Shown here piece by piece: positions 1 through 64,000 of a stretch of 64,000 nucleotides of DNA. The DNA lies in the NCBI RefSeq assembly GCF_000305775.1, contig NC_018866.1:1364001-1428000 (forward strand). Reading direction: 5' to 3'. A program made the translations under genes and the position numbers. The notes beneath the pieces were generated by a model that was not told the origin of the DNA, ran no database searches, and saw only the letters and a list, made by a program, of their open reading frames with translations. The number at the start of each line of letters is the position of its first letter. The stretch's first letter is position 1. The stretch comes from Dehalobacter sp. DCA. GTDB taxonomy: Bacteria > Bacillota > Desulfitobacteriia > Desulfitobacteriales > Syntrophobotulaceae.

Positions 1-2
1 TT

Positions 3-359
3 GGGAGCGCTGTTGGCGTAGCAATTCTTACCAGCATAATTCAGCTGCGAACGCCTTGGCACTATGCTAATTTAGCAACAACCGCCACCCCATGGTCCTA
101 TACAACACAGTCTCTGGAACCTTTAACTTCTTTACTTCAGAGTTGGGGATTTCAAGCTCCTGAAGCTCAAATGTTTAATTTGTTAACCCTGTTTAGGATA
201 GCCCAAGAAAAAGCTGCTGTTTTAGCGTTTCAAGATGCGTTCTACGTTAATGTACTCCTGGGCTTAATCGGTATAGTACCCGCCTTTTTCTTAGTACAAA
301 AGCCACTTTTGAATCGAATTCGTAAAAAACAATCCATTACTGCCGAACAAAAAATATAA
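3..359 (+). CDS. MFS multidrug exporter, DHA2 (EmrB/QacA) family, C-terminal part
   Basis: Open from the window edge to the TAA at 357-359, so only the last ~118 residues are present. The reading frame begins with a G-S-A-V-G-V-A-I-L-T-S-I-like helix, typical of the penultimate membrane segments of 14-helix DHA2 drug:proton antiporters. A polar loop follows (LRTPWHYANLA), then a last hydrophobic helix (VLLGLIGIVPAFFLV) and a basic tail. The two membrane-fusion proteins directly downstream on the same strand fit an EmrAB-like export operon. The substrate cannot be read from the sequence. Family assignment is by pattern recognition of a fragment. Confidence 0.75.
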   Translation, partial: GSAVGVAILTSIIQLRTPWHYANLATTATPWSYTTQSLEPLTSLLQSWGFQAPEAQMFNLLTLFRIAQEKAAVLAFQDAFYVNVLLGLIGIVPAFFLVQKPLLNRIRKKQSITAEQKI

Positions 360-389
360 CACTCTTAAAGGATATGCGGGAGGAGAATC

Positions 390-1091
390 ATGAAAAATCA
401 AAAGATTGTACTCGCAGTGGTAGTGACTCTGGTCTTAATGATTGGTGGCGGAATCGCAGGCTATTACTGGTTCGAAATGTCTCATTATATTACTACAGAT
501 GACGCCCGGATCAGTGCCTATACTGCAAATGTCAGTCCGACCATCTCGGGTAAAATAACATCCTGGAATGTTTCTGAAGGAGAATATGTCAAAGCCGGAG
601 CAACGATTGGGTGGCAGGATACAAATGCCATTGCCACTTCAGCGGGTATAAACCCCAGTGCGCTTAATCCCGTGGGCAGCATCATGGTTAGTAAAGCAGA
701 GCTTACTGCCCCGATTTCCGGCCAGATTATTAAGTCCTCCGTACGGGTAGGACAATTGGTCGGAGCGGGGCAACCTCTCGCCGTGATTGCCGATACGGAC
801 GATCTCTTTGTGGATGTGAATATTGATGAAACTGAAATAAGCAAAGTAAAAGTCGGTCAACTTGTGGATTTAACAGTCGATGCTTTACCCGGAAAAACCT
901 TTCAGGGACGGGTCGATGAAATTGGTAAAGCAACTCTTTCAACGTTTGATATTTTACCCATGCAATCTGCCAACGGTAACTTTACCAAAGTTACACAACG
1001 AATTCCGTTAAAAATACGTTTTCCGGAAATAAATAACCTGGGGCTTTTACCCAGGATGAGTGTTACCGCCAAAATCCATATCGCAGAATAA
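390..1091 (+). CDS. EmrA/HlyD-type membrane fusion protein (short)
   Basis: 233 residues. An N-terminal anchor (residues ~5-29, rich in V/L/I/G) is followed by YITTDDARISAYTANVSP, the classic start of the lipoyl/barrel-sandwich part of HlyD_D23/EmrA proteins, and then a beta-barrel region (LFVDVNIDETEISKVKVGQ). The long coiled-coil hairpin of Gram-negative EmrA is missing, as usual in single-membrane Firmicutes. GGAGGAG sits 6-8 nt before the ATG. It lies 30 nt after the exporter gene and is probably its extracytoplasmic partner. Confidence 0.8.
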   Translation: MKNQKIVLAVVVTLVLMIGGGIAGYYWFEMSHYITTDDARISAYTANVSPTISGKITSWNVSEGEYVKAGATIGWQDTNAIATSAGINPSALNPVGSIMVSKAELTAPISGQIIKSSVRVGQLVGAGQPLAVIADTDDLFVDVNIDETEISKVKVGQLVDLTVDALPGKTFQGRVDEIGKATLSTFDILPMQSANGNFTKVTQRIPLKIRFPEINNLGLLPRMSVTAKIHIAE

Positions 1092-1109
1092 CGAAAGGAG
1101 GAGAAGCCG

Positions 1110-2252
1110 GTGTTAAATATAAGGCCAAATGCGTTTAATAAAAAGATCATAAGCCTGGTGCTTTTAGCCTTAGCCGTATTCATTTCCATTACAGGATACG
1201 CAATTTCCACAAACCCTACCACCAAACCTGTAGAAGCTCCGGTACCCGTAAAAACAGAGGAAGTCAAAATAATGGATTTTAGCGGACAATTAGCCTTAAC
1301 TGGTATCATGGATGTTCAGGAAAAGTCCAATCTTAGTTCCCAACTCCCGGGAATCGTCACGAATGTCGGGGCTAAGGAAGGAACCTTTGTTAAAAAGGGC
1401 GATGTCATCATTTCTTTTGATAAAAAAGACTTGTTGAATCAACTGGATCAAGCTCAAGCAGGGCTTGCCAATAGTCAGGCTCAGGTCGAACAAGCCCGTC
1501 TCAATTATGAAAACGCGGAAAATGACTATAAACGTTTTCAGGAGCTCTTCAAATCCGGCGCAATTCCCCAACAACAAATGGAACAAATCACATTAAAAAG
1601 AGATATTGCTAAATCTCAATATGAAACTGCCCAAGGGGCAGGTCTTAAAGCCGCTCAAGCAACCATCAATGCTATCAACTTAAATCTTGCCAAAATGGAT
1701 ATCAAGAGTCCTATCAATGGAATTTTAGTAACGTCGAATGTGTCTGTTGGGGATACGGTTGGCCCCGGTATTCCTCTGGGTACGATTGTAGCAATCGATC
1801 AACTGGCCTTGAGCGGAAACCTTTCCGAGAGCCAAATTAACTACGTCAAGGAGGAAGACCCTGTCGAAGTCAGCGTAGATTCTATTCCAAACCGAACCTT
1901 TACTGGGAAAATCTCTTATATCAGTCCAACCTCCATTCCAACCGGACAGTTCTTTCCGGTAAAAGTTGCCATAGACAATCCGGAAGCAATATTAAAAGCA
2001 GGAATGACGGCTACAGCTAAAATTACTGTGAAAAATCCATCGGTTATAGTTATTCCTAACTCTGCACTTCTGAGGCAGGACGACAAAAATTATGTCATGG
2101 TCGTGAAAGAAGGAAAAACAGTGAAAACCGCCGTTCGTACAGGTCTTAAAAATGAAGAATCAACAGTTATCGTCCAGGGTTTGCATGCGGGTGAACGTAT
2201 TATTATTAACGGGGTAGAGCGATTGTCCGATGGTGTTGAAGTAAAGGAATAA
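1110..2252 (+). CDS. RND/MacA-type periplasmic-adaptor (membrane fusion) protein
   Basis: 380 residues from a GTG start, preceded by AAAGGAGG at ~1094-1101. The N-terminal hydrophobic anchor lies at residues ~11-31. It is followed by a biotinyl-lipoyl half (SNLSSQLPGIVTNVGAKEG), a helical hairpin rich in Q/A/N (residues ~105-190), the second lipoyl half (MDIKSPINGILVTSNVSVGD) and a beta-barrel with the GMTATAKI motif usual in this family. It is the second fusion protein in the same operon. Firmicute relatives normally work with an ABC permease (MacB-like), so its partner may be the MFS pump or an unlinked transporter. Confidence 0.82.
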   Translation: MLNIRPNAFNKKIISLVLLALAVFISITGYAISTNPTTKPVEAPVPVKTEEVKIMDFSGQLALTGIMDVQEKSNLSSQLPGIVTNVGAKEGTFVKKGDVIISFDKKDLLNQLDQAQAGLANSQAQVEQARLNYENAENDYKRFQELFKSGAIPQQQMEQITLKRDIAKSQYETAQGAGLKAAQATINAINLNLAKMDIKSPINGILVTSNVSVGDTVGPGIPLGTIVAIDQLALSGNLSESQINYVKEEDPVEVSVDSIPNRTFTGKISYISPTSIPTGQFFPVKVAIDNPEAILKAGMTATAKITVKNPSVIVIPNSALLRQDDKNYVMVVKEGKTVKTAVRTGLKNEESTVIVQGLHAGERIIINGVERLSDGVEVKE

Positions 2253-2350
2253 TAAAATGAATTTTTAATTCTTAAATTGCAAAAGTGAAAATTTAATTCT
2301 ATTCCCTATTTAGGTATAAAAAGTTTAAAGTAGCCATGGAGGGTATTTTT

Positions 2351-3223
2351 ATGAAGTTGAAGATTATGACTGATTCAAATTGCGATCTTCCTCTAAACTT
2401 TATTAGAGAAAACGAAATCTGTGTTGTCCCCTTCCCCTATTTTATCAAAGGTCAAAGCTATAATGATGACTTCGGTAAATCGATAAGTTATAAAGAATTT
2501 TATGAGTTAATTCGTAGGGGTGAAATGCCTCATACCTCACAGATCACGCCATTTGTCTTTGAAGAATATTTTAGAACGTATTTAGAAAAAGGGAGCTCAA
2601 TTATCTATATCGCCTTCTCTTCTGCCTTAAGCCAGACTTATAATAACGCACTCATCGCTCGCGATATTATTATGAAAAACAATCCCACGGCAGATATATC
2701 AGTGATTGACTCAAGAAGCGCTACGGTTGGGCAAGGACTTCTTGTTTTTTATGCTAGTGAAATGCTTAAACAGGGAAAAACAAAAGAAGAAATCGTTGAT
2801 TGGATAGAAAGAAATAAACTCAAAGTTAATCACTGGTTTACAGTCAATGACTTGACTCACCTAAAAAGAGGAGGTAGAATTTCAAGTACAAGTGCCGTTC
2901 TAGGAACTATCTTGGAAATTAAGCCCGTTCTCTTTGTCGATAATCAAGGTGGTCTGACCTTTTCCAAAAAGGTTAAGGGAAGAAGAAAAGCTATTAGAGC
3001 TCTAGCTGAAGAGCTGCAAAACCGCATCATTAATGCTGAGGGCCAAACAATCTTTATCTGTCATGGAGATTGTCTGGAAGAAGCAGAGTTTCTCAAAAAC
3101 ATTATTCTTGATAAAATAGAAGTAAAAGATGTCATCGTGAATTACACTGGACCTATAGTAGGGGCGCATACTGGTCCTGGTATGCTGGCTGTAATGTTCC
3201 TAGGAGAAAATAGGACAGCTTGA
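2351..3223 (+). CDS. DegV family fatty-acid-binding protein
   Basis: 290 residues. The family opening KIMTDSNCDLP is followed by the central fatty-acid-pocket segments YIAFSSALSQTYNNA and SRSATVGQG and the C-terminal GPIVGAHTGPGMLAV. Family knowledge: DegV/FakB proteins bind a fatty acid and present it to FakA kinase. No fakA gene is nearby. An in-frame ATG exists 15 nt upstream, but it lies within the GGAGGG that gives ideal spacing to the ATG at 2351, so that start is chosen. Confidence 0.88.
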   Translation: MKLKIMTDSNCDLPLNFIRENEICVVPFPYFIKGQSYNDDFGKSISYKEFYELIRRGEMPHTSQITPFVFEEYFRTYLEKGSSIIYIAFSSALSQTYNNALIARDIIMKNNPTADISVIDSRSATVGQGLLVFYASEMLKQGKTKEEIVDWIERNKLKVNHWFTVNDLTHLKRGGRISSTSAVLGTILEIKPVLFVDNQGGLTFSKKVKGRRKAIRALAEELQNRIINAEGQTIFICHGDCLEEAEFLKNIILDKIEVKDVIVNYTGPIVGAHTGPGMLAVMFLGENRTA

Positions 3224-3224
3224 A

Positions 3225-3252
3225 AAGCCTTAGCCCGAATTGTGCTTAGGCT
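3225..3252 (+). terminator. Probable intrinsic terminator after degV-like gene
   Basis: An inverted repeat AAGCCTTAGC...GCTTAGGCTT (one mismatch) starts 2 nt after the DegV stop. It is followed by a T-rich but imperfect tail. This is a weak to moderate terminator on the plus strand. Confidence 0.45.
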
Positions 3253-3366
3253 TTATGTCTTTAATACTATTCTATTTGTTTTTTCGATTTCCCAAACTGG
3301 GAAAGTTTGACGACCAGCTTCTCAAAATTGAAGAGTGCTCTCATGTTTTTGCACATGAGATAGATG

Positions 3367-3421
3367 CTAAAAAAGAGATAAGCAGGGTTGGAACGGAATT
3401 TCCTTCTGCTTCAACCCTGCT
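3367..3421 (-). terminator. Intrinsic terminator of tatA
   Basis: On the minus strand, a perfect 10-bp stem (AGCAGGGTTG/CAACCCTGCT, 3381-3390 with 3412-3421) is followed by TTATCTCTTTTTT. The stem overlaps the tatA stop codon. Confidence 0.8.
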
Positions 3422-3614
3422 TAGTTTTCTCGGATTTTTCACCCCCGTCAGTCTTTTTGTCCTGTTCTAATGTAGTGGCTGATTTGAATTCCGTAATTCC
3501 GTTTCCTAACGTTTTTCCGAGTTCGGGCAATTTTCCGGGACCAAAAATGATTAAGGCAATAACTAAGATAATGATTAAAGCCGTTGGCGTCATTAAACCA
3601 AATGTTATCTGCAT
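3411..3614 (-). CDS. tatA: Twin-arginine translocase subunit TatA/E
   Basis: 67 residues. A short N-terminal helix ([23 protein letters not shown]) with the diagnostic F-G-P-G-K-L-P hinge is followed by an amphipathic helix and a charged, Lys/Glu-rich tail, exactly the TatA layout. It forms the membrane pore-like component of the Tat pathway for folded, cofactor-bearing proteins. No tatC is in the window. It lies just downstream of a TorD-type chaperone, which handles Mo-enzyme Tat substrates, so the pair is probably left over from a molybdo-oxidoreductase locus. GGAGAAGGGG precedes the ATG. Confidence 0.92.
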
Positions 3615-3629
3615 AGGCTACCCCTTCTC

Positions 3630-4118
3630 CTAAAGTTCAGCTTGTCTAAACAATTCGGGGTTTCTAGCTTGCTCCAGTTTTACATAACTCTCAGTTAACA
3701 GCGCGAGGGCTTGATAACAATTACTCTGAGCGTAGGTTCTGACATCCTTACAGAAATCCGGTAGCCATTGCGCTAAATGTTCTCCAAACAAACGCTGCTC
3801 GAAGTGCGTCATTTTTAAAAGAGCCGCTTTGTCATCCTTTTCCCAAGCCTCAGCTTCAATACTTGTAAAAATAGCCATGCCCTCCAATTCTGCACTGATA
3901 TGACACGGCATTTGGGGAGGATTTACTTCCAGCCCTACTTCCCTGTATAGATTTTTGACGGCAAGGGTTATTTCTCCCATCAAATACACAAAACTCCCGT
4001 CTTCAAGCCTTTCCCGGTAGCATGATTCAAAGGGCGGACTGGGAAGGTGTTCGGGTCCAACAAATAATCGGGTAAACTCGACACGCCATTCGGTTAAAGG
4101 CTGCCGCAGCTTTGACAT
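3630..4118 (-). CDS. TorD/DmsD-type molybdoenzyme chaperone, N-terminally truncated
   Basis: 162 residues. The recognisable family core is present: EFTRLFVGPEHLPSPPFESCY, an acidic stretch PPQMPCHISAELEGM, and the C-terminal FGEHLAQWLPDFCKDV. TorD-family proteins bind the twin-arginine leader and apo-form of Mo/W oxidoreductases before export. Normal members are ~200 residues with about 40 more at the N terminus. The ATG here falls where the middle of the second helix should be, and the missing start is partly visible in another frame upstream (see 4094-4183). Likely a decayed gene; no catalytic subunit gene is adjacent. Confidence 0.7.
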   Translation of the reverse strand: MSKLRQPLTEWRVEFTRLFVGPEHLPSPPFESCYRERLEDGSFVYLMGEITLAVKNLYREVGLEVNPPQMPCHISAELEGMAIFTSIEAEAWEKDDKAALLKMTHFEQRLFGEHLAQWLPDFCKDVRTYAQSNCYQALALLTESYVKLEQARNPELFRQAEL

Positions 4119-4183
4119 TCCTCGTTAATAAAGCTTCCCAGTAACTGCAAGTCCGCAATAAGCTCCGCATTTTCCGGGTTCAT
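4094..4183 (-). pseudogene. Out-of-frame TorD N-terminal remnant
   Basis: A 29-codon frame from ATG at 4183 reads MNPENAELIADLQLLGSFIN, which resembles the first helix of TorD chaperones. It then runs into a different frame and stops at 4094-4096, inside the TorD coding region. Read with the downstream frame it would give a TorD protein lacking roughly 35-40 residues, i.e. a deletion plus frameshift. The rest of 4184-4442 shows no gene or strong signal. Confidence 0.4.
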
Positions 4184-4442
4184 GCCAGCAATTTAGCCTC
4201 TGTAAAAATTTTGCAGCCCTTTATTGTACATTTCAATTACTTTGTGAATTATCCTCTAATTTATCGAATTTGCCTTAAAAATGGATATACCTCCCCCTAC
4301 CCCAGAATTTCACATTCTTACTCAATTGCCTGATTTCTAAGCACTGCTAAAAACAAATTCAGCACGATACTTCAACAGATATAGTCCTTTCAATAAAAGC
4401 CTTACCACTTCTCGTTGAGTTGCAAAATGATTTCTCAAACGT

Positions 4443-5375
4443 CTAACTAAAAATGACTTCATGATATCTGATGATAAAGATCAAAGGGAGCACCGCTTCT
4501 ATGGCATTCCCGCCATGCACAAAACAATGCTCAAAGCCACAGTCACGTTTTAAGTTATTGAAAATTGAGTTCTCGATATCCCAGCGTGCCCTGATTATCT
4601 TGAACAAGGTCTTCTGTGTCATATCCATACAAGTTGTTACGATCATAATCTGTGAGCGAAGCTTGTTCTTATGTTTTATTGCAAATTTCACAAACCGCAA
4701 CGGTTGCTCCACGTTGTCCATAGTGAAGGTTGACTGGTAAACATGAACTTTCTCAAATCCTTGTTCATCTTTCCAAACCTCAACAGCTTCCGCCTTATTA
4801 GCAGTTTTTTTCGCCAACCGCAAACTATTATTATTATTGTTTTTTGCTCGGACAATTGCATCAATGCCCAAATCCTTGCGGTGGTTAATCCAGATGGAAT
4901 TACAGGCGAGAGCATCATAAACTACAACATCAATCAAGTTCTTATGACTCTTCACGACGCTTGAAATCTGCCTTTTTGCTACGTTCAGCTCACCTTCATC
5001 TTTTGAAACAGCATCTTGTCCGGGCTTGTACATCTCGAAGTCAATAACCATTTAGGACCCATACCTACCGTAGGGCATGACAGCACCACTATGGAAATAA
5101 TGAATCTTTTCTGCTTTGGTGCTTTTCAAGCATTCTGAACAGTTTTTCTTATTGCTCCCAAAGAATTTTGTTCCATCGATCGCGGCCACCATATATCCGT
5201 CAATGGTACCGTTTTCAAAAGCCTTATTCTCGACTGCTTTTTTTACAGTGTCCTGATTGATTTGTTTTAGCCCATCAATATTCATGACTTTAAGCGTATC
5301 TCTGATTGCATCAACCTGGAAAGCCGTATTTATACATCAAATCATCTTGTGCCTCGCAATATCCTGCGTGGTCAT
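4443..5375 (-). pseudogene. IS4-like DDE transposase, inactivated by two in-frame stops
   Basis: Starting at ATG 5375 (preceded by AGGAG), one continuous frame reads MTTQDIARHKMI, then TGA, then CINTAFQVDAIRDTLKVMN and onward to residue ~100. A TAA follows at 5052-5054. The frame then continues with MVIDFEMYKPGQDAVSKDEGE and ends near 4443 with RARWDIENSIFNNLKRDCGFEH. The VIDFE segment and the ARWDIENSIFNNLK (Y/R-x-W-x-I-E-x2-F-x2-L-K) motif are typical of IS4-superfamily DDE transposases. No frameshift is needed to join the parts; only the two stop codons break it. It lies between chromosomal genes and the left edge of the conjugative element. Terminal repeats were not identified. Confidence 0.75.
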
Positions 5376-5520
5376 AACATACTCCTGTTTTACATATATA
5401 AAATTCACTGGTGTGTATATGATATTGTTCATGTTCTTTTTCTGGCGTTATATATTCTTAGAGTGATAAGTTCCCCTTCACGGTTCATCATGAACCCTTC
5501 CATAGTCCAACAATTAGACA

Positions 5521-5551
5521 GACCTTCCCCTCGGCGGGGAAGGTCATTTTT
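5521..5551 (+). terminator. Strong hairpin terminator at left edge of the element
   Basis: A perfect 10-bp stem GACCTTCCCC/GGGGAAGGTC with a 5-nt loop is followed by ATTTTTAG on the plus strand. It lies between the transposase remnant and the last minus-strand gene of the element. It may insulate the element from readthrough from the left, or act in both directions. Confidence 0.7.
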
Positions 5552-5557
5552 AGCCCA

Positions 5558-5827
5558 TCAGCCTAAATCCCTCTGCATTAAATGATACAGATTGCTGCTC
5601 TTGCCGCCGTTCTCACGCCACCTTTTTTCCTTACGCAGACGGCCGCTTTTTTCAAGGTCAGCTATAGCACGTTTAACGGTGCTTCGGGACAGCTTTAACT
5701 CCTTGGCGATGGTACCAATCGCCGGGTAGCATTTACCATCCTTATCTGATCGGTCATGAAGGTACATATAGACAGCCCTGGCACGATGCGGAAGCTCCGA
5801 GGAATAAAGAGAAAAAAAGTAACCCAC
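5558..5827 (-). CDS. Small winged-helix/HTH_36-type DNA-binding protein
   Basis: 89 residues. A helix-turn-helix spans residues ~38-66 (IGTIAKELKLSRSTVKRAIADLEKSG), followed by a basic wing (RLRKEKRWRENGGKSSNLYHL), as in HTH_36 proteins found in plasmids, phages and ICEs (replication or transcription regulators). The GTG start follows AGGAGGTG by 6 nt. It is the last gene of the minus-strand conjugation cluster, just downstream of virD4. Target unknown. Confidence 0.75.
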   Translation of the reverse strand: MGYFFSLYSSELPHRARAVYMYLHDRSDKDGKCYPAIGTIAKELKLSRSTVKRAIADLEKSGRLRKEKRWRENGGKSSNLYHLMQRDLG

Positions 5828-5838
5828 AGCTTCACCTC

Positions 5839-7656
5839 CTATTCAATCCGAACAGGTGCTTTTGTCCTGGCAGGCGCTTCCGGCTCCTGAATCGGTGAGT
5901 GAAGTATTCCGCCCGATGCGGATGGACCAGCTTCAGCTTCCTCCGTCACATCCACGCTGGCAGAGTGCCGGCGGATGATTTCTTCCTCTACCCTGTGTCT
6001 GTCGGCATACTCCACCCTCCGGGCCGATTTCTCGGAAATCTCATAAGGCTTGCCGAAGGTTATACCCCATTCCGTAAATAGCTTTAGCTTGGTACGCATC
6101 GGGTAGGTGCCCGTCTTTGTGATAACAAAATGACCCTTAGGCATAGACTTTAGCTCATCCGGTGTCATCAGCGGACGCTCGATCATTTGCAGGCTCTGCG
6201 ACGGGTCGTTTTTACCCCGGCTGACGGAGCCGCTCATGACGGTCTTGCTTCCCATGGCTTTTGATAAAATCTGCGCTGATTCGCTATTGGGAGCAAAGCC
6301 GCCGAACACGGTATCCTGGCAGTTGTCAATGATGATGGCAGAGCCTTCGCGGCCATAGTTTTTCTCCAGCTGAGCAAAGCTCTGGATGATGGCTACAATG
6401 GACACACGACGGGAACGGGAAGCAGAGAACATCATCTCCGCCGACTCGATTTTGGGGATGGTTCCGATCTCGTCGAGAAACATCATCACACGGTTGGGGA
6501 GCTTTCCTCCATGCTCGTCAGCCACTGACAGGATTTCACGGTAGAGCTGCTGGACGATCAGGCTGATAATGAAATACTTTGTGTTGTCTTCCTCCGGCAT
6601 TACCAGGAATATTGCACTTTTCTCTGTACAAAACTTCTCCGCATCGATTGCTGTGTCAAAGCACAGGATTTGCTCCAGCTCAGAATCCAGAAACGAATTG
6701 AGCCTTGACAGCGCCGTAGAAAGAACACTCTGCATTGCTTGTTCCGCAGTATTGAGTGCCGCCCCAGCGAACCACTTGGTCTTGTGCTCATCCGGCAGAT
6801 GGACAAGGAGCAGCTGAAACAAAGTCCTGCCCTTGACGCCGCTGGGTGCAAGCAGATCCTGAATGAGCTTGAATACGGATACTATGTGCCTCTGCTTCGG
6901 TTCACAGTATTCCGCTATAAGCAGAATCACGGATGTCAGCAGTCCTTCCGCCGCGTCATAGAAGAAGGCATTTTGTCCAGCCATTGCCGTATCGAAACCT
7001 CCGGAGTTAATGATAGTCTTTGCGGTAATCTTTGCATACTTCTCCGCTCTGGCTTTAAATGCAAGATTCTGAGGATTATTGAGATATGCATCCATATACC
7101 GGTTGACCAGATGGAGAAGATTGTTTCCGTCCGAGCGGGTAGGGTTTCTCAGGTCAATGACTGCAATATCGTATCCATATTTTTCTTTTGCAATCCCGGC
7201 ATAATTGCGGTAGAGATCGCCCTTGGTGTCGGTGGTCACAAAACTCATTCCGCAGGCGCAGGCATATTCTAGATTAGGATAAAGAAAGTTAGCGGTCTTG
7301 CCGACGCCTGCCGCGCCGATCATCAGACAGTGGATATCGTCATCGTCTACCATCGCATATCCGTGCTGAGCTTTATTATCAAACAGCGACGCTTTCCTCC
7401 AGCCGACTATCAGACCCTGCTCTTTCGGAAGGCTTTCACCCTTTCTCCACTTCTCCGGCTCGTAGGGAATTTCTGTATAAGTCTTTTTAATCTCCTGCTT
7501 CGTTGCCCAGCGCGCCGTACCGTGCTGGCCGTCGCCGACGGTTTTGGACTTGATCCCGTTTAAGGTGTAGTAATGCGCTATAAGCGATAACAAACCGATA
7601 ACCCCGAACATAGACAGTCCGGCGGCTGATAGGATTATGATTTGGGATGTCTGCAA
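5839..7656 (-). CDS. virD4: VirD4/TraG-type coupling ATPase (T4CP)
   Basis: 605 residues. Two N-terminal membrane segments come first, then Walker A GAAGVGKTANFLYPN (~residue 115) and Walker B MMFLDEIGTIPKI, followed by the SRSRRVSIVAIIQSFAQLEKNYG stretch typical of the TraG/VirD4 motor. Role: links the relaxase-bound DNA strand to the T4SS channel and also selects protein substrates. The start is TTG, 7 nt after AAAGGAGGGATC, chosen because no ATG gives the membrane segment. The C-terminal ~60 residues are Pro/Ala/Glu-rich and variable. It follows the toprim gene by 13 nt. Confidence 0.93.
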   Translation of the reverse strand: MQTSQIIILSAAGLSMFGVIGLLSLIAHYYTLNGIKSKTVGDGQHGTARWATKQEIKKTYTEIPYEPEKWRKGESLPKEQGLIVGWRKASLFDNKAQHGYAMVDDDDIHCLMIGAAGVGKTANFLYPNLEYACACGMSFVTTDTKGDLYRNYAGIAKEKYGYDIAVIDLRNPTRSDGNNLLHLVNRYMDAYLNNPQNLAFKARAEKYAKITAKTIINSGGFDTAMAGQNAFFYDAAEGLLTSVILLIAEYCEPKQRHIVSVFKLIQDLLAPSGVKGRTLFQLLLVHLPDEHKTKWFAGAALNTAEQAMQSVLSTALSRLNSFLDSELEQILCFDTAIDAEKFCTEKSAIFLVMPEEDNTKYFIISLIVQQLYREILSVADEHGGKLPNRVMMFLDEIGTIPKIESAEMMFSASRSRRVSIVAIIQSFAQLEKNYGREGSAIIIDNCQDTVFGGFAPNSESAQILSKAMGSKTVMSGSVSRGKNDPSQSLQMIERPLMTPDELKSMPKGHFVITKTGTYPMRTKLKLFTEWGITFGKPYEISEKSARRVEYADRHRVEEEIIRRHSASVDVTEEAEAGPSASGGILHSPIQEPEAPARTKAPVRIE

Positions 7657-7669
7657 CTCGATCCCTCCT

Positions 7670-9103
7670 TTACATGGTCATAGAAAAATTTACTGCTTGC
7701 TCCTGCACCGGCAACATCGATGGCAGCTCCTGCTCAACAAACATTATGGTTTTAATGCAATCCAGCGCAAGGAGCTGATAGGAGGACAGGAGCTTTTCCT
7801 TATCCTCCAGTGTACGGATGCCGATCATCTGAAGCTGACGGCTGATATTGGAAACGTCCTGTCGCAGCTGCTCCGCCTTGGTGCGAAGCCAGCCACGATC
7901 CTCATGGGGACGGTAGCTGTCCTGCAGCTTTTGAATGAGCTGCACCATTGTCACTGGCTGTTCCATCTGGCGCATTTGCCTTTGCATGGATGTCAGTGAG
8001 CTGGCTGCCATGCACTGCAGACATTCCCGAACAGCTTCCGAATTCAGAGCTGCTGTTTTGCCGGAGGCTAGTAGCGGCTCCACTGCCTCGGCGCACTCTG
8101 CAAGGAAGAAGTCAATGTCTTTATGCGCTGAAAGAGCATTGCACAAATCATGTAGCTCCCTAACAACCTTTGGCAGAAGCTCCAGCTTCGGATGCTCTCT
8201 TGCCGGGATGGGACTTACACCGTTTTTGGCTTTCAGATCCTCATTCCAGTCCTTGTACTGCGATTGCATTACTGAAATATCCCTATAGCCCTTTTCGTGC
8301 AGGATATCTTTCAGGCGGCTGACAGCCTCAATGCCTGCTTCATCATGGTCCAGGCACAGCACGACGCTTTTCAGATGAGGATTCAGCTCCAGCTGGCAGA
8401 GCATAGCGTGTTCCGATACGCCATCAAGCGTGACATAGCTGTGGTGCTTCCAGCCATCTTTATTCAGGGTGATAAACGACAGCATATCCACAGGCGCCTC
8501 AAAAACGTATAGTGTATCGCTTTCCCCCAACCGGTGAAAGCTGTATTTCGGATCACTGCCTTCCACGTTGCCCTTGTATGGCTCTCCCCGAGTATAGGTT
8601 CCGCGTTTGTGAGCATGACGGGGAATGCCGTTTTCATCCAGGCCCACAAATACTGCATTGTGATATTTCTTATCCTCATAAATCAGCTTTTCGTGGGCGA
8701 AGTGCGTCAGCACTTCCCTGTCTATGAAGCGCTGTTTGATAAGATAGGCAAACACTCGGCGCATATCCATATTGGCTTCTGGCAGCGCGAAGAATTTGCG
8801 TGTAAGCGGCACACTCTTGGAGGTCTGGTTCCATTCCACACCGGACTCGCCGCCGAGGAGCAGCGTAACGGCTTCGGGAAAGCTCATGTCATAGAACTGC
8901 TGGACAAAGTCGATGGCATGGCCGCCTTCTTTCCTGGAATGACGGAACCACTGACTGCCGCGCACGGTCACGCTGTCATGACGTTTCCAGCGCCACTCGC
9001 GGCCGGAACGAACGAGCTGTTCACCCTGCCGTTGGAGGAAGTCCACTAAATCCACTGAATTGGCCCGTTGTTTTTGTTCGTCTGTAAAGTGAATATATTC
9101 CAT
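7670..9103 (-). CDS. DUF3991/toprim-domain (primase-like) protein
   Basis: 477 residues. The N-terminal half has the DUF3991-like part (VDLVDFLQRQGEQLVRSGREWRWKR... GGHAIDFVQQFYDMSF, related to the zinc-binding primase region but without an obvious CHC2 cysteine set). A TOPRIM fold follows (YVFEAPVDMLSFI with the catalytic-Glu position; VVLCLDHDEAGIEA with the D-x-D position). The C-terminal half is helical. Such proteins accompany relaxases in clostridial ICEs and may prime complementary-strand synthesis in the recipient. The last residues N-F-S-M-T-M match the shared C-terminal tail seen in other element proteins. A hairpin terminator lies 45 nt before the start. Confidence 0.85.
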   Translation of the reverse strand: MEYIHFTDEQKQRANSVDLVDFLQRQGEQLVRSGREWRWKRHDSVTVRGSQWFRHSRKEGGHAIDFVQQFYDMSFPEAVTLLLGGESGVEWNQTSKSVPLTRKFFALPEANMDMRRVFAYLIKQRFIDREVLTHFAHEKLIYEDKKYHNAVFVGLDENGIPRHAHKRGTYTRGEPYKGNVEGSDPKYSFHRLGESDTLYVFEAPVDMLSFITLNKDGWKHHSYVTLDGVSEHAMLCQLELNPHLKSVVLCLDHDEAGIEAVSRLKDILHEKGYRDISVMQSQYKDWNEDLKAKNGVSPIPAREHPKLELLPKVVRELHDLCNALSAHKDIDFFLAECAEAVEPLLASGKTAALNSEAVRECLQCMAASSLTSMQRQMRQMEQPVTMVQLIQKLQDSYRPHEDRGWLRTKAEQLRQDVSNISRQLQMIGIRTLEDKEKLLSSYQLLALDCIKTIMFVEQELPSMLPVQEQAVNFSMTM

Positions 9104-9121
9104 ACTCCACTACCCCCTTAG

Positions 9122-9253
9122 TCAGCGTTTTCTCTTGCCGCACCGACGAAAAAAAGCCACCCGCCGATGAGCGGATGGTTTGGGTGATGTCGGTTTGATT
9201 TTTACGGGAATCGGTTCTTTTTTTCGGAGCAGTTTTGGATATTGCATCCGCAT
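9122..9253 (-). CDS. Very small basic ORF (43 aa), doubtful
   Basis: ATG at 9251-9253 is preceded by AAAGGAGGG with ideal spacing. It encodes a Lys/Arg/Pro-rich 43-residue peptide (MRMQYPKLLRKKEPIPVKIK...) of unknown family. Position matches the small TnpW-like genes often found between relaxase and toprim genes in clostridial elements, but I cannot match the sequence. An intrinsic terminator lies inside the frame. The strong ribosome-binding site with an internal terminator could also mean a leader peptide. Confidence 0.35.
   Translation of the reverse strand: MRMQYPKLLRKKEPIPVKIKPTSPKPSAHRRVAFFRRCGKRKR
9148..9178 (-). terminator. Intrinsic terminator between relaxase and toprim genes
   Basis: On the minus strand, CCATCCGC-TCATCG-GCGGGTGG (8 bp, one G-U) is followed by C and seven T. 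It ends 45 nt before the toprim start codon. Confidence 0.75.
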
Positions 9254-9270
9254 GTAAGCCCTCCTTTGTA

Positions 9271-10944
9271 TTAATAGTTTGTATGCTTGAGTTCATGATC
9301 GTCCTGGGCGTGACCTTGGGCGATCTTTTTCTCACGGATTTTTCGACGCAGTTTGCTGTCCGTCTGCATGGCGGGACCGCCGGAAAGTCTTTGCTGTTCA
9401 TCCCTGAAAATCCGGCTTAAGTGATGCAGGAGCCTTGTCGCTGCAAGTAACAGAAAGGGATTACTGAAAGTGTCCATATTGTCAAGAAAATACCGCGCGT
9501 AAACGTTACCCTGTTCAGCAGACAAGGTGAACCAGCGTACTGCGGCTTCACGGTCATAAGGGACATCCTCGCCCATAAGGAACAGCTTGCCGAGAGCATA
9601 TTGTGCATGCTGGTTGCCCTGCTCCGCAGAAGCGGTCAGCCATTCAACAGCCGTTTTCACATCCTTGGGGTGACCGTCTCCCAGCAGATAGCGTCTTCCG
9701 AGGCGATACTGAGCGAATGAATTATTGGGAACCGACGCTTTCGTTAACAGTTCCGCAGAGTTTTCGGTATTCATCTCCTGCCCGTCATCGGGTAACTGCT
9801 CCGCTTCCTCATCTCCCTCTAAAGTAAAATAGTGACTGCTGATGCTCATGGCTTCGGAGATCACCATATTTTTTATGCTCTTAAATTCTTTCTGCCGCGA
9901 GAGCGGCAGTGGATCAGGAGTCTTGTCAGTATATGTTCGCAGGACTTCGTTCCGAAGCCCATGCCATTTTGCATAGGCTTCCGACACCTGCTCATTCTTC
10001 GCCAGCTCATCTACGATCTGATCCACGATTGCTTTAAGTGGCGCTTTTAGATAACCGTAGTGCTTCTTTCCTGAGGTGTGCTTCAACCGTTCTGCCAGAT
10101 GCATGAGCAGTGCCTCAATAGTTTCGCTCTCACACACGCTCCCGCTCATCCTGCCTATAATCTCTCTTAAGGCTTCACGGCTCTTGCCGGCGAGCTCGTT
10201 TCTTTGAGTGGTTTGCTCAGCATATATCTGAATCAAATCCTGCTGAAAGATTTCCCTTGCCAGACTGCCCCGCATTTTATCAATTGCAGTCTTAGTGACA
10301 TACCCTTCGCGGGGATTCACCGAGTGCACGAGCATGTGGCAGTGAGGATGATGGCCTTCGTTATGAAATGCAGCATACCAGCGCAGATTTTCCGGAGCTA
10401 TTTTCATCTGCTCGGCAAGCATATTCCGCTGCTTGCGCAGGAGTGCCATCCATGCGGCGGCATTATCATATCCAAGCCGGGCGGCATCCTCCCGCCGCAG
10501 AGAAATGATAGGAGTCCAGACATTTCCGGTATGCTGGGCAACTTCTTCCATCACCTTTGACAGCACCAGCGGCGTATCCCCATCGGAAAACAGTCCATGG
10601 GTTCCTAGCTTCTCAGCACGGGGACGAGTAGCAATGTAATTGACATAGATCTCCTGATGGGATAGTTGATCCAGATTTTGATCCAGTGCTGAGCTGATGA
10701 ATTCCGAAGCATTTTTCGTAGTTGGATGTTTGAGATAGTCCTCGTACTCGAACACATCCGCGGTATCAGGAAACTGAACGAGAATATCTTTGATGAGCAT
10801 TTTCTGTTTCTGCGTGGCGGAGCTGTCGCGGGAGAAGGTAGATATTTTCTCCACGCCGTCGCGCGTCGCCACATACTCCACAAGATTCTCAAGATGAACC
10901 GCTGAGTTTTTTAAGTATCGACATTTGAAGATGATTTTCGGCAT
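9271..10944 (-). CDS. Conjugative relaxase, MobP-type, with C-terminal Sel1 repeats
   Basis: 557 residues. The N-terminal region has the MobP/MobL opening (PKIIFKCRYLKNS...NLVEYVATRDGVEKI). The histidine cluster HNEGHHPHCHMLVHSVNPREG around residues 190-210 supplies the HUH-type metal site. Two clear Sel1-like repeats lie near residues 415-490 (FAQYRLGRRYLLGDGHPKD and HAQYALGKLFLMGEDVPYD), probably protein-interaction modules. It should nick oriT and pilot the strand through VirD4. The gene starts 2 nt after the stop of the accessory protein. The Sel1 tail is known in some clostridial relaxases. Confidence 0.85.
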   Translation of the reverse strand: MPKIIFKCRYLKNSAVHLENLVEYVATRDGVEKISTFSRDSSATQKQKMLIKDILVQFPDTADVFEYEDYLKHPTTKNASEFISSALDQNLDQLSHQEIYVNYIATRPRAEKLGTHGLFSDGDTPLVLSKVMEEVAQHTGNVWTPIISLRREDAARLGYDNAAAWMALLRKQRNMLAEQMKIAPENLRWYAAFHNEGHHPHCHMLVHSVNPREGYVTKTAIDKMRGSLAREIFQQDLIQIYAEQTTQRNELAGKSREALREIIGRMSGSVCESETIEALLMHLAERLKHTSGKKHYGYLKAPLKAIVDQIVDELAKNEQVSEAYAKWHGLRNEVLRTYTDKTPDPLPLSRQKEFKSIKNMVISEAMSISSHYFTLEGDEEAEQLPDDGQEMNTENSAELLTKASVPNNSFAQYRLGRRYLLGDGHPKDVKTAVEWLTASAEQGNQHAQYALGKLFLMGEDVPYDREAAVRWFTLSAEQGNVYARYFLDNMDTFSNPFLLLAATRLLHHLSRIFRDEQQRLSGGPAMQTDSKLRRKIREKKIAQGHAQDDHELKHTNY

Positions 10945-10946
10945 GG

Positions 10947-11354
10947 TTATTCACCCTTTTGGAATTTCGTAACATCCTCGAAGGTCACTGAGCCGATGGA
11001 TTTCTTCACGTCGGCAACGCACTTTCCGCGCAGCCGATGCAGTGTGTTTTCATCCACCTCCGCTGTGGACGCTAGGATGTTCATCATCATGGACATCTCC
11101 ACGGCCAATTTAAACATCACGCGGGCAATGCGGTTTTCCGACGTCCCGATGATGCCTGACATGGCCGAGGTGATAGCAGTTGGCAAAAACTTCATGCTAT
11201 CCTCTGCCGAGATATAGCCGCAATAAAAGCGAATAGCCTTTTCAATAAACTCACTCTGACTTTTGCAGTTGTCTTTTTCATAGAGTTCCTGCACCCTTTG
11301 CTGTGTTTTAGGGTACATCCATAACGGAAATCTTTTTTTATTTTCCTCTGCCAT
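10947..11354 (-). CDS. Relaxosome accessory protein (MobC/RHH-like)
   Basis: 135 residues. The N-terminal MAEENKKRFPLWMYPKTQQRVQELYEKDNCKSQSEFIEKAIRFYCGYI has the beta-strand plus two-helix pattern of ribbon-helix-helix DNA-binding proteins. The rest is helical and Met-rich. Placed directly before the relaxase, it probably recognises oriT. An in-frame ATG 15 nt upstream exists, but it forms part of the ATGGAGGT that serves as ribosome-binding site for the ATG at 11354. A strong terminator hairpin lies 29 nt upstream. Confidence 0.75.
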   Translation of the reverse strand: MAEENKKRFPLWMYPKTQQRVQELYEKDNCKSQSEFIEKAIRFYCGYISAEDSMKFLPTAITSAMSGIIGTSENRIARVMFKLAVEMSMMMNILASTAEVDENTLHRLRGKCVADVKKSIGSVTFEDVTKFQKGE

Positions 11355-11382
11355 AAGTTTTACCTCCATTTTTTTGAATTAT

Positions 11383-11426
11383 AAAAAGCACCCTCTGGAA
11401 TTGCAGCTTAAATTCCAGAGAGTGCT
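11383..11426 (-). terminator. Strong intrinsic terminator before mobC-like gene
   Basis: A 16-bp stem (11387-11402 with 11411-11426; one mismatch) with an 8-nt loop is followed on the minus strand by TTTTTATAATTC. It sits 29 nt before the start of the accessory protein gene and also closes the cargo module. Confidence 0.85.
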
Positions 11427-11519
11427 TATAATTCACTTTTAATATTACATTTATAAGATTATTAAGAGTATGAGTTAGCCTCAAAGATTATCATTTCATA
11501 TCTATATATTTCATTCAAA

Positions 11520-11732
11520 TTATTTGATATAGCAAGTATATGGATAATATGCAATTTGCAATTGCATTTTTACCGAGATTAGCTGGTCCGCGCCCTCTAG
11601 GTACCAAACTCCTAAATACCCGGCCGCCTCCCGCTGGAGCACTAGACGTGCGGAGGCGGTCATCCTGTTAGTGATAGTGAATTGCGGATTAAAAGAATCT
11701 CCTTTTTCAGCATTATCCGAGAGCCACATCAA
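11520..11732 (-). pseudogene. Possible truncated Fic-family gene
   Basis: A 70-codon frame overlaps the end of the ATPase gene. Its residues ~12-24 (SFNPQFTITNRM) resemble the conserved P-P-F-T-I-T-N-R-I stretch at the start of many Fic-domain AMPylases. Similarity ends where the DNA enters a GC-rich imperfect palindrome (about 11624-11660, CCGCCTCC...GGAGGCGG). No Fic catalytic motif follows. I read it as the stub of a third gene of the cargo module, cut off by a rearrangement. The remainder of 11427-11712 holds the palindrome and AT-rich sequence only. Confidence 0.35.
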
Positions 11733-14334
11733 GCTGTTCCAATGCTGTCACAATTTCATTGACCGTTTGAGAGTCAAATTCTGCCCGATCTGCTTCTTCA
11801 TGAGTTCCTTTATTTAAGTATCTCCATTCCCTTGATTCACCGTTAATACCGAGTAGAGTTTCAATGGGAGTCAAAACAGCAGTTTTGTTTTGATCTAAAA
11901 AATCCGCTTTGGCAATTTTTGATTTTAGCTGCTCAGTTAGATTTCGGAGTTCGATAGGTGAGGTTACAGAACGCATTTTAATACTTAGGTTTCCATCGCC
12001 GTGTCTATTTACATAACGCCACACCTTTTCCTTTGTTAAAGATTCAAGGGCCTTCCTAGATTTGTCTAATGAATCTCGGATCTCGTTCTTATCATAGTGG
12101 GTTCGAGCGGCGATAACATAATTTCGTGGGGAGCAATTATGATTGACAGAGATGTTGAAATCGCTAATCTTTGGTAAAAAGGAGAGCGTTTTGGACTGAT
12201 GTGCTTTTTCAGCTGATAACAGGTTTTGAATGTCTTTAAAAAACTCCTCACCATGACATGCCAAAATAATTTGTTTATCCTTAAAATATTCATCCTCAAA
12301 CATTGTCCTTCGTATTGATTCGCGGTGTTCATCATCAATTGCATTTACAGGATCATCAAAGATGAGGAAAGGACAGTCTTCCTTAATATTTTTAGCCGTC
12401 AGTATTGCCAGACCAATACATCGGATATGGCCTTCGCTGAGAATATGCAAAGCATCGAAAAAGGTATTTGGATAATTATTAAACGAAATTTGCAGTCGCT
12501 GATTTTGTTGAAGTGGTAGCCTGATTGCTGCCAATCGCTCATGTTGGTGATCATGTCGATTAAAGGCGTTATATAGCTCTACAACCATTTCGCCTAAATC
12601 TGCAACCAGTTGAGCAGGAAGGCTATTTTTATAGTCATTCAGTTTTTGAACAAAGACTGTGTAGGCATTTGCTATTTTCTGGTTTTGGGCAACAATGCTC
12701 TTTTCAGTTTCAACATCCGTAATGAGCTGAGTATTTTCGGTTTCAAATTTTTCGATTGCTTCTTTAGCCTTCATAATTGTGTTGTTTGCGGTCTCCCTGC
12801 GAGTTTGCAATTTGACGATTTTTTCAGCAAATACACGAAGGCGTTTGAGCTCTTTTTGATTTTCAGTGCGCTTCTCTGCAACACAAGCAATCTCTTTGTC
12901 TACGTCTTCAAGATATTTAACCTGTGCTTCTAAATGTTGCCATGAGGTAAATCCATCACTTAATTGCTGATGAAGAGAATTCCACCAATCAATAGTAGGA
13001 ACCTTCCCATCTGTTGTTTGAAACGCTGAAAGCTGGTTGTTTTTAGAAAAGCGTGAACAACAGATGTTAATGATCTGTGAAAGCTTGGTAAGTGAGCTGC
13101 TAATGCCTCCATTTAGTTTCTTAGTCGCCTCTTGCAGTTCTCCCAAATGATGAAGATTTTTCAATTCCGTGCAAGCGTGAATAAATGGATTTACAGTAAC
13201 TTGCGAAAGCGGCGTATGACAGGCAGGACATTGCTCGGGGCTGTTATCCTGTACCTGAATCACAGCTTCATAAAGCTGTTTGAATGAAATCTGTTGATTG
13301 GCATTTGCCAAATCCTGTTTTTTGGTGTTTAACTCTCGAATGTCAGCGTCGATGGATTGCTGCAAAGTTTGCAGTTCAGAAAGCACTAGATTACCTTTTG
13401 TGCCAATTGGTTTTTGCAGATCCTCTTCCAGTTGCGCAATTAATCCATTTTTATCTTCATTACCATTCAACTCGATGATCATTTGAGAGAAGGTGCAGTC
13501 AGCGCGAAACTCTTTGGCCAACAGATTTTCATCTTCACCCAGTTTTTGCAGTTCTTCGGGTACAGTAGTTGCTAATTGCTGTTGAAAACCAGCAAGCACT
13601 TGCTTTTTTAATTTTAATTCTTTCTCTTTAGCGCCTTCGAGATCGATGTATCTATCCATCGAATCTGTAAAGTTACGGACAAACTCCGAGAAAGCATCCA
13701 GGCCGAAAAGCGTGGATATTAGTTCAGTTTGTTTAGCTGGTGCCTGCGCGGCAATACGGGAGAAATTGTCAATACGGTTCTTATCTACAAAACAAAAACG
13801 ATACAAGGCTTCATTTGCAGAAATTGGAATGTCATTTTCTTGATTGTCTAAACCAATCAGAATTGGTGGAGTAAAACTATTGGTGTGAGCGTTTTTCAAA
13901 TAGTCTTGCTGATTACGGAATCGTTTACTTTCCGCTTCGGCAACATTACCCAACAGACTATATTCCAAGGCTTCGCAGAAACTGGATTTCCCCGTGCCAT
14001 TGGGGCCGTATATCAATACCAACTGACTGGCGAGATCAAAATCCTCTTGTTTTGCAAAACCACGAAACGGACCAACGGAAAAGCTTTTTATTTGAGTAAT
14101 TCGACAGGTTTGTTCCGTCACTTGTTCCAGTGTGAGCTGAATATCTGAACAGATTGAATCCCAATTCGTTTGAGCTAGTTCTACCATCTTTTTAATACGT
14201 TGGCCCTGTGCGGTTGAAAGGGGAATCAATGTATCCAAATACTTCAATACAAGGTTAGCGATTTTTCGCACGTCACCTGGAATGCCTTCTATGCTGAGTG
14301 TTTGCATAAAACGGAGATATTCAGCCTGAATCAT
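11713..14334 (-). CDS. Rad50/SMC-like ATPase with zinc-hook motif (putative defence)
   Basis: 873 residues. Helical N-terminal ~90 residues precede an AAA/ABC ATPase: Walker A IYGPNGTGKSSFCEALEY (110-117), a long coiled-coil arm (~230-620) with a CPAC zinc-hook-like turn at residues ~369-372, ABC signature LSEGHIRCIGLAIL, and Walker B CPFLIFDDPVNAIDD. The C-terminal ~150 residues are a helical domain (SRKALESLTKEKVWRYV). This architecture occurs in RecF/RecN-like antiphage ATPases; no nuclease site is seen here. Start at 14334 follows GGAGGG by 7 nt. It forms a module with the upstream helicase-nuclease. RloC-type anticodon nuclease is an alternative because of the hook, but no RloC active-site triad was recognised. 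Confidence 0.75.
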   Translation of the reverse strand: MIQAEYLRFMQTLSIEGIPGDVRKIANLVLKYLDTLIPLSTAQGQRIKKMVELAQTNWDSICSDIQLTLEQVTEQTCRITQIKSFSVGPFRGFAKQEDFDLASQLVLIYGPNGTGKSSFCEALEYSLLGNVAEAESKRFRNQQDYLKNAHTNSFTPPILIGLDNQENDIPISANEALYRFCFVDKNRIDNFSRIAAQAPAKQTELISTLFGLDAFSEFVRNFTDSMDRYIDLEGAKEKELKLKKQVLAGFQQQLATTVPEELQKLGEDENLLAKEFRADCTFSQMIIELNGNEDKNGLIAQLEEDLQKPIGTKGNLVLSELQTLQQSIDADIRELNTKKQDLANANQQISFKQLYEAVIQVQDNSPEQCPACHTPLSQVTVNPFIHACTELKNLHHLGELQEATKKLNGGISSSLTKLSQIINICCSRFSKNNQLSAFQTTDGKVPTIDWWNSLHQQLSDGFTSWQHLEAQVKYLEDVDKEIACVAEKRTENQKELKRLRVFAEKIVKLQTRRETANNTIMKAKEAIEKFETENTQLITDVETEKSIVAQNQKIANAYTVFVQKLNDYKNSLPAQLVADLGEMVVELYNAFNRHDHQHERLAAIRLPLQQNQRLQISFNNYPNTFFDALHILSEGHIRCIGLAILTAKNIKEDCPFLIFDDPVNAIDDEHRESIRRTMFEDEYFKDKQIILACHGEEFFKDIQNLLSAEKAHQSKTLSFLPKISDFNISVNHNCSPRNYVIAARTHYDKNEIRDSLDKSRKALESLTKEKVWRYVNRHGDGNLSIKMRSVTSPIELRNLTEQLKSKIAKADFLDQNKTAVLTPIETLLGINGESREWRYLNKGTHEEADRAEFDSQTVNEIVTALEQLDVALG

Positions 14335-14806
14335 ACGTAATACCCTCCACCGAGTGAAACCGAGCCAGCGCAAGCTTCAAATAAATTAACATACTCTTAC
14401 TCCGGCATGGACGCCGGATTACTTGGGGCACGGGAATTTTAGATCACTCGCATTTTAATTAACATATTTTGCTTTCGCGCGGTATCGCCTATCAGGCGCA
14501 GGAGAGTGATGTCCGATTATCTCCTCTTCACGGTATCCTTCGTAAATCATCCATAATGCAATGTTATTAACGACGTATGTCGTGAATACTTACTGTACCA
14601 GAAAACCAACTTCGCATTATTAGCCTTCGGCGCAGTTGGGTTCTTCTCTTGTTATAAACAAACTGCGAAGCTCGAAAAACTAGAATTTGTCGCGTTGTTT
14701 ATTTTGTCCGGTTCAGACATCATTCCGGTTTACCAGTATTCTCATCCACATGTTCGTGGAATACGGTAAAGCTTTCGCTGAGATCATGGATACAGTAGAT
14801 CTCTGT
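14335..14806 (-). other. Intergenic region inside the cargo module
   Basis: 472 nt without a convincing gene. It holds a short perfect hairpin TCCGGC-ATGGAC-GCCGGA (14401-14418) and several weaker inverted repeats. The gap is unusually long for a two-gene operon and may contain the remains of a lost gene or a separate promoter for the ATPase. Confidence 0.5.
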
Positions 14807-17800
14807 CTATTCGCTCGTTATCACTATCAGCGGCGTCTTGCCGCCCGAATCCTTTATATACTTCTCTGTACTGGCGATAAGCTCAAGCTGATCATTAGAC
14901 ACTAAGGATTTCGAAACTCCTGGCTGCGCTATAATTATTGTGAACTTTGGCCTAAGTAATCGCGATTTATCAGCAATGTCCATGAGTTTCGACTCATTCC
15001 CAACTATAATACCGCTATAGCCGTGTTTGCGTCGGCGATTTTTTTCACGGTATATAAGCTTTTCTATCATCGCTTCCTGATTCAATCTACGCTTAATTGA
15101 TTTTTGCGCCTGTCCGCAGACTTCATATAAATCCTTAATTCTTGCGCCGGGATGACCAGTAGAGTATTTGCAATGTACAAGATTCACAACGAGATTACTA
15201 CTTTCAATTTTTAACGCTACAATATCGGCAACTTCACCTGCTCCATCGTCATCGATAATTATATCCCAGTTATCCAACGTTTTTATATGTTCAATTACTC
15301 TGGCTTGAATACTTTTGGGATTTCGTTCTCTACCTTGAGATTCAACACTCAAGTCAATGCCGCTCCAATCGATAGCATTAAGTAGTTCCTTTCGATAAGC
15401 TGGGGCGTTTTCTTTTGGTATTATCAAGACCATTTCCGGTTCAATTATAGCTTCTTTATTTAGCAAAACCCGAAGGCCGTACTCATTCAAGAAATCAACA
15501 AACGGCACTGTCGATCTTGGCCGTACATAAAAGGCTGTATCTCCATTACCGGCAGTAGAAAAGAGCATCTTGCCACGGTTCATCGTAAGTTGATATTTTG
15601 CTTCGGCACCATCGGGCGTTGATACGGTAAATGGGATTGGCCCACTGTCATTATTATCTGTTACCGTGAGATCGATGTCATTAAACGATGCTGTGGAATC
15701 TCCTATTTGAATCTGAATGCTCTCACCAACATCGAGCCACGATTCTGTAGGCCACTCAAGACCAAGCACAACAAATTTTTCAGGCCTAGTCTGTAATGGT
15801 TTCGGGACAATAAAACCATCCATGACTGCGGCCGGATCGATGCTTGGATCATTAAGCTTTGCACCTATCGATTCTGCCCACGTCATCCATTGCTTAATGT
15901 TAATTGCTGCTTTGTGACTCCATATGCGTCCTTTTAGCGATGCTCCCACACTCAACCTTTCTCCGCTTTCGCTATCCAGACCATGGGCAAATATATTTGT
16001 TTGTGACTTGTTTCGACGAGCTTCTTCATCTAGGGCCTCAATTACATCTGCACCCACTCGTAATTCGAATTTGCTATCCCTGTTTCTGGTATCAAGGAGA
16101 CCGACATTGGTTGCGATTCGTCGATTCAAAGATGCCATTGTTTTATAAACGCTTCCGCCTTTGTATAACTCTACGGATTCCCCACATATAGCCTCTGCTA
16201 ACTCCTTGAAAACGCCTTCATTATTGGATGCGTTGATGTAAAGCATGTGATGCGTTGAGTCCCAGTATGCGACAAATAGATTATAACTGGTCTGCGCGAT
16301 ACTCTTAACATCTCCCCAACTGACCGCTTCCACGTCTTTAGTAACGAACCATGCTACATGTTCAGCGTGATTAATTGCAGGCTGGTTGATGAGTCTATCC
16401 TTATATAAGTTTTCTATTCGTTCTGGACACCAAGAAGTTGTCTGTGTTTTATAAGCAACGGTGCTCATTTTAGGCGATAAGTTAACAATCGAGATGTCAT
16501 CTGGTAAGTTAGAAAAAGCTTGTTCAAACTCACTCATCTCTTGTTGTTCTTCAATAGCATCAGCTGATATATTGCGAATAACCTTATTCCAGTCTGAGTC
16601 TTCTGCATACAACTCACGAAGCCTAACATCTACATTACGATGACCACGACCGACTACTGCGGTTGCGTCGCCTAACCGCATGCCGCCCACGCGCGCAAAC
16701 CGACCTATAAACTGTAGTGTTACACCAAGGCTCCTATGCGGATCGTGAATTGCGGCAATTTTTAACGCCGGCAAATCAAACCCTTCGCCTAACATATCGA
16801 CACATACCACGATTTTGCTCTCCAGGTTTAGTAACTGACTCAGCCTTTGTCTGCTCGTTTTAGGCTTGAGACCACTGTATAGAACTATCGGTTTAAGATC
16901 TGGCGCCAACTCTTCATATAATGGTAAAAGTTCATCCGCTCGCTTTTTTGTTTTAACGCGCGCCATCAGTACGTGATCATAATTATTTGATAGATCTTCT
17001 CTTAGTTTCCCAATTGCAGTTATTGCTATTGCACGATCTATATCATTAAAATCGACTACTGAGATATAGTTTATTTTGGAAAACACTCCAAGCTCTTGTG
17101 CATCTTTGAGTGGAAATGAATATATTATTTTCCCGCCCAAACGTTGACCGTCTTCACGAAATGGTGTTGCGGTAAACTGGACAACTGGCTTACCAATGAA
17201 ACTATCTCTCATCTCTTTCCAAGTAGCTGCCGCAATATGGTGCGCCTCATCGACAAAAAGATGAGTAAATTGTTCCAGAAAAGCGGCACGTATTGTAGAC
17301 TCGTTTTCATTCAAAGCTGATACCGTTGCAATGACTACATTACATGCTTTTGCAAATGCCTTTGCACCGTCTTTTGTCTTAAAACCATGTTCCACCTTTC
17401 CCACAACCGGTTTCATAGCCGACAAACCAATGACTCCAAATTCTTGTAAAACTCCATAAGACTCAAACTTTTTGGCAATTTGAGTGCGTAGGGCATCAGA
17501 TGGAACAATTACTAATAATCTTGGTATACGGTGTGCAGCGAATATTGACACCATCGTTTCGGTTTTTCCGGTCCCTGTCGGCATAACAATTGTTACAGGT
17601 TCTTTAACTGAAAGTGTCCAGTTGGCCGATACTGCATGCAACGCACCAATTTGTGGCAATCTAAGCCCTTTGTCTGTTGCATTTTCTTGTTTATATGAAA
17701 ATTGATCTACTAGCGAATTTAGTACATCAGTTGCAGATATCAGCTCGGGTTGATTGAGCCACTCGCAATTATTTATCTGAAAAGCTGGATCAGTCAAATA

Positions 17801-18016
17801 GTTAGCCCTAATAAAAGGCTTTTGAGGAAACTTGCTTTCATTACGATTAAGTAAACGATAGCGTCTTTTACTGTTAAATCTAACATAGTTGCTTTCCCCA
17901 GTGCTTTCAAACGCAACAATGCCACTAGGTTCAACAAGTTGCGTAGCACTATTACCATCGACTATAAACGCATTCGCATAAAGTGAAGGTACTCTATTTT
18001 CTGCTGAACTAGACAT
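14807..18016 (-). CDS. SF2 DEAH-box helicase fused to a PD-(D/E)XK-like nuclease (putative defence)
   Basis: 1069 residues. The helicase core has Walker A VMPTGTGKT (144-152), the DEAH box FVDEAHH (256-259), motif III QFTATPFRED, and motif VI QFIGRFARVGG (~440), as in type III/type I restriction-like helicases. Near the C terminus, GEVADIVALKIESSNLVV...HCKYS (~920-952) has the D...x-x-K spacing of a PD-(D/E)XK-type nuclease. The middle ~500 residues are not recognised. AAAGGAGGG lies 7 nt before the ATG. Together with the Rad50-like ATPase downstream it is a plausible antiphage module carried as cargo between the candidate oriT and the mob genes. I cannot assign a named system. Confidence 0.72.
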   Translation of the reverse strand: MSSSAENRVPSLYANAFIVDGNSATQLVEPSGIVAFESTGESNYVRFNSKRRYRLLNRNESKFPQKPFIRANYLTDPAFQINNCEWLNQPELISATDVLNSLVDQFSYKQENATDKGLRLPQIGALHAVSANWTLSVKEPVTIVMPTGTGKTETMVSIFAAHRIPRLLVIVPSDALRTQIAKKFESYGVLQEFGVIGLSAMKPVVGKVEHGFKTKDGAKAFAKACNVVIATVSALNENESTIRAAFLEQFTHLFVDEAHHIAAATWKEMRDSFIGKPVVQFTATPFREDGQRLGGKIIYSFPLKDAQELGVFSKINYISVVDFNDIDRAIAITAIGKLREDLSNNYDHVLMARVKTKKRADELLPLYEELAPDLKPIVLYSGLKPKTSRQRLSQLLNLESKIVVCVDMLGEGFDLPALKIAAIHDPHRSLGVTLQFIGRFARVGGMRLGDATAVVGRGHRNVDVRLRELYAEDSDWNKVIRNISADAIEEQQEMSEFEQAFSNLPDDISIVNLSPKMSTVAYKTQTTSWCPERIENLYKDRLINQPAINHAEHVAWFVTKDVEAVSWGDVKSIAQTSYNLFVAYWDSTHHMLYINASNNEGVFKELAEAICGESVELYKGGSVYKTMASLNRRIATNVGLLDTRNRDSKFELRVGADVIEALDEEARRNKSQTNIFAHGLDSESGERLSVGASLKGRIWSHKAAINIKQWMTWAESIGAKLNDPSIDPAAVMDGFIVPKPLQTRPEKFVVLGLEWPTESWLDVGESIQIQIGDSTASFNDIDLTVTDNNDSGPIPFTVSTPDGAEAKYQLTMNRGKMLFSTAGNGDTAFYVRPRSTVPFVDFLNEYGLRVLLNKEAIIEPEMVLIIPKENAPAYRKELLNAIDWSGIDLSVESQGRERNPKSIQARVIEHIKTLDNWDIIIDDDGAGEVADIVALKIESSNLVVNLVHCKYSTGHPGARIKDLYEVCGQAQKSIKRRLNQEAMIEKLIYREKNRRRKHGYSGIIVGNESKLMDIADKSRLLRPKFTIIIAQPGVSKSLVSNDQLELIASTEKYIKDSGGKTPLIVITSE

Positions 18017-18420
18017 ATATTACCCTCCTTTATTGCCATTTCGAAACGTTATATTTCGATAGTTTATTACCACATAATGGGATTGCTATGCTATTAAATG
18101 TTTGCCTCGCAATTACTCTTACATGTTAAAAATGATCTTCCCATTATTGCTATAACCAATAGCATCCCAAATACTTAAAAGGTTCCCATTATAGACACAA
18201 TGCATATGTAATTTTTGCTGTATTAATCATAGTTACAAACATAATTTTGAGTATTACTTTAATTATTCGACACGCATCAATAATTACCTTTAAATGGCAA
18301 CAGCATGTTTAAAATCTTCATCTTTAACTCCCAGACAAATCCCATTGTGTCAGCACTGACCACCTAAAAAGTGTCTATTTTTTGCAACTTTTAGCCTTTT
18401 TCGACTACCTTTAAGGTAAC
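18017..18420 (-). promoter_or_regulatory. AT-rich upstream region of the cargo module
   Basis: About 400 nt of AT-rich DNA without a gene, unlike the GC-richer flanks. It includes a small inverted repeat around the TATCGAAA...TTTCGA motif near 18041-18062. It presumably holds the promoter for the helicase-nuclease gene, but I could not single out one -35/-10 pair with confidence. Confidence 0.35.
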
Positions 18421-18454
18421 CGGATCTTAACTTCCGACCCCGGCGTGAAGCGTT

Positions 18455-18705
18455 CTTCAGCCCGCATTGCGGGCTGATGTGATTCGAGGGGAGGTCGCCT
18501 GCGACCACCCCTCTTTAACCTGCATGGTTTTCGACCCCATGGTTCACCCCTCAAATCGGCTTATATGAGGCTCTGCCGGAGGATGGTTTTCGTCCCCCTC
18601 AAGCTCCGTCACAAAGCCTCAATAAAGGGCGTTATCCTGTACACAGGTGTTACGGTGCCACCCCTGCCGTTAAAACGCGACACAGGGGCACACAGGCGGT
18701 AACAT
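18455..18705. other. Hairpin-rich region, candidate oriT
   Basis: GC-rich, gene-free DNA with three inverted repeats: AGCCCGC-ATT-GCGGGCT (18459-18475); GAGGGGAGGTCGC-CT-GCGACCACCCCTC (18486-18513, a near-perfect 13-bp stem with one A/A mismatch); and a long imperfect palindrome from GTTAC at 18649 to GTAAC at 18703 with inner arms CCCCTG/CAGGGG. Such clustered repeats beside mobilisation genes are typical of transfer origins. Without the cargo insertion this stretch would lie directly upstream of the accessory protein and relaxase. The assignment is an inference. Confidence 0.4.
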
Positions 18706-18720
18706 CCCGTTTGCAGGTTG

Positions 18721-18975
18721 TTATTCCTCGCTGTCCAAAGCTGGACTGCTTTGTCCTCCAGGAGTTGCCGGGCGGGTGCTGCGTTTAGGGGAGTCCATCA
18801 CGCTGGTATCCCGGCTTTCGATGTACTCCCGGACAGGAGCGGGAACGTGCTTCTCATACAGTGTTTGCAGCAATGTATCCAGTTCAGCCTGCAGTTCTGT
18901 TTCGTCCTCCATGTACTGGTGTATGGCACGAAGCTTTTCAGCTTCAAAGGTGATTTGTACAGTAGTTTTTTTCAT
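18721..18975 (-). CDS. DUF6103-like small element protein
   Basis: 84 residues. The N-terminal TTVQITFEAEKLRAIHQYM and the following ELQAELDTLLQTLYEKHVPAPVREYIESR are shared closely with the 119-residue protein at 20726-21085, so they are paralogues. The strand-helix-helix layout suggests an RHH-like fold; I recall this family from clostridial ICEs but its function is unknown. The tail is Ser/Pro-rich and, unlike its paralogue, lacks the alternating Met C-terminus. GAAGGGAG precedes the ATG. Confidence 0.7.
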   Translation of the reverse strand: MKKTTVQITFEAEKLRAIHQYMEDETELQAELDTLLQTLYEKHVPAPVREYIESRDTSVMDSPKRSTRPATPGGQSSPALDSEE

Positions 18976-18990
18976 GCAGCTTTACTCCCT

Positions 18991-19362
18991 TCATTTGCTA
19001 AAATCTAATGAAAATATAACGGAAGCATCCTCCACCTGTTCCTGGGTAAAGGTTTCCGTCTTTTGAAATCGATCACTGTACTGCCGGATTTTATCCTCAG
19101 TCAGCGACACAAAATCCCCATCATCATTGCTGCCAGCCACAAAAAATGTACCGGCGATGATGTCGTTTCCAAGAGAACGGTTGCCGGGAAGCCCGATCAG
19201 CTTTCCCTCTTCATTGCAAACCAGAACAACATAATCCTCCAGATATACCGTTTCAATATATCCTCCAATCGCCTTCTGCAACCCTTCCAAGGTGTTTTCA
19301 ACTTCAGCAGGATAGGGTTCCTTCATCGGTTCCACCATTAACACTTTTATCTTTTTCTCCAT
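18991..19362 (-). CDS. DUF3846-like protein
   Basis: 123 residues. The pattern KVLMVEPMKEPYPAEVENTLEGLQKAIGGYIETVYLEDYVVLVCNEEGKLIGLPGNR followed by DIIAGTFFVAG is that of DUF3846 proteins common on clostridial mobile elements. No function is established. The gene begins 9 nt after the stop of a truncated upstream frame (19372-19434), whose end supplies the GGAGG ribosome-binding site. Confidence 0.75.
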   Translation of the reverse strand: MEKKIKVLMVEPMKEPYPAEVENTLEGLQKAIGGYIETVYLEDYVVLVCNEEGKLIGLPGNRSLGNDIIAGTFFVAGSNDDGDFVSLTEDKIRQYSDRFQKTETFTQEQVEDASVIFSLDFSK

Positions 19363-19371
19363 GTTCGCCTC

Positions 19372-19434
19372 CTAAATACTCATTGTCATGCTCCGGGTTT
19401 CCTCGGATTCTTCTAACTGCTCCTGATGCACAGA
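19372..19434 (-). pseudogene. C-terminal stub of a lost gene ending in an M-T-M-S-I tail
   Basis: The frame directly upstream of the DUF3846-like gene reads SVHQEQLEESEETRSMTMSI then TAG (19372-19374), bounded at its front by TAG at 19435-19437. Acidic linker plus alternating Met tail matches the ends of the element proteins at 20726 and 23376, so this is the surviving 3' end of a similar gene. The break falls next to the inverted-repeat insert at 19449-19517. Confidence 0.5.
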
Positions 19435-19448
19435 CTATTGTTTATGAA

Positions 19449-19517
19449 AAAGTGAGCCATGTTGGTGTACTTTTCAACCATCCGGTATAAGGACGGCAGG
19501 AAAGTGAGCCAACATGG
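19449..19517. repeat. Small insert with 9-bp inverted and 11-bp direct repeats
   Basis: CCATGTTGG (19458-19466) and CCAACATGG (19509-19517) form an inverted repeat bounding 60 bp. AAAGTGAGCCA occurs directly at 19449-19459 and 19501-19511. The unit sits exactly between the parR stop codon and the truncated gene stub. It resembles the remains of an insertion sequence or a miniature element; no transposase is left. Confidence 0.45.
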
Positions 19518-19820
19518 TTACAATTCCTCCAGTGCATGGATCAGACTGCCGGGTAGATCGGACAACTGAACATCCATATCCGTTTCCTCCAGCTGCGTGT
19601 TTTGTGGAGGCAACCTGAGATTTTGCAGCTCATTCCTGACTGCTTGCCGTACAATCTGTTCCAGAATTTCCGACTGATTTGCTGTCAGGATGCTGTTCAC
19701 CACATACTCGGTGCGCTGTCTGCTGGCCTGGCGTGCAAACAGCACTTCAGCCTCCCGATGCCTTGGGTTATCCATATCAAAAGAGAGGTAATATCGTTTT
19801 CGCTCGGACATAGGGCTCAC
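19518..19820 (-). CDS. parR: ParR-like centromere-binding protein
   Basis: 100 residues. The start MSERKRYYLSFDMDNPRHREAEVLFARQASRQRTEYVVNSIL is a strand followed by two helices, the RHH layout of type II partition adaptors. It couples ParM filaments to a centromere. Start could be GTG at 19820, which overlaps the parM stop as GTGA, or ATG at 19811. No obvious iteron centromere was found in the adjacent non-coding DNA. C-terminal end ...SLIHALEEL. Confidence 0.75.
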   Translation of the reverse strand: MSPMSERKRYYLSFDMDNPRHREAEVLFARQASRQRTEYVVNSILTANQSEILEQIVRQAVRNELQNLRLPPQNTQLEETDMDVQLSDLPGSLIHALEEL

Positions 19821-20698
19821 CCCATCAGGAGCTTGTAGCCGTCCGCATTGGCGAACCGGTTCAGCACCGCCACTGTGTTGAGGCCGCTCCCGTGAAGCAT
19901 GGGTTCCAGCAGCTCAGCACCCCCGCCTGCAAACACTGTGGGCAGCCGCAGATCCAGACCTCGCTCACGGAGTGCATTGAACAACTCCTTACAGTAAGCG
20001 GTCACAGCCTGCTCTACAACAGCCACAATTAACTTGCTTTCGGTATGCTCGATCTCGCCGCGTATAGCATCCGTGATGAGTCCATCCGACAAAAGGATGT
20101 CACTTCGCTGGAGCGTATCTTGAATCCGGCTGTACAGGGCGATGGTACCCATGCGGAGACTTGCACAGCTTGATCTGTCAAGCCGGAAATCATGAAGTGC
20201 AAGAATATCCACCGTATAACCGCCGATGTCCACCAGCGTGATGCTTCGGTAATCCTTAAGCTGCGGATAGTACCTGCACAGCGCCGCATGGCCTTGTGCG
20301 AACACCTTGCATTCCGCAATTCGGCAGCGGTAGAATGTCCCATCGAACCGGAATGATATGTTGTCACGCAGAAAATATCGCCTGAAGGCTTCCTTCTGTG
20401 TGCCGTAGCTATCGATGGGCAGCCCTACGCCAAGGGCGATTTCAGCATTAGTTGTTCCTGCTTTTTTCATGGCATCCGCAATTGCCGGAAGCGTCAATAT
20501 AAATGTATCAGGCTCCTTGGTTTTGTCCTGCTGAAAACGCAGACGACGCTCACCGACGGCATAATACCTGCCCTCGAAAAAGAGCTGCATCTCCGGCACA
20601 ATGAATTCTTTGTCACTTGCGGCATACCCGGAGGCATATAGCATCCCCTCCGAGGATTTGGTGTTGTAGTTTCCATTGTCCACACCAAGCTTTATCAT
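19817..20698 (-). CDS. parM: ParM/StbA-type actin-like partition ATPase
   Basis: 293 residues. Actin-fold motifs are phosphate-1 KLGVDNGNYNTKS, phosphate-2 SITLVDIGGYTVDILAL (~165-180) and the adenosine-binding PTVFAGGGAELL near residue 265. It polymerises to push sister copies of low-copy replicons apart. Its presence implies that the excised element persists or replicates as a plasmid-like circle. ATG at 20698 has AAGGAGG 8 nt before it; the in-frame GTG 9 nt upstream is within that site. Confidence 0.85.
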   Translation of the reverse strand: MIKLGVDNGNYNTKSSEGMLYASGYAASDKEFIVPEMQLFFEGRYYAVGERRLRFQQDKTKEPDTFILTLPAIADAMKKAGTTNAEIALGVGLPIDSYGTQKEAFRRYFLRDNISFRFDGTFYRCRIAECKVFAQGHAALCRYYPQLKDYRSITLVDIGGYTVDILALHDFRLDRSSCASLRMGTIALYSRIQDTLQRSDILLSDGLITDAIRGEIEHTESKLIVAVVEQAVTAYCKELFNALRERGLDLRLPTVFAGGGAELLEPMLHGSGLNTVAVLNRFANADGYKLLMG

Positions 20699-20725
20699 AA
20701 TCAGCACCTCCTTCTTTTCTGCGGT

Positions 20726-21085
20726 TTACATGCTCATGGTCATACCCTGCGATTCTTCCTCGGCAGGGGTTTCAGCTTCTGACTGAGCTTCCAGAGAGGG
20801 AGGTGCTTCAGCTGCAGCCTGTTCCCGCTGTCGGCGGGAGGTACGAGGCTGGCGCTCTCTCGGAGCAGGAGCCGACTGGTTTTCCGCTGTCTGTTCCTGA
20901 GTTGTTTCCGGCTCCAAACGGCTTTCCACATACTCGCGGACATTGGCAGGAACCAGACGCTCATAGGTCTTGTTGAGGTAATCCCTCAGCTCCTGCTCTA
21001 CGGTCTGATCCTTTTTCTCCATGAAAAAACGGAGGGCGTCCAGCCTCTCCGAAGGGAAGGGGATCTTTAATTCGGTTGTACTCAT
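20726..21085 (-). CDS. DUF6103-like protein with M-T-M-S-M tail
   Basis: 119 residues. The first ~65 residues (TELKIPFPSERLDALRFFM...ELRDYLNKTYERLVPANVREYVESR) are a paralogue of the 84-residue protein at 18721-18975. A Glu/Ala/Pro-rich linker follows, and the chain ends G-M-T-M-S-M. The folded part may be an RHH-like DNA-binding dimer. The tail matches those of several unrelated element proteins. AAAGGAGG precedes the ATG by 9 nt. Confidence 0.7.
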   Translation of the reverse strand: MSTTELKIPFPSERLDALRFFMEKKDQTVEQELRDYLNKTYERLVPANVREYVESRLEPETTQEQTAENQSAPAPRERQPRTSRRQREQAAAEAPPSLEAQSEAETPAEEESQGMTMSM

Positions 21086-21101
21086 AGTGTGATTTCCTCC
21101 T

Positions 21102-21695
21102 TTATAAATTCATCTGCATTGCAGGCGGCTCGAGTTCGGGTATCTCGTTTTTGTCCAGATTCGGGCAATAATCCAGATAGAAAACCATGTCGAAGCCGTC
21201 CTCCATCGGCTCAAGCTCCGCCAGCTCCGGCCTTGCTTCAAGGATTTTTTGAAGCATGGGGCCAACTCCATTATGAGGTGAAACGGGAACATGATACCGC
21301 TCCTGTATCTCGTCAAAGTAAACCGCCCATGTTCCATTGGAGGTATTTTGTGTACTCTCACGGGTGATTTGGTCGGCCAGCTGGTTCAAGCGTGCGGTTA
21401 CAAATTCACGCGCTCCCGGCATGAAGCTGGAGTACCGGGCGTAATTGTATCCCTCCGATTCAATCAGGATGCCGTCAGAGGTTCCTTCGCCCAGCACCAG
21501 CAGGCAATGGAACACTCCGTTTTCGTCCCGGTGCATGAGATCGGTATTCTCGGCAATAAAGGGCATGTCCCGGAGGGGAGCGGATTTGAAATACTTGTAT
21601 TCAGCTTCCGGAAGCTCGACGATTTTTTCGATTACACAGTCCCATACGGGATAATCGTCAGCCTTCCTTGCAAAGATTGCCTGCAGATTAAACAT
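21102..21695 (-). CDS. Element-conserved hypothetical protein with M-Q-M-N-L tail
   Basis: 197 residues, acidic, no membrane segment. The chain shows FHCLLVLGEGTSDGILIESEGYNYARYSSFMPGAREFV, which looks like a small alpha/beta domain I recall beside DUF6103 genes in clostridial ICEs; no function is known. Start at 21695 follows TAGGAGAG by 9 nt; a GTG at 21704 overlapping the previous stop is possible. It ends ELEPPAMQMNL, another alternating hydrophobic tail. Confidence 0.6.
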   Translation of the reverse strand: MFNLQAIFARKADDYPVWDCVIEKIVELPEAEYKYFKSAPLRDMPFIAENTDLMHRDENGVFHCLLVLGEGTSDGILIESEGYNYARYSSFMPGAREFVTARLNQLADQITRESTQNTSNGTWAVYFDEIQERYHVPVSPHNGVGPMLQKILEARPELAELEPMEDGFDMVFYLDYCPNLDKNEIPELEPPAMQMNL

Positions 21696-21700
21696 GATTT

Positions 21701-22846
21701 TCACTCTCCTATGCTGTAGTTGATGTAGGGAATTTCAAGCCACGCTGACCACGAACGGTCGGCGAGATTTGTCTTGACGACGCCATATTTTGTACCCATG
21801 GCTTCAATGACCTTGCCGTTTCCGATATAGATTCCGATATGTCCGGACTTCCAAACAGCAAGACCTGGGATGTCAGGCATGGTATCAATGGAGCCAGAAA
21901 CCGCAGCATTCTTATACATGCTGTCCGCACTGATATCCGGCATGCCGTTGGTCCCGTACTCAATTTCCATGGTGTTTGGATCAAGCCAGCCGTAGCCTTT
22001 TATCAGGCCAACACAGTCCGTCGTCCTGCCTCCGAGCCAGTTGCTGCGGATGAAGCTCTCGTAAATACCAACGCCGTCAGGGTACTGCTCCAGCTTGGAG
22101 CTGAACAGAGTTTCTGTGAGAACGTCGCCGTATGTACCCCATACATAGCCCCATCCAGAGTCAAAGGCTTGCTCGGCATAGGCGACCAGATCCAGGTTGT
22201 TCTTCGTCGCCGGAACTGTGAACGAAGAGACATCCAGAACGGCACTTCCTGTACCGCCGCGTTCAATCTCTCCGGTGAACGAACCCGCGCCGCCGAACGC
22301 CATCCTCTCATAGATTTTCTGAGCGTTGGTTTTGACCTCACTGTTAACCGTTTCACCTGACAGGGACAGCTTTTCATATGCGGCGTTCAGGCCAACCGGC
22401 ACAGCAGTGTCGTCCTCATAGGCCACAAAGCAATCTACAAAGTTGCTGGCCTCAGCCCCGGACAGTGTCAGATTCTCAGCGCCGAAATACAGAGAATAAA
22501 AAATAGACTTGATACGGACATTGTCCAAGGCGCCGCCTTCCATCTGGGCTTCAGCCTCGGATATTGCTTCATCCAGAACAGCAAAGCATTCGCTCATATT
22601 GCTGATGTGCGACGCATATTCGGCGGGCATGGCAGCAGGGATTCTGCCGCCGTTGAAGGACAGATCTATGGCGGCTTTGTTGTGGTCAGAGCCTGCCGAG
22701 AGGATGCTGGAGATCATTATTATAATCAGGATGATTGGCGTCAGGATGGAGGCGATGACCACGCCTACCGCTTTCCACGTCCGTTTGTCAGTGGCGAGAG
22801 CAACGGCGGCCTTGACCGCAAGAGTAATTGCTGCGGGAGCTGCCAT
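21701..22846 (-). CDS. NlpC/P60 peptidoglycan hydrolase of the T4SS (VirB1/CwlT role)
   Basis: 381 residues. The membrane anchor lies at ~28-50 (VVIASILTPIILIIIMISSIL), then a ~160-residue helical domain, then an NlpC/P60 cysteine peptidase with GYVWGTYGD, catalytic Cys in TTDCVGLIKGY and His in SGHIGIYIG. It should cut stem-peptide bonds in the wall to let the transfer channel through. Gram-positive ICEs usually carry such an enzyme. The helical middle may replace the lysozyme domain of CwlT; no lysozyme motif was recognised. Confidence 0.85.
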   Translation of the reverse strand: MAAPAAITLAVKAAVALATDKRTWKAVGVVIASILTPIILIIIMISSILSAGSDHNKAAIDLSFNGGRIPAAMPAEYASHISNMSECFAVLDEAISEAEAQMEGGALDNVRIKSIFYSLYFGAENLTLSGAEASNFVDCFVAYEDDTAVPVGLNAAYEKLSLSGETVNSEVKTNAQKIYERMAFGGAGSFTGEIERGGTGSAVLDVSSFTVPATKNNLDLVAYAEQAFDSGWGYVWGTYGDVLTETLFSSKLEQYPDGVGIYESFIRSNWLGGRTTDCVGLIKGYGWLDPNTMEIEYGTNGMPDISADSMYKNAAVSGSIDTMPDIPGLAVWKSGHIGIYIGNGKVIEAMGTKYGVVKTNLADRSWSAWLEIPYINYSIGE

Positions 22847-22852
22847 GGAGCA

Positions 22853-23356
22853 TCACCACCATTTCAGGTCGAACAGCGTGCCCTGATCCGGTTCCCGTTC
22901 CTGCTGCTCTCTCGCCAGACGGATGGATTTCTCCACGGCCTGCTCCAAAAATTCGGTGTCAAAGCCTGCCGATTGGTAGCCCTCCAGTATGGTGTTTAGG
23001 TAATAATCTGAGGGCGAGCCAAAGGGATGTCCGTCATTCATGATGTAGACCATGGCTGGAACGGTCTTGCCTCTCAGTTCCACTTCAAGAATCTCCTTGC
23101 GGTAGAAAGACGGAAATCCCTCATAGCGGTCGAGCGACTGCAGGTCACGTTCCTTCAGCTTCCACAGAAGAACAGGAACGCTTGAGCCCTTGAGCGGCTC
23201 CACAGTTGCGACCGAGCTTTTCCGTCCGCCCCGGAACAGCAGCTCGTAATCCTTGATCTTGCTGACACCGACTACCTTGGCAGTCGGGCAGCGGAATGCC
23301 ATCTGCGGCAGATTGAGGTTGCTGCCGTAGGCGATGTAAAGGGTTTCGGATTTCAT
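22853..23356 (-). CDS. Gamma-glutamylcyclotransferase-like (GGCT/AIG2) protein
   Basis: 167 residues. YIAYGSNLN near the start is the substrate loop, and RYEGFPSFYRKE carries the usual catalytic-region glutamate. Family chemistry is release of 5-oxoproline from gamma-glutamyl amines or peptides. It lies 20 nt downstream of an amidoligase gene; this pairing has been described in comparative genomics of amidoligases as a make/remove couple for gamma-glutamyl linkages. Ribosome-binding site AAGGAGG, 10 nt before ATG. Confidence 0.82.
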   Translation of the reverse strand: MKSETLYIAYGSNLNLPQMAFRCPTAKVVGVSKIKDYELLFRGGRKSSVATVEPLKGSSVPVLLWKLKERDLQSLDRYEGFPSFYRKEILEVELRGKTVPAMVYIMNDGHPFGSPSDYYLNTILEGYQSAGFDTEFLEQAVEKSIRLAREQQEREPDQGTLFDLKWW

Positions 23357-23375
23357 TTTTCTTCATTCCTCCTTG

Positions 23376-24428
23376 CTACATTGACATGGAAAGGCCGGGG
23401 CTTTCATACATAACCCCGGCCTGTTCCTGTTCGTTTTCAGTTGTCTGCTCCTGCGGTAACGCCCTTTCTTGTGCCGCCTCAGCCAGCTCCTTTTCTTTTT
23501 TCTGCCTTAACCGTTCCTTTTGCTGGAGGGCCTGTGCAGGGTCCTTCCAGGCGATACAGCCGTCCAGATGCTCCAGCAGATGAAGCCGGGCGGTTTTGAA
23601 TTCGTCACCGATAAGCCCCAGCCGAAGGAGCCAGGTCCTGAAGGTATATTTCTCGTTGGTGCTTCGGGTTTTCTGGCGGCTGGCGCACCGCTGGTTGAGA
23701 GCCTGCGCGGAGATGGCAAGGCAGAGCTGGATGTATGCCTTGATCTTGCCTGCATGAGTGGTGGAATTGAACAGCCGGAACTCGATAGTACCCTTCTGGA
23801 ACACACTGTGCAGGTTCAGGCAGTGGTACCGGCTGTTGTGGTAATGCTCGCGGTGACCGTCGCCGCCGTTGTACCAGATACGACTGACCTCGTTCAGGGT
23901 TTTCGGCTTTTTACGGTTGATTTCATCCAGAAAGCTCTGCTCCACCTTCTTGCAATACTGCCGTTCCCTTGCCACCTCCACCTGCATGGCCTTGTAGATC
24001 AGATCCTCCTTGGAAGCCATAATGTTGGTGATGTTTCGCAGGGTGTTGGCGTTGTGGGGAGAGGCGTCCAGGTGGATGTGGATACCGCAGGACTTATTTG
24101 CAATCATTCCTGCCTGTCGAAGCTTGCGAACAATCTCCTGTATGGTTTCGATGTCCTCATAGCGGCAGATAGGACTGACCAGCTCCACGCTGTAGGTGTT
24201 ATCTGCCGATACAATCTGACGTCCTTCTTTCTTTTCTGTTTTTATGCTGCCGTCACTCATGACCTTCCAACGGCGGCTCTGACTGTCCAGCACGGAATAT
24301 TCTCCGTAATATCCGCCGTCAAAATTGGCAGGCCGTCCGAAATACTCCGACAGCACCTGTGCGGCACGCTGACGGGACAGGCCCGTCATTTCAATCTCAA
24401 TGCCGAAGCGCTGCTCCTTCATGTCCAT
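23376..24428 (-). CDS. Amidoligase_2 family (COOH-NH2 ligase) with L-S-M-S-M tail
   Basis: 350 residues. The glutamine-synthetase-like fold signature is visible: QRFGIEIEMTGLSR (metal-binding E-x-E), WKVMSDGSI, ELVSPICRYEDIETI, and CGIHIHLDASPHNANTL (His/Asp site), then a GTIEFRLFNST motif. These enzymes form amide bonds between a carboxylate and an amine at the cost of ATP. The C-terminal ~60 residues are a charged Gln/Glu linker ending G-L-S-M-S-M, matching other element proteins. Substrate unknown; candidates are a peptide tag, a wall peptide, or an element protein. Confidence 0.83.
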   Translation of the reverse strand: MDMKEQRFGIEIEMTGLSRQRAAQVLSEYFGRPANFDGGYYGEYSVLDSQSRRWKVMSDGSIKTEKKEGRQIVSADNTYSVELVSPICRYEDIETIQEIVRKLRQAGMIANKSCGIHIHLDASPHNANTLRNITNIMASKEDLIYKAMQVEVARERQYCKKVEQSFLDEINRKKPKTLNEVSRIWYNGGDGHREHYHNSRYHCLNLHSVFQKGTIEFRLFNSTTHAGKIKAYIQLCLAISAQALNQRCASRQKTRSTNEKYTFRTWLLRLGLIGDEFKTARLHLLEHLDGCIAWKDPAQALQQKERLRQKKEKELAEAAQERALPQEQTTENEQEQAGVMYESPGLSMSM

Positions 24429-24446
24429 CTTTTATCACCCCTTTGC

Positions 24447-24944
24447 TCAGAGCATCTGCATCCCGCCCATACTGTTTTTTATTTCTATTGCTTCATGGAT
24501 GAAGGCATCGCAGGCGTCCTCCATCCAGCGATGGATTTCATCCCGCCGCCAGGAATCCATAAGATGACCGCCTGTTTTTTCATCCAAGGCAGTGATTTCC
24601 GACCATGCCTTTTCTCTCAGTGCATTGGCCTGAGGCAGATGACCCTCCGCACATCCATCCAGCAGACCGTCAATGAAGCTATCCATGATGGCGGCCAGCT
24701 CGTCAACCTCCTTTTGTGAATAAAATTGTTCTCGGCCTTTAGGACGGTCATATGGTTTTCCGGTAATGCACTTTGCCAGTTCTTCCAGCAGCTCTGCCTT
24801 ATCCTCGCCGCCCAGCTCATCATCCAGATAGGAACGCATGAAGCTGTAAATGTCTGCTTCACGGCTGTTGGCGGGGGTAATGCTGCCGAGGGTGTCCTCG
24901 AGGATGTATTGCTTGCTTTCCTTGAATTCTTCCAGTCTGCTCAT
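24447..24944 (-). CDS. Element-conserved hypothetical protein with G-G-M-Q-M-L tail
   Basis: 165 residues, helical and acidic, no membrane segment. Features: SREADIYSFMRSYLDDELGGEDKAELLEEL and a C-terminal HRWMEDACDAFIHEAIEIKN. It starts by a TAATG overlap with the virB4 stop, so it is translationally coupled to virB4. I do not recognise the family. The ending GGMQML is a phase-shifted version of the shared tail. Confidence 0.55.
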   Translation of the reverse strand: MSRLEEFKESKQYILEDTLGSITPANSREADIYSFMRSYLDDELGGEDKAELLEELAKCITGKPYDRPKGREQFYSQKEVDELAAIMDSFIDGLLDGCAEGHLPQANALREKAWSEITALDEKTGGHLMDSWRRDEIHRWMEDACDAFIHEAIEIKNSMGGMQML

Positions 24945-26773
24945 TACCTTCCGCCTGCCTTTCCGAAGAGCCTTGCCTTATGCTCCGGAGCCTGAACCAT
25001 GAGATTGTATCGTTCATTTCCGCATTTATACAGACAAACGCCACGCTGGGGATAGCGGATCAGGTTGTACTCCGATTCCTCCAGCTGGAGGGTATCCATA
25101 TAGAACCGCTTATCGATATTGCCTGCGTTGAACAGAAAAGCGTGGGCCGGTATAGAAAACAGAGGCTTGGTATACTCACGGATGCCATCGATATTGAAGT
25201 CCTCCAGATTCTGTGATGAGAGGATTACAGCGCTGTCCTTCTTCCTGACTCGCTTCATGAAGTTCCTGACATACTCCACGGCCGTCAGGTTAGAAAGGAA
25301 CAGATAAAATTCATCGATGCTGGCGGCGGTACTGCCTGCGGTGAGAAGCTCGTTGCTCATGTAAGACAGCACGTTGAACAGCAGGGCGTTTCTCAGGTTT
25401 TTACTGGCCTGCAGAAGTCCCTTGACACCGAAGGTCACAAACTCACTGCTTATTATATTGGTGTGCCCGTTAAAGAATTTGGACTCCGCGCCCTTACACA
25501 GGGAATGGAGTCCGAGGCAGATTTCCCGCAGCGTATCCGCAGTATAGAGCTGGCGTTTTCTCTCGTCGAATTCCTTGTATTCCGACTCGACCAGCTCATA
25601 TAGATCGGACAGAATAGGATAATCATCAGGCTTTAACCGGTCAAAGTTGCTGTGATCGGTGATGCTCCATTTATCATAGAGCTTGCTCAGCATGATCTCG
25701 ATAGTGTCAATCTGGCGGTCATCAAAATCCTTGTACACTCGGAAAAAGTCCTTGAGAAAGCTGATATGCTGACTGAGCTTGCTGGTCTGCTGGAATGCCT
25801 GGGGCGCTTCGGTATCCTTCGGATCACCAGCTTCATCCCAGGTCTTTGGTTCCAGAACATTGATGATGTACTCGCCGGTCATCAGGTCGATGAAGCAGCC
25901 GCCGAGGTTGTTAGTGAGATCCTCGAATTCCATTTCAGGGTCAAGGCAAATGATTTTCATGCCTGATTCCCTGAGATTGCAGAGAATGAGCTTTAACAGA
26001 TAGCTCTTTCCCTGGCCGGAGTTACCGAGAATGAGGATGTTGGCGTTGGTCTTATCGTCCGCTCTCCGGTTGAAATCCACGAGGATATTGCTTCCGAATT
26101 TATCCCTGCCAAGATAGAAGCCGTTTGGATCTGTTTTGCCGCTGTAGTTGAAGGGATAGAGATTGGCAACTGAGCTTGCAGGCAGTACCCGTTCAAACTG
26201 ATCATCGAACACATTCCAGCCGGAGGGTATGACCGACAGAAATCCCTGTTGCTGGCGGAGCAGTAATCTGTCCACGTTGAGCTTGCTTCGCACCAGCTCG
26301 GTCAGCACCTCAGTCTGCAAGAGCTTGAGTTGGTCGGGATCATGTGCGGACAATTCAATATAAACAGCGGCATGAAGCAGAGGCTCCTTGCTCCGATGCA
26401 TCTGAGTTATGATGGCCGCTACGTCCTGCAGATTGCTTTCCGCCGTAACCGTCTGCTGCAGGTCCTGGGTGCTGCTTCTTTGCATCCGGTTCTTGTTGGC
26501 GGCGTTTGAGATGATTTTTCGTTCCTCAACAGGACTTACATGCCGGGTATAGATGTGCAGGGTCACTCCGTCCTTCTCCCCGAGATGCCGCAGGATTGCC
26601 TGTTCATCAGTGGCGGTTGGGTACTCGCGCAGAGCCCATACGGAGCGGTAGGTATTGCCGCAGATGAAGTGGTCGGTGTTGAATTTGATAATGCTGGGTG
26701 CAATCATGTCGAGGAATTCCTGAATGCTGACTTCTTCCTGTTGAGTTGCTTGAGGCCTTGTTCTACCTGACAT
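24944..26773 (-). CDS. virB4: VirB4-type T4SS ATPase
   Basis: 609 residues. The N-terminal ~230 residues are the CagE/TraE-like domain, then Walker A ILGNSGQGKSYLLKL (~250), Walker B MKIICLDPEMEFEDL, and the late motifs AASIDEFYLFLSN and SAVILSSQNLEDF. It energises assembly of the transfer channel with PrgI and VirB6-like proteins encoded upstream. The frame is open 75 nt further, but that part covers a terminator hairpin; AAAGGAAT before ATG 26773 fixes the start. Confidence 0.92.
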   Translation of the reverse strand: MSGRTRPQATQQEEVSIQEFLDMIAPSIIKFNTDHFICGNTYRSVWALREYPTATDEQAILRHLGEKDGVTLHIYTRHVSPVEERKIISNAANKNRMQRSSTQDLQQTVTAESNLQDVAAIITQMHRSKEPLLHAAVYIELSAHDPDQLKLLQTEVLTELVRSKLNVDRLLLRQQQGFLSVIPSGWNVFDDQFERVLPASSVANLYPFNYSGKTDPNGFYLGRDKFGSNILVDFNRRADDKTNANILILGNSGQGKSYLLKLILCNLRESGMKIICLDPEMEFEDLTNNLGGCFIDLMTGEYIINVLEPKTWDEAGDPKDTEAPQAFQQTSKLSQHISFLKDFFRVYKDFDDRQIDTIEIMLSKLYDKWSITDHSNFDRLKPDDYPILSDLYELVESEYKEFDERKRQLYTADTLREICLGLHSLCKGAESKFFNGHTNIISSEFVTFGVKGLLQASKNLRNALLFNVLSYMSNELLTAGSTAASIDEFYLFLSNLTAVEYVRNFMKRVRKKDSAVILSSQNLEDFNIDGIREYTKPLFSIPAHAFLFNAGNIDKRFYMDTLQLEESEYNLIRYPQRGVCLYKCGNERYNLMVQAPEHKARLFGKAGGR

Positions 26774-26810
26774 ATGTTTTATTCCTTTCTTTTTTGGTAT
26801 TGATTTGGAC

Positions 26811-26836
26811 AAAAAAAGCCGCCACAATTGTGACGG
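26811..26836 (-). terminator. Intrinsic terminator/attenuator in the virB4 leader
   Basis: CCGTCACAATTGTGGCGG on the minus strand forms a near-palindromic 9-bp stem followed by C and seven T. It ends 38 nt before the virB4 start. A promoter could lie upstream of it here (26840-26930), making it a possible attenuator. Confidence 0.75.
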
Positions 26837-26848
26837 ATAAGTAATCAT

Positions 26849-26916
26849 GTAAGGTTAACTTGACACCACCATGAGATAAATGCTACAATTATTTTGTGTA
26901 AAGCCAACCTTACACA
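26849..26916 (+). promoter_or_regulatory. Promoter and operator of the XRE regulator
   Basis: TTGACA (26860-26865), an 18-nt spacer and TACAAT (26884-26889) give a near-consensus sigma-A promoter on the plus strand. Palindrome TGTGTAA-N8-TTACACA (26895-26901 with 26910-26916) lies just after the -10, and TGTAAGGTT (26849-26857) is the inverse of AACCTTACA (26906-26914). This is a classic arrangement for autorepression by the HTH protein and possible co-control of divergent virB4. Confidence 0.65.
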
Positions 26917-26934
26917 AAAAGGAGGGGATGTCTA

Positions 26935-27141
26935 TTGAAAAACCGAGTTAAGGAATTGCGCGAACTTTTCGGATTAACTCAAAAGCAATTAGGTGAAAAA
27001 GTAAGTGTGTCAAGACAGGCTATAAATGCAATTGAAACTGAAAAATATGATCCATCGCTCTGGTTAGCATATGACATCGCAGTTTTCTTTAACATGTCAA
27101 TTGAAGAAGTATTTAATTTTAAGGAGAGTGAAAGAAAATGA
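26935..27141 (+). CDS. XRE-family transcriptional regulator (Cro/CI-type, small)
   Basis: 68 residues. The HTH is RELFGLTQKQLGEKVSVSRQAINAIETEKYDPSLWLAYDIAVFFNMSIEEVF, a close fit to the YgzP/'helix-turn-helix_3' stand-alone regulators. TTG start; GGAGGGG lies 7-9 nt upstream, and an earlier ATG (26928) is in another frame. It is one of only two plus-strand genes within the element and is overlapped by a membrane-protein gene (ATGA). Confidence 0.85.
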   Translation: MKNRVKELRELFGLTQKQLGEKVSVSRQAINAIETEKYDPSLWLAYDIAVFFNMSIEEVFNFKESERK

Positions 27142-27593
27142 AGATCATGAGATTTCCTTTGGTAAATGCTATTTTTGTAACTCTGCTTTCGATAGGGTAT
27201 GCATCAATTTTCATTATTACTGCTGAACATATTGAATTTACAAGATTGCTATCTCATTCTAAAACATTGCAGTCAGCCTTTTGGAACAGCTGGTCAACTT
27301 TTATTCAAGCTGGTAACATGAAATACATTGGATACTTAATACTTTTAATGGCTTCAATTATTGTATTGTTAGCAATCGCCAAAAGAGAAAAATACGATGA
27401 ATACCAGACAAATATTCTTTTTCGTTGTTTTGGAATTATAGGTATACTCACAGTGTTTATGCTTCCACTAATTCTGCTTCTGATTTTAAGCGATAGAAAC
27501 TATGCAATAGAATCTCTGTTCTTTTTACTGAGCTTGCAATGGTTAGGTTTTCTTATTACTGATACTATATTTCTTATTAAGTTTTTAAAATAG
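27138..27593 (+). CDS. Four-helix membrane protein paired with the XRE regulator
   Basis: 151 residues with four hydrophobic segments (~8-27, ~61-81, ~95-118, ~125-149). Starts within the stop of the XRE gene, so the pair is co-translated. Such small HTH plus integral membrane protein pairs are common in Firmicutes as self-contained sensing units (DUF2178/DUF3796-like), but I cannot assign the family. AT-richer than its neighbours and on the opposite strand: a late insertion into the conjugation cluster. Confidence 0.65.
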   Translation: MKIMRFPLVNAIFVTLLSIGYASIFIITAEHIEFTRLLSHSKTLQSAFWNSWSTFIQAGNMKYIGYLILLMASIIVLLAIAKREKYDEYQTNILFRCFGIIGILTVFMLPLILLLILSDRNYAIESLFFLLSLQWLGFLITDTIFLIKFLK

Positions 27594-27608
27594 AGGAATA
27601 TATTAAAG

Positions 27609-27644
27609 GGAGCAGCGATTTCAAATAAATTTGCTGCTCCTTTT
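27609..27644 (+). terminator. Terminator of the XRE/membrane-protein unit
   Basis: GGAGCAGC...GCTGCTCC with further A/T pairing forms a stem of about 13 bp and is followed by TTTT. It lies 15 nt after the stop codon at 27593. Confidence 0.8.
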
Positions 27645-27694
27645 ACATTATACTAGCTCCCGTAGCTATATTCAGTACATCAAAGCAATACCTT

Positions 27695-28306
27695 TCATTC
27701 GTTCAAAATAATCCAACGCTCTCCGTCGAAGTCCTCAAACCTTTCGGTGGTAACGTTCTGCTCAAAATAGATCGCCAGCATGCTCTTTATGTCCTCGCGC
27801 TCGGCCCTCTTGGCAGAGAAGCCCTGCTCCCGTAAGGTCTTTTCAATACGGCTCAGATAGGGGCGCACCTCAGCTTCCTTTTCGCCCCTTAGCCGGATAA
27901 CCACGAGGAATTCTCTAGCCGTTGCCATCTGTACCTGTATCCGGTCAAGGTGGCTTAAGTCATGCTCCAGAAGCCTGCGGACGGCAGGATTGCTTTCCTG
28001 CTCCATACGCTTTTTAAGGAACTGCTTGTTATCCTCGAAGTTTTCACGGCTGTTCAAGCACAGAAATTCCAGCTCCGCCATTCCTTTAAGGACGGTCATC
28101 AATGCATAAATTCGCGCCGACACGCTATCCTCAGACAGGACGGAGATATTGGTGGGCTTGATGATGAAATACACCAGCTCGTCGCCCCTGTAGGTCAGGA
28201 GACTGTATTCTGTTATTCCTTTTGTATTGATTAGCTGGCGGGTATATTGCTTTTGCCTGGCTGTCTTTTTTCTTTTCTGTTCATTGCTTTCCGTACCCCC
28301 ATTCAT
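27695..28306 (-). CDS. VirB4 N-terminal-domain-like T4SS protein (no ATPase core)
   Basis: About 203 residues from ATG 28306, which lies inside the end of the PrgI gene. The chain (EYSLLTYRGDELVYFIIKPTNISVLSEDSVSARIYALMTVLKG...) resembles the N-terminal VirB4/TraC domain that contacts the channel, but it stops before any Walker motif. In this element the domain is a separate gene between PrgI and VirB4. Basic start (NEQKRKKTARQKQYTRQL). Could be a scaffold for VirB4. Moderate confidence. Confidence 0.55.
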   Translation of the reverse strand: MNGGTESNEQKRKKTARQKQYTRQLINTKGITEYSLLTYRGDELVYFIIKPTNISVLSEDSVSARIYALMTVLKGMAELEFLCLNSRENFEDNKQFLKKRMEQESNPAVRRLLEHDLSHLDRIQVQMATAREFLVVIRLRGEKEAEVRPYLSRIEKTLREQGFSAKRAEREDIKSMLAIYFEQNVTTERFEDFDGERWIILNE

Positions 28307-28547
28307 AAGTCTGCTGCTTTGTAACGAAGAAGGCGCAGGCGTATTTGATAAAATCAAGAATGCTGGTATCGTCAAACCGGATGGTAAGGAAGGCATATAG
28401 AGCTGTGATGACAATGGGCGGCAGGAGCTTCAGCTGCGCCAGCGCAAACACAGAAAGCAAAAGACCGACGCCGATGACGCCGATATCCCTGAGCTGCCAC
28501 AGCCACAATACCGCCTTGGATTTCAGGTTGTCGGGGTAGATGTACAT
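28281..28547 (-). CDS. PrgI family T4SS membrane protein (VirB3-like)
   Basis: 88 residues with two membrane helices (~20-38 and ~43-60), matching PrgI/TcpE-like proteins that lie beside virB4 in Gram-positive conjugation systems. Of two in-frame ATGs, the second (28547) has the correct distance from AGGAGG. It overlaps the downstream gene by ~26 nt. Confidence 0.8.
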   Translation of the reverse strand: MYIYPDNLKSKAVLWLWQLRDIGVIGVGLLLSVFALAQLKLLPPIVITALYAFLTIRFDDTSILDFIKYACAFFVTKQQTYEWGYGKQ

Positions 28548-28565
28548 TCGCATTCCTCCTGTTCT

Positions 28566-30416
28566 TCATGAAATTTTCGCAAAAAATATAGCGATCCCTC
28601 GGAGCACATGCTCCACACAGGGGATCGCTACGCTGTTGCCGAGAGCTTTATATCTTGAGCTGTCTGAGGCTCCGGGGATGTCCGTCCAATAGTCGGGAAA
28701 GCCTTGAAGCCTTTCACACTCTAGAGGGGTCAAGCGCCGAATGAGCTTGCCGATGCGGACCGGATGCACATTGTTCAAGGAATATCCTCCGTCCGTCTTG
28801 GACTGGAGCGTTCCGCTCAGATCTCCGTTTTCCGTACCGTTTCGGCAGTCCAAGCCTGCGATGTCCAGTTCACAAACAAGGTCCGTTGAGTCCTTGTATT
28901 GTCTTGCGCTCTGGGTACTGACCACATCGTTGCGAACATATTCGTCGCTCCGCTGCTGTGAGAATACGCAGTGGCGGTCTGCCGTGTTCAAGGTGTAGCT
29001 GATATCCGGCTGAAATCCCATGCCGTTGCCGCCATTGTGGTCCTGCCGGTCTATAATGTTTCCGGCGATGCAATAGGTTTCAGGTTGTGGTGATTCTCCA
29101 CATTCATCCTCGGAAATAACATTCATCTGTGAAATGAGCGGCACGTTGTTTCCGCCTGTTCCATACCTGGCGGACATGGTCGGCGCCACCTCATGGGGAC
29201 CGGTATATCTGGAGTCGATACCGTGATTTTCAAACAAAACCGGCTGATTGTTTCCGCTGGTACCTGCCGCCGATGTAATGGTCGGACACAGGTTTATGCA
29301 AATCTCCGCGCCGCCTTGCTGGCTTCCCAGCACGAGCGGAGGGTGACCGTCCATTTGAGCGCGAAGAGTACCGGTGATATTGTGACTTACATTCATTATG
29401 CTTCCGCCCTGATCATTAAGGCACAGGACTGACGGCACCATGTTGGAGCTGCTTTCCGATGCCTTCAGGGTTGGAGCGCATTCCTCCTGACAGCCTGTTC
29501 CTCCGGCCCTCTCACCCTGACCGGCCGAGAAGGCAGCAGCTATAAAGGTCTGATGCTTCATGCCCGGCTGGGCTTGAATAGCTCCGGACACATCGTGCAA
29601 ATCCCGCACCTCATCCCGCTGGTTGCAGGCAAAGGCAATGGAACCGCTGTCCGCTTCTATACAGACTGGACTCCTGCCTGGATCTCCAGCGCCTGCTTCA
29701 GAACAAGAGGCATCTCCTTGCCGCGCTTCTTCGCCCGACGCAGAATCCCCAAACAGGCTGTCTTGCTTAAATAATATTTGGGGTGCGGTGTGTCCTCCAA
29801 AATCTGCGACAAGGTAGATTCTTTTGCGCCTTTGTGGGACGGACCAGTATTGAGCGTCGTATACCCTCCAAGCAAGTGAGAATTGATCTCCCAATATGGC
29901 CCCAGCAAGCTTCCATACCCCTCCCGGAGGTCGAGGTACAGATACGGTACCGTCAGCAATTCTGCAGGTTTCCTCAAGCACCGCACGGAAGTCCTCTCCG
30001 TCTGCCGAGGAGAAAGCTCCGGGTACGTTCTCCCAGACCATATATCTGGGTCTAAGTCGAACAGGGTCATCTGTTCGTTTGGCTCTTGCATCATGCTCTC
30101 TCAACTCCTTTATGACACGGATCTGCTCCATAAACAGGCCGGATCGCTCGCCCTGAAGCCCGGCGCGTTTTCCCGCAACCGATAAATCCTGACATGGAGA
30201 ACCCCCGCAGACCGCATCCACGGGGGTAAGTTCAGCGCCTTTCAGCTTTGTAATGTCACCAACATGGAGCATTTCCGGAAACCGTATTCTCGTAACCTCA
30301 ATTGGAAAAGGCTCGATTTCGCTGGCCCATGCAGGGGTGAAGCCCTGCCGGACGCCTGCCAGCGGGAATCCGCCGATCCCATCAAACAGGCTTCCGAGGA
30401 TCAACGGTATGGTCAC
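28566..30416 (-). CDS. Orphan C5-cytosine DNA methyltransferase with repetitive TRD region
   Basis: About 616 residues. Motif I GSLFDGIGGFPLAG, motif IV VCGGSPCQDLSVAGKRAGL with the catalytic Cys, motif VI MVWENVPGAFS, motif VIII PQRRKRIYLVADF, and motifs IX-X LTPLECERLQGFP...SRYKALGNSVAIP. Between VIII and IX lies ~300 residues of degenerate modules (x-P-T-L-x-A...G-G-N-N-x-P-L-V) repeated about seven times. No cognate endonuclease nearby: likely anti-restriction. The GTG start overlaps the previous stop as GTGA; a longer frame to 30503 would overlap 90 nt. Confidence 0.9.
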   Translation of the reverse strand: MTIPLILGSLFDGIGGFPLAGVRQGFTPAWASEIEPFPIEVTRIRFPEMLHVGDITKLKGAELTPVDAVCGGSPCQDLSVAGKRAGLQGERSGLFMEQIRVIKELREHDARAKRTDDPVRLRPRYMVWENVPGAFSSADGEDFRAVLEETCRIADGTVSVPRPPGGVWKLAGAILGDQFSLAWRVYDAQYWSVPQRRKRIYLVADFGGHTAPQILFKQDSLFGDSASGEEARQGDASCSEAGAGDPGRSPVCIEADSGSIAFACNQRDEVRDLHDVSGAIQAQPGMKHQTFIAAAFSAGQGERAGGTGCQEECAPTLKASESSSNMVPSVLCLNDQGGSIMNVSHNITGTLRAQMDGHPPLVLGSQQGGAEICINLCPTITSAAGTSGNNQPVLFENHGIDSRYTGPHEVAPTMSARYGTGGNNVPLISQMNVISEDECGESPQPETYCIAGNIIDRQDHNGGNGMGFQPDISYTLNTADRHCVFSQQRSDEYVRNDVVSTQSARQYKDSTDLVCELDIAGLDCRNGTENGDLSGTLQSKTDGGYSLNNVHPVRIGKLIRRLTPLECERLQGFPDYWTDIPGASDSSRYKALGNSVAIPCVEHVLRGIAIFFAKIS

Positions 30417-30823
30417 AGCTGCAGCTTCAAGTCGGGGGAAGGCGTTTCCTCCGGCTTGATTTTTATTTCTATAGCATCGTAGGGCAATTGCTTCATGTGA
30501 CATCCTCCTTGTATCTGTTCTGCCGACAGGCTTCTGACAGGGATGCCAATCCGTTCTGCCTCAGTGATTTCACAGCTCATGCCGTGGCTGATACGCGAAC
30601 CGCAGATCCATAGCTCATCGCAGGAGGCCAGTACCCGCAGCCCCATCTGGATGCCAATTTCTCTCTGGGCGGGTACATTATCATCTAGAATTTGCGGGTA
30701 TAACAGGTGAACGGCAACTGGTGCACAGCCCTGATTAGCAGCATAGAGGCAGGCGGCTCTGGCAAACCGGATATTGCTTTCTATGTCCCCCGCAAAAGGG
30801 GAACATATATAAACCAGCTTCAT
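30413..30823 (-). CDS. DUF4406 (nucleoside deoxyribosyltransferase-like) protein
   Basis: 136 residues. KLVYICSPFAGDIESNIRFARAACLYAANQGCAPVAVHLLYPQIL, then NVPAQREIGIQMGLRVLASCDELWICGSRISHGM and EITEAERIGIPV, is the DUF4406 pattern, a Rossmann-like relative of 2-deoxyribosyltransferases. Possibly recognises a nucleotide signal; no function known in ICEs. After the domain a ~30-residue tail ends D-L-K-L-Q-L, an alternating hydrophobic ending. Coupled with the VirB6-like gene upstream (overlap). Confidence 0.75.
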   Translation of the reverse strand: MKLVYICSPFAGDIESNIRFARAACLYAANQGCAPVAVHLLYPQILDDNVPAQREIGIQMGLRVLASCDELWICGSRISHGMSCEITEAERIGIPVRSLSAEQIQGGCHMKQLPYDAIEIKIKPEETPSPDLKLQL

Positions 30824-31722
30824 TTCGCAGCCACCGCCTTTACCACGGTTCTTGTCATGTTTACGGCTGTCTGGGCGGTATAGGCTGCGCTCATGAGGTT
30901 GGTCTTGGTGCTGGTGTCCAATCCAAAGGCTCCTGCGATGCGGGGAATTTCTCCGGCCGACAGCATAAGTCCAAGCCCCAGCAGGGCATGCTCCTTAACT
31001 ACCATGAGTCCTGCGATGAGGATGGTGGACTGCAGGAAAGCTGTCAGACACAGGCCGACAATCTGCTTGCACCAGCTGACAAAACCGTCAAGATAGCCGC
31101 GGGGAACAGAAAACATGTACAGTGAACCTACGGCAATCTGGATGAGCAGGATGCCGCCTCTTTTCAGGTTGGCGAAAAACACCTTAATTACCGCATATCC
31201 CATGAGGAGAAGGACAAAGAGAATCATAATCGGACTGGTGATGGCTCCGAAGCCGAAAACATTCGTGCTGCCTGCGTTTTCTAGACTGCCGGCCGCACTA
31301 AGCTCGGTGATGATGCTGGACGCAACTGTACCGATATCGGTGTCAAAGCCGGTGATACCAGCGGTCAAGCTGCTCTGCAAGGAGATGGATAATTTATATA
31401 ACTCCACCGGCACGACTGAGAACAGGCTGACAGCCATAAAGCCCTTGATGGTGTTCATGGCCGCATCCTTGATGCTGCCCCGGCCGGACTGGCACTCAAT
31501 GCCGCATTCAAAGGCCGAGACAACCAGCCCTGTGACGTAAAGCGCCCAAGCCAGATAAACAAAAAACAGGATGATGGACTGCACCCAGCTCATCTCGAAC
31601 AGGTCGGCGCCCATATTGCCCATTTCGGCAAAGAAGTTGCCGAGGAAGCCGATAACCTGACCGTAGAACCAGTCAACAATCTGCCCCAGTACGGTTTCGG
31701 CGACGAAATCCCATATAAACAT
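30820..31722 (-). CDS. VirB6/TrbL-like T4SS membrane protein
   Basis: 300 residues with about six hydrophobic segments (first near 50-72 IILFFVYLAWALYVTGLVVSAF, then ~95-115, ~160-180, ~185-205, ~218-240, ~245-260). No signal peptide motif. It matches the CD1112-type VirB6-like channel protein of clostridial ICEs in size and position between the VirB2-like and PrgI genes. Forms the inner-membrane pore of the secretion channel. AAAGGAGG lies 8 nt before ATG; a terminator hairpin ends 23 nt before it. Confidence 0.82.
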   Translation of the reverse strand: MFIWDFVAETVLGQIVDWFYGQVIGFLGNFFAEMGNMGADLFEMSWVQSIILFFVYLAWALYVTGLVVSAFECGIECQSGRGSIKDAAMNTIKGFMAVSLFSVVPVELYKLSISLQSSLTAGITGFDTDIGTVASSIITELSAAGSLENAGSTNVFGFGAITSPIMILFVLLLMGYAVIKVFFANLKRGGILLIQIAVGSLYMFSVPRGYLDGFVSWCKQIVGLCLTAFLQSTILIAGLMVVKEHALLGLGLMLSAGEIPRIAGAFGLDTSTKTNLMSAAYTAQTAVNMTRTVVKAVAAK

Positions 31723-31744
31723 GGGCGGTCACCTCCTTTCGGAT

Positions 31745-31778
31745 AAAAAAATAAGGAGCCTGTCATTTCACAAGCTCC
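31745..31778 (-). terminator. Intrinsic terminator before virB6-like gene
   Basis: On the minus strand GGAGCTTGT-loop-ACAGGCTCC (9 bp, one G-U) is followed by TTATTTTTTT. It lies 15 nt after the stop of the preceding gene and 23 nt before the next start. Confidence 0.75.
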
Positions 31779-31793
31779 CGAAAACTGTGTTGT

Positions 31794-32246
31794 TTACATA
31801 CATTGAATTGTCAGACCGCTTTCGTTCTGACCGGACTGTTCCATTTCCTGCGTAGGTTCCCGAAATACGTTAAAGTAATCGTTAAGAGCCCCGGAGATTT
31901 GATCGTAGTCCTCTTTTGTCGGCTTGTAGACATACCACTCGATTTTGTCCCCGTACTTCCATATATACGGGGCGATGCCATCCTTGAAGTTTGGGTTGCT
32001 GACCATTTTCTTTCCGACCAGGTCGGACAATCGCAGTGCGAGCGCGTCCACCGGACCATCGTTGCGGTTGATAATAGTTGCTTTGATTGCCTCGTAATGA
32101 TCTGCTGTACCCAGCGTGACGAATTCAACTCTTACGCGAAGGTTGTCGGTAAGCTTGCCGAAGAAAGCCCTTCCAACAAACTTTTTATCAGTGATATTCG
32201 CGTCATTTCCAAACAGCCTGCGCAGCTCCTGTTCAAAGTAATTCAT
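31794..32246 (-). CDS. Element-conserved hypothetical protein beside T4SS genes
   Basis: 150 residues, soluble. NYFEQELRRLFGNDANITDKKFVGRAFFGKLTDNLRVRVEFVTLGTADHYEAIKATIINRNDGPVDALALRLSDLVGKK: an alpha/beta protein I recall in clostridial ICEs, unnamed. Start fixed by AGGAGG 7 nt before ATG 32246. It sits between the VirB2-like and VirB6-like genes and ends SGLTIQCM, a loose variant of the shared tail. Confidence 0.6.
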   Translation of the reverse strand: MNYFEQELRRLFGNDANITDKKFVGRAFFGKLTDNLRVRVEFVTLGTADHYEAIKATIINRNDGPVDALALRLSDLVGKKMVSNPNFKDGIAPYIWKYGDKIEWYVYKPTKEDYDQISGALNDYFNVFREPTQEMEQSGQNESGLTIQCM

Positions 32247-32257
32247 TGTCTTACCTC

Positions 32258-32599
32258 CTACATTCCAAGTATTTGCCAGATATATAACGGCGCGGTCAGG
32301 GTGAACACCAGGCATGCGAAAAGGATTGCAGGCGCTGCCCACTCAAACTGCCCATGCTTGCGGTAATCAAAGTATGCTGTACCCAATTTCGCGAAGAAAA
32401 ACACAGCAAGAATCAGGTCAATTGCGGGAAAGACCACCTTGTTAACCACAGTCTTGATTTGACTAGAGGCGTCGTTCCAGGTGCTTTCAATTGCTCCTGC
32501 CACGTCGCCTGTAGGCGGTGCGGCATAAGCAGTCGTGCAAAGCACGCAGCCCAGCAGCAGCACTACGAGGAAAACAGGTAGGATTCTTTTGAGTTTCAT
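32258..32599 (-). CDS. VirB2/TrbC-like pilin-type T4SS protein (DUF3852)
   Basis: 113 residues. Signal peptide with A-Y-A-A cleavage site near residue 25, then two membrane helices (~58-75 and ~88-112) around a short polar loop, the layout of VirB2/TrbC major T4SS subunits and of DUF3852 proteins in clostridial ICEs. Start at ATG 32599, after GGTGG. Confidence 0.75.
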   Translation of the reverse strand: MKLKRILPVFLVVLLLGCVLCTTAYAAPPTGDVAGAIESTWNDASSQIKTVVNKVVFPAIDLILAVFFFAKLGTAYFDYRKHGQFEWAAPAILFACLVFTLTAPLYIWQILGM

Positions 32600-32634
32600 G
32601 AGGATAACCACCTTTCTGTTTTATTTTTGCATGA

Positions 32635-32667
32635 CAAAAAACCGCAAAGCTTTATTTGCCCTGCGGT
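32635..32667 (-). terminator. Intrinsic terminator before VirB2-like gene
   Basis: ACCGCAGGGC-loop-GCTTTGCGGT on the minus strand (10 bp, two G-U) followed by TTTTTTGTC. It lies 20 nt after the previous stop and 36 nt before the next start. Confidence 0.75.
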
Positions 32668-32686
32668 CCTATTTCTTTTTCTGTTG

Positions 32687-34381
32687 TTAAGGCTTTACAG
32701 GCGCGATGTGCCAGTCATCCCAAAGGCTGCCCCGGATGGTCACCGAGTCGGTGAGATTAATGGAAAGCATACCGGCCGGAGTCCAGCAGTCGATGAGCCA
32801 AGTATACGGCGTGTAGCTTCCGTCAGGAAACCAGATAGGTGTGAAATGCGTCCGGCGCTTATATGTCGAGTATTTATTGGACTTAAACTCAAATAAAGAG
32901 CTGTATCCACCTCTCGTTCTGTCCAGATGCCGCCAATATGTTTCATACCGGAATTCAGGGAAATATGTCACGGCTGTCTGTGCGTCGGTTACCGCCGAGG
33001 ATTGATTGGTACTGACATTTGCGGTGACGGTCTGATTGATTCCGTACCCGCTTTTCATGTTCTTGCCGTATGCAGTTGGTGCTTTTGCGTCCGGAACCGC
33101 ACTCATGGATGCTGAAAGGCTGGCGAAATATGAAAGCCAGTCGAACTCCCACCATCCATGGTCGCACCAATAACCATCCTCATCCGTTCCGTGCCATACC
33201 CAATAGGCACGCCACCACGGACGCCATACTCCCCAGGAAACCGAGACTTTCTGAGCTTTGTTAGGCACAGCGGCTGCAGAATAGGCATCGTTCCGGTCAT
33301 CAGCCACTGGATTTGGAGGATCGTTTCCGGAGAGATCCACAATCCTTGCTGTAATAGTACTTTGGCTTGCCGAGCCTCCGCCCGACACCATCACATGAAT
33401 TGTCATGGTCTGCGGAGTTTTCGGAGTCCTCCAGCGAACCCACACCAGCTGACTGTCGCCCTCCGGATAATACACGTTGCTTACAGTGTAGGTTTGACCG
33501 CCGATTGTGAATATCACCGTAACTGGATGATCCGGATCTGCCTGTCCGCCCCGAACAGTCACCGATGTGATAACTTCGGTATTAACCCTGTACTCATAAT
33601 CGGCTGACGTAACCTCCGGAGGCTCCGGCTCCGCTTCATTGAAGCGTACAATGCCAATGCCAAGTGATGAGATAATATCCGCATTTGATGCAGCTTTAGT
33701 CGTAGAGCCATCCCAAGCCGGGTAGCCGAGATCCGATGTTTCAAGGAACATCGCCAACGGCAGGTTCTTGTGACTGAGGGACACCATCTTGCTCCGAAGT
33801 CCGCCATTCAGATGTTGGTCAAAAACCGCAGCCTCCGTAGCGGTCATAGCGTACTTAATTCCCCCAAAGGTCAAATAGGCGATGGGTTCCAGCAGGAGCT
33901 TATATTCCCCGTTGATGAGCACATCATAATTCATGCCTGTTACATTAGCTATATACCGAATTACAAGCTCGTCAGTGAAATAGCTTTTAATTTGTTCAAT
34001 ACTGGCCTGTCCACTACTGGTACTTATAATCTTAGGCATGGTCTTAGATGGGTTGATGTAGGAGTACACGTTTGTGTTGGGCGTTAATGAACGGCCACTT
34101 GAATAACCAAGCTTACTGGTTTTCCCGAAATGAATTTGTATATTGTTCGGATTCCTGTTTGTAAAGTCTACAGGGCTGGTAACCGCTGCTCGGTCATTTG
34201 CTCGAACTACCGTTATCCTGACTCCCTCATCACCGCCATTCCAATAGTTTTCGTTGCTTCCGCTACCCATTCCACCTCCGCCGTTATCTATGTTACCTTC
34301 GCCCTCGGCGTAGACTGTAATAGGCAAAATCAGAGAAAGCATCAGAAGAAGCACAAGAAAAATGCTGAGTTTTCGCTTCAT
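32687..34381 (-). CDS. Large secreted protein, Trp/Tyr-rich (surface/adhesin-like)
   Basis: 564 residues. Signal peptide (residues 1-25, ...LILPITVYAEG). A Gly/Asn-rich segment follows, then a helical domain, an Ig-like domain at ~260-345 (YEYRVNTEVITSVTVRGGQADPDHPVTVIF...), and an aromatic cluster WGVWRPWWRAYWVWHGTDED (~385-405) with more Trp and Tyr to the end. No sortase or SLH motif seen. Similar to the Athe_2463-type secreted proteins on Tad-bearing elements, as far as I recall. Probably acts outside the cell in mating contact. Confidence 0.6.
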   Translation of the reverse strand: MKRKLSIFLVLLLMLSLILPITVYAEGEGNIDNGGGGMGSGSNENYWNGGDEGVRITVVRANDRAAVTSPVDFTNRNPNNIQIHFGKTSKLGYSSGRSLTPNTNVYSYINPSKTMPKIISTSSGQASIEQIKSYFTDELVIRYIANVTGMNYDVLINGEYKLLLEPIAYLTFGGIKYAMTATEAAVFDQHLNGGLRSKMVSLSHKNLPLAMFLETSDLGYPAWDGSTTKAASNADIISSLGIGIVRFNEAEPEPPEVTSADYEYRVNTEVITSVTVRGGQADPDHPVTVIFTIGGQTYTVSNVYYPEGDSQLVWVRWRTPKTPQTMTIHVMVSGGGSASQSTITARIVDLSGNDPPNPVADDRNDAYSAAAVPNKAQKVSVSWGVWRPWWRAYWVWHGTDEDGYWCDHGWWEFDWLSYFASLSASMSAVPDAKAPTAYGKNMKSGYGINQTVTANVSTNQSSAVTDAQTAVTYFPEFRYETYWRHLDRTRGGYSSLFEFKSNKYSTYKRRTHFTPIWFPDGSYTPYTWLIDCWTPAGMLSINLTDSVTIRGSLWDDWHIAPVKP

Positions 34382-34400
34382 TTAATACCTCCAAGAACAG

Positions 34401-34425
34401 CAAAAAGCACCGAATGCCCGGTGCT
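34401..34425 (-). terminator. Intrinsic terminator before secreted-protein gene
   Basis: AGCACCG-GGCAT-TCGGTGCT (8 bp) on the minus strand followed by TTTTTG. 28 nt separate it from the previous stop and 20 nt from the next start. Confidence 0.8.
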
Positions 34426-34453
34426 TTTACTGTATTTATTCTTTTGCTAACTT

Positions 34454-35035
34454 TTAGTCCATGGAACCAACCTTATTTCCAGTCAGTTCATCACCTGGGT
34501 TTCCGACCGTCGTACCCGATCCGCCTCCACCGTTATCCTCAATCCAGCCAAAACCAGGGACATAGATTTTTCCATCCTTCTTATCTCCAGATTTCGGCTC
34601 CGAAGGTGATGTACTGCTCGCTGGCTTTGACACCTTGTCATGCTCCACTGGCTTTACTGCATCCACTTTCTCACCGTCCGGTGTTTTGGACGGGTCGGTC
34701 TTTACCTCCTGCGGGGGCTGGGTAGGCTTAGTTACCTCCGCCTGTATGCTCTGCTCGGTACCGGTGGAATCTCCGGTGTCTGCAGGCTTGGAAGAAGCCT
34801 CAGCTGGATTGATGGGCGGGACGGTTACCCCCTGTGTCTTGATCGGATCTGCAGATGGTTCCGGAATTACTTCGCTGGGGCTGGCTGCATTCGATACCGT
34901 GGAGGAAGGCTGAAACAACGCTTCTTTGGGTTTCTCCGTCTTAAACTGCATTGCTATTGCTATGACAAGAACTACGCACACCACGCCTAGTCCGGCGATG
35001 GTAAAACGCTTTTTTGCTTTGTCTGTCAGTTTCAT
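34454..35035 (-). CDS. Membrane-anchored Pro/Ser/Thr-rich protein (DUF6550-like)
   Basis: 193 residues. One N-terminal anchor (FTIAGLGVVCVVLVIAIAM), then a long low-complexity extracellular stalk rich in Pro, Ser, Lys and Thr, ending in KDGKIYVPGFGWIEDNGGGG, a short folded-looking motif. Layout matches DUF6550-type proteins of ICEs. Likely wall-spanning spacer in the pilus or T4SS assembly. Start at ATG 35035 (AAGGAGG, 7 nt). Confidence 0.65.
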   Translation of the reverse strand: MKLTDKAKKRFTIAGLGVVCVVLVIAIAMQFKTEKPKEALFQPSSTVSNAASPSEVIPEPSADPIKTQGVTVPPINPAEASSKPADTGDSTGTEQSIQAEVTKPTQPPQEVKTDPSKTPDGEKVDAVKPVEHDKVSKPASSTSPSEPKSGDKKDGKIYVPGFGWIEDNGGGGSGTTVGNPGDELTGNKVGSMD

Positions 35036-35129
35036 AATAGATACCTCCTTGTGTGAAAGATCGATGTGTCCTTTCAATGACACACCATACTACAAAAGCT
35101 TTCGGAAGTCTATTGTCAATCCGAAAACG

Positions 35130-35681
35130 TTAAAATATCGGCATATATTTTGCCTTTACCCTGAGATTGATCACCATGGGCGACAGGCTTTTCCCTCCAA
35201 AGGATACCGGAACCTCCAGCCTTATGAGCGCATCGGCCAGCAGGCCTCTGGAATTGTCGGGACTCGCTGGAGCCAAGGGCATATTCTCAAGGTCGACGGA
35301 AAGACCGGACAGTCTGAATTCCATGCCGTCTCCGGCATATTTCACATGATAACCGTTTTCCTGTCGCAGTCCCAGAAGCTGATCCAGCCTGCCATATATA
35401 TCTCCGTAGTCCAGGCTTTCCTCGAAATCGTCTGCAGAAGGCTGATAAGCTCCGCTGTAGCCTTCCCGCACCCCATGAAATACGTTATCGTAATTGTCGT
35501 TAATTGTCGAGATAACCGCAGACTGCACAGCGTCCCGAACACCCTGGGATACAATCATCAGCCGTATGGTTTCAGCTATACCGCAGAAAACAATCAAGAT
35601 TGCGAGAGTAACGGCTACGATGAGGGGAAAGGACGAGCCCCTTTTGCTTCTAAGTATATCACAAATTCTGCCAAATTTCAT
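35130..35681 (-). CDS. TadE/TadG-like pilus assembly protein 2
   Basis: 183 residues. Short basic head, RGSSFPLIVAVTLAILIVFCGIAETIRLMIVS helix typical of TadE/TadG-type pseudopilins, then an extracellular alpha/beta region. Start codon forms an ATGA overlap with the DUF4320 gene. Part of the Tad-type pilus block (35.1-42.0 kb). Confidence 0.7.
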   Translation of the reverse strand: MKFGRICDILRSKRGSSFPLIVAVTLAILIVFCGIAETIRLMIVSQGVRDAVQSAVISTINDNYDNVFHGVREGYSGAYQPSADDFEESLDYGDIYGRLDQLLGLRQENGYHVKYAGDGMEFRLSGLSVDLENMPLAPASPDNSRGLLADALIRLEVPVSFGGKSLSPMVINLRVKAKYMPIF

Positions 35682-36073
35682 TTCCAATACACCTCACTCT
35701 TGCCGGTAGCCTGCGCCTTCAAGGTGACAGGAAAGCTTCCGAAGCCGCCGAATATGCCGATGTCGGTCTGTAAGGTGACGGTCACGGTGAATTCCTCGTT
35801 GAGCTGGAGCCTTCCGTTTTTCGACCATGAGATGTTTGGCGTTAGCCCGGTTTTTTCGGTGAGGACCTGTGCCCTCAGGGTGGTTTCGCTGCCGACACGC
35901 CCGGCAATCTCTGCCTCCCGGCAAAGCTCCGAAGCATAGGCGTCCAGCTTGTTTTTTGTAACGAACACCGGAAGTACGCTCACTGCCAGGGCGATGACCA
36001 GCATCACGCACAGCACCAGTACCGCTACATCGATATATCCCTCACCGCTCCCGCTTTTTAACAGCTTCAGCAC
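35678..36073 (-). CDS. DUF4320 TadE-like pseudopilin
   Basis: 131 residues from GTG. SGSGEGYIDVAVLVLCVMLVIALAVSVLPVF is a G-E-G-Y-[IV]-D type cleavage/helix motif, also seen in the Flp-like pilin at 41767 (RGEGFVDTAI). The body ends in a small beta domain (EFTVTVTLQTDIGIFG). Known as DUF4320 in clostridial Tad clusters. Probably processed by the adjacent A24 peptidase. Confidence 0.75.
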   Translation of the reverse strand: MLKLLKSGSGEGYIDVAVLVLCVMLVIALAVSVLPVFVTKNKLDAYASELCREAEIAGRVGSETTLRAQVLTEKTGLTPNISWSKNGRLQLNEEFTVTVTLQTDIGIFGGFGSFPVTLKAQATGKSEVYWK

Positions 36074-36432
36074 ATCCGCACCCCCTCCTGTTTGGGCTCC
36101 GTTAGATCATCCTCCATCGGGTAGTCTTGCTCGATATCCTTCTTATCACAGATGTCACTAATCAGAGTCTCTAATGCATAAGACAGGTCATTCTCCGTAA
36201 TCAAACACTGATCTTTGAGAACCATTAACGGGTGCTTAAACCTCAGCAGGTACTCTAATTGGTGATTTTCCATGAGGACATCATACTTTAAAGCTTTATA
36301 AATCTTGCGTACTGCACTGATTTCCTCACATAGCCTAATTAATTCTTCTTTGCCTTTGGTCATCAGTTCAGCAATGTAAGTCATATAATCATCCTTAACT
36401 TTTTCTTGAAGCTTTGCATTTAAATCTTCCAT
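36067..36432 (-). CDS. DUF3848-like small protein inserted in the Tad block
   Basis: 121 residues, all helical and highly charged: DDYMTYIAELMTKGKEELIRLCEEISAVRKIYKALKY and LIT-ENDLSYALETLISDIC. It resembles DUF3848 proteins from clostridial mobile elements. AT-richer than the neighbouring Tad genes. No membrane segment, so not a pilus component itself; perhaps regulatory. GGGGGGAG precedes the ATG. Confidence 0.6.
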   Translation of the reverse strand: MEDLNAKLQEKVKDDYMTYIAELMTKGKEELIRLCEEISAVRKIYKALKYDVLMENHQLEYLLRFKHPLMVLKDQCLITENDLSYALETLISDICDKKDIEQDYPMEDDLTEPKQEGVRMC

Positions 36433-36451
36433 TTTTCAACTCCCCCCTCTC

Positions 36452-37321
36452 CTAAAACATACTGCCGAGTGAATTTAAAATCTCCATGGCGATGATGGCA
36501 AGATAGGTCAAGAGAAAGCACATCAGCATGATAAACGAGAATATCCTGATTTTCGGCGGGATCTTCTGTGCCTGGCCCTTGAGCCTTTGAAGCTCCAGTG
36601 CCTTAAAGTCATGGGCAAGCATCTGAAAATACACAGCACTGTCGTCGCCCCTTAGAACGCCGATGAGTCCTCTGACCACGTCTGAGAGCATGGGTGAATT
36701 GAGCCTTGCCTCAAACCGGGTGAGCGCCGCTTCATAGCTGGAGGAACGCATATCTGCAGTCAGCACATCCAGCTCATGGGCAAAGGCGGGACCGGCGTTC
36801 TTCTTGTAGCTTTCCATCATCGCCAGCACGTCACGGCTGGCCTTCAGTGTCTGCTCAATAGTGGAAACAAACCTCGGCAACTCGCCTTCGATCTGCTCCC
36901 GCTTTTCCTTGAGCTGCTCGTCGGCCTTTCGGATTTCCTTGAAGTACATCAGGACAGCAAGAATAATTAAGACCGGTGAGAGCAGAGGAAGGAGAAACAA
37001 GCAGGGAAGCACGCCCAACATAATGGCTCCGGCTTTTGTAATGGCATAGGCAGAATAAACCTCCGGCGTCATATTGATGCCAGCCGCCTTCAGGATGTTT
37101 GCCATCCGGCTGTGCTTGTACTCATCCATCCGGATATGCTTTGAGAGCTTGACTGCTCCTGCCATGAGCCAGGCTTCCATGCTTTTGACGGCTTTTTTGT
37201 TCATCCTTCCCGCATTCAGCATGGCCTTGGCGGTATTCATTGTAGGCAGCTTCAGGATGCCTGCCAGAATGAAATACAGCCCTGCGGCAAGGAGGATTCC
37301 GGTAAAAATTAGTTGTGTCAT
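36452..37321 (-). CDS. tadC: TadC-like GspF-domain inner membrane protein
   Basis: 289 residues. Membrane segments at the N terminus (~3-22), middle (~97-135) and C terminus (~258-282), with a cytoplasmic T2SSF domain (IEGELPRFVSTIEQTLKASRDVLAMMESYKK) between. With TadB it forms the platform on which TadA drives pilus polymerisation. Confidence 0.8.
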   Translation of the reverse strand: MTQLIFTGILLAAGLYFILAGILKLPTMNTAKAMLNAGRMNKKAVKSMEAWLMAGAVKLSKHIRMDEYKHSRMANILKAAGINMTPEVYSAYAITKAGAIMLGVLPCLFLLPLLSPVLIILAVLMYFKEIRKADEQLKEKREQIEGELPRFVSTIEQTLKASRDVLAMMESYKKNAGPAFAHELDVLTADMRSSSYEAALTRFEARLNSPMLSDVVRGLIGVLRGDDSAVYFQMLAHDFKALELQRLKGQAQKIPPKIRIFSFIMLMCFLLTYLAIIAMEILNSLGSMF

Positions 37322-37329
37322 CCTCTACG

Positions 37330-38259
37330 TCACCTCCTGTACTCGATGGGCTTGGTCAGCCGGATGACAAAGGCTGCCGAGACAAATATCGCCGCAGCAC
37401 ATACTGCCAGGATAATCTGCCCGACTGCCGTATGCATCAGGGTATGGTACCAGTCCTTGTTGAGAAAATACATGATCGGCACATTGCCAGCCACCAGCAG
37501 AGCCATGATGATGAATTCCTTGCGTGGCTCAAACACCAGGTATTCCAGTTCGGCGTTCACAATGCGCATATCTGAGAGCTTGCTGACAATCGGAGTCAGC
37601 GTTGTTTTCAAGCTGCGGTCATGCTGGCAGGCGGCAATGGCGTCGCACCACTCATGGAATACCTCATTGTCTATTTTGGGCTTCATGGCGTGGAGCGCTT
37701 TGTCCAGATCGGGATTAATAAGCTTCACCTGCGTCAGAAATCCGGCGAATACACTCCGCACGGGAGGATTGAGGTACTGAATGCTTTCCTCCACCGCCGT
37801 CAGGATATCCTCGCTTCTCAGATATGCCGTGGTGATGATAGACAGAGCCGTCTCCAGCTCTGCGGCGATATTCTTTTTGTAATGTGTCGCTGTCAGCCTG
37901 ATGTACCAGAAAGGAATAAACATCATGCCTACTGCCAGTACCGGCACAAGGAACACGTTGCCTATCAGGCTAGCAAGGCTGGCGCCCGCTGAAAGGAATG
38001 CCAGCGAAGCCGCGCAGATCATGGAGAAGCGGGAGCCTCGTCCGGTGATGGCGAGGATCTCCTGCACCTCGGTTATTTCTCGGCGAAGGAAGGATGGCTT
38101 TTTTCGCCGGGCAGCTTCGTTGATCTCCGCCTTGATGCTTTTGTTTTTACGGGTCAGAAAGCCGAACAGCCCGTCGGTAAATTCCAGCGGAGAAAGCCCC
38201 AGCAAAAGGAAAGCTCCGGTGATAAAACCGGCACAAGCAATTAAAAGGATTGTCATCAT
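37330..38259 (-). CDS. tadB: TadB-like GspF-domain inner membrane protein
   Basis: 309 residues with N-terminal helix, central pair (~80-125) and C-terminal helices (~255-300), and the T2SSF-like segment AAELETALSIITTAYLRSEDILTAVEESIQYL. Start overlaps the TadA stop as TAATG, so translation is coupled. Gene order TadZ-TadA-TadB-TadC is conserved here. Confidence 0.8.
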   Translation of the reverse strand: MMTILLIACAGFITGAFLLLGLSPLEFTDGLFGFLTRKNKSIKAEINEAARRKKPSFLRREITEVQEILAITGRGSRFSMICAASLAFLSAGASLASLIGNVFLVPVLAVGMMFIPFWYIRLTATHYKKNIAAELETALSIITTAYLRSEDILTAVEESIQYLNPPVRSVFAGFLTQVKLINPDLDKALHAMKPKIDNEVFHEWCDAIAACQHDRSLKTTLTPIVSKLSDMRIVNAELEYLVFEPRKEFIIMALLVAGNVPIMYFLNKDWYHTLMHTAVGQIILAVCAAAIFVSAAFVIRLTKPIEYRR

Positions 38260-39686
38260 TAGCTTGCACCTCCCGCCGCAAGGATTTGCTTTAAGGTATC
38301 CTGGGGCATCCCGTTTTCCAGAAAACGTTTCTGAAGGCTTGGGGAAATTCCCTGTACAGCACTGTGGCAGCCGTTGATGATGAATTTTCCGTCCTCTATG
38401 CGGTTTTCGGTGATCTGGAACTGGAACAGGCTGCGGAAGTTTCGGGAGCCGTCTGGCAGGATCTCACATTCCATGATCTCCATCAGCCTGCGCTGCTTGT
38501 TCTCGAGCTGCTTGGAGAACACCACGATAGGGAATGCCTCTGTCACCAGATCCATGAGGGTGTTGTCCGCCATGTCATATTTTCTTTTGCACAGGGTGAC
38601 CATACGCCGCCATGTAGCCTCACAGCTGTTGGAGTGGATGGTGGTCAGCACCGTGTGACCGGTTCTGGCAGATTCCTGGGCGGCATAAGCCTCCGGACCG
38701 CGCATCTCTCCTACACAGATAATCTCAGGATTGAAACGCAGGGCCATATCCAGCAGGATATCCTGATCGATGTTCTGCTTCTCGTTTTCGCTCATACGGG
38801 TCAGGGTATGGATAACACTGTTCCATACCCGTCCGTCCTTCTGGCGCACCAATGCCAGCTCACGGGAGCCATTTTCAATTGTAAATATTCTTTTATTGTC
38901 CGGTATGGTTGTCAAAAGCCATCCCGCCAGTGTAGTCTTGCCGGAGCTGGTGGCGCCTGCCACACACACGGAGATGCCGTATCTGAGGCACTCCGCCAGA
39001 AAGTCCAGCATCGGTCCGGTAGCGTTACCGCCTCGTATGAAGTCCTCTTTTTTCATGGATTGGGGGTTAACGATACGGATTGAAGCGGATACCCCTACAT
39101 CCTCATCCACCAGCGGGGTTTTCAGCACAGCGATACGGATATTTTTTGAGAGATGCCCAAGGATGGCGGGGCTGGCATTGTCCAGCACCATGCCGGACAC
39201 ATGGAGCATACGGCGCACCACGTTTATGGCATGTTCAGGGCTGTCAAAGTGTTCGTCCAGCTTTTTGGTGATTCCGCTGCTGTACTGCACCTCAATGTCG
39301 TTCCAGGCGTTGACGTCAATTTCCTCAATTCCGGTTCCGAAGATGTATTTTGTCAGGAACGAAAACTCCGCCATCTCGGTGTACAGGGCGTCAACCAGCT
39401 GCTCTTGTGACATGCCGCTAACTGCAATTCGGTAATCCTGAACATACTTGGTGATATACCGTTTGATCTGCGCTTTGACTTCCTCCGTGCCGCCATCAGT
39501 AATCAGCGCGGCATATTTGCTTGAGATGTATTCCTGCACCTCATGAAGCACAGGGCCGAACTCCCTAGAAGCCCCATCGGATGAAAAAAACAGGCTTTGA
39601 TTACCTGTCATGCTGACTGTATTTGATTGATCACTTATCTGCGGTATGATATTGACTGCATCACACCCTTGGTTCTTCCTGCTCAT
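38259..39686 (-). CDS. tadA: TadA/CpaF-type secretion ATPase
   Basis: 475 residues. GspE/CpaF family: N-terminal all-alpha domain, then CVAGATSSGKTTLAGWLL Walker A (~245-262), the Asp-box region, Walker B IICVGEMRGPEA and His-box TGHTVLTTIHSNS. Hexameric motor for Flp/Tad pilus extension. Overlaps TadZ by ATGA. Confidence 0.92.
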   Translation of the reverse strand: MSRKNQGCDAVNIIPQISDQSNTVSMTGNQSLFFSSDGASREFGPVLHEVQEYISSKYAALITDGGTEEVKAQIKRYITKYVQDYRIAVSGMSQEQLVDALYTEMAEFSFLTKYIFGTGIEEIDVNAWNDIEVQYSSGITKKLDEHFDSPEHAINVVRRMLHVSGMVLDNASPAILGHLSKNIRIAVLKTPLVDEDVGVSASIRIVNPQSMKKEDFIRGGNATGPMLDFLAECLRYGISVCVAGATSSGKTTLAGWLLTTIPDNKRIFTIENGSRELALVRQKDGRVWNSVIHTLTRMSENEKQNIDQDILLDMALRFNPEIICVGEMRGPEAYAAQESARTGHTVLTTIHSNSCEATWRRMVTLCKRKYDMADNTLMDLVTEAFPIVVFSKQLENKQRRLMEIMECEILPDGSRNFRSLFQFQITENRIEDGKFIINGCHSAVQGISPSLQKRFLENGMPQDTLKQILAAGGAS

Positions 39687-40495
39687 ACTCCGAACACCTC
39701 CTTTGCGAGCCTGGCAATTTCCTTGCGAAAGCTGCGGCTGTCCTTGAGAGCTAATTCCCCCAGCAGGTTCCCCGAAAGAACCAGATTCTCCAGCTCGTCT
39801 GAATGGGGAAGCCTGAAGGCAACGCTGCCCAGCACCTGCTCGATATGCTCTCCGGCCTGATTGGATTTGATATTGGAAGCAACCTTGTACTGCTTGTCAG
39901 CGTCCCATTTCTGATCCTTCAGGAGCGGGAGCTGACTGGAAAGGTAGCTGACAGACTTTAAATCGCAGTTCACCAGTCGGAGTACCGAATCAGCCTCCAG
40001 CAGCGATACTGCTGACAGTATATCGTGAGCGATGGCGCTTCCGCAGTCGATAATGATGTACGGGGCAATGTCCCGCAGATGGTCAATCAGCTCGGACGCC
40101 AGCTCCTGAGAGTATGGCGGGTAGGTAAACACATTCTCACCCTTAAGCATGCCGATGATGGTCAGGTAATCCAGCTTCTTGTGAGTGACACAGTTCTGCT
40201 TGATAAGCAGGTCCGTCACATGGGTGGCGGCAAGGATGCTGCCGAGAGAGCGCTCACACTCCAAGTCGCCGGGCGGACAGATGCAGGGCAGCATAGGCGC
40301 GGTCATGTCGCACAGCAGCAAGGCCACGTTCTTTTTCTGATCCGCCATATACTTTGCAAGGCGGACACTCACAGTGGTCTTTCCGCTGCCGGGGCTGCCC
40401 CAAACCGCCAGCACCTGCACATTCTGTTCCGGTTCTTCTTGCACAGGCTCCTGATGCTTACGGGAGAAGATGCTCCCTTTTATAAAGTTAAGCAT
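39683..40495 (-). CDS. tadZ: TadZ/CpaE-like P-loop protein
   Basis: 270 residues. MinD/ParA-like P-loop AVWGSPGSGKTTVSVRLAKYMADQKKNVALLLCDM (~31-66) and a switch-like segment PYIIIDCGSAIAHDI. It lacks the CpaE receiver-like N-terminal domain. Localises the pilus apparatus in Tad systems. Adjacent stop/start with the CpaB gene. Confidence 0.8.
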   Translation of the reverse strand: MLNFIKGSIFSRKHQEPVQEEPEQNVQVLAVWGSPGSGKTTVSVRLAKYMADQKKNVALLLCDMTAPMLPCICPPGDLECERSLGSILAATHVTDLLIKQNCVTHKKLDYLTIIGMLKGENVFTYPPYSQELASELIDHLRDIAPYIIIDCGSAIAHDILSAVSLLEADSVLRLVNCDLKSVSYLSSQLPLLKDQKWDADKQYKVASNIKSNQAGEHIEQVLGSVAFRLPHSDELENLVLSGNLLGELALKDSRSFRKEIARLAKEVFGV

Positions 40496-41320
40496 TTATT
40501 CTCCCTCGCTTTCCGGTGCGGTGTTTACAGGCTCAGAGACAGTTCCCTGCGGTATCGGCTGCATAGCTTGCGCCTTTTGCTCCGCAGGCTTCGGATACAG
40601 GGCTTCAATTACCTTGTCCTGAATCTCGGTGAATTTAGCGGCATTTTCCTTAGAACCCCTGTACACAAGGGACAGATGGAGCTTGCCGTCCGCCTCCAGT
40701 TCTGCGAGGATTTTTGCCTGCTCCGGTGATACCAGCAAGGTGACGGTGGCCGGAAGCTGTTTTTCGTCCTCATCCTTGGTCTGCTCACCGGTGTCAGTAT
40801 CGTAGCCCGTGCTGGCGGTCACACCGATGACCTCCACATAGGTCAGCTCAGGAGGGATCACGGTGGAGCCCTGCTTTTTATAGTCGGGTGCGATTACTGA
40901 TACAATGTCACCGGAGATCAGCTTACCGGAGAGACCTCCGGCAAAGTTTTTAATGCTGACGGAGATAGCCTGCTTGTCGCCGCTTAAGTTATACAGGTAG
41001 GCGTTCTCCGATGCCGGTGTATCCGACAGCTTTGCGGAGAGGATATAGTCACCGGGCACCAGATCCGCCGCAGCATATTTGCCGAGGACGCTGTCCTGCT
41101 GCTTTATCACATCCTCCGGCAGGTTGTATCCACCTACCTCCACGGTCTGGATCATATCCTTGGTAATCGCATCTCCTGCTTTAATGTCCTTGACTACCCG
41201 GACAACGCTTGCTTTCTGTGAAACGCTCTGATTAAACAGCGGAGTGAGCGCAAAGCAGATGACTAAAGAAAGCACGATGCAGATTATTCCCAGCACCGTG
41301 CGATTTTTTAGAAAGCTCAT
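40496..41320 (-). CDS. RcpC/CpaB-like SAF-domain protein
   Basis: 274 residues. N-terminal helix (TVLGIICIVLSLVICFAL), then SAF domain RVVKDIKAGDAITKDMIQTVEVGGYNLPED and the typical VPGDYILSAKLSD. C-terminal tail Pro/Glu-rich. In Gram-negatives it works with the secretin; here, with no outer membrane, it may bind the wall. ATG 41320 follows AGGAGG; an in-frame upstream extension is not needed. Confidence 0.8.
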   Translation of the reverse strand: MSFLKNRTVLGIICIVLSLVICFALTPLFNQSVSQKASVVRVVKDIKAGDAITKDMIQTVEVGGYNLPEDVIKQQDSVLGKYAAADLVPGDYILSAKLSDTPASENAYLYNLSGDKQAISVSIKNFAGGLSGKLISGDIVSVIAPDYKKQGSTVIPPELTYVEVIGVTASTGYDTDTGEQTKDEDEKQLPATVTLLVSPEQAKILAELEADGKLHLSLVYRGSKENAAKFTEIQDKVIEALYPKPAEQKAQAMQPIPQGTVSEPVNTAPESEGE

Positions 41321-41333
41321 GAAATGTTCCTCC

Positions 41334-41777
41334 TTATAATAAAAAGTAGGCTGCAAGGCAGCCGAGGGAAAGAAAGGGGGCGAGAGGATATGACTTTGGA
41401 GTATCCCTCCCGCACAGCTTTTGGATTATGATATTGCCTGCATGGAAAACCAAAAGAGCGGTTAAGCCAATGACGGCAGCCGCTATGCTTTTACTGAAGC
41501 CAAGCACCAATCCGGCAGCCGCCATGAGCTTGATATCCCCACCACCCATGCCTCCCAGAGCAAGGGCGGCAAGCAGAAATAGTACGGAGGCGAAAAGCCC
41601 AGCCAGCTTCACCGGTTCAAAGGCAAGCAGTCCGGTCATGGCAATTCCCAGGCAGATGCTGTCGGGGATGATCTGCTTTCGGATATCGAAGACAGAGGCC
41701 GCTAACAGCAGAACAGCAAAAAAGCCGCCCTGTATAAGCGGCATCAGCTGAGTCAAAGAGTCCAGCTTAGCCCCCAT
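41334..41777 (-). CDS. A24 prepilin peptidase (TadV/CpaA-like)
   Basis: 147 residues, about five hydrophobic helices. Two catalytic Asp motifs: SVFDIRKQIIPDSI and GGMGGGDIKLMAA (G-x-G-D). Only the peptidase part is present, no methylase domain, as in TadV. Its ATG (41777) overlaps the end of the Flp-like pilin gene, so enzyme and substrate are translated together. Confidence 0.88.
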   Translation of the reverse strand: MGAKLDSLTQLMPLIQGGFFAVLLLAASVFDIRKQIIPDSICLGIAMTGLLAFEPVKLAGLFASVLFLLAALALGGMGGGDIKLMAAAGLVLGFSKSIAAAVIGLTALLVFHAGNIIIQKLCGRDTPKSYPLAPFLSLGCLAAYFLL

Positions 41778-41997
41778 AGTTGAACATATCCTGGATGCGC
41801 TGCTTAAGCGTGGGGAGAACTGTTTCGCCGAACAGGGCGTAGAGTCCGCCGAGTACGAGGGCACCGATGACTACTGATATCAGAATTTTGATTGCGGTAT
41901 CCACGAAGCCTTCCCCGCGCTGGGAGCGGAGCAGAGTCTGAGCCATGATGACTTTTTCCGTGATCTTAGCGTTTACCTTGTTTACGAACTTTCTCAT
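41767..41997 (-). CDS. Flp-like pilin (DUF6133 type)
   Basis: 76 residues. QTLLRSQRGEGFVDTAIKILISVVIGALVLGGLYALF: the G-E-G-F-V-D motif resembles a class III prepilin cleavage site followed by a single hydrophobic helix. A 35-residue leader is long for Flp pilins. Most likely the major subunit of the Tad-like pilus. GGAGG lies 8 nt before ATG. Confidence 0.75.
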   Translation of the reverse strand: MRKFVNKVNAKITEKVIMAQTLLRSQRGEGFVDTAIKILISVVIGALVLGGLYALFGETVLPTLKQRIQDMFNYGG

Positions 41998-42043
41998 TGT
42001 GATTTACCTCCAAACTTCATATTTTCATTTTGATAAAAAAAAT

Positions 42044-42403
42044 TTACATACCGCCCATGCGCAAGGAGCCGCTTTGCTCCTGCGCTCCTTCCAAAGCGGG
42101 TTTGTCGGCTACCGCGCTTTGCTCAAGGGATTTTTGTTTGTCTGGTTTATCTTCCCGCCTTCTTCTCTGCTGCTTATAGGTAAAGACGGGTGGAATGCCT
42201 TCCAGGTCTTTACACCGCTTGACCTTGTATCTTTCATTGTCCTCTTTGTAGAGGTAATACCAATCCTCATCGAAGCTGTATACTCCTGCCATACCTGTGG
42301 CCATTCCATCCCTGTAAATAAGCTGATACTTAAAAAGAGCATTGGGATCGCACTCTACTCTGATCAGATCCAATTTCAGCTCGACTTCTTTCGTGTTTAT
42401 CAC
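42044..42403 (-). CDS. Hypothetical protein with atypical start region
   Basis: About 119 residues in the region from ~42403. Soluble: KEVELKLDLIRVECDPNALFKYQLIYRDGMATGMAGVYSFDEDWYYLYKED, then a charged Lys/Gln tail ending SLRMGGM. The only codon at correct distance from the strong GGAGG (~42392-42397) is ACG; ATA, a GTG overlapping GGAGGTG, and a GTG at 42427 inside the terminator are the alternatives. So the start is uncertain. Family not recognised; found between Flp-like pilin and YodL genes. Confidence 0.5.
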   Translation of the reverse strand: MINTKEVELKLDLIRVECDPNALFKYQLIYRDGMATGMAGVYSFDEDWYYLYKEDNERYKVKRCKDLEGIPPVFTYKQQRRRREDKPDKQKSLEQSAVADKPALEGAQEQSGSLRMGGM

Positions 42404-42418
42404 CTCCGTATGGGTAGC

Positions 42419-42447
42419 AAAAAACACCGGTGGTTTATGCCGGTGTT
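42419..42447 (-). terminator. Intrinsic terminator (second of a tandem pair)
   Basis: AACACCGG-loop-CCGGTGTT, 8-bp perfect stem, followed by TTTTTTGC on the minus strand. Lies ~20 nt before the next ribosome-binding site and 68 nt after a first terminator. Confidence 0.8.
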
Positions 42448-42514
42448 AAGCTCCCCGTGAAATTTATCCGTTTCGTATTCCTGCGCTTCATCCGCATGAA
42501 GAAAGCCCTGGAAT

Positions 42515-42535
42515 TAAAAAACAGCCTTCCGGCTG
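42515..42535 (-). terminator. Intrinsic terminator after YodL gene
   Basis: CAGCC-GGAA-GGCTG followed by TTTTTTAA on the minus strand, with a GNRA-like tetraloop, 14 nt after the YodL stop codon. Confidence 0.75.
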
Positions 42536-42548
42536 CAGATGGTGGATC

Positions 42549-43106
42549 TTACAGACTCATTGTCGGGCCTTGGTATAGCTCCTGCTCCGGAGGCTGGAAG
42601 GAAATTTCCTTAAAGCCGAAGCGGTCCACATAGTGAAAAGTGCTGCCCGAACTGTCATACAGCTCCACGACATCCGACATGGAGAGGCTATGCCCCTTAT
42701 AGCCGGGCGGGTGGCTGAGGTTGAATTTGGCGAAGATTTCATCCAGATTATTGGTTTCCACCTCGCCGTCATAGACCGCCTGGTAGTTATTCGGCTCAAG
42801 CTCTCCGAAACGCTCAAGAAGCTCGTCATACCCGATGAATTTCATCATAACGTCTGCTTCCGGCTTGAGCTGCCAGATGCGGCAGCTTTTGAGGAGCCGA
42901 CCGCCGCTTTCCGGGTCAATATTACCTTTTGCCAGTCCTTCATGGACACCATCTCTCCACTCCGCCTCCAATCCCTGCTTTGCAAGATACGATTGGAGCT
43001 GCTCGGTTTTAAACAGCGGATCGACTATAGCCTTACCCTTTTCGATATAACCTGCCTTGTTACCGTAGTATTGGATGAGCTTGCCTCTGATCTGAACAGT
43101 GTTCAT
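42549..43106 (-). CDS. YodL-domain protein
   Basis: 185 residues. The second half YQAVYDGEVETNNLDEIFAKFNLSHPPGYKGHSLSMSDVVELYDSSGSTFHYVDRFGFKEI is the YodL domain (S-x-S-D-V-[IV]...F-Y-V-D-x-x-G-F). YodL domains occur in ICE and phage 'polyvalent' proteins thought to be delivered to the recipient. The N-terminal ~100 residues are a separate domain (MNTVQIRGKLIQYYGNKAGY). Ends G-P-T-M-S-L. AAAGGAGG precedes ATG. Confidence 0.8.
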   Translation of the reverse strand: MNTVQIRGKLIQYYGNKAGYIEKGKAIVDPLFKTEQLQSYLAKQGLEAEWRDGVHEGLAKGNIDPESGGRLLKSCRIWQLKPEADVMMKFIGYDELLERFGELEPNNYQAVYDGEVETNNLDEIFAKFNLSHPPGYKGHSLSMSDVVELYDSSGSTFHYVDRFGFKEISFQPPEQELYQGPTMSL

Positions 43107-43139
43107 AGAACCTCCTTTCCCGGCATTTGGCTTGCCGTG

Positions 43140-46100
43140 TTATTCAAAATAGAAGTTGACGGAATAAGTGATGTTCGACTTGTTGTACATACAGTCGTGG
43201 TTGGTGTAATAGTAGAACTCCAGCTGGCTGTAAATGCCTGGCGACAGACTGCGGCTGAAAGTGATGCCGTTGGTGGTTGTGCCGTAGTCCAGCTGGTCCC
43301 ACTGTCCTGTCAGCTTGTTATAGCCGCGCACTCTGCCATAATCGTTGCCGGAATGTCCGGAAACGGGCGGCACCGTAAAGGTATAGCTGGTAATAGTCGC
43401 CCCTGCAATTCCTTGTTCAAGAATCACCGATTCAGGGCCAGTCAGCGTCATGCCGCCGCCTCTATTCGGATCGGCCACAAAGAATACAATAGCTGTCCAG
43501 GGCGATTCGGCTCCGGTGGAGTCAACAGCTTTCACGCGGACAACATTTTTACCCAACGGATAGGAAGTGCTGGTCTGCGCCGGACGGCCTTCCCAAACAT
43601 AAGTGATTGCATCGCCATCAGGATCGGAACTGGATGCTGTGATGGTGACTGCTACGCCGGGAGCGATGCTGTTGCCGTCAGGGGTACGGGTAATCACCGG
43701 AGTTGTAGGAGCGGAGTTCGCCACCGTGAAGGTGATGTCCGTCCAGTCGGAATACATCCCCCATGCGTCCTTTGCCCTGACCTTTACGGTATGGGTACCC
43801 ACGGGATAATAGCTGTCTGCTGTTTTGCCGGAATATTCCAAAGTAACGGTATCTCCGTCCGAATCGCTGGCAGAGGCCGAGAGGTTAACCAGCAGCCTGC
43901 CGTTTTGTGCTGTCCTTGTAACCGTTGCGCTTCCGGTGGGTTTGTTCGGCGCGGTGTTGGTGATGGTGATGCTCTGCGAATAGGTAAAGGTTCTGCCTTC
44001 ACTGTCTGTCGTGCTTGCGGTCAGGACATAGCTGCCGGGTACGTTTATGGATATGCTGCCGCCGCTGTTTGACAGGATACCGCCATAGGAAGCCGGAGTT
44101 CCGTCTTTGGTCAGCAACCAGACAAGACTTCTGCCCTCCAGTCCGAATACGGCGGGCAGGGAAACATTAATATTGCCGCCGATGTGAACAGAGGACGGGA
44201 CGGTGAACGGGAAGCTGGCAATCGGCTTGACTGTTGCTGTGTTGGAAGCAAAGGTGAATTTCCTGCCATTCACGTCCGTCGCCTCGGCGATCAGCTTCAC
44301 AGCGATGGTTTTATTCGTGCTGATGGTAAGGTTACCGCCATCTGCTCCGACCGAGCCTGTCGCATATTGTGCATAGGGTTTTGCCTGACCGCCATCCACA
44401 GAAAGAAACCAAGCTATTTCAGTTCCATCAAGCTCAGCGCCGGATGCAGTCACAGCAATGGAATCTCCGCTGTAGCTGAGTAACGGGAGTCCAATGGACA
44501 TCTGCGGAATGGGATAAACAGTGAAGCTTCTGCTCCGGACAAAGGTTCGGCCGGTGGGGTCCGTCATGGTCAGTGTCAGCTCGTACTGTCCCTTTGCAGG
44601 GAAGGCAAGGATGCCTCCAGCTTTAGTCAAAGTACCTGTTGCATATGCGGAGTAAGGTTCAGCACCGCCGCCATCCTTGATAACAGTCCAGCTTGCGGTG
44701 AGGTTTTCCAGATCCGTTCCGCTGACGCTGACTGTTCCGGCTTCACCCGCATACCAAACTTGCGGTATGTCGAGTAAAATTGACGGGATCGGGCAGACCG
44801 TAGTGGAAGCACTGTAGGAGAACTCCCTGCCCAGCGCGTCCGTCATGGAGGCTGTAAGGGTGTAATCTCCGGTTTGCGTGAAGCGAATTTTCCCGCCGTA
44901 GGCATTGAGGCTTCCCTCTATGACGGAGGAAAGCTCAACGGGCTTGCCGTCTTTGGTGAGCATCCATACCACCGGCAGCACGTTGTTGTTGCCGCGAGTC
45001 CTTAAATCAATGATGCGGTCGGTATGCGTAGCTTCCGGAAGCTCAAAGGAAATGCTCAGTACCGGCAGGACTTCGATCCTTCCGCCGTTCTCGAACAGGA
45101 ATACCCGCCCTGTTTCGTCGGTGATTCTTGCGATCAGCTCGTAGGTTCCAGCATGCTTGAAGCGTATGGTGCCGCCGCTGTTATCCAGTGAGCCGTCGAC
45201 ATATGTGGCCCAATCCTGGAAGCCGAAGCCGTTCTCCAGCAGCCACTCGACATTTAGCCCATTAAGCTCCGAGGTTTCCGTAAGCACCTTGACAGCAGTA
45301 TCGGTGTGTGCGGTATCAGGCAGCGTATACGAGATGCTCGGAACCGGATAGACCTTGACCGGTGCGGTGTAGCTGTAGGTTCTTCCTGCGGGATCGGTGA
45401 AGGCTGCTTTAAGAACATACTCTCCTTTATTAATGAAGCAAATGTAGCCGCCTTCGTTGGTCAGCTCACCCTGAACCGCATCGGTAAGGGCAACGTCCTT
45501 GCCGTCCTTCATCAGCGACCACTTAATTGCGGCGTTGCCAAGGTTTTCAAAGCGGGTTTCCACACGGACAGTTTTATCGGTATGGGTGATTTCCGGTACA
45601 TAGAAGCCGATGGAACCTACAGGATAAATCGTAATTGTCTTGGAGGCTTCAAAGGCTCTGCCGGTTTCATCGGTGAGCGTTCCGGTGAGCATATATACGC
45701 CCTTGTCCTTGAAGCGGATGGTACCGCCTTCATCTGTGAGGCTGCCTTCTGCTTCATCAGCGAGCACTGCCGCTTCACCGTTCTTAGCAAGGTTCCAAGT
45801 CACGCTTAGTCCATCAGATTCTGTCAGCACAGTTTTGACGTCAAGAGTTTTATCCGTATGAGAAGCTTCCGGTAGGTCAATGGAAATTCCGGCCACAGGA
45901 TAGACCCTGGTGCTTTCACTATGGGTGAAAACACGTCCGGTATCGTCGGTTATGGATGCTGTCAGTGTATATTCGCCCTTGTTCCTGAACACGAAGGTGC
46001 CGCCTTCGTTCCCGAGCGTTCCATCCAGAATGTCGGCAGGCTGGACGGTTTCACCATCCTTTGCTGCAGTCCACACGATATCATGCCCGTAGAGCTTTTC

Positions 46101-47189
46101 CAACGGGAATGTAAGCGTGATGGATTTGTCCGTATGGGTGGTTTCCGGCAGGTCAAAGCTCAGATCAATAACCGGATATACCGTGATCTGCTTGGACAGC
46201 ACGGTTTCTTTCCCTCTGGTGTTTTTCGCTGTCGCAGTCAGTGTGTACTGTCCTTCTTCCTTGAATTGAACGGTACCTCCCTCCAGACCGAGACTGCCGT
46301 TGACTGCGTCCGCCAGCTCCACGGGCTGCTCTGATCTATCAACTGCGGTTTTAGTCAGCGTCCAGGTGTAGCTTTTCATGTACTTCCAGATGGGCATCAC
46401 CTGAACTTCGCTGTCGGTATGAGCAGTTTCAGGAAGCTCAAACCGCACCTGTGCAGGCGGATAATATGAGCCCCCTCCCGAACCACCGCCCGGATTGCCC
46501 GGCGTTGGCGTAGGAGAAGGCTTGCTCTCATCCGGATTCGTCGGGGTTGGCGTCGGCTGCTCCGGGGTTCCGGGAGTCGGACCCGGCTTCGCTGCATCCG
46601 GAGTCTGCGCTGGAGCGGACGGCGTAGGCTCAGTCGGCTTCGGAGTGACCTTGTCGATCATATCCTCTGCGTCGCCCTTGGTAACCGGATCGTTGGGACG
46701 GATTTTGTTATCATCCGTATTCCCGATAATTCCGTCCTCGCGGCCGATGATGACAAAGCCCTTGTCCTCATCCTCTATGTCCGCCTGATCATCATAACCG
46801 CTGTGCCCCTGAGTGTTTACCGCTTCCTCATCCTTGCCCTCCGCTCTCACGAGCATCTTGATGATTTCTGCGCGGGTGATGGGATCGTCGGGATGAAAGC
46901 CGTCGGGATAATCAGCAGGGTCGATGATTCCTGCGTCGATCAGTGCCTCGATGTTTTTCTCCGACCAGTGGCCGTCGATGTCAGAAAAGCTGGGCGGGTC
47001 TTTTTCCGTGTTTGAGCTATCTAGCGGAATATCCCTCACCAGGATGGCGGTAAATTCTCCGCGTGTGATGATTTCGCCTTGGCCGATGAAGTTTTCCGGG
47101 TGCAAGCGGTACGCTGTATAGATCCCGCCGCATACCAGGAGAAGGAGAACGATGGCAAGTATGCCGATGAGTTTTCCATTCTGTTTCAT
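43140..47189 (-). CDS. Giant SLH-anchored surface protein with nine Ig-like repeats
   Basis: 1349 residues. An N-terminal membrane segment (residues 7-28), then S-layer-homology units (FSDIDGHWSEKNIEALIDAG ~68-115; a weaker one at ~140-178), a Pro/Thr linker (~181-245), and nine tandem ~89-residue Ig-like repeats (~248-1050) with the pattern LPE[TA]xHTD...W-x-L-x-K-D-G...GSL-x-x-x-GG...F-x-x-x-G-x-Y-x-L-T-A-x-x-T-D-x-x-G-R...V-x-P-[VI]. Two further FN3/PKD-like domains and a beta-rich C-terminal region follow. It probably forms a long stalk on the donor surface during mating. AAAGGAC precedes ATG. Confidence 0.85.
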   Translation of the reverse strand: MKQNGKLIGILAIVLLLLVCGGIYTAYRLHPENFIGQGEIITRGEFTAILVRDIPLDSSNTEKDPPSFSDIDGHWSEKNIEALIDAGIIDPADYPDGFHPDDPITRAEIIKMLVRAEGKDEEAVNTQGHSGYDDQADIEDEDKGFVIIGREDGIIGNTDDNKIRPNDPVTKGDAEDMIDKVTPKPTEPTPSAPAQTPDAAKPGPTPGTPEQPTPTPTNPDESKPSPTPTPGNPGGGSGGGSYYPPAQVRFELPETAHTDSEVQVMPIWKYMKSYTWTLTKTAVDRSEQPVELADAVNGSLGLEGGTVQFKEEGQYTLTATAKNTRGKETVLSKQITVYPVIDLSFDLPETTHTDKSITLTFPLEKLYGHDIVWTAAKDGETVQPADILDGTLGNEGGTFVFRNKGEYTLTASITDDTGRVFTHSESTRVYPVAGISIDLPEASHTDKTLDVKTVLTESDGLSVTWNLAKNGEAAVLADEAEGSLTDEGGTIRFKDKGVYMLTGTLTDETGRAFEASKTITIYPVGSIGFYVPEITHTDKTVRVETRFENLGNAAIKWSLMKDGKDVALTDAVQGELTNEGGYICFINKGEYVLKAAFTDPAGRTYSYTAPVKVYPVPSISYTLPDTAHTDTAVKVLTETSELNGLNVEWLLENGFGFQDWATYVDGSLDNSGGTIRFKHAGTYELIARITDETGRVFLFENGGRIEVLPVLSISFELPEATHTDRIIDLRTRGNNNVLPVVWMLTKDGKPVELSSVIEGSLNAYGGKIRFTQTGDYTLTASMTDALGREFSYSASTTVCPIPSILLDIPQVWYAGEAGTVSVSGTDLENLTASWTVIKDGGGAEPYSAYATGTLTKAGGILAFPAKGQYELTLTMTDPTGRTFVRSRSFTVYPIPQMSIGLPLLSYSGDSIAVTASGAELDGTEIAWFLSVDGGQAKPYAQYATGSVGADGGNLTISTNKTIAVKLIAEATDVNGRKFTFASNTATVKPIASFPFTVPSSVHIGGNINVSLPAVFGLEGRSLVWLLTKDGTPASYGGILSNSGGSISINVPGSYVLTASTTDSEGRTFTYSQSITITNTAPNKPTGSATVTRTAQNGRLLVNLSASASDSDGDTVTLEYSGKTADSYYPVGTHTVKVRAKDAWGMYSDWTDITFTVANSAPTTPVITRTPDGNSIAPGVAVTITASSSDPDGDAITYVWEGRPAQTSTSYPLGKNVVRVKAVDSTGAESPWTAIVFFVADPNRGGGMTLTGPESVILEQGIAGATITSYTFTVPPVSGHSGNDYGRVRGYNKLTGQWDQLDYGTTTNGITFSRSLSPGIYSQLEFYYYTNHDCMYNKSNITYSVNFYFE

Positions 47190-47219
47190 TGTTTCTCAGT
47201 CCTTTCTTTAAATTTTGAT

Positions 47220-47249
47220 AAAAAACCGGAATCATCAATCTGACTCCGG
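47220..47249 (-). terminator. Intrinsic terminator before SLH protein gene
   Basis: CCGGAGTCA-loop-TGATTCCGG on the minus strand (9 bp, one G-U) followed by TTTTTTA. It lies 20 nt after the previous stop and 31 nt before the next start. Confidence 0.8.
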
Positions 47250-47268
47250 CCTCAAGTCCTTATTGTTT

Positions 47269-47856
47269 TCATAGCTTCAGCTCCATACCGCCCGGCTCCT
47301 GCTGCTCCTTGAAGAAGGCTTGCAAGACCTCCGGCGACGGATAAATAAGCTTTCCGTCAATCATTTCAAATACGCAGAAGTCATCCCGGTCGCAGATCAT
47401 CACCCGGTGCTGGTAGTCCTTCTGCATTTCGATGTAGTCCTGCACCTCTTTGGTGCTGCAGAGCCACACGCCGGAGGTATATCGTCCGTCCGGCAGAAAG
47501 CAATAGCCGCTGTACTGAGGCTCATGGCCTTTCAGATCCAACGCATCAGCGGGCCGGATCTGTGAGAGCTGGAGCCGGGTATGGTCAGACAGAATCTCCG
47601 GCTTTGCAATGCCAAGCACGTCGCTCCTGTTCCAGCGGACTTTTTCTCCGTCCGCAAGTGAAACTGTGAATACGGACCGTCCGATGGGATTGGGATTGCT
47701 GCCGTTTCCTCCGGTGCAGTAGCACAGCTGATGCTTTGCGTTCCGGTGTTCTGCAGGCAATGAGGAAGCCCGTAGTAAAATAACCCTGCCGCTGATGGGC
47801 ATGTCATATCCGGTTTGCAGACAGTCCTCTTGTGTAAATAACTCTTTCTCAGTCAA
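47269..47856 (-). CDS. Element-conserved hypothetical protein with M-E-L-K-L tail
   Basis: 195 residues, soluble. Opening: EDCLQTGYDMPISGRVILLRASSLPAEHRNAKHQLCYCTGGNG, then FTVSLADGEKVRWNRSDVLGI and a second segment YCFLPDGRYTSGVWLCSTKEVQDYIEMQKDYQHRVMICDRDDF. I recall similar proteins in clostridial ICEs but know no function. TTG start (AAAGGAG 10 nt upstream) overlaps the AbrB gene. Ends GGMELKL, the shared tail type. Confidence 0.55.
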   Translation of the reverse strand: MTEKELFTQEDCLQTGYDMPISGRVILLRASSLPAEHRNAKHQLCYCTGGNGSNPNPIGRSVFTVSLADGEKVRWNRSDVLGIAKPEILSDHTRLQLSQIRPADALDLKGHEPQYSGYCFLPDGRYTSGVWLCSTKEVQDYIEMQKDYQHRVMICDRDDFCVFEMIDGKLIYPSPEVLQAFFKEQQEPGGMELKL

Positions 47857-48145
47857 GGCGAATCGGCTCCTTTCTTTTTTCGATTATGTCCAGCAGCTTT
47901 GCGGCGATGGAGATCAATGTTTCCTCCGGCATATCACGGATGGCGGCACGCACAAATGCTTCCACTGCCTCCGGCGATTGGTCGCCAATCTCAATAAGAT
48001 CAACCTTTTTTGCCGTGATGACACCCTTCTGGATTCCGAGGCGCACGATATCTCCATGCTCCATTTCGGCGGCAGTACGAAGTGCCTTCGGAATCAATAC
48101 ACGCCCTTTGTCATCTACGATTTTATAAATGGGCTTTGCTTTCAT
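47849..48145 (-). CDS. AbrB/SpoVT-type DNA-binding protein 1
   Basis: 98 residues. YKIVDDKGRVLIPKALRTAAEMEHGDIVRLGIQKGVITAKKV is a swapped-hairpin AbrB domain (D-x-x-G-R-[IV]-x-[IL]-P). The C-terminal half is helical. Start overlaps the stop of a second AbrB gene (ATGA). Together likely element regulators. Confidence 0.85.
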   Translation of the reverse strand: MKAKPIYKIVDDKGRVLIPKALRTAAEMEHGDIVRLGIQKGVITAKKVDLIEIGDQSPEAVEAFVRAAIRDMPEETLISIAAKLLDIIEKRKEPIRLD

Positions 48146-48600
48146 ACGAAGTATCCCTCCTTTCTCATAACGTCACGAACGGTGCCGGGGTCTATGCCAA
48201 GATCCTCGAAGAGCCCACGCAGCTCGTCCGGCAGGCGATCAAGGATATCCGACGCAGCGATGACAATGGCACCCTCGGCACAAATGACATCCAAGTCGCT
48301 GTCTAATGGGATGTCCGCAGACTCCAGCAGTTCGTGGGGTATATGCAGTTCGTCCTCCGGGAGTTCATATTCCGGAGAAAATTTCTCGTCATCCTTCTGC
48401 AATTCAAAGAGAGGGACGGCAATCTCCACTCCCTCAGATGTGATAAGAACCAGAGGGCAGTGGTGATTTACTTCCTCCTGCACCATCATGGTGAGGCAGA
48501 TCTCATCCCCGGGATTCAGCCCGGCATTGCCTACGGCTTCTGCAGGAATAACAATCTGGCCATTTTTGTCTACCTCAGACTTCATTTTAATAATTTTCAT
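48142..48600 (-). CDS. AbrB-type DNA-binding protein 2
   Basis: 152 residues. SEVDKNGQIVIPAEAVGNAGLNPGDEICLTMM is an AbrB N-terminal domain; a longer acidic middle follows (EDELHIPHELLESADIPLDSDLDVICAEGAIVIAASDIL). Paired with the shorter AbrB gene. May form heteromeric repressors for the conjugation cluster. GGGGG-rich ribosome-binding site before ATG. Confidence 0.8.
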   Translation of the reverse strand: MKIIKMKSEVDKNGQIVIPAEAVGNAGLNPGDEICLTMMVQEEVNHHCPLVLITSEGVEIAVPLFELQKDDEKFSPEYELPEDELHIPHELLESADIPLDSDLDVICAEGAIVIAASDILDRLPDELRGLFEDLGIDPGTVRDVMRKEGYFV

Positions 48601-48638
48601 TAAGGTGTTCCCCCTTTTAATTAACCCCCGTGATGGGG

Positions 48639-49574
48639 TTATAGTTGTGGGTCAAATAACAGTTCGGAGTCGAAAAGATTCATCTGGGACGGCATATCAC
48701 TCAGCCTTTCGGCAGTGTCGTAGTTAGAGATCAGGACTTCAGCGTATTCGCATCCATTGTCATAGCGCTGGGCAAGGTTGTTGATGCGGCTGACCGCTTC
48801 AATATTAAAGTCCTTGTACAGCTCGCGAATGAATTCACAGTCGTTATAGCTGACGAGCCATTTCCCCTGGCAGGATGCAAGAGTGTCCCGCAAACGATAG
48901 TGATCGTCTTTTTTAAATTCCACGGCGTAGTGTCCTTCCGTCTGATAATATGGCGGGTCGCAATAGATGAAGGCATTTTCACGGTCGTACTGCTTAATCA
49001 AAGCTTCAAAGTCTTTATTCTCAATGACAGTATCCTTAAGCCTCCGGCTGCCCTGCCAGAGAAGATGAAAGGTTTTCCGGATATCGAAGGGCTGACATCC
49101 GTAACTGGTGCAGCCGCTTCCATAGCTTAGGCGGATAAGTCTGTAAAAGGCGGCAGCGCGTTTTACGTCATTCATCTGTGCATTTTCCAGAAGGATCTGC
49201 TTTATTTCCTCAAACTGAGGTTCATTGAGAAATCTCTGAGCAATCTCAAGCTCTTCCCACAGGTACTCATTTGTGAATTCCTCCTTCTCCAGATATTTTT
49301 TAAGGACATTAAATTCGTCGCGTCCGTTTAACGGAAAGAAATTCAGCTCTTTGAGAAGAGCAAAGGGACGGTCGCGGACACAGCGGAACAGATTTGCCAG
49401 GTCTGAATTGAAATCGTTGTAGACCTCCATAGCGGCGTCCGGAGGCCGTCCGAACAGCACCCAGCCTCCACCGCCGAAGACCTCAATGTACCTTCCGAAT
49501 TCCTTCGGCATACGCTGATAGATCATATCCCGCAGAGCCTTTTTGCCGCCCACCCAACTGATGATGCTGTTCAA
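48639..49574 (-). CDS. Orphan DNA adenine methyltransferase (Dam/D12 class)
   Basis: 311 residues. Motif I SWVGGKKALRDMI and YIEVFGGGGWVLFG; motif IV FIYCDPPYYQTEGHY (D-P-P-Y). No cognate nuclease; with the Dcm-type enzyme at 28.6 kb it gives the element two orphan methylases, probably anti-restriction or regulatory. TTG start after GGGAGG. Confidence 0.9.
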   Translation of the reverse strand: MNSIISWVGGKKALRDMIYQRMPKEFGRYIEVFGGGGWVLFGRPPDAAMEVYNDFNSDLANLFRCVRDRPFALLKELNFFPLNGRDEFNVLKKYLEKEEFTNEYLWEELEIAQRFLNEPQFEEIKQILLENAQMNDVKRAAAFYRLIRLSYGSGCTSYGCQPFDIRKTFHLLWQGSRRLKDTVIENKDFEALIKQYDRENAFIYCDPPYYQTEGHYAVEFKKDDHYRLRDTLASCQGKWLVSYNDCEFIRELYKDFNIEAVSRINNLAQRYDNGCEYAEVLISNYDTAERLSDMPSQMNLFDSELLFDPQL

Positions 49575-49575
49575 T

Positions 49576-49782
49576 CTATAACCTCCCTTTGCTCCGGCGG
49601 CTTATTTTCTCAACGTCTGTTCTCATACAGGAGCCGTCAGGACTCCAGCAGATAAAGCCGACGCCGGGATAAGGGCAGCCGACACAGCGGTCGGTATCTT
49701 CAGGCAGAGGCAGGGAATGCTTTGCAGGTGGAGCGTTTTCTTCGGCTCCTGTTTTTTCTTCTGGTGTTACATCATGCTTCAT
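49576..49782 (-). CDS. Small four-cysteine protein
   Basis: 68 residues. The central segment C-V-G-C-P-Y-P-G-V-G-F-I-C-W-S-P-D-G-S-C has two C-x2-C/C-x6-C-like groups (C33, C36, C44, C52 approx.), suggesting a small zinc ribbon. The N-terminal third is acidic and disordered. It lies 1 nt upstream of the Dam-type gene and is probably co-translated. Function unknown. Confidence 0.55.
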   Translation of the reverse strand: MKHDVTPEEKTGAEENAPPAKHSLPLPEDTDRCVGCPYPGVGFICWSPDGSCMRTDVEKISRRSKGRL

Positions 49783-49801
49783 GGTTCAGCTCCTTTCTTT
49801 A

Positions 49802-49844
49802 GAAAAACAAAAAAGGCGCTGCCTTTTTTGTAAGACAACGCCTT
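49802..49844 (-). terminator. Intrinsic terminator before the four-cysteine gene
   Basis: AAGGCGTTGTC-loop-GGCAGCGCCTT (11 bp, two G-U) followed by TTTTTTGTTTTTC on the minus strand, 20 nt before the next start. Confidence 0.8.
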
Positions 49845-49951
49845 CTCGTTCTTTTTTTAGTTGTATTGATCACAGCAATCTGCTGTAACAAAAAAGCGTC
49901 CTTCAGCTTCATGAGAAACCAAAGAGTGCTATTTGCCCGTTCACTTATTCC

Positions 49952-50455
49952 TTATCCCATCACCTGACCTCCGTATCCGAGATCAGGTGAGCTGTTTTTC
50001 ATCTCCTGTTCAAGCTTAAGGGAGTAATTTTCATGATTCCAAAAGCTGACGTAAATCTCTCCGTCAGGAGTTTTGATAGGACGTTGCTCGAACCCTTCGC
50101 CATAACCGTCAGAGTTCTGACCGCACACATAATCTAAAAGCGCGGCAACTTCTTCACCGGAAAGAGACTCCTTTAGCCCGGCGGTCATGACTCCCCACAG
50201 CTCTCCGTCGACGATTTCCACCGAGGGGTAAAGGCTATAAACCTTTTTATTTAGAGCTTCGTCATGAATGTACTCGGAAAGACCACGGTCATTTTCGAAG
50301 TGCCGATTCTCCTTGGCGATGGCAGCGAGGATTTGATCCTCATACGCCACAGCCTCCCTTGGTGAGATATCCTCCCTCTCATCCTCCATGCAGTCATACT
50401 GAGGATAACTGACGATTTTCAGAGGGAAGAAGATACGCATTGTTTCGTTTGCCAT
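49952..50455 (-). CDS. Hypothetical protein, first gene of the minus-strand cluster
   Basis: 167 residues, soluble and acidic. ANETMRIFFPLKIVSYPQYDCMEDEREDISPREAVAYEDQILAAI and VDGELWGVMTAGLKESLSGEEVAALLDYVCGQNSDGYGEGFEQRPIKTPDGEIYVSFWN. Family not recognised. Start at 50455 (GGAGG, 8 nt). A terminator hairpin lies 46 nt before it, so transcription must begin beyond it. Confidence 0.55.
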   Translation of the reverse strand: MANETMRIFFPLKIVSYPQYDCMEDEREDISPREAVAYEDQILAAIAKENRHFENDRGLSEYIHDEALNKKVYSLYPSVEIVDGELWGVMTAGLKESLSGEEVAALLDYVCGQNSDGYGEGFEQRPIKTPDGEIYVSFWNHENYSLKLEQEMKNSSPDLGYGGQVMG

Positions 50456-50500
50456 TTTGATTTCCTCCATTTTTTTAATATGATCCCTAAAAAAGGGCAT

Positions 50501-50540
50501 AAAAAAAGCGGGGTATCTTCGTTATGAAAATACACCCGCT
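50501..50540 (-). terminator. Intrinsic terminator at the head of the element
   Basis: AGCGGGTGTATTTTC-loop-GAAGATACCCCGCT (14 bp with a 1-nt bulge) followed by TTTTTTT on the minus strand. It lies 105 nt after the DUF4179-like gene and 46 nt before the next start. Confidence 0.85.
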
Positions 50541-50644
50541 GATTTTTGTATTTAGTTATAGCCCGTAATGAATCATAAACTTGTGTCTTTGTTTTTGCTT
50601 CTTCAATTTTTTGAGATAAGAGATAAGATTACCGAGACCGTGAT

Positions 50645-51640
50645 TCAGCGTAACTCCACGTCATACGTCTGTCCACAGAAAGTAATCGATTTGAGCTTAC
50701 TTATATCGAAGTACTCTGTATTGACAGACCATGAGCCCATCGTGGAATCTATCATGGAGCTGCCGCTGTCCTTAAACTTAACAACTGAACCGTCATCAAG
50801 CGTCAGGACCGGCTCGGGGTAGGAACGAAAATACTTTGTAAACGCGTCCAGATCCTGATTGCCGCCTTTCGAGGTAAAAATGATTTCGACCGTTGCCGGA
50901 CGAATATCGAAGGTGATTTCGTCGATATAGTCCGAATTCTCTGCCCTGGCCTTAAAGGTCATATGCGTTTTATCCGCATCTGGGAGCTTGATGTCAAACG
51001 ATAGGTCCCAATTTCCGGAGATATCGTTTACCGTATATGAGTCGTTCTCCGCATTTGAGTAGAGGGCGATACCTGTTATGACGAGTGCCACGTGGCCCGT
51101 CTTTTCCGCTTCCGTCCCCGACAGGAAGATTGACGCTGGCACGGTGAGGATGCCGTCCGTAAAGGTAAAACCGTCCCGGTTAAATATCGTATAGCCCGTC
51201 ATCGGGTCCGTTCGGAACTGGATACTGTCAAACTTCGTATCCGCAAGACCAGTCAGCTGAAGGGTAAGGTGTGTCGTTAACCCGTCCGTATAAGCGTTCG
51301 TCAGCGTGATTCCGATACCAACGCTTTTATCCGAGACATCGGGCGTTATGGCTCCCGTCACTTCAGGATTTTTGAAAAAAGAATCATAGAACGCACCGAA
51401 GTCAAGTACCCCGGCCATCGCAAGGGCGGTGGTACTTAGTGCGAGCACGATAACGACAGATGCGGCAGCGAGTCCGAACCTACGCATCGACCTTCTGTGA
51501 ACACGACGCATATACATTTCACCCGAAATGCCTTGCTGCACGAGTTTCCTAACACGTTTTGAGTTGACGGAGCTTTGTACGTTGAGATATACTTCGTCAT
51601 CGTCAATACAATTCATTAAGTCCGAAATTTTTATATTCAT
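50645..51640 (-). CDS. Putative anti-sigma factor, DUF4179-like
   Basis: 331 residues. A cytoplasmic N terminus (~70 residues), one membrane helix (RFGLAAASVVIVLALSTTALAMAG) and a large outer beta-rich domain (SDKSVGIGITLTNAYTDGLTTHLTLQLTGL...). This is the DUF4179 layout, normally co-transcribed with ECF sigma factors. It starts within the end of the sigma gene. AAAGGGGTG lies 7 nt before ATG. Confidence 0.78.
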   Translation of the reverse strand: MNIKISDLMNCIDDDEVYLNVQSSVNSKRVRKLVQQGISGEMYMRRVHRRSMRRFGLAAASVVIVLALSTTALAMAGVLDFGAFYDSFFKNPEVTGAITPDVSDKSVGIGITLTNAYTDGLTTHLTLQLTGLADTKFDSIQFRTDPMTGYTIFNRDGFTFTDGILTVPASIFLSGTEAEKTGHVALVITGIALYSNAENDSYTVNDISGNWDLSFDIKLPDADKTHMTFKARAENSDYIDEITFDIRPATVEIIFTSKGGNQDLDAFTKYFRSYPEPVLTLDDGSVVKFKDSGSSMIDSTMGSWSVNTEYFDISKLKSITFCGQTYDVELR

Positions 51641-52181
51641 TTTCAACACCCCTTTCGGCGAGATGAATTTTGAGTTTTTCGCGCCCCCGTGCGAGTCTGC
51701 TTTTTACAGCGGATTGTGACAAGTGCATTTCGTCTGCAATCGTCGATACGGTCTGATAGTAATAATAGTGCCGCAAAAAAATCTCACAGTCGGGATTGCC
51801 AAGAGCGTTCACCGCATTGCGAACGGTTGCGGCGAGTTCGTTCGTGATAACGCCGCCCTCCACGTCTGCGTCAGCGACGACCACTATTTCGTCATCATCG
51901 AGCGATAGCGACGCACCGATTTCACGGAGCTTATTCTTCGCGCGATTCCGTGCGACGCTACCGAGCCACGATTTCAGTTTGTCCGCACTTGGCTTATCGG
52001 CGTTCTTCCATAACGTGATGAATACATCGGCGCAAACTTCTTCAATATCCGCTTCGCTCATCGATGTGCCGATAATGCCCTGAGCAATCGCACCGACATA
52101 CGGCGTGTATTTTTTGATTATAGCGTCAAGCGCGGCTCCATTTCCGCGCTGAACTCCGAGTAGTGCAGTTGCGTCATTCAA
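51603..52181 (-). CDS. ECF-type RNA polymerase sigma factor
   Basis: 192 residues. Region 2 (TPYVGAIAQGIIGTSMSEADIEEVCADVFITLWKNADK) and region 4 (YYQTVSTIADEMHLSQSAVKSRLARGREKLK) are clear. TTG start with GGGAAGTG upstream. Paired with the anti-sigma protein downstream. Its position between rlmD and the element cluster means it is either element cargo controlling the cluster or a chromosomal pair next to the insertion. Confidence 0.88.
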   Translation of the reverse strand: MNDATALLGVQRGNGAALDAIIKKYTPYVGAIAQGIIGTSMSEADIEEVCADVFITLWKNADKPSADKLKSWLGSVARNRAKNKLREIGASLSLDDDEIVVVADADVEGGVITNELAATVRNAVNALGNPDCEIFLRHYYYYQTVSTIADEMHLSQSAVKSRLARGREKLKIHLAERGVENEYKNFGLNELY

Positions 52182-52313
52182 TGTATCACTTCCCTCGTTT
52201 ACTTTTGACGACCGTCATATATAATAACACCGAAAAATATAATTTGGTTGCATGAAATTCCCAAAAAGTCACATAAAGACTCCCAAATAACAAATGTCAT
52301 CTATAAAAACCCC

Positions 52314-52356
52314 AAAAAAAACGGGCCAAAAAATGCACTTTTTGACCCCGTTTTTT
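52314..52356. terminator. Bidirectional terminator between sigma gene and rlmD
   Basis: A-run, ACGGG..., 13-nt pairing of CCAAAAA/TTTTTG type, CCCGT and T-run: a symmetrical stem that can terminate both strands. It lies between the rlmD stop and the sigma gene. Confidence 0.7.
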
Positions 52357-52374
52357 GCCTATTTTTTGCTCCAA

Positions 52375-52394
52375 AACCACTACATATAGTGGTT
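52375..52394. repeat. AACCACTA palindrome just after rlmD
   Basis: AACCACTA-CATA-TAGTGGTT, with a third AACCACTA copy at 52417-52424 inside the rlmD 3' end. It could be the terminator of rlmD or part of an attachment site. Confidence 0.4.
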
Positions 52395-52402
52395 GACCTG
52401 CC

Positions 52403-53761
52403 TTATTTGCCCTTCAAACCACTATTTGTCATCAGAACTATACTCTCAACGTGCTGCGTCCACGGGAACATATCCACCGGTTGTACGCGCTCGATTCGAT
52501 AAGTATTCCGGCAAAGCACCTTTAAATCCCTGGCTAGGGTGGCAGGATTGCAGGACACATAGATGATTCTTTCCGGCCCGATATCAAGCAGGCCTTCAAG
52601 AACTTCCGGCTCCATTCCGGCCCGGGGCGGGTCGCATACTATGAGGTCCGGGGTTCCGGAAAGTACGGCCAGTTTCTCCTCGACTTTTCCTTCCACAAAA
52701 CGGACATTGATAATGTTATTGTCCTCAGCATTTTCTTGCGCGTCGGCGATCGCATACGGGTTTTCCTCGATGCCCAAAACCCTTTTGGCTCTCTGGGCCA
52801 GCATTAAGGTCATCGTACCGATACCACAGTAGAGGTCCCAAACCTCATCTTCTCCCGTGAGTCCGGCCCAATCCAGTACCAGTCCATACAGCACCGCCGT
52901 TTGCGCCGGATTAACCTGAAGGAAAGAACGTGGGGAGACTTTGAAGCGCAGATCGTTTAAATGTTCATTCAGATACTGGGCCCCGCTCCCCTCAAACACG
53001 TTATTCCTCCGGGGAATCGTAATCGAACAGCTTTGAGGAGAAAATCCAGCTTGTTCTTTCAGTTTACTGATCAATCGATCCAGTTCTTTCGTGTTCTCCA
53101 TATTGCCGTCAAAGACCAGCAGTCCCTTGCCTCGGTTGCTTTCCCGGAACGTGGCCGTCTTGATTCCCTCGCAGCATTCTCCGATCACCTGCTGCATTCT
53201 TTTTATTCTATTGTTGGTCTCCTGACTCAGCAGCAGACAATCGTCAAAAACTGTTACATCTTTAGACTTTTCACGATAATAGCCAAACCGGCCTTTTAGG
53301 TCACGGTGCAAAACTGCTTTGTTACGGTAGCGCCAGGGATCGTCCATGCCCAGAACCGGTTCAACCTGAATATCGGTGAATCCGCCGATTCTCCGCAGGG
53401 CATCTTCCACCCACCTTTGTTTCCATGTGAGTGTGGTCTGGTACTTAACATGCTGAAGATTGCAGCCGCCGCAGACCGGATAAACTGTACAGGGCGGCGA
53501 TACTCTTTCTTCAGACATTTGTTCAATTTCAATAATCTGTGCTCTCCGGTAAGATTTCTTTTGTTCCGTCAGCTGTATTTTGCCTTTTTCTCCCGGAAGC
53601 ATCCTCGGGACGAAGGTGGTGATTCCGTCGGTATAGCCGACACCGGATCCATCGGAAGCCAAACGGACGATTTCTATATCCAGGTTTTTCGCGCCGATGC
53701 GCTCTTCTCTGGCGATGGTATGATCATAAGTACCCTCATGTCGATCATTTTTATTAACCAT
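52403..53761 (-). CDS. rlmD: 23S rRNA (uracil-5-)-methyltransferase RlmD (RumA)
   Basis: 452 residues. TRAM domain at ~25-85, [4Fe-4S] cysteines in PPCTVYPVCGGCNLQH (with a fourth near residue 190), SAM site VWDLYCGIGTMTLMLA, catalytic region CDPPRAGME and SCNPATLARDL. The 3' end encodes TQHVESIVLMTNSGLKGK. The 3' end of this gene is a documented ICE insertion site in several Firmicutes (rumA site), consistent with the element adjoining here. Confidence 0.9.
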   Translation of the reverse strand: MVNKNDRHEGTYDHTIAREERIGAKNLDIEIVRLASDGSGVGYTDGITTFVPRMLPGEKGKIQLTEQKKSYRRAQIIEIEQMSEERVSPPCTVYPVCGGCNLQHVKYQTTLTWKQRWVEDALRRIGGFTDIQVEPVLGMDDPWRYRNKAVLHRDLKGRFGYYREKSKDVTVFDDCLLLSQETNNRIKRMQQVIGECCEGIKTATFRESNRGKGLLVFDGNMENTKELDRLISKLKEQAGFSPQSCSITIPRRNNVFEGSGAQYLNEHLNDLRFKVSPRSFLQVNPAQTAVLYGLVLDWAGLTGEDEVWDLYCGIGTMTLMLAQRAKRVLGIEENPYAIADAQENAEDNNIINVRFVEGKVEEKLAVLSGTPDLIVCDPPRAGMEPEVLEGLLDIGPERIIYVSCNPATLARDLKVLCRNTYRIERVQPVDMFPWTQHVESIVLMTNSGLKGK

Positions 53762-53863
53762 GGATCCTTCTTCCCTCTGTTCGCAGTCTCGTCCGAACCT
53801 GCTCTTATTTCAAACTCTGACTGATCTTAGCCTCATTCAGATTGTCTTACCGCTATCTTGTCA

Positions 53864-54550
53864 TTATCCCCGCTGCCACCACATCAAGATGACCATCAAA
53901 ATATTCCAGACCCCGTGCGCCACGACTGAAGTCCAGAGGCTCTTGCTTCTTTCGTACAGAAAAGTCAGAACCAGACCCCCGATCACCAGCGGTACAAACC
54001 GTATCAGATCAAAATGCATCAGACCAAAAAACAGTCCTGCAGAAAGAATGCCCTTCGCTTTGCCATACCCCTGACGCAGCGGCGGATAGATCAGCCCCCT
54101 GAAAATCATTTCCTCTTTAAGCGGTACGATAAAGCCGCCTAGCAGAACCAGCGGCATCAGCTGCCAGATAGAATCAACGCCCTCAACGGCCAGTGCAAAG
54201 CTCTGGGGTTCGGGCTTCCCGAAATATTCCACGAGGACATTTCCCAAAAGACCGACTACAAAAAATAACACTATGCCGCCGCCCAGTCCGGCCAGAAGAC
54301 ATTTCCAATTAAAATTGGCCAGCCCCAAATCAGCGAACGATCCGCGCAGGATCTTGAAGAATAAAAACAGTGCAACAAAAAAGAGTAGAGCCTCGCCAAA
54401 ACCGATGACAAGATAGCTGATATACCCCTTCAGATATCCAAGGTTCTCTAGCGGCTTTAGCCAGCCTAAAACAAATTCCAGAACATAGACAATAAGAATC
54501 AGGTAAAGAGCCTGCCAGAAGTTCCATCTGGGGTTTTCCAAAGCGTTCAT
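53864..54550 (-). CDS. CPBP-family intramembrane metalloprotease
   Basis: 228 residues, about six to eight hydrophobic helices. Motifs E-E-M-I-F-R-G (KEEMIFRGLIYPPL) and FGLMHFDLI carry the Glu-Glu and His of CPBP/Abi enzymes. Membrane protein of unknown substrate. On the same strand as nifV and rlmD. Confidence 0.85.
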   Translation of the reverse strand: MNALENPRWNFWQALYLILIVYVLEFVLGWLKPLENLGYLKGYISYLVIGFGEALLFFVALFLFFKILRGSFADLGLANFNWKCLLAGLGGGIVLFFVVGLLGNVLVEYFGKPEPQSFALAVEGVDSIWQLMPLVLLGGFIVPLKEEMIFRGLIYPPLRQGYGKAKGILSAGLFFGLMHFDLIRFVPLVIGGLVLTFLYERSKSLWTSVVAHGVWNILMVILMWWQRG

Positions 54551-54577
54551 TTATACCTATCTCCAGTTATGTTATTT

Positions 54578-55771
54578 TTAATCATGGATATTCAGTCTCG
54601 GCATATTTCCATCTGAAAGTAATTCTACCTCTTTTTCAGTTCCATAAAGGTCTTTGTAAATATAAATCAGTTCCTTATCAAAAAGTGAGCGTTTCATATC
54701 GACTGCAAGGGATCTTACATGCTTTAGAATCTTATCGGCTTGCTCAGATGTAAGCTCTCTGCCATATTCCCTGAATTTCGCTTTAATCGAGGCTGTCCCC
54801 GAATGCTTGCCGATCACAATCTGCCTTTCCAGCCCGACCTCTTCAGGACGAAATACTTCATAAGTTTTCGGATTTTTCAATGCGCCGTCGGCATGAATAC
54901 CGGATTCATGCGCAAACATATTGCTGCCTACAATGGCTTTCCAGGGCGGAAGAATACGCCCTGAAGCCCTGGAAACATATTCGGATAATTCCACAAACCG
55001 CTCCGTAACAAAGCCAAGGTCCGTTTCTTCCAGGTATTTCAGAGCCATGATGACTTCTTCCAGCGCTGCATTGCCGGCTCTTTCTCCAAGGCCGTTCACC
55101 GTCACACCGATAAATCTGGCTCCAGCCTTCACTCCGGCTAAAGCGTTGGCCGTCGCCATCCCGAAATCATTATGCGTATGCATTTCCACATCAATATCGG
55201 CGCGTTCTCTTAAGGTTTTGATTCTATCAAAGGTCAGAAAAGGATCGAGGATGCCAATCGTATCACAGTAGCGGAGACGGTTTGCACCGGCCTTTTTGGC
55301 CTCTGTCGCAAATTCCACGAGATAGTTCATATCTGATCTCGAAGCGTCCTCGGCATTGACCGAGATATAATCGACATGCTTTTTCGCAAACTCCGTTGCT
55401 TTGATCATCATATCAAGAACTGCCCCGGGCGTGGTTTTTAATTTATGTTTGATGTGAATGTCCGAGGTCGATACGGAAATGGCCACGGCATCACAGCCGC
55501 AGGACAGCGATGCTTCAATGTCCTTGATCACGGCGCGGTTCCAGCCCATGATGCTGGCTTTCAGTCCGAGGCCGCAGATACCTTTGATGGCCTCAAGTTC
55601 TTTACCGCCCATAATCGGTATTCCCGCTTCAATCTGGTTAACCCCGATCTCGTCAAGCATCCGGGCGATCCTTAATTTCTCTTGATTGGAAAAGACAACC
55701 CCGGCAGTCTGTTCCCCGTCACGCAGGGTTGTATCCACAATCACCAACCCGGTATCCGGTACTTTTCCCAT
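54578..55771 (-). CDS. nifV: Homocitrate synthase (NifV type)
   Basis: 397 residues. HMGL-like TIM barrel: VIVDTTLRDGEQTAGVVFS (catalytic Arg/Asp), EAGIPIMGG, MHTHNDFGMATANALA (metal His), NGLGERAGNAALEEV, then HESGIHADGALKNPKTYE. The EAGIP and short length (~400 aa, no LeuA regulatory domain) point to NifV, which makes homocitrate for FeMo-co; a LeuA-like citramalate/isopropylmalate enzyme is the alternative. ATG 55771 chosen (GAGGTGG before it). Confidence 0.82.
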   Translation of the reverse strand: MGKVPDTGLVIVDTTLRDGEQTAGVVFSNQEKLRIARMLDEIGVNQIEAGIPIMGGKELEAIKGICGLGLKASIMGWNRAVIKDIEASLSCGCDAVAISVSTSDIHIKHKLKTTPGAVLDMMIKATEFAKKHVDYISVNAEDASRSDMNYLVEFATEAKKAGANRLRYCDTIGILDPFLTFDRIKTLRERADIDVEMHTHNDFGMATANALAGVKAGARFIGVTVNGLGERAGNAALEEVIMALKYLEETDLGFVTERFVELSEYVSRASGRILPPWKAIVGSNMFAHESGIHADGALKNPKTYEVFRPEEVGLERQIVIGKHSGTASIKAKFREYGRELTSEQADKILKHVRSLAVDMKRSLFDKELIYIYKDLYGTEKEVELLSDGNMPRLNIHD

Positions 55772-55913
55772 TTTATCCACCTCTAAACGCGTTCATTTCT
55801 TGTATTTATTAAGTATGTCTTATCATTCTGGCACAATATCTTGCTCTATTATGCTTTTTTGTTCTTTTTATTGCATTTTTAGTATGCTTGATTTATGAGC
55901 TTTATATTGCGTT

Positions 55914-57365
55914 TTACTGCACCAGTTTTTCTTTCAGCAGTTTATTGACCAAACCTGGATTAGCCTGCCCTTTGGTTGCTTTCATGACTTGACCGACTAA
56001 AAATCCAAGTGCGCTCTCTTTGCCGGCTTGGTAATCAGCGACGGACTTTTCATTGGCAGCAAGAATGCCGCCCACAATTATTTCAAGTTCACCTTCATCG
56101 CTGATCTGAACAAGTCCTTTCTCTTTTATGATCGTCTCCGGATCTTTACCGGTGTTATAAATTTCTTCGAGCACATTTTTGCCGATCTTGCCGCTGATAT
56201 CGCCTTTCTTGATCAGCGTCAGCATCCCTGCCAGCTGTTCTGGAGAAACGGGCGAATCTTCAAAAGAGCGTCCGTTAGTTTTCAGCAGGCCGCTTAAATC
56301 TCCCATGACCCAGTTGGCAAGGAGTTTTGCGTCATCGATCTTGGCGAGTGCCTGATCAAAGAATACGGCCATTGCTTTAGATGCGGTAATGACCCCTGCG
56401 TCGTATTCCGATAGGCCACGGGACTGCAGTCTTGCTTTTTTAGCGGCAGGCAGCTCCGGCAAGGAAGCTCTGATTCCCTCGACCCAGTCCCGGTCGATCA
56501 CGAGCGGCATCAGATCCGGCTCCGGAAAATAGCGGTAGTCGTGGGCCTCTTCCTTGGATCGGAGAGACAACGTCATCCCTCTGCCTTCGTCCCAGGTTCT
56601 CGTTTCCTGGATAATTTTTTCGCCGTCGTCAAGGGCTTCGGCCTGACGGTCGGTTTCGTATTCTAGACAGCGGCGGACTGAGCTGAAAGAGTTCAGATTC
56701 TTGGTTTCGGTCCGCGTGCCGAATGGTTCGGTTCCTTTGAGGCGAAGTGAGACATTGATATCAAAACGGACGGAACCCTGTTCGAGTTTGCAGTCGGAAA
56801 TTCCGGCATAATCCATGATCTGGACCAGCTGTTCCAGGTAAGCCAGAACTTCATCTATCGAGCGCATATCCGGTTCCGAGACAATTTCCAGAAGCGGTAC
56901 CCCCGTCCGGTTATAATCAACCCCGGAGCTGCTGGACGTCATAATAGTCTCCCCGTTGTGCACCAGTTTCCCGGCATCCTCTTCCATATGGGCTCTCGTG
57001 ATGCCGATACGTTTATTTGTCTCATTCACCATGACATCGAGCCAGCCGTTTTTGCAGATCGGCAGGTCATACTGAGATGTCTGGTAATTCTTCGTTAGGT
57101 CCGGGTAGAAATAGTTCTTACGGTCAAATTTGGAGAATTCGGCGATCTCGCAGTTCAAAGCAAGACCCGCCTTGATCGCGAGATTGACGACTTCTTTATT
57201 CAATACCGGCAGGACGCCCGGCAGCCCTAGACACACAGGACAAACGTGTGTATTCTGTTCTCCTCCGAACTCTGTCGAACAGCCGCAGAAGATCTTGGTT
57301 TTCGTAGCCATCTCAACGTGGGTTTCCACGCCGCAAACCATTTCATATTTATCAATAAAAGACAT
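55914..57365 (-). CDS. gatB: Glu-tRNA(Gln)/Asp-tRNA(Asn) amidotransferase subunit B
   Basis: 483 residues. [59 protein letters not shown] and the C-terminal YqeY-like tail ([29 protein letters not shown]). It binds tRNA in the GatCAB complex. Starts 1 nt after gatA. Confidence 0.97.
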
Positions 57366-58829
57366 CTAGCGCACCTCCTTGAGCAGTGCAGGCGCCTGAT
57401 GATGATACGCGGTATTTTGTTCAAACGCATAAGCGGCTTTGTACAGCGTACCTTCTTCAAAGTGCTTGCTGATAAGCTGCATCCCGACCGGCATGCCATC
57501 AACAAATCCCGCCGGCACTGAGATGGCCGGCAAACCGGCCAGATTAACCGGGATCGTATAGACATCTCCCATATACATCGCCAATGGATCTGATTTTTCG
57601 CCGATCTTATACGCAGTAGTAGGTGCCGTCGGAGACAATAGCACATCATATTTTTCAAAAGCGCGGTCGAAGTCCTGTTTGATCAGCGTCCGCACTTTCT
57701 GGGCTTTCAGGTAATAGGCGTCGTAATAACCCGAGCTCAGGGCATAGGTCCCGAGCATGATCCGGCGCTTGACTTCCTGACCAAAGCCTTTTTCCCTGGT
57801 CTTTTTAAACATCTCAATCATATCGTCAGCTTCCGCACGGTAACCATAGCGCACTCCGTCGTAGCGGGCCAGGTTAGAGCTGCATTCAGCCGGAGCAATA
57901 ATATAGTAAGCCGGCATTGCAAATTCCGTATGCGGTAGTGAACAGCGCTCGATCTCCGCCCCCAGGCTTTCAAAAGTCCGGATCGCCTTTTGTATAACTT
58001 CAGCAACATCCGAGTTCAGACCGGAAGCGAAATATTCATCGGGAATCCCAATTTTGAGGCCTTTTACATTATTTTCTAAAAACTGGGTATAATCTGGCTT
58101 AACGAACGGTACTGAAGTCGAATCTTTCGGATCATGGCCGGCAATCGCATTCAGGACCAGGGCATTATCCCTGACGTTCGTCGTTAGCGGTCCGATCTGG
58201 TCGAGCGAAGAAGCAAAGGCCACAAGGCCGTAGCGTGACACAGCGCCGTAGGTAGGCTTCAGGCCAACGACTCCGCAGAAGGCTGCAGGCTGGCGAATGG
58301 AACCGCCAGTATCCGAACCGAGCGCAAACGGTACTTCTCTTGCCGCGACGCAGGCCGCCGACCCCCCGGAAGAACCACCCGGAACGCTTTCCAGATCCCA
58401 CGGGTTCGCCGTCGGATGGTAACCGGAATTTTCGGTAGACGATCCCATCGCAAATTCATCCATATTCAGTTTGCCGAGCAGCACGGCTCCAGCCGCTTTC
58501 AGCCGTTCGGTCACCGCGGCGTCATAAGGCGGATTGAAATTCTCTAGAATCCGGGAACCGCAGGTCGTCGGGATTCCTTCTGTACACATATTATCTTTCA
58601 TGGCCATTGGCAGCCCTTCGAGCGGTCCAAGGCTTTCCCCGCCGGCAATCTTCTTATCGACTTCTGCTGCCTTTATCAGCGCCGAATCTGCGGTAACCGT
58701 CAGAAACGCTTTAACCTGGGAATCCACACTATCAATATGATCAATGAAAGATCTGGTCAATTCCACGCAGCTGATCTCTTTCTTTACGAGCCTGTTATGT
58801 AGTTCTTCAAGTGACTTAAACATTGTCAT
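57366..58829 (-). CDS. gatA: Glu-tRNA(Gln)/Asp-tRNA(Asn) amidotransferase subunit A
   Basis: 487 residues. Amidase signature with Lys ([20 protein letters not shown]), cis-Ser and nucleophile Ser in [36 protein letters not shown]. It releases ammonia from glutamine. ATG 58829 has AAAGGAG 10 nt upstream; frame extends upstream without a better site. Confidence 0.97.
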
Positions 58830-58977
58830 GAACCTGGTACTCCTTTCCGAATCTAAGACATAAAGAGACATTCAATTATCATTTGTTAGTAAACAACCTG
58901 CTTGTTGATCAGTTACTGATCGCGTTTGTAAATTCCGTTATCAATAAAGCTTATAATTGATCAGTCTCTGTTTTATA

Positions 58978-59262
58978 CTAGACGATTTTGGGAACCCGGA
59001 AGAACCCGTCCTCTTCGTCAGGTGCATTCATTAAGATTTTATCCCGGCTCATTGAAGGTCTTACTTCATCTTCCCGCAAGATATTAACAAGCTGCACAGC
59101 ATGCGCGGTCGGAGAGACCTGATCCGTGTTGAGCTTTTGGAGCATTTCGGCATACCCGAGGATCGAATTCAGCTGCTCCGTATATAATTCCACTTCCTCT
59201 TCTGAAAGCTGCAGCCTGGCCAGAAGAGCAACGTGTTCCACTTCTTCTCTAGATAGTTTCAT
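58978..59262 (-). CDS. gatC: Glu-tRNA(Gln)/Asp-tRNA(Asn) amidotransferase subunit C
   Basis: 94 residues. LSREEVEHVALLARLQLSEEEVELYTEQLNSILGYAEMLQKL and a C-terminal LMNAPDEEDGFFRVPKIV, as in all GatC proteins. It stabilises GatA/GatB. First gene of gatCAB, 148 nt before gatA. Confidence 0.95.
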   Translation of the reverse strand: MKLSREEVEHVALLARLQLSEEEVELYTEQLNSILGYAEMLQKLNTDQVSPTAHAVQLVNILREDEVRPSMSRDKILMNAPDEEDGFFRVPKIV

Positions 59263-59686
59263 AACGCAATAACGCCGCCTTTCTCAAATGGACATATAAA
59301 TAAATATAACAAAAATGAACCTGAGGGGCAAGGAAAAGGCAAAAAGCAAGCAGATCCAAGTTATATATAAGAATTTCTGACTAATCGGTATAACTACGAT
59401 GAGTGATGAGTTAGAAATGATAAAAAAATAACAAAATAACAAATTGATAACAAGAAGATAGTGAGTAGATAAAATAAGATGATAAGAAAAAAGACAAAAG
59501 AAAAAGTTTTGGCCGCCTGAAAAAATTAAAAGGTGATCAGACACTTGACGTAGAACTATGTAATTCAATACATTGGCAAAATACCGAAATACTCTCATTT
59601 TTCTTTAAGAAAAAGTATCGATAATATTACTTAAGGAGAAGACAATTTACTATTTTTAAATAGACAACTGAATCAGAAAGGAAGTA
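59263..59686. promoter_or_regulatory. AT-rich divergent intergenic region (gatC / P-loop gene)
   Basis: 424 nt of AT-rich DNA without a convincing gene. It must hold the minus-strand promoter for gatCAB and the plus-strand promoter for the P-loop gene; a candidate for the latter is TTGACG (59545-59550), 18 nt, TACATT (59569-59574). No T-box or riboswitch stem array was seen. Confidence 0.35.
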
Positions 59687-60418
59687 ATGCCAATGGAGCA
59701 GAATGTCAGACCCTTTGAAAAATTTCTTCCGGGAAGCCACCTTATTCTCGGAGAAGCGGGTTCCGGAAAGACCCGTCTCATTTGGTCCATACTCCAAGGA
59801 AAAGACTTTGTTGAGGATCATTCTATCAACATTGTCCTGACAGATTCAGAAAAACGTATTTGGTACAATCCTCCCAATAATCCTGTCCATACGATCAATC
59901 CTTATGAAACCGATATTTCCTGGGTCACCGAGCCTACGAAACCAGGTATATACTACTGTGCCTGCGACTACGCACCCCGAATCATCACTTTTTTGGAATG
60001 CCTTGCTACCTGGTCAATCCACGAAAAAAACATCATAAACCGAGTCCGTATTTTCATCGATCTTCCGTCCAAGTACTGGAATATTCCTGAGTTTGCAGAG
60101 CAGCTCGGCCGGCTCGATTATATTACAGCCAACCGCAAGGAAGAAGACGGCTCACTCATCGAAATATGGGCTGCCATCGGATCTCTGAACAAAATATCCT
60201 CGGAAATCAAATCCCTGTTCCAGCACGTAAATCTGATTATGCTTAATCCCCTGCCCAACGGCTGGTCCAATAAGCTCCTGAACCTTCTGGATATCAAGTG
60301 CGATAATCTGCCGGAGATTGTAGCCGGAATCAATAGTGACATCAAAGATGGCTTTTACTACATCCCAATTACGGAAGAGTACCTCGCTTTAGATCCTAAA
60401 CCAATTGTAAAGCCGTAA
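59687..60418 (+). CDS. Orphan P-loop ATPase/NTP-binding protein
   Basis: 243 residues. HLILGEAGSGKTRLIWSIL is a Walker A loop at ~18-36. Downstream strands include RVRIFIDLPSKYWNIPEFAEQLGRLDYITANRKEEDG, possibly the Walker B region, and VNLIMLNPLP. It resembles VirD4/HerA-type or DNA-packaging motors only in the P-loop. Starts at 59687 or at the second ATG 59693. Single-gene transcript ended by a clear terminator. Family not assigned. Confidence 0.65.
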   Translation: MPMEQNVRPFEKFLPGSHLILGEAGSGKTRLIWSILQGKDFVEDHSINIVLTDSEKRIWYNPPNNPVHTINPYETDISWVTEPTKPGIYYCACDYAPRIITFLECLATWSIHEKNIINRVRIFIDLPSKYWNIPEFAEQLGRLDYITANRKEEDGSLIEIWAAIGSLNKISSEIKSLFQHVNLIMLNPLPNGWSNKLLNLLDIKCDNLPEIVAGINSDIKDGFYYIPITEEYLALDPKPIVKP

Positions 60419-60434
60419 TAATTTCCAGCTTGAC

Positions 60435-60468
60435 AGCTGCTGACTTGTGTTAGCAGCTATTTTGTTTT
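60435..60468 (+). terminator. Intrinsic terminator of the P-loop gene
   Basis: AGCTGCTGAC-TTGT-GTTAGCAGCT (10 bp, one G-U) followed by ATTTTGTTTTC, 16 nt after the stop codon. Confidence 0.8.
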
Positions 60469-60519
60469 CTATGTTTATATTTGCATGTTTACGGAACGTA
60501 AGCAAACCGTTCTTCGGAC

Positions 60520-62541
<2,022 letters not shown>

Positions 62542-62633
62542 TTATATTTTTCCTGGGAAGGCTTGTTTGCTGTTTCGCCAAAATGTCAACCAGAAGCTTA
62601 CCAAATTATCGAATTTAGCGTTAGAATAACCCG

Positions 62634-64000
62634 TTAGATCTTTGACAATCGGGCATACTCAGCAATCAGTTTCTTAACTTCACCGCTGAAAACAACCGTG
62701 ATCTCGGCACTGTTCCCTTCACCTTTTACGGACATTACAATGCCGTGGCCGAATTTGGGGTGCCCGACTTTGTCACCGACCAGAAAGCTCCCGGGATCGG
62801 AGCTGACAACGGACGCTCCACTGTCCTTCCAGCTTTTACGTCCGGCAAAGGAATTGCTTGCAGTGGAAGCAGCATCACCACCGGCATATTTCCTGGTTTG
62901 GGAAGAAAGACCGAATCCCCTGCCAAGAATTTCACGACGGGAAGCCTCCTCTGTCAGAAGCTCCTCGGGTATTTCTTTTAGGAATCGCGAAGGCACACTG
63001 CTCTGAATATGCCCATAGACCATCCTTTGTTCCGTCGTGCTCAGGAAAAGCTTTTCTCTAGCCCGGGTGATCGTAACATAGCACAGCCGTCGTTCTTCCT
63101 CGAGCAGAACCTGTTCCAAAAGGCTTCTGCTGCTCGGGAAGATCCCATCTTCCATTCCGACTGCAAATACAACTGGGAATTCCAATCCTTTGGCGCTGTG
63201 CATGGTCATCAACTTTACGGCGTCTTCCGCTTCATCAAAACTGTCAATTTCAGCGACCAGAGAAACCTGTTCGAGGAATCCTCCCAGAATAAGCATATTC
63301 TGGTCAGTCTCCAGATCAGGATCCTCAAGGTAGTCCTGAAGGTTGTTGTCGTACTCGGCTGTTACGGAAAGGAATTCATTAAGGTTTTCTATCCGGGATT
63401 CAGCCTCCACCGTATTTTCCGCTCGGAGAGAGGCCATGTATCCTGTATCCCTTATGATCTTCTCCGTCAACTCGGTCAGCGGCACACCCTTTTGAGCTTC
63501 TTGACGGAATCCAAGCATCAGTTCATGGAAATTCGTTAGTGTGCCAACGCCTTTGGTCTGGAGACCGGGAATATATGCCACTTCAGCCAGCGCATCCAGA
63601 ACCGGCATGCCCTGTTCCTCAGCGTACTCCAATATTTTATCCAGGCTGACTTTTCCAATACCTCTTTTGGGCACATTAATGACCCTGGCGAAGCTGACAC
63701 GGTCGGCAGGATTGTTCAGCAGCCGCAAATAGGCCAGGATATCCTTGATTTCGAGGCGTTCATAGAACTTAACCCCGGAATATATTTTGTAGGGTATGCT
63801 TTCCTTCATGAAGTGTTCTTCCAGCACCCGGGACTGGGCATTCGTGCGGTACAGGATCGCAAAATCGTTATACCGTCTGCCTTCTGTATCAGCCAGATCA
63901 CGGATTTTCCCAGTCACAAAGCGGGCTTCGTCATGCTCATCTGTCGCTTTAAAGAGAACAATTTCCTCTCCTTCCGTATTTTCTGTCCAGAGAGATTTCC
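62634..64000 (-). CDS. pcrA: DNA helicase PcrA/UvrD, C-terminal part
   Basis: The frame is open to the window edge (64000), so the N-terminal ~1/3 is missing; ~455 residues are present. Helicase motifs YRTNAQSRVLEEHF (IV), NVPKRGIGKVSL, LMTMHSAKGLEFPVVFAVGMEDGIFP (V) and EERRLCYVTITRAREKLFLS (VI), followed by the PcrA C-terminal Tudor-like end (VGDKVGHPKFGHGIVMSVKG). SF1 3'-5' helicase for repair and plasmid replication. Confidence 0.96.
   Translation of the reverse strand, partial: KSLWTENTEGEEIVLFKATDEHDEARFVTGKIRDLADTEGRRYNDFAILYRTNAQSRVLEEHFMKESIPYKIYSGVKFYERLEIKDILAYLRLLNNPADRVSFARVINVPKRGIGKVSLDKILEYAEEQGMPVLDALAEVAYIPGLQTKGVGTLTNFHELMLGFRQEAQKGVPLTELTEKIIRDTGYMASLRAENTVEAESRIENLNEFLSVTAEYDNNLQDYLEDPDLETDQNMLILGGFLEQVSLVAEIDSFDEAEDAVKLMTMHSAKGLEFPVVFAVGMEDGIFPSSRSLLEQVLLEEERRLCYVTITRAREKLFLSTTEQRMVYGHIQSSVPSRFLKEIPEELLTEEASRREILGRGFGLSSQTRKYAGGDAASTASNSFAGRKSWKDSGASVVSSDPGSFLVGDKVGHPKFGHGIVMSVKGEGNSAEITVVFSGEVKKLIAEYARLSKI

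Follow-up and report, generated by a model that had tools for sequence, protein, structure and literature searches.

Two long genes in series, one for a helicase with a nuclease-like end and one for a Rad50-like ATPase, lie next to the mob genes of an integrated conjugative element in Dehalobacter sp. DCA, and the question raised by this locus is whether they form a single antiphage system, as an initial annotation had proposed, or two that merely share an address. Positions are those of the window, the whole stretch of 64,000 nt that was analysed. The explanation preferred here, and judged probable as a whole, is that the genes are the defence cargo of this element and act independently against invaders, one as an RloC-like ABC-HEPN suicide RNase and the other as a helicase-nuclease restriction enzyme.

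The genes lie where they had been placed by the initial annotation, but the inserted unit is larger than the one it described, since alignments with related elements end at ~11354-11369 and restart at ~18432-18436. It lies immediately upstream of the mob operon, flanked on one side by the conserved stretch that follows DUF6103 and on the other by the RHH/MobL genes.

About 11370 to 18432, no strand: inserted cargo, AT-rich, ~7.06 kb, where alignments with related elements break off and then resume.
11386 to 11427, minus strand: strong terminator-like hairpin that precedes the mob genes, with a 17-pair stem and a T run.

The composition of the insert is unlike that of the conjugation genes, as had been remarked (GC 0.40 vs 0.50-0.52; GC3 0.35 vs 0.54-0.63). 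The same site holds only 116-226 nt in six of the seven related elements compared, one of the six being a second element of the same genome, and the remaining element carries other defence-like cargo there, an nSTAND/NACHT-type NTPase with GIY-YIG; the site is thus a cargo hotspot. The element shows, next to its mob genes, a position at which defence genes are exchanged. The description of the locus as defence cargo is supported by the clean insertion at this hotspot and, for both genes, by the R-M, BREX, CBASS and Abi genes that recur around their relatives.

The zinc-hook ATPase is encoded, as originally reported, by an intact minus-strand reading frame with the following features.

11713 to 14334, minus strand: zinc-hook ABC ATPase with a C-terminal HEPN-like domain, 873 aa (ORF; SMC_N and AAA_23 matches).
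13981 to 14007, minus strand: Walker A motif GPNGTGKSS, residues 110-118 (N112, G113, G115 and K116 unchanged across 97 sequences).
13219 to 13230, minus strand: zinc hook C369-P-A-C372 (both Cys 100% in 97 sequences).
12331 to 12441, minus strand: ABC signature LSEGH and Walker B/D-loop FDDPVNAID, residues 632-668 (by conservation; S633-H636, F659-D661, N664 and D667 invariant in 97 sequences).
11713 to 12132, minus strand: HEPN-like helical C-terminal domain, residues about 735-873 (conservation, AF2, Foldseek).
12043 to 12057 and 11800 to 11802, minus strand: triad residues R760 and E764, and H845 (100% in 97 sequences).

The protein has 873 aa from its ATG and 886 aa from an upstream TTG, and its head matches SMC_N (E 7e-16) and AAA_23 (E 4e-12). 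In its C-terminal domain, N841 is as fully conserved among the 97 homologues as the triad itself. The AF2 model of this domain is all-helical (pLDDT 85.7), and HEPN domains or Csm6 make up nine of its 11 best PDB matches in Foldseek, the best probability for a HEPN match being 0.96 but with E-values of 0.12 or worse. Pfam HEPN families gave no firm match to the C-terminus, a BFVD fold search with the domain gave none, and DUF4145, which is presumably HEPN-like, was matched in three of 78 family members (best E 0.04). On the predicted fold, the tail looks like a HEPN-like domain with a putative RNA-cutting role.

Phages that overcome restriction meet a classic second line of defence in the anticodon nucleases RloC and PrrC, and the ATPase resembles these ABC-HEPN proteins (PADLOC candidate PDC-S06, Pfam AAA_13) in its anatomy: a head with LSEG and DDPVxxxD, a predicted helical HEPN-like C-terminal domain with Arg-X3-Glu ... 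(Ser/Thr)-His, membership of a family linked to R-M loci and, as in RloC, a zinc-hook coiled coil with CxxC. Its head aligns with those of RloC-type ATPases at an hhalign probability of 99.2%, and with an RloC-family profile the family is picked up at E-values of roughly 1e-11 to 1e-13. The RloC triad reads Arg-X3-Glu-X36-52-His, in which Ser frequently precedes the His; mutation of any one of the three residues abolishes activity (PMC2610378). The Glu-His spacing in the ATPase is 80, however, in contrast to 36-52 in RloC, and a direct hhalign comparison of the two C-terminal domains did not reach significance (P 0.06-0.2). In addition, the ATPase has no AAA_13 match at E<=1, is recognised by no PrrC model, and is marginal to PDC-S06 (16.5 bits vs 887 for a true member). 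An extra domain of ~80 residues precedes the head, which differs from RloC, although the long PDC-S06 proteins L238 and L239 also have one. The ATPase family is its own family, widespread and unnamed, outside the RloC and PDC-S06 models, and a literature look-up found no earlier description of either the ATPase or the helicase family by name.

Relatives of the ATPase were detected in genome contigs (274) and were absent from the phage genomes searched. Among them are genes that directly adjoin type I, II or III R-M genes or BREX genes: the neighbours include HsdS, with a spacing of -12 to -17 nt, HsdM and HsdR, type II genes of the Pac25I/XcyI, BsuBI/PstI and MvaI kinds, type III Res at 0 nt, and BrxL at 3-7 nt. 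The ATPase is therefore a promiscuous restriction-linked gene. These neighbours also bear on the strongest competing account, in which the ATPase is a structural Rad50/SbcC-like protein of DNA repair or plasmid maintenance whose C-terminal domain binds nucleic acid and does not cut it. The RefSeq GO tag of the ATPase is double-strand break repair, 21 of its 28 plasmid matches are on conjugative plasmids, and SbcD-like genes follow the ATPase relative at three loci (L040, L041 and L048). This account nevertheless appears unlikely, since it sits poorly with an invariant polar triad accompanied by N841, with the predicted HEPN-like fold, and with relatives that adjoin restriction and BREX operons.

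In the preferred explanation, the ATPase would be a candidate suicide RNase whose Rad50-type ABC head and zinc-hook coiled coil sense DNA damage or the failure of restriction; ATP hydrolysis would then release the C-terminal HEPN RNase (R760, E764, H845), which would cut RNA, probably tRNA, and stop translation in the infected cell. A broader proposal, advanced more tentatively, is that the family consists of zinc-hook ABC-HEPN suicide RNases that join restriction-type systems of nearly every kind (type I, II, III or BREX), also travel alone on conjugative elements, and serve as a general guard that fires on restriction failure or broken DNA. If true, a separate family with the anatomy of RloC and PrrC, which stands beside type I, II and III R-M and BREX genes in several phyla and is missed by the Pfam and PADLOC models, would extend the guarding of restriction systems by an RNase that stops translation beyond those known examples.

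The second gene encodes an SF2 helicase of 1069 residues on the minus strand, in agreement with the first description, and has full-length relatives in several phyla.

14807 to 18016, minus strand: SF2 helicase with a C-terminal nuclease-like domain, 1069 aa (ORF; Pfam-type domain matches; full-length relatives).
16685 to 17665, minus strand: helicase core, residues about 118-444 (domain matches and the motifs PTGTGKTE, DEAH, TATP, GEGFD and QFIGRFAR).
15107 to 15274, minus strand: nuclease-like motif region, residues about 915-970 (IDDDGxGExADxVxL ... HCKYS ... DLYEVCGQAQ; conservation and model).

Domain matches were to ResIII (E 4e-24), DEAD (3e-13) and Helicase_C (8e-9). The core residues of the nuclease-like region are invariant in the relatives A4, A5 and A7, and the conserved motif E-x-A-D-x-V ... 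H-C-K has His where PD-(D/E)XK usually has an acid. AF2 modelling of residues 470-1069 was of low confidence except over the final ~170 residues, and Foldseek matched the C-terminus weakly to FokI, N.BspD6I, PaqCI and HincII. The earlier assignment of a PD-(D/E)XK-like site keeps the conserved AD ... HCK and the weak likeness to restriction-enzyme folds and loses the canonical acid; a nuclease domain of this kind is plausible from motif and model. The helicase would then work as a single-chain restriction-like enzyme, with an SF2 motor that moves along invading DNA and a C-terminal domain that cleaves it. Relatives form the last gene of hsdMS loci and of one type III locus, and the helicase is, similarly, a promiscuous restriction-linked gene; a viral-contig scan with the whole protein returned mostly unrelated phage helicases.

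Known systems resemble one or other of the genes in part. The BREX-related helicase-REase (Hma or BR type 1) combines an SF2 helicase with a C-terminal PD-(D/E)XK domain (PMC12839542), as the present helicase may do, but the insert has no DUF499 ATPase or N6-MTase partner and no PADLOC sequence match to this type. SauUSI (type IV restriction) and the Dnd/Pbe-type SF2 helicases share the ResIII-type core, but their matches reach no further than the helicase core (20-40 bits), and the C-terminal domain differs in kind. Lamassu has an SMC-like ABC ATPase, and LmuB gives the ATPase its best PADLOC score (89 bits); however, no LmuA lies beside it, its sole neighbour in the insert, the helicase, has no LmuA match, and it is a stand-alone gene with its own C-terminal HEPN-like domain and with relatives beside R-M genes. 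Gabija, Septu and PARIS pair an OLD-type ABC ATPase with a nuclease and sometimes a helicase, but no TOPRIM, HNH or GajA match was found in the pair, and the GajB (14 bits), AriA and PtuA (30 bits across just ~60 residues, with no HNH gene) matches are confined to generic helicase or P-loop regions. The comparison with Lamassu, Gabija and Septu consequently does not hold as an assignment, the PADLOC scan giving generic matches only, and the Dnd-type assignment was rejected on the same ground.

The reading first put forward, in which a helicase-nuclease effector and an SMC/Rad50-like sensor make up one two-component system, is now improbable, slightly more so than a repair role for the ATPase. 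In its favour, the two are the sole genes of one insert, are on the same strand and have the same GC3 (0.35), and a related helicase adjoins an RloC-type (AAA_13) ATPase in G212 and in the viral contig L249; outside the present locus, the helicase meets such an ATPase in a single lineage. The initial annotation had made its reading depend on the pair recurring elsewhere, and this was not seen: no helicase homologue lies near the ATPase at any of 91 other loci, and none of the other helicase loci retrieved has a match to the ATPase profile nearby. Furthermore, the partner in G212 is an ATPase of another family, with the gene order reversed and inside a type III R-M operon, and over 430 nt separate the present genes. 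The one-system reading was accordingly rejected on co-occurrence, and the helicase and the ATPase are probably two separate anti-phage genes travelling together. The gap itself (433-472 nt) had been taken as a possible mark of a lost component.

14335 to 14806, minus strand: intergenic stretch, gene to gene, with no coding or RNA family match.

It has no recognisable coding content: blastx and tblastx against the neighbours found nothing, which led to rejection of a lost R-M subunit, and Rfam gave one sub-threshold chance match. Decay of the insert, or its carriage as neutral baggage, with neither gene functional, is very unlikely, because each ORF is unbroken, has its full length and keeps all catalytic motifs, and a related element bears defence-type cargo of another kind in that position, even though the host genome has no HsdS, so that the type I R-M partner is absent, and promoter-like sites in the insert are not above chance.

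The broken Fic-like start that had been noted at the end of the ATPase gene is most likely not a gene, judged on its sequence.

11520 to 11732, minus strand: ORF with a TTG start, 70 aa, without a match in any search.

Searches of Pfam with E up to 10, of PADLOC and NCBIfam, and of plasmids by tblastn with E up to 5 gave it no match, and none of 92 ATPase loci has a Fic motif beside the ATPase, so that neither a complete Fic gene next to the pair in other genomes nor the loss of one here is supported. Fic-motif genes are present in related conjugative elements, and DOC/Fic toxins have been reported with RloC-like genes (PMC3710099).

The helicase and the ATPase are both intact and lie on the minus strand of the window:

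14807-18016, minus strand: helicase, 1069 aa, intact, matching ResIII, DEAD and Helicase_C
11713-14334, minus strand: zinc-hook ATPase, 873 aa from its ATG, intact, matching SMC_N and AAA_23

These domain matches are as expected for the helicase and SMC-like ATPase genes of the initial annotation, which had found no named system for the pair; neither is claimed by any PADLOC or NCBIfam model, the top scores being generic helicase or SMC matches (LmuB, 89 bits; PbeA, 40 bits). In the window, the two genes form the cargo carried at this insertion site, which is a hotspot for cargo. Related conjugative elements were found using the mob region of the window as a DNA query and then fetched; their similarity to the window ends at ~11354-11369 (the start of an RHH gene) and returns at ~18432-18436, break points that are 7.06 kb apart in the window and only 116-226 nt apart in L262, L263, L265, L267, L268, and L266. 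At the same site, the related element L264 (G013:C98) carries 5.5 kb of other cargo, probably another defence cargo:

L264 4673-8797: NTPase, 1374 aa, with weak nSTAND3 and NACHT matches
L264 9111-9644: GIY-YIG protein beside the NTPase

The element's own genes have a GC of 0.50-0.52 and a GC3 of 0.54-0.63, whereas the insert has 0.40 and 0.35, in keeping with the composition unlike the conjugation genes noticed initially. L266 (G000:C1:1285686-1288751), which lacks the insert, is a second related conjugative element on the host chromosome, with a mob region 76-77% identical to that of the window. The cargo is separated from the mob genes by a strong 17-pair terminator-like hairpin (11386-11427), and the MobL relaxase (9271-10944) has an unusual C-terminal extension of Sel1 repeats (Pfam, 1.2e-19).

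The helicase and the ATPase are best seen as two modules rather than the single two-gene system first proposed, because they do not co-occur in the other loci covered. A GTDB genome scan gave 274 ATPase relatives, of which 80 were kept, and 11 from plasmids brought the set to 91 loci; none of these contains a helicase relative, although in many of them the flanks reach up to 10 kb per side. The ATPase profile likewise has no match around the 20 helicase loci that were checked, a number somewhat higher than that of the independent contexts among them. The sole echo of the pairing is a single operon-like run of overlapping or adjacent genes in a bacterial chromosome (G212, L210 8026-17723) and a viral contig (L249 19-8567), in which type III R-M genes and DUF2130 stand with an AAA_13/RloC-type ATPase and a member of the window's helicase family, but this ATPase belongs to a different family and the genes come in the opposite order.

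Helicase relatives are spread over several phyla. They come after hsdS in Escherichia coli (L216) and Klebsiella (L219), after hsd relics in L214, L215, and L037, and within the type III locus of L210/L249, while other loci have SAVED, Abi_2, AbiEii, TIR, HEPN, or gamma-mobile-trio genes nearby. The PD-(D/E)XK-like C-terminus proposed initially is plausible: an invariant ExADxV ... HCK motif is present, but a His replaces the acid and the evidence for the fold is weak.

In the ATPase, R760, E764, N841, and H845 and the zinc-hook residues C369 and C372 are invariant (97 homologues). An AF2 model of residues 712-873 from 78 homologues gave an all-helical domain (pLDDT 85.7, pTM 0.79). Nine of its 11 best PDB matches carry descriptions naming a HEPN domain or the HEPN RNase Csm6, and the other two are chains of one unannotated Sulfolobus protein that we take to be HEPN; since E-values are 0.12-1.1, the matches give the predicted HEPN fold consistent support short of proof. 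The RloC motif is Arg-X3-Glu-X36-52-His, frequently with Ser preceding His, and mutation of any one of the three residues abolishes activity (PMC2610378). The window's ATPase has the same predicted architecture and similar local motifs (RKALE and LNKGTH, compared with RKFLE and LNEDSH in a fetched RloC-type protein), but its Glu-His spacing is 80. In profile comparisons, the ABC heads of the two are clearly related and the match between the C-terminal domains is not significant. A HEPN survey places RloC and PrrC within the HEPN superfamily and links ABC-HEPN genes to R-M (PMC3710099). Because the predicted architecture is that of RloC but the family models miss the protein (no match to AAA_13 from Pfam; 16.5 bits with PDC-S06, the PADLOC candidate model, on which a true member scores 887), we class it as an ABC-HEPN variant rather than as RloC; nothing among these findings is categorically new. 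Long PDC-S06 proteins (L238 3515-6148; L239 6117-8720) have an R-X3-E ... H motif and, like the window's ATPase, an additional domain at the N-terminus; they may link RloC to this family.

The likeliest reading of the ATPase is an RloC-like guard, for which we infer the RNase activity, its target and trigger, and phage protection. Its Rad50-type head would sense DNA breaks or the failure of a restriction complex; the zinc hook would hold the RNase shut, and ATP-driven release would free the putative HEPN domain to cleave RNA, probably tRNA. Independently of the ATPase, the helicase would translocate on invading DNA and cut it. No HsdS was found in the host genome, so the type I partner is absent and the ATPase would have to act alone, as RloC is thought to do (PMC3710099).

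Elsewhere, ATPase relatives directly adjoin restriction genes. L058, L059, and L079 have HsdM, HsdR, and an HsdS at a distance of -12 to -17 nt, and L049, L073, and L044 also have HsdS beside the ATPase; the neighbours are other type I loci in L045 and L050, type II genes in L028, L033, L034, and L023, type III Res in L046 (0 nt) and L080, and BrxL in L040 and L048. Among 104 close-neighbour ORFs were 7 HsdS, 4 N6_Mtase, 3 ResIII, and 3 Eco57I, a count that is descriptive rather than a test against a null because the reference genes were themselves picked near ATPases. R-M neighbours are scarcer in the distant ATPase subfamily. A possible BREX accessory set occurs in L040 and L048, where the ATPase gene overlaps or directly adjoins one for a BrxL that ends in a PLD-like domain (MIT_C), and where an SbcD-like phosphoesterase gene comes after the ATPase gene.
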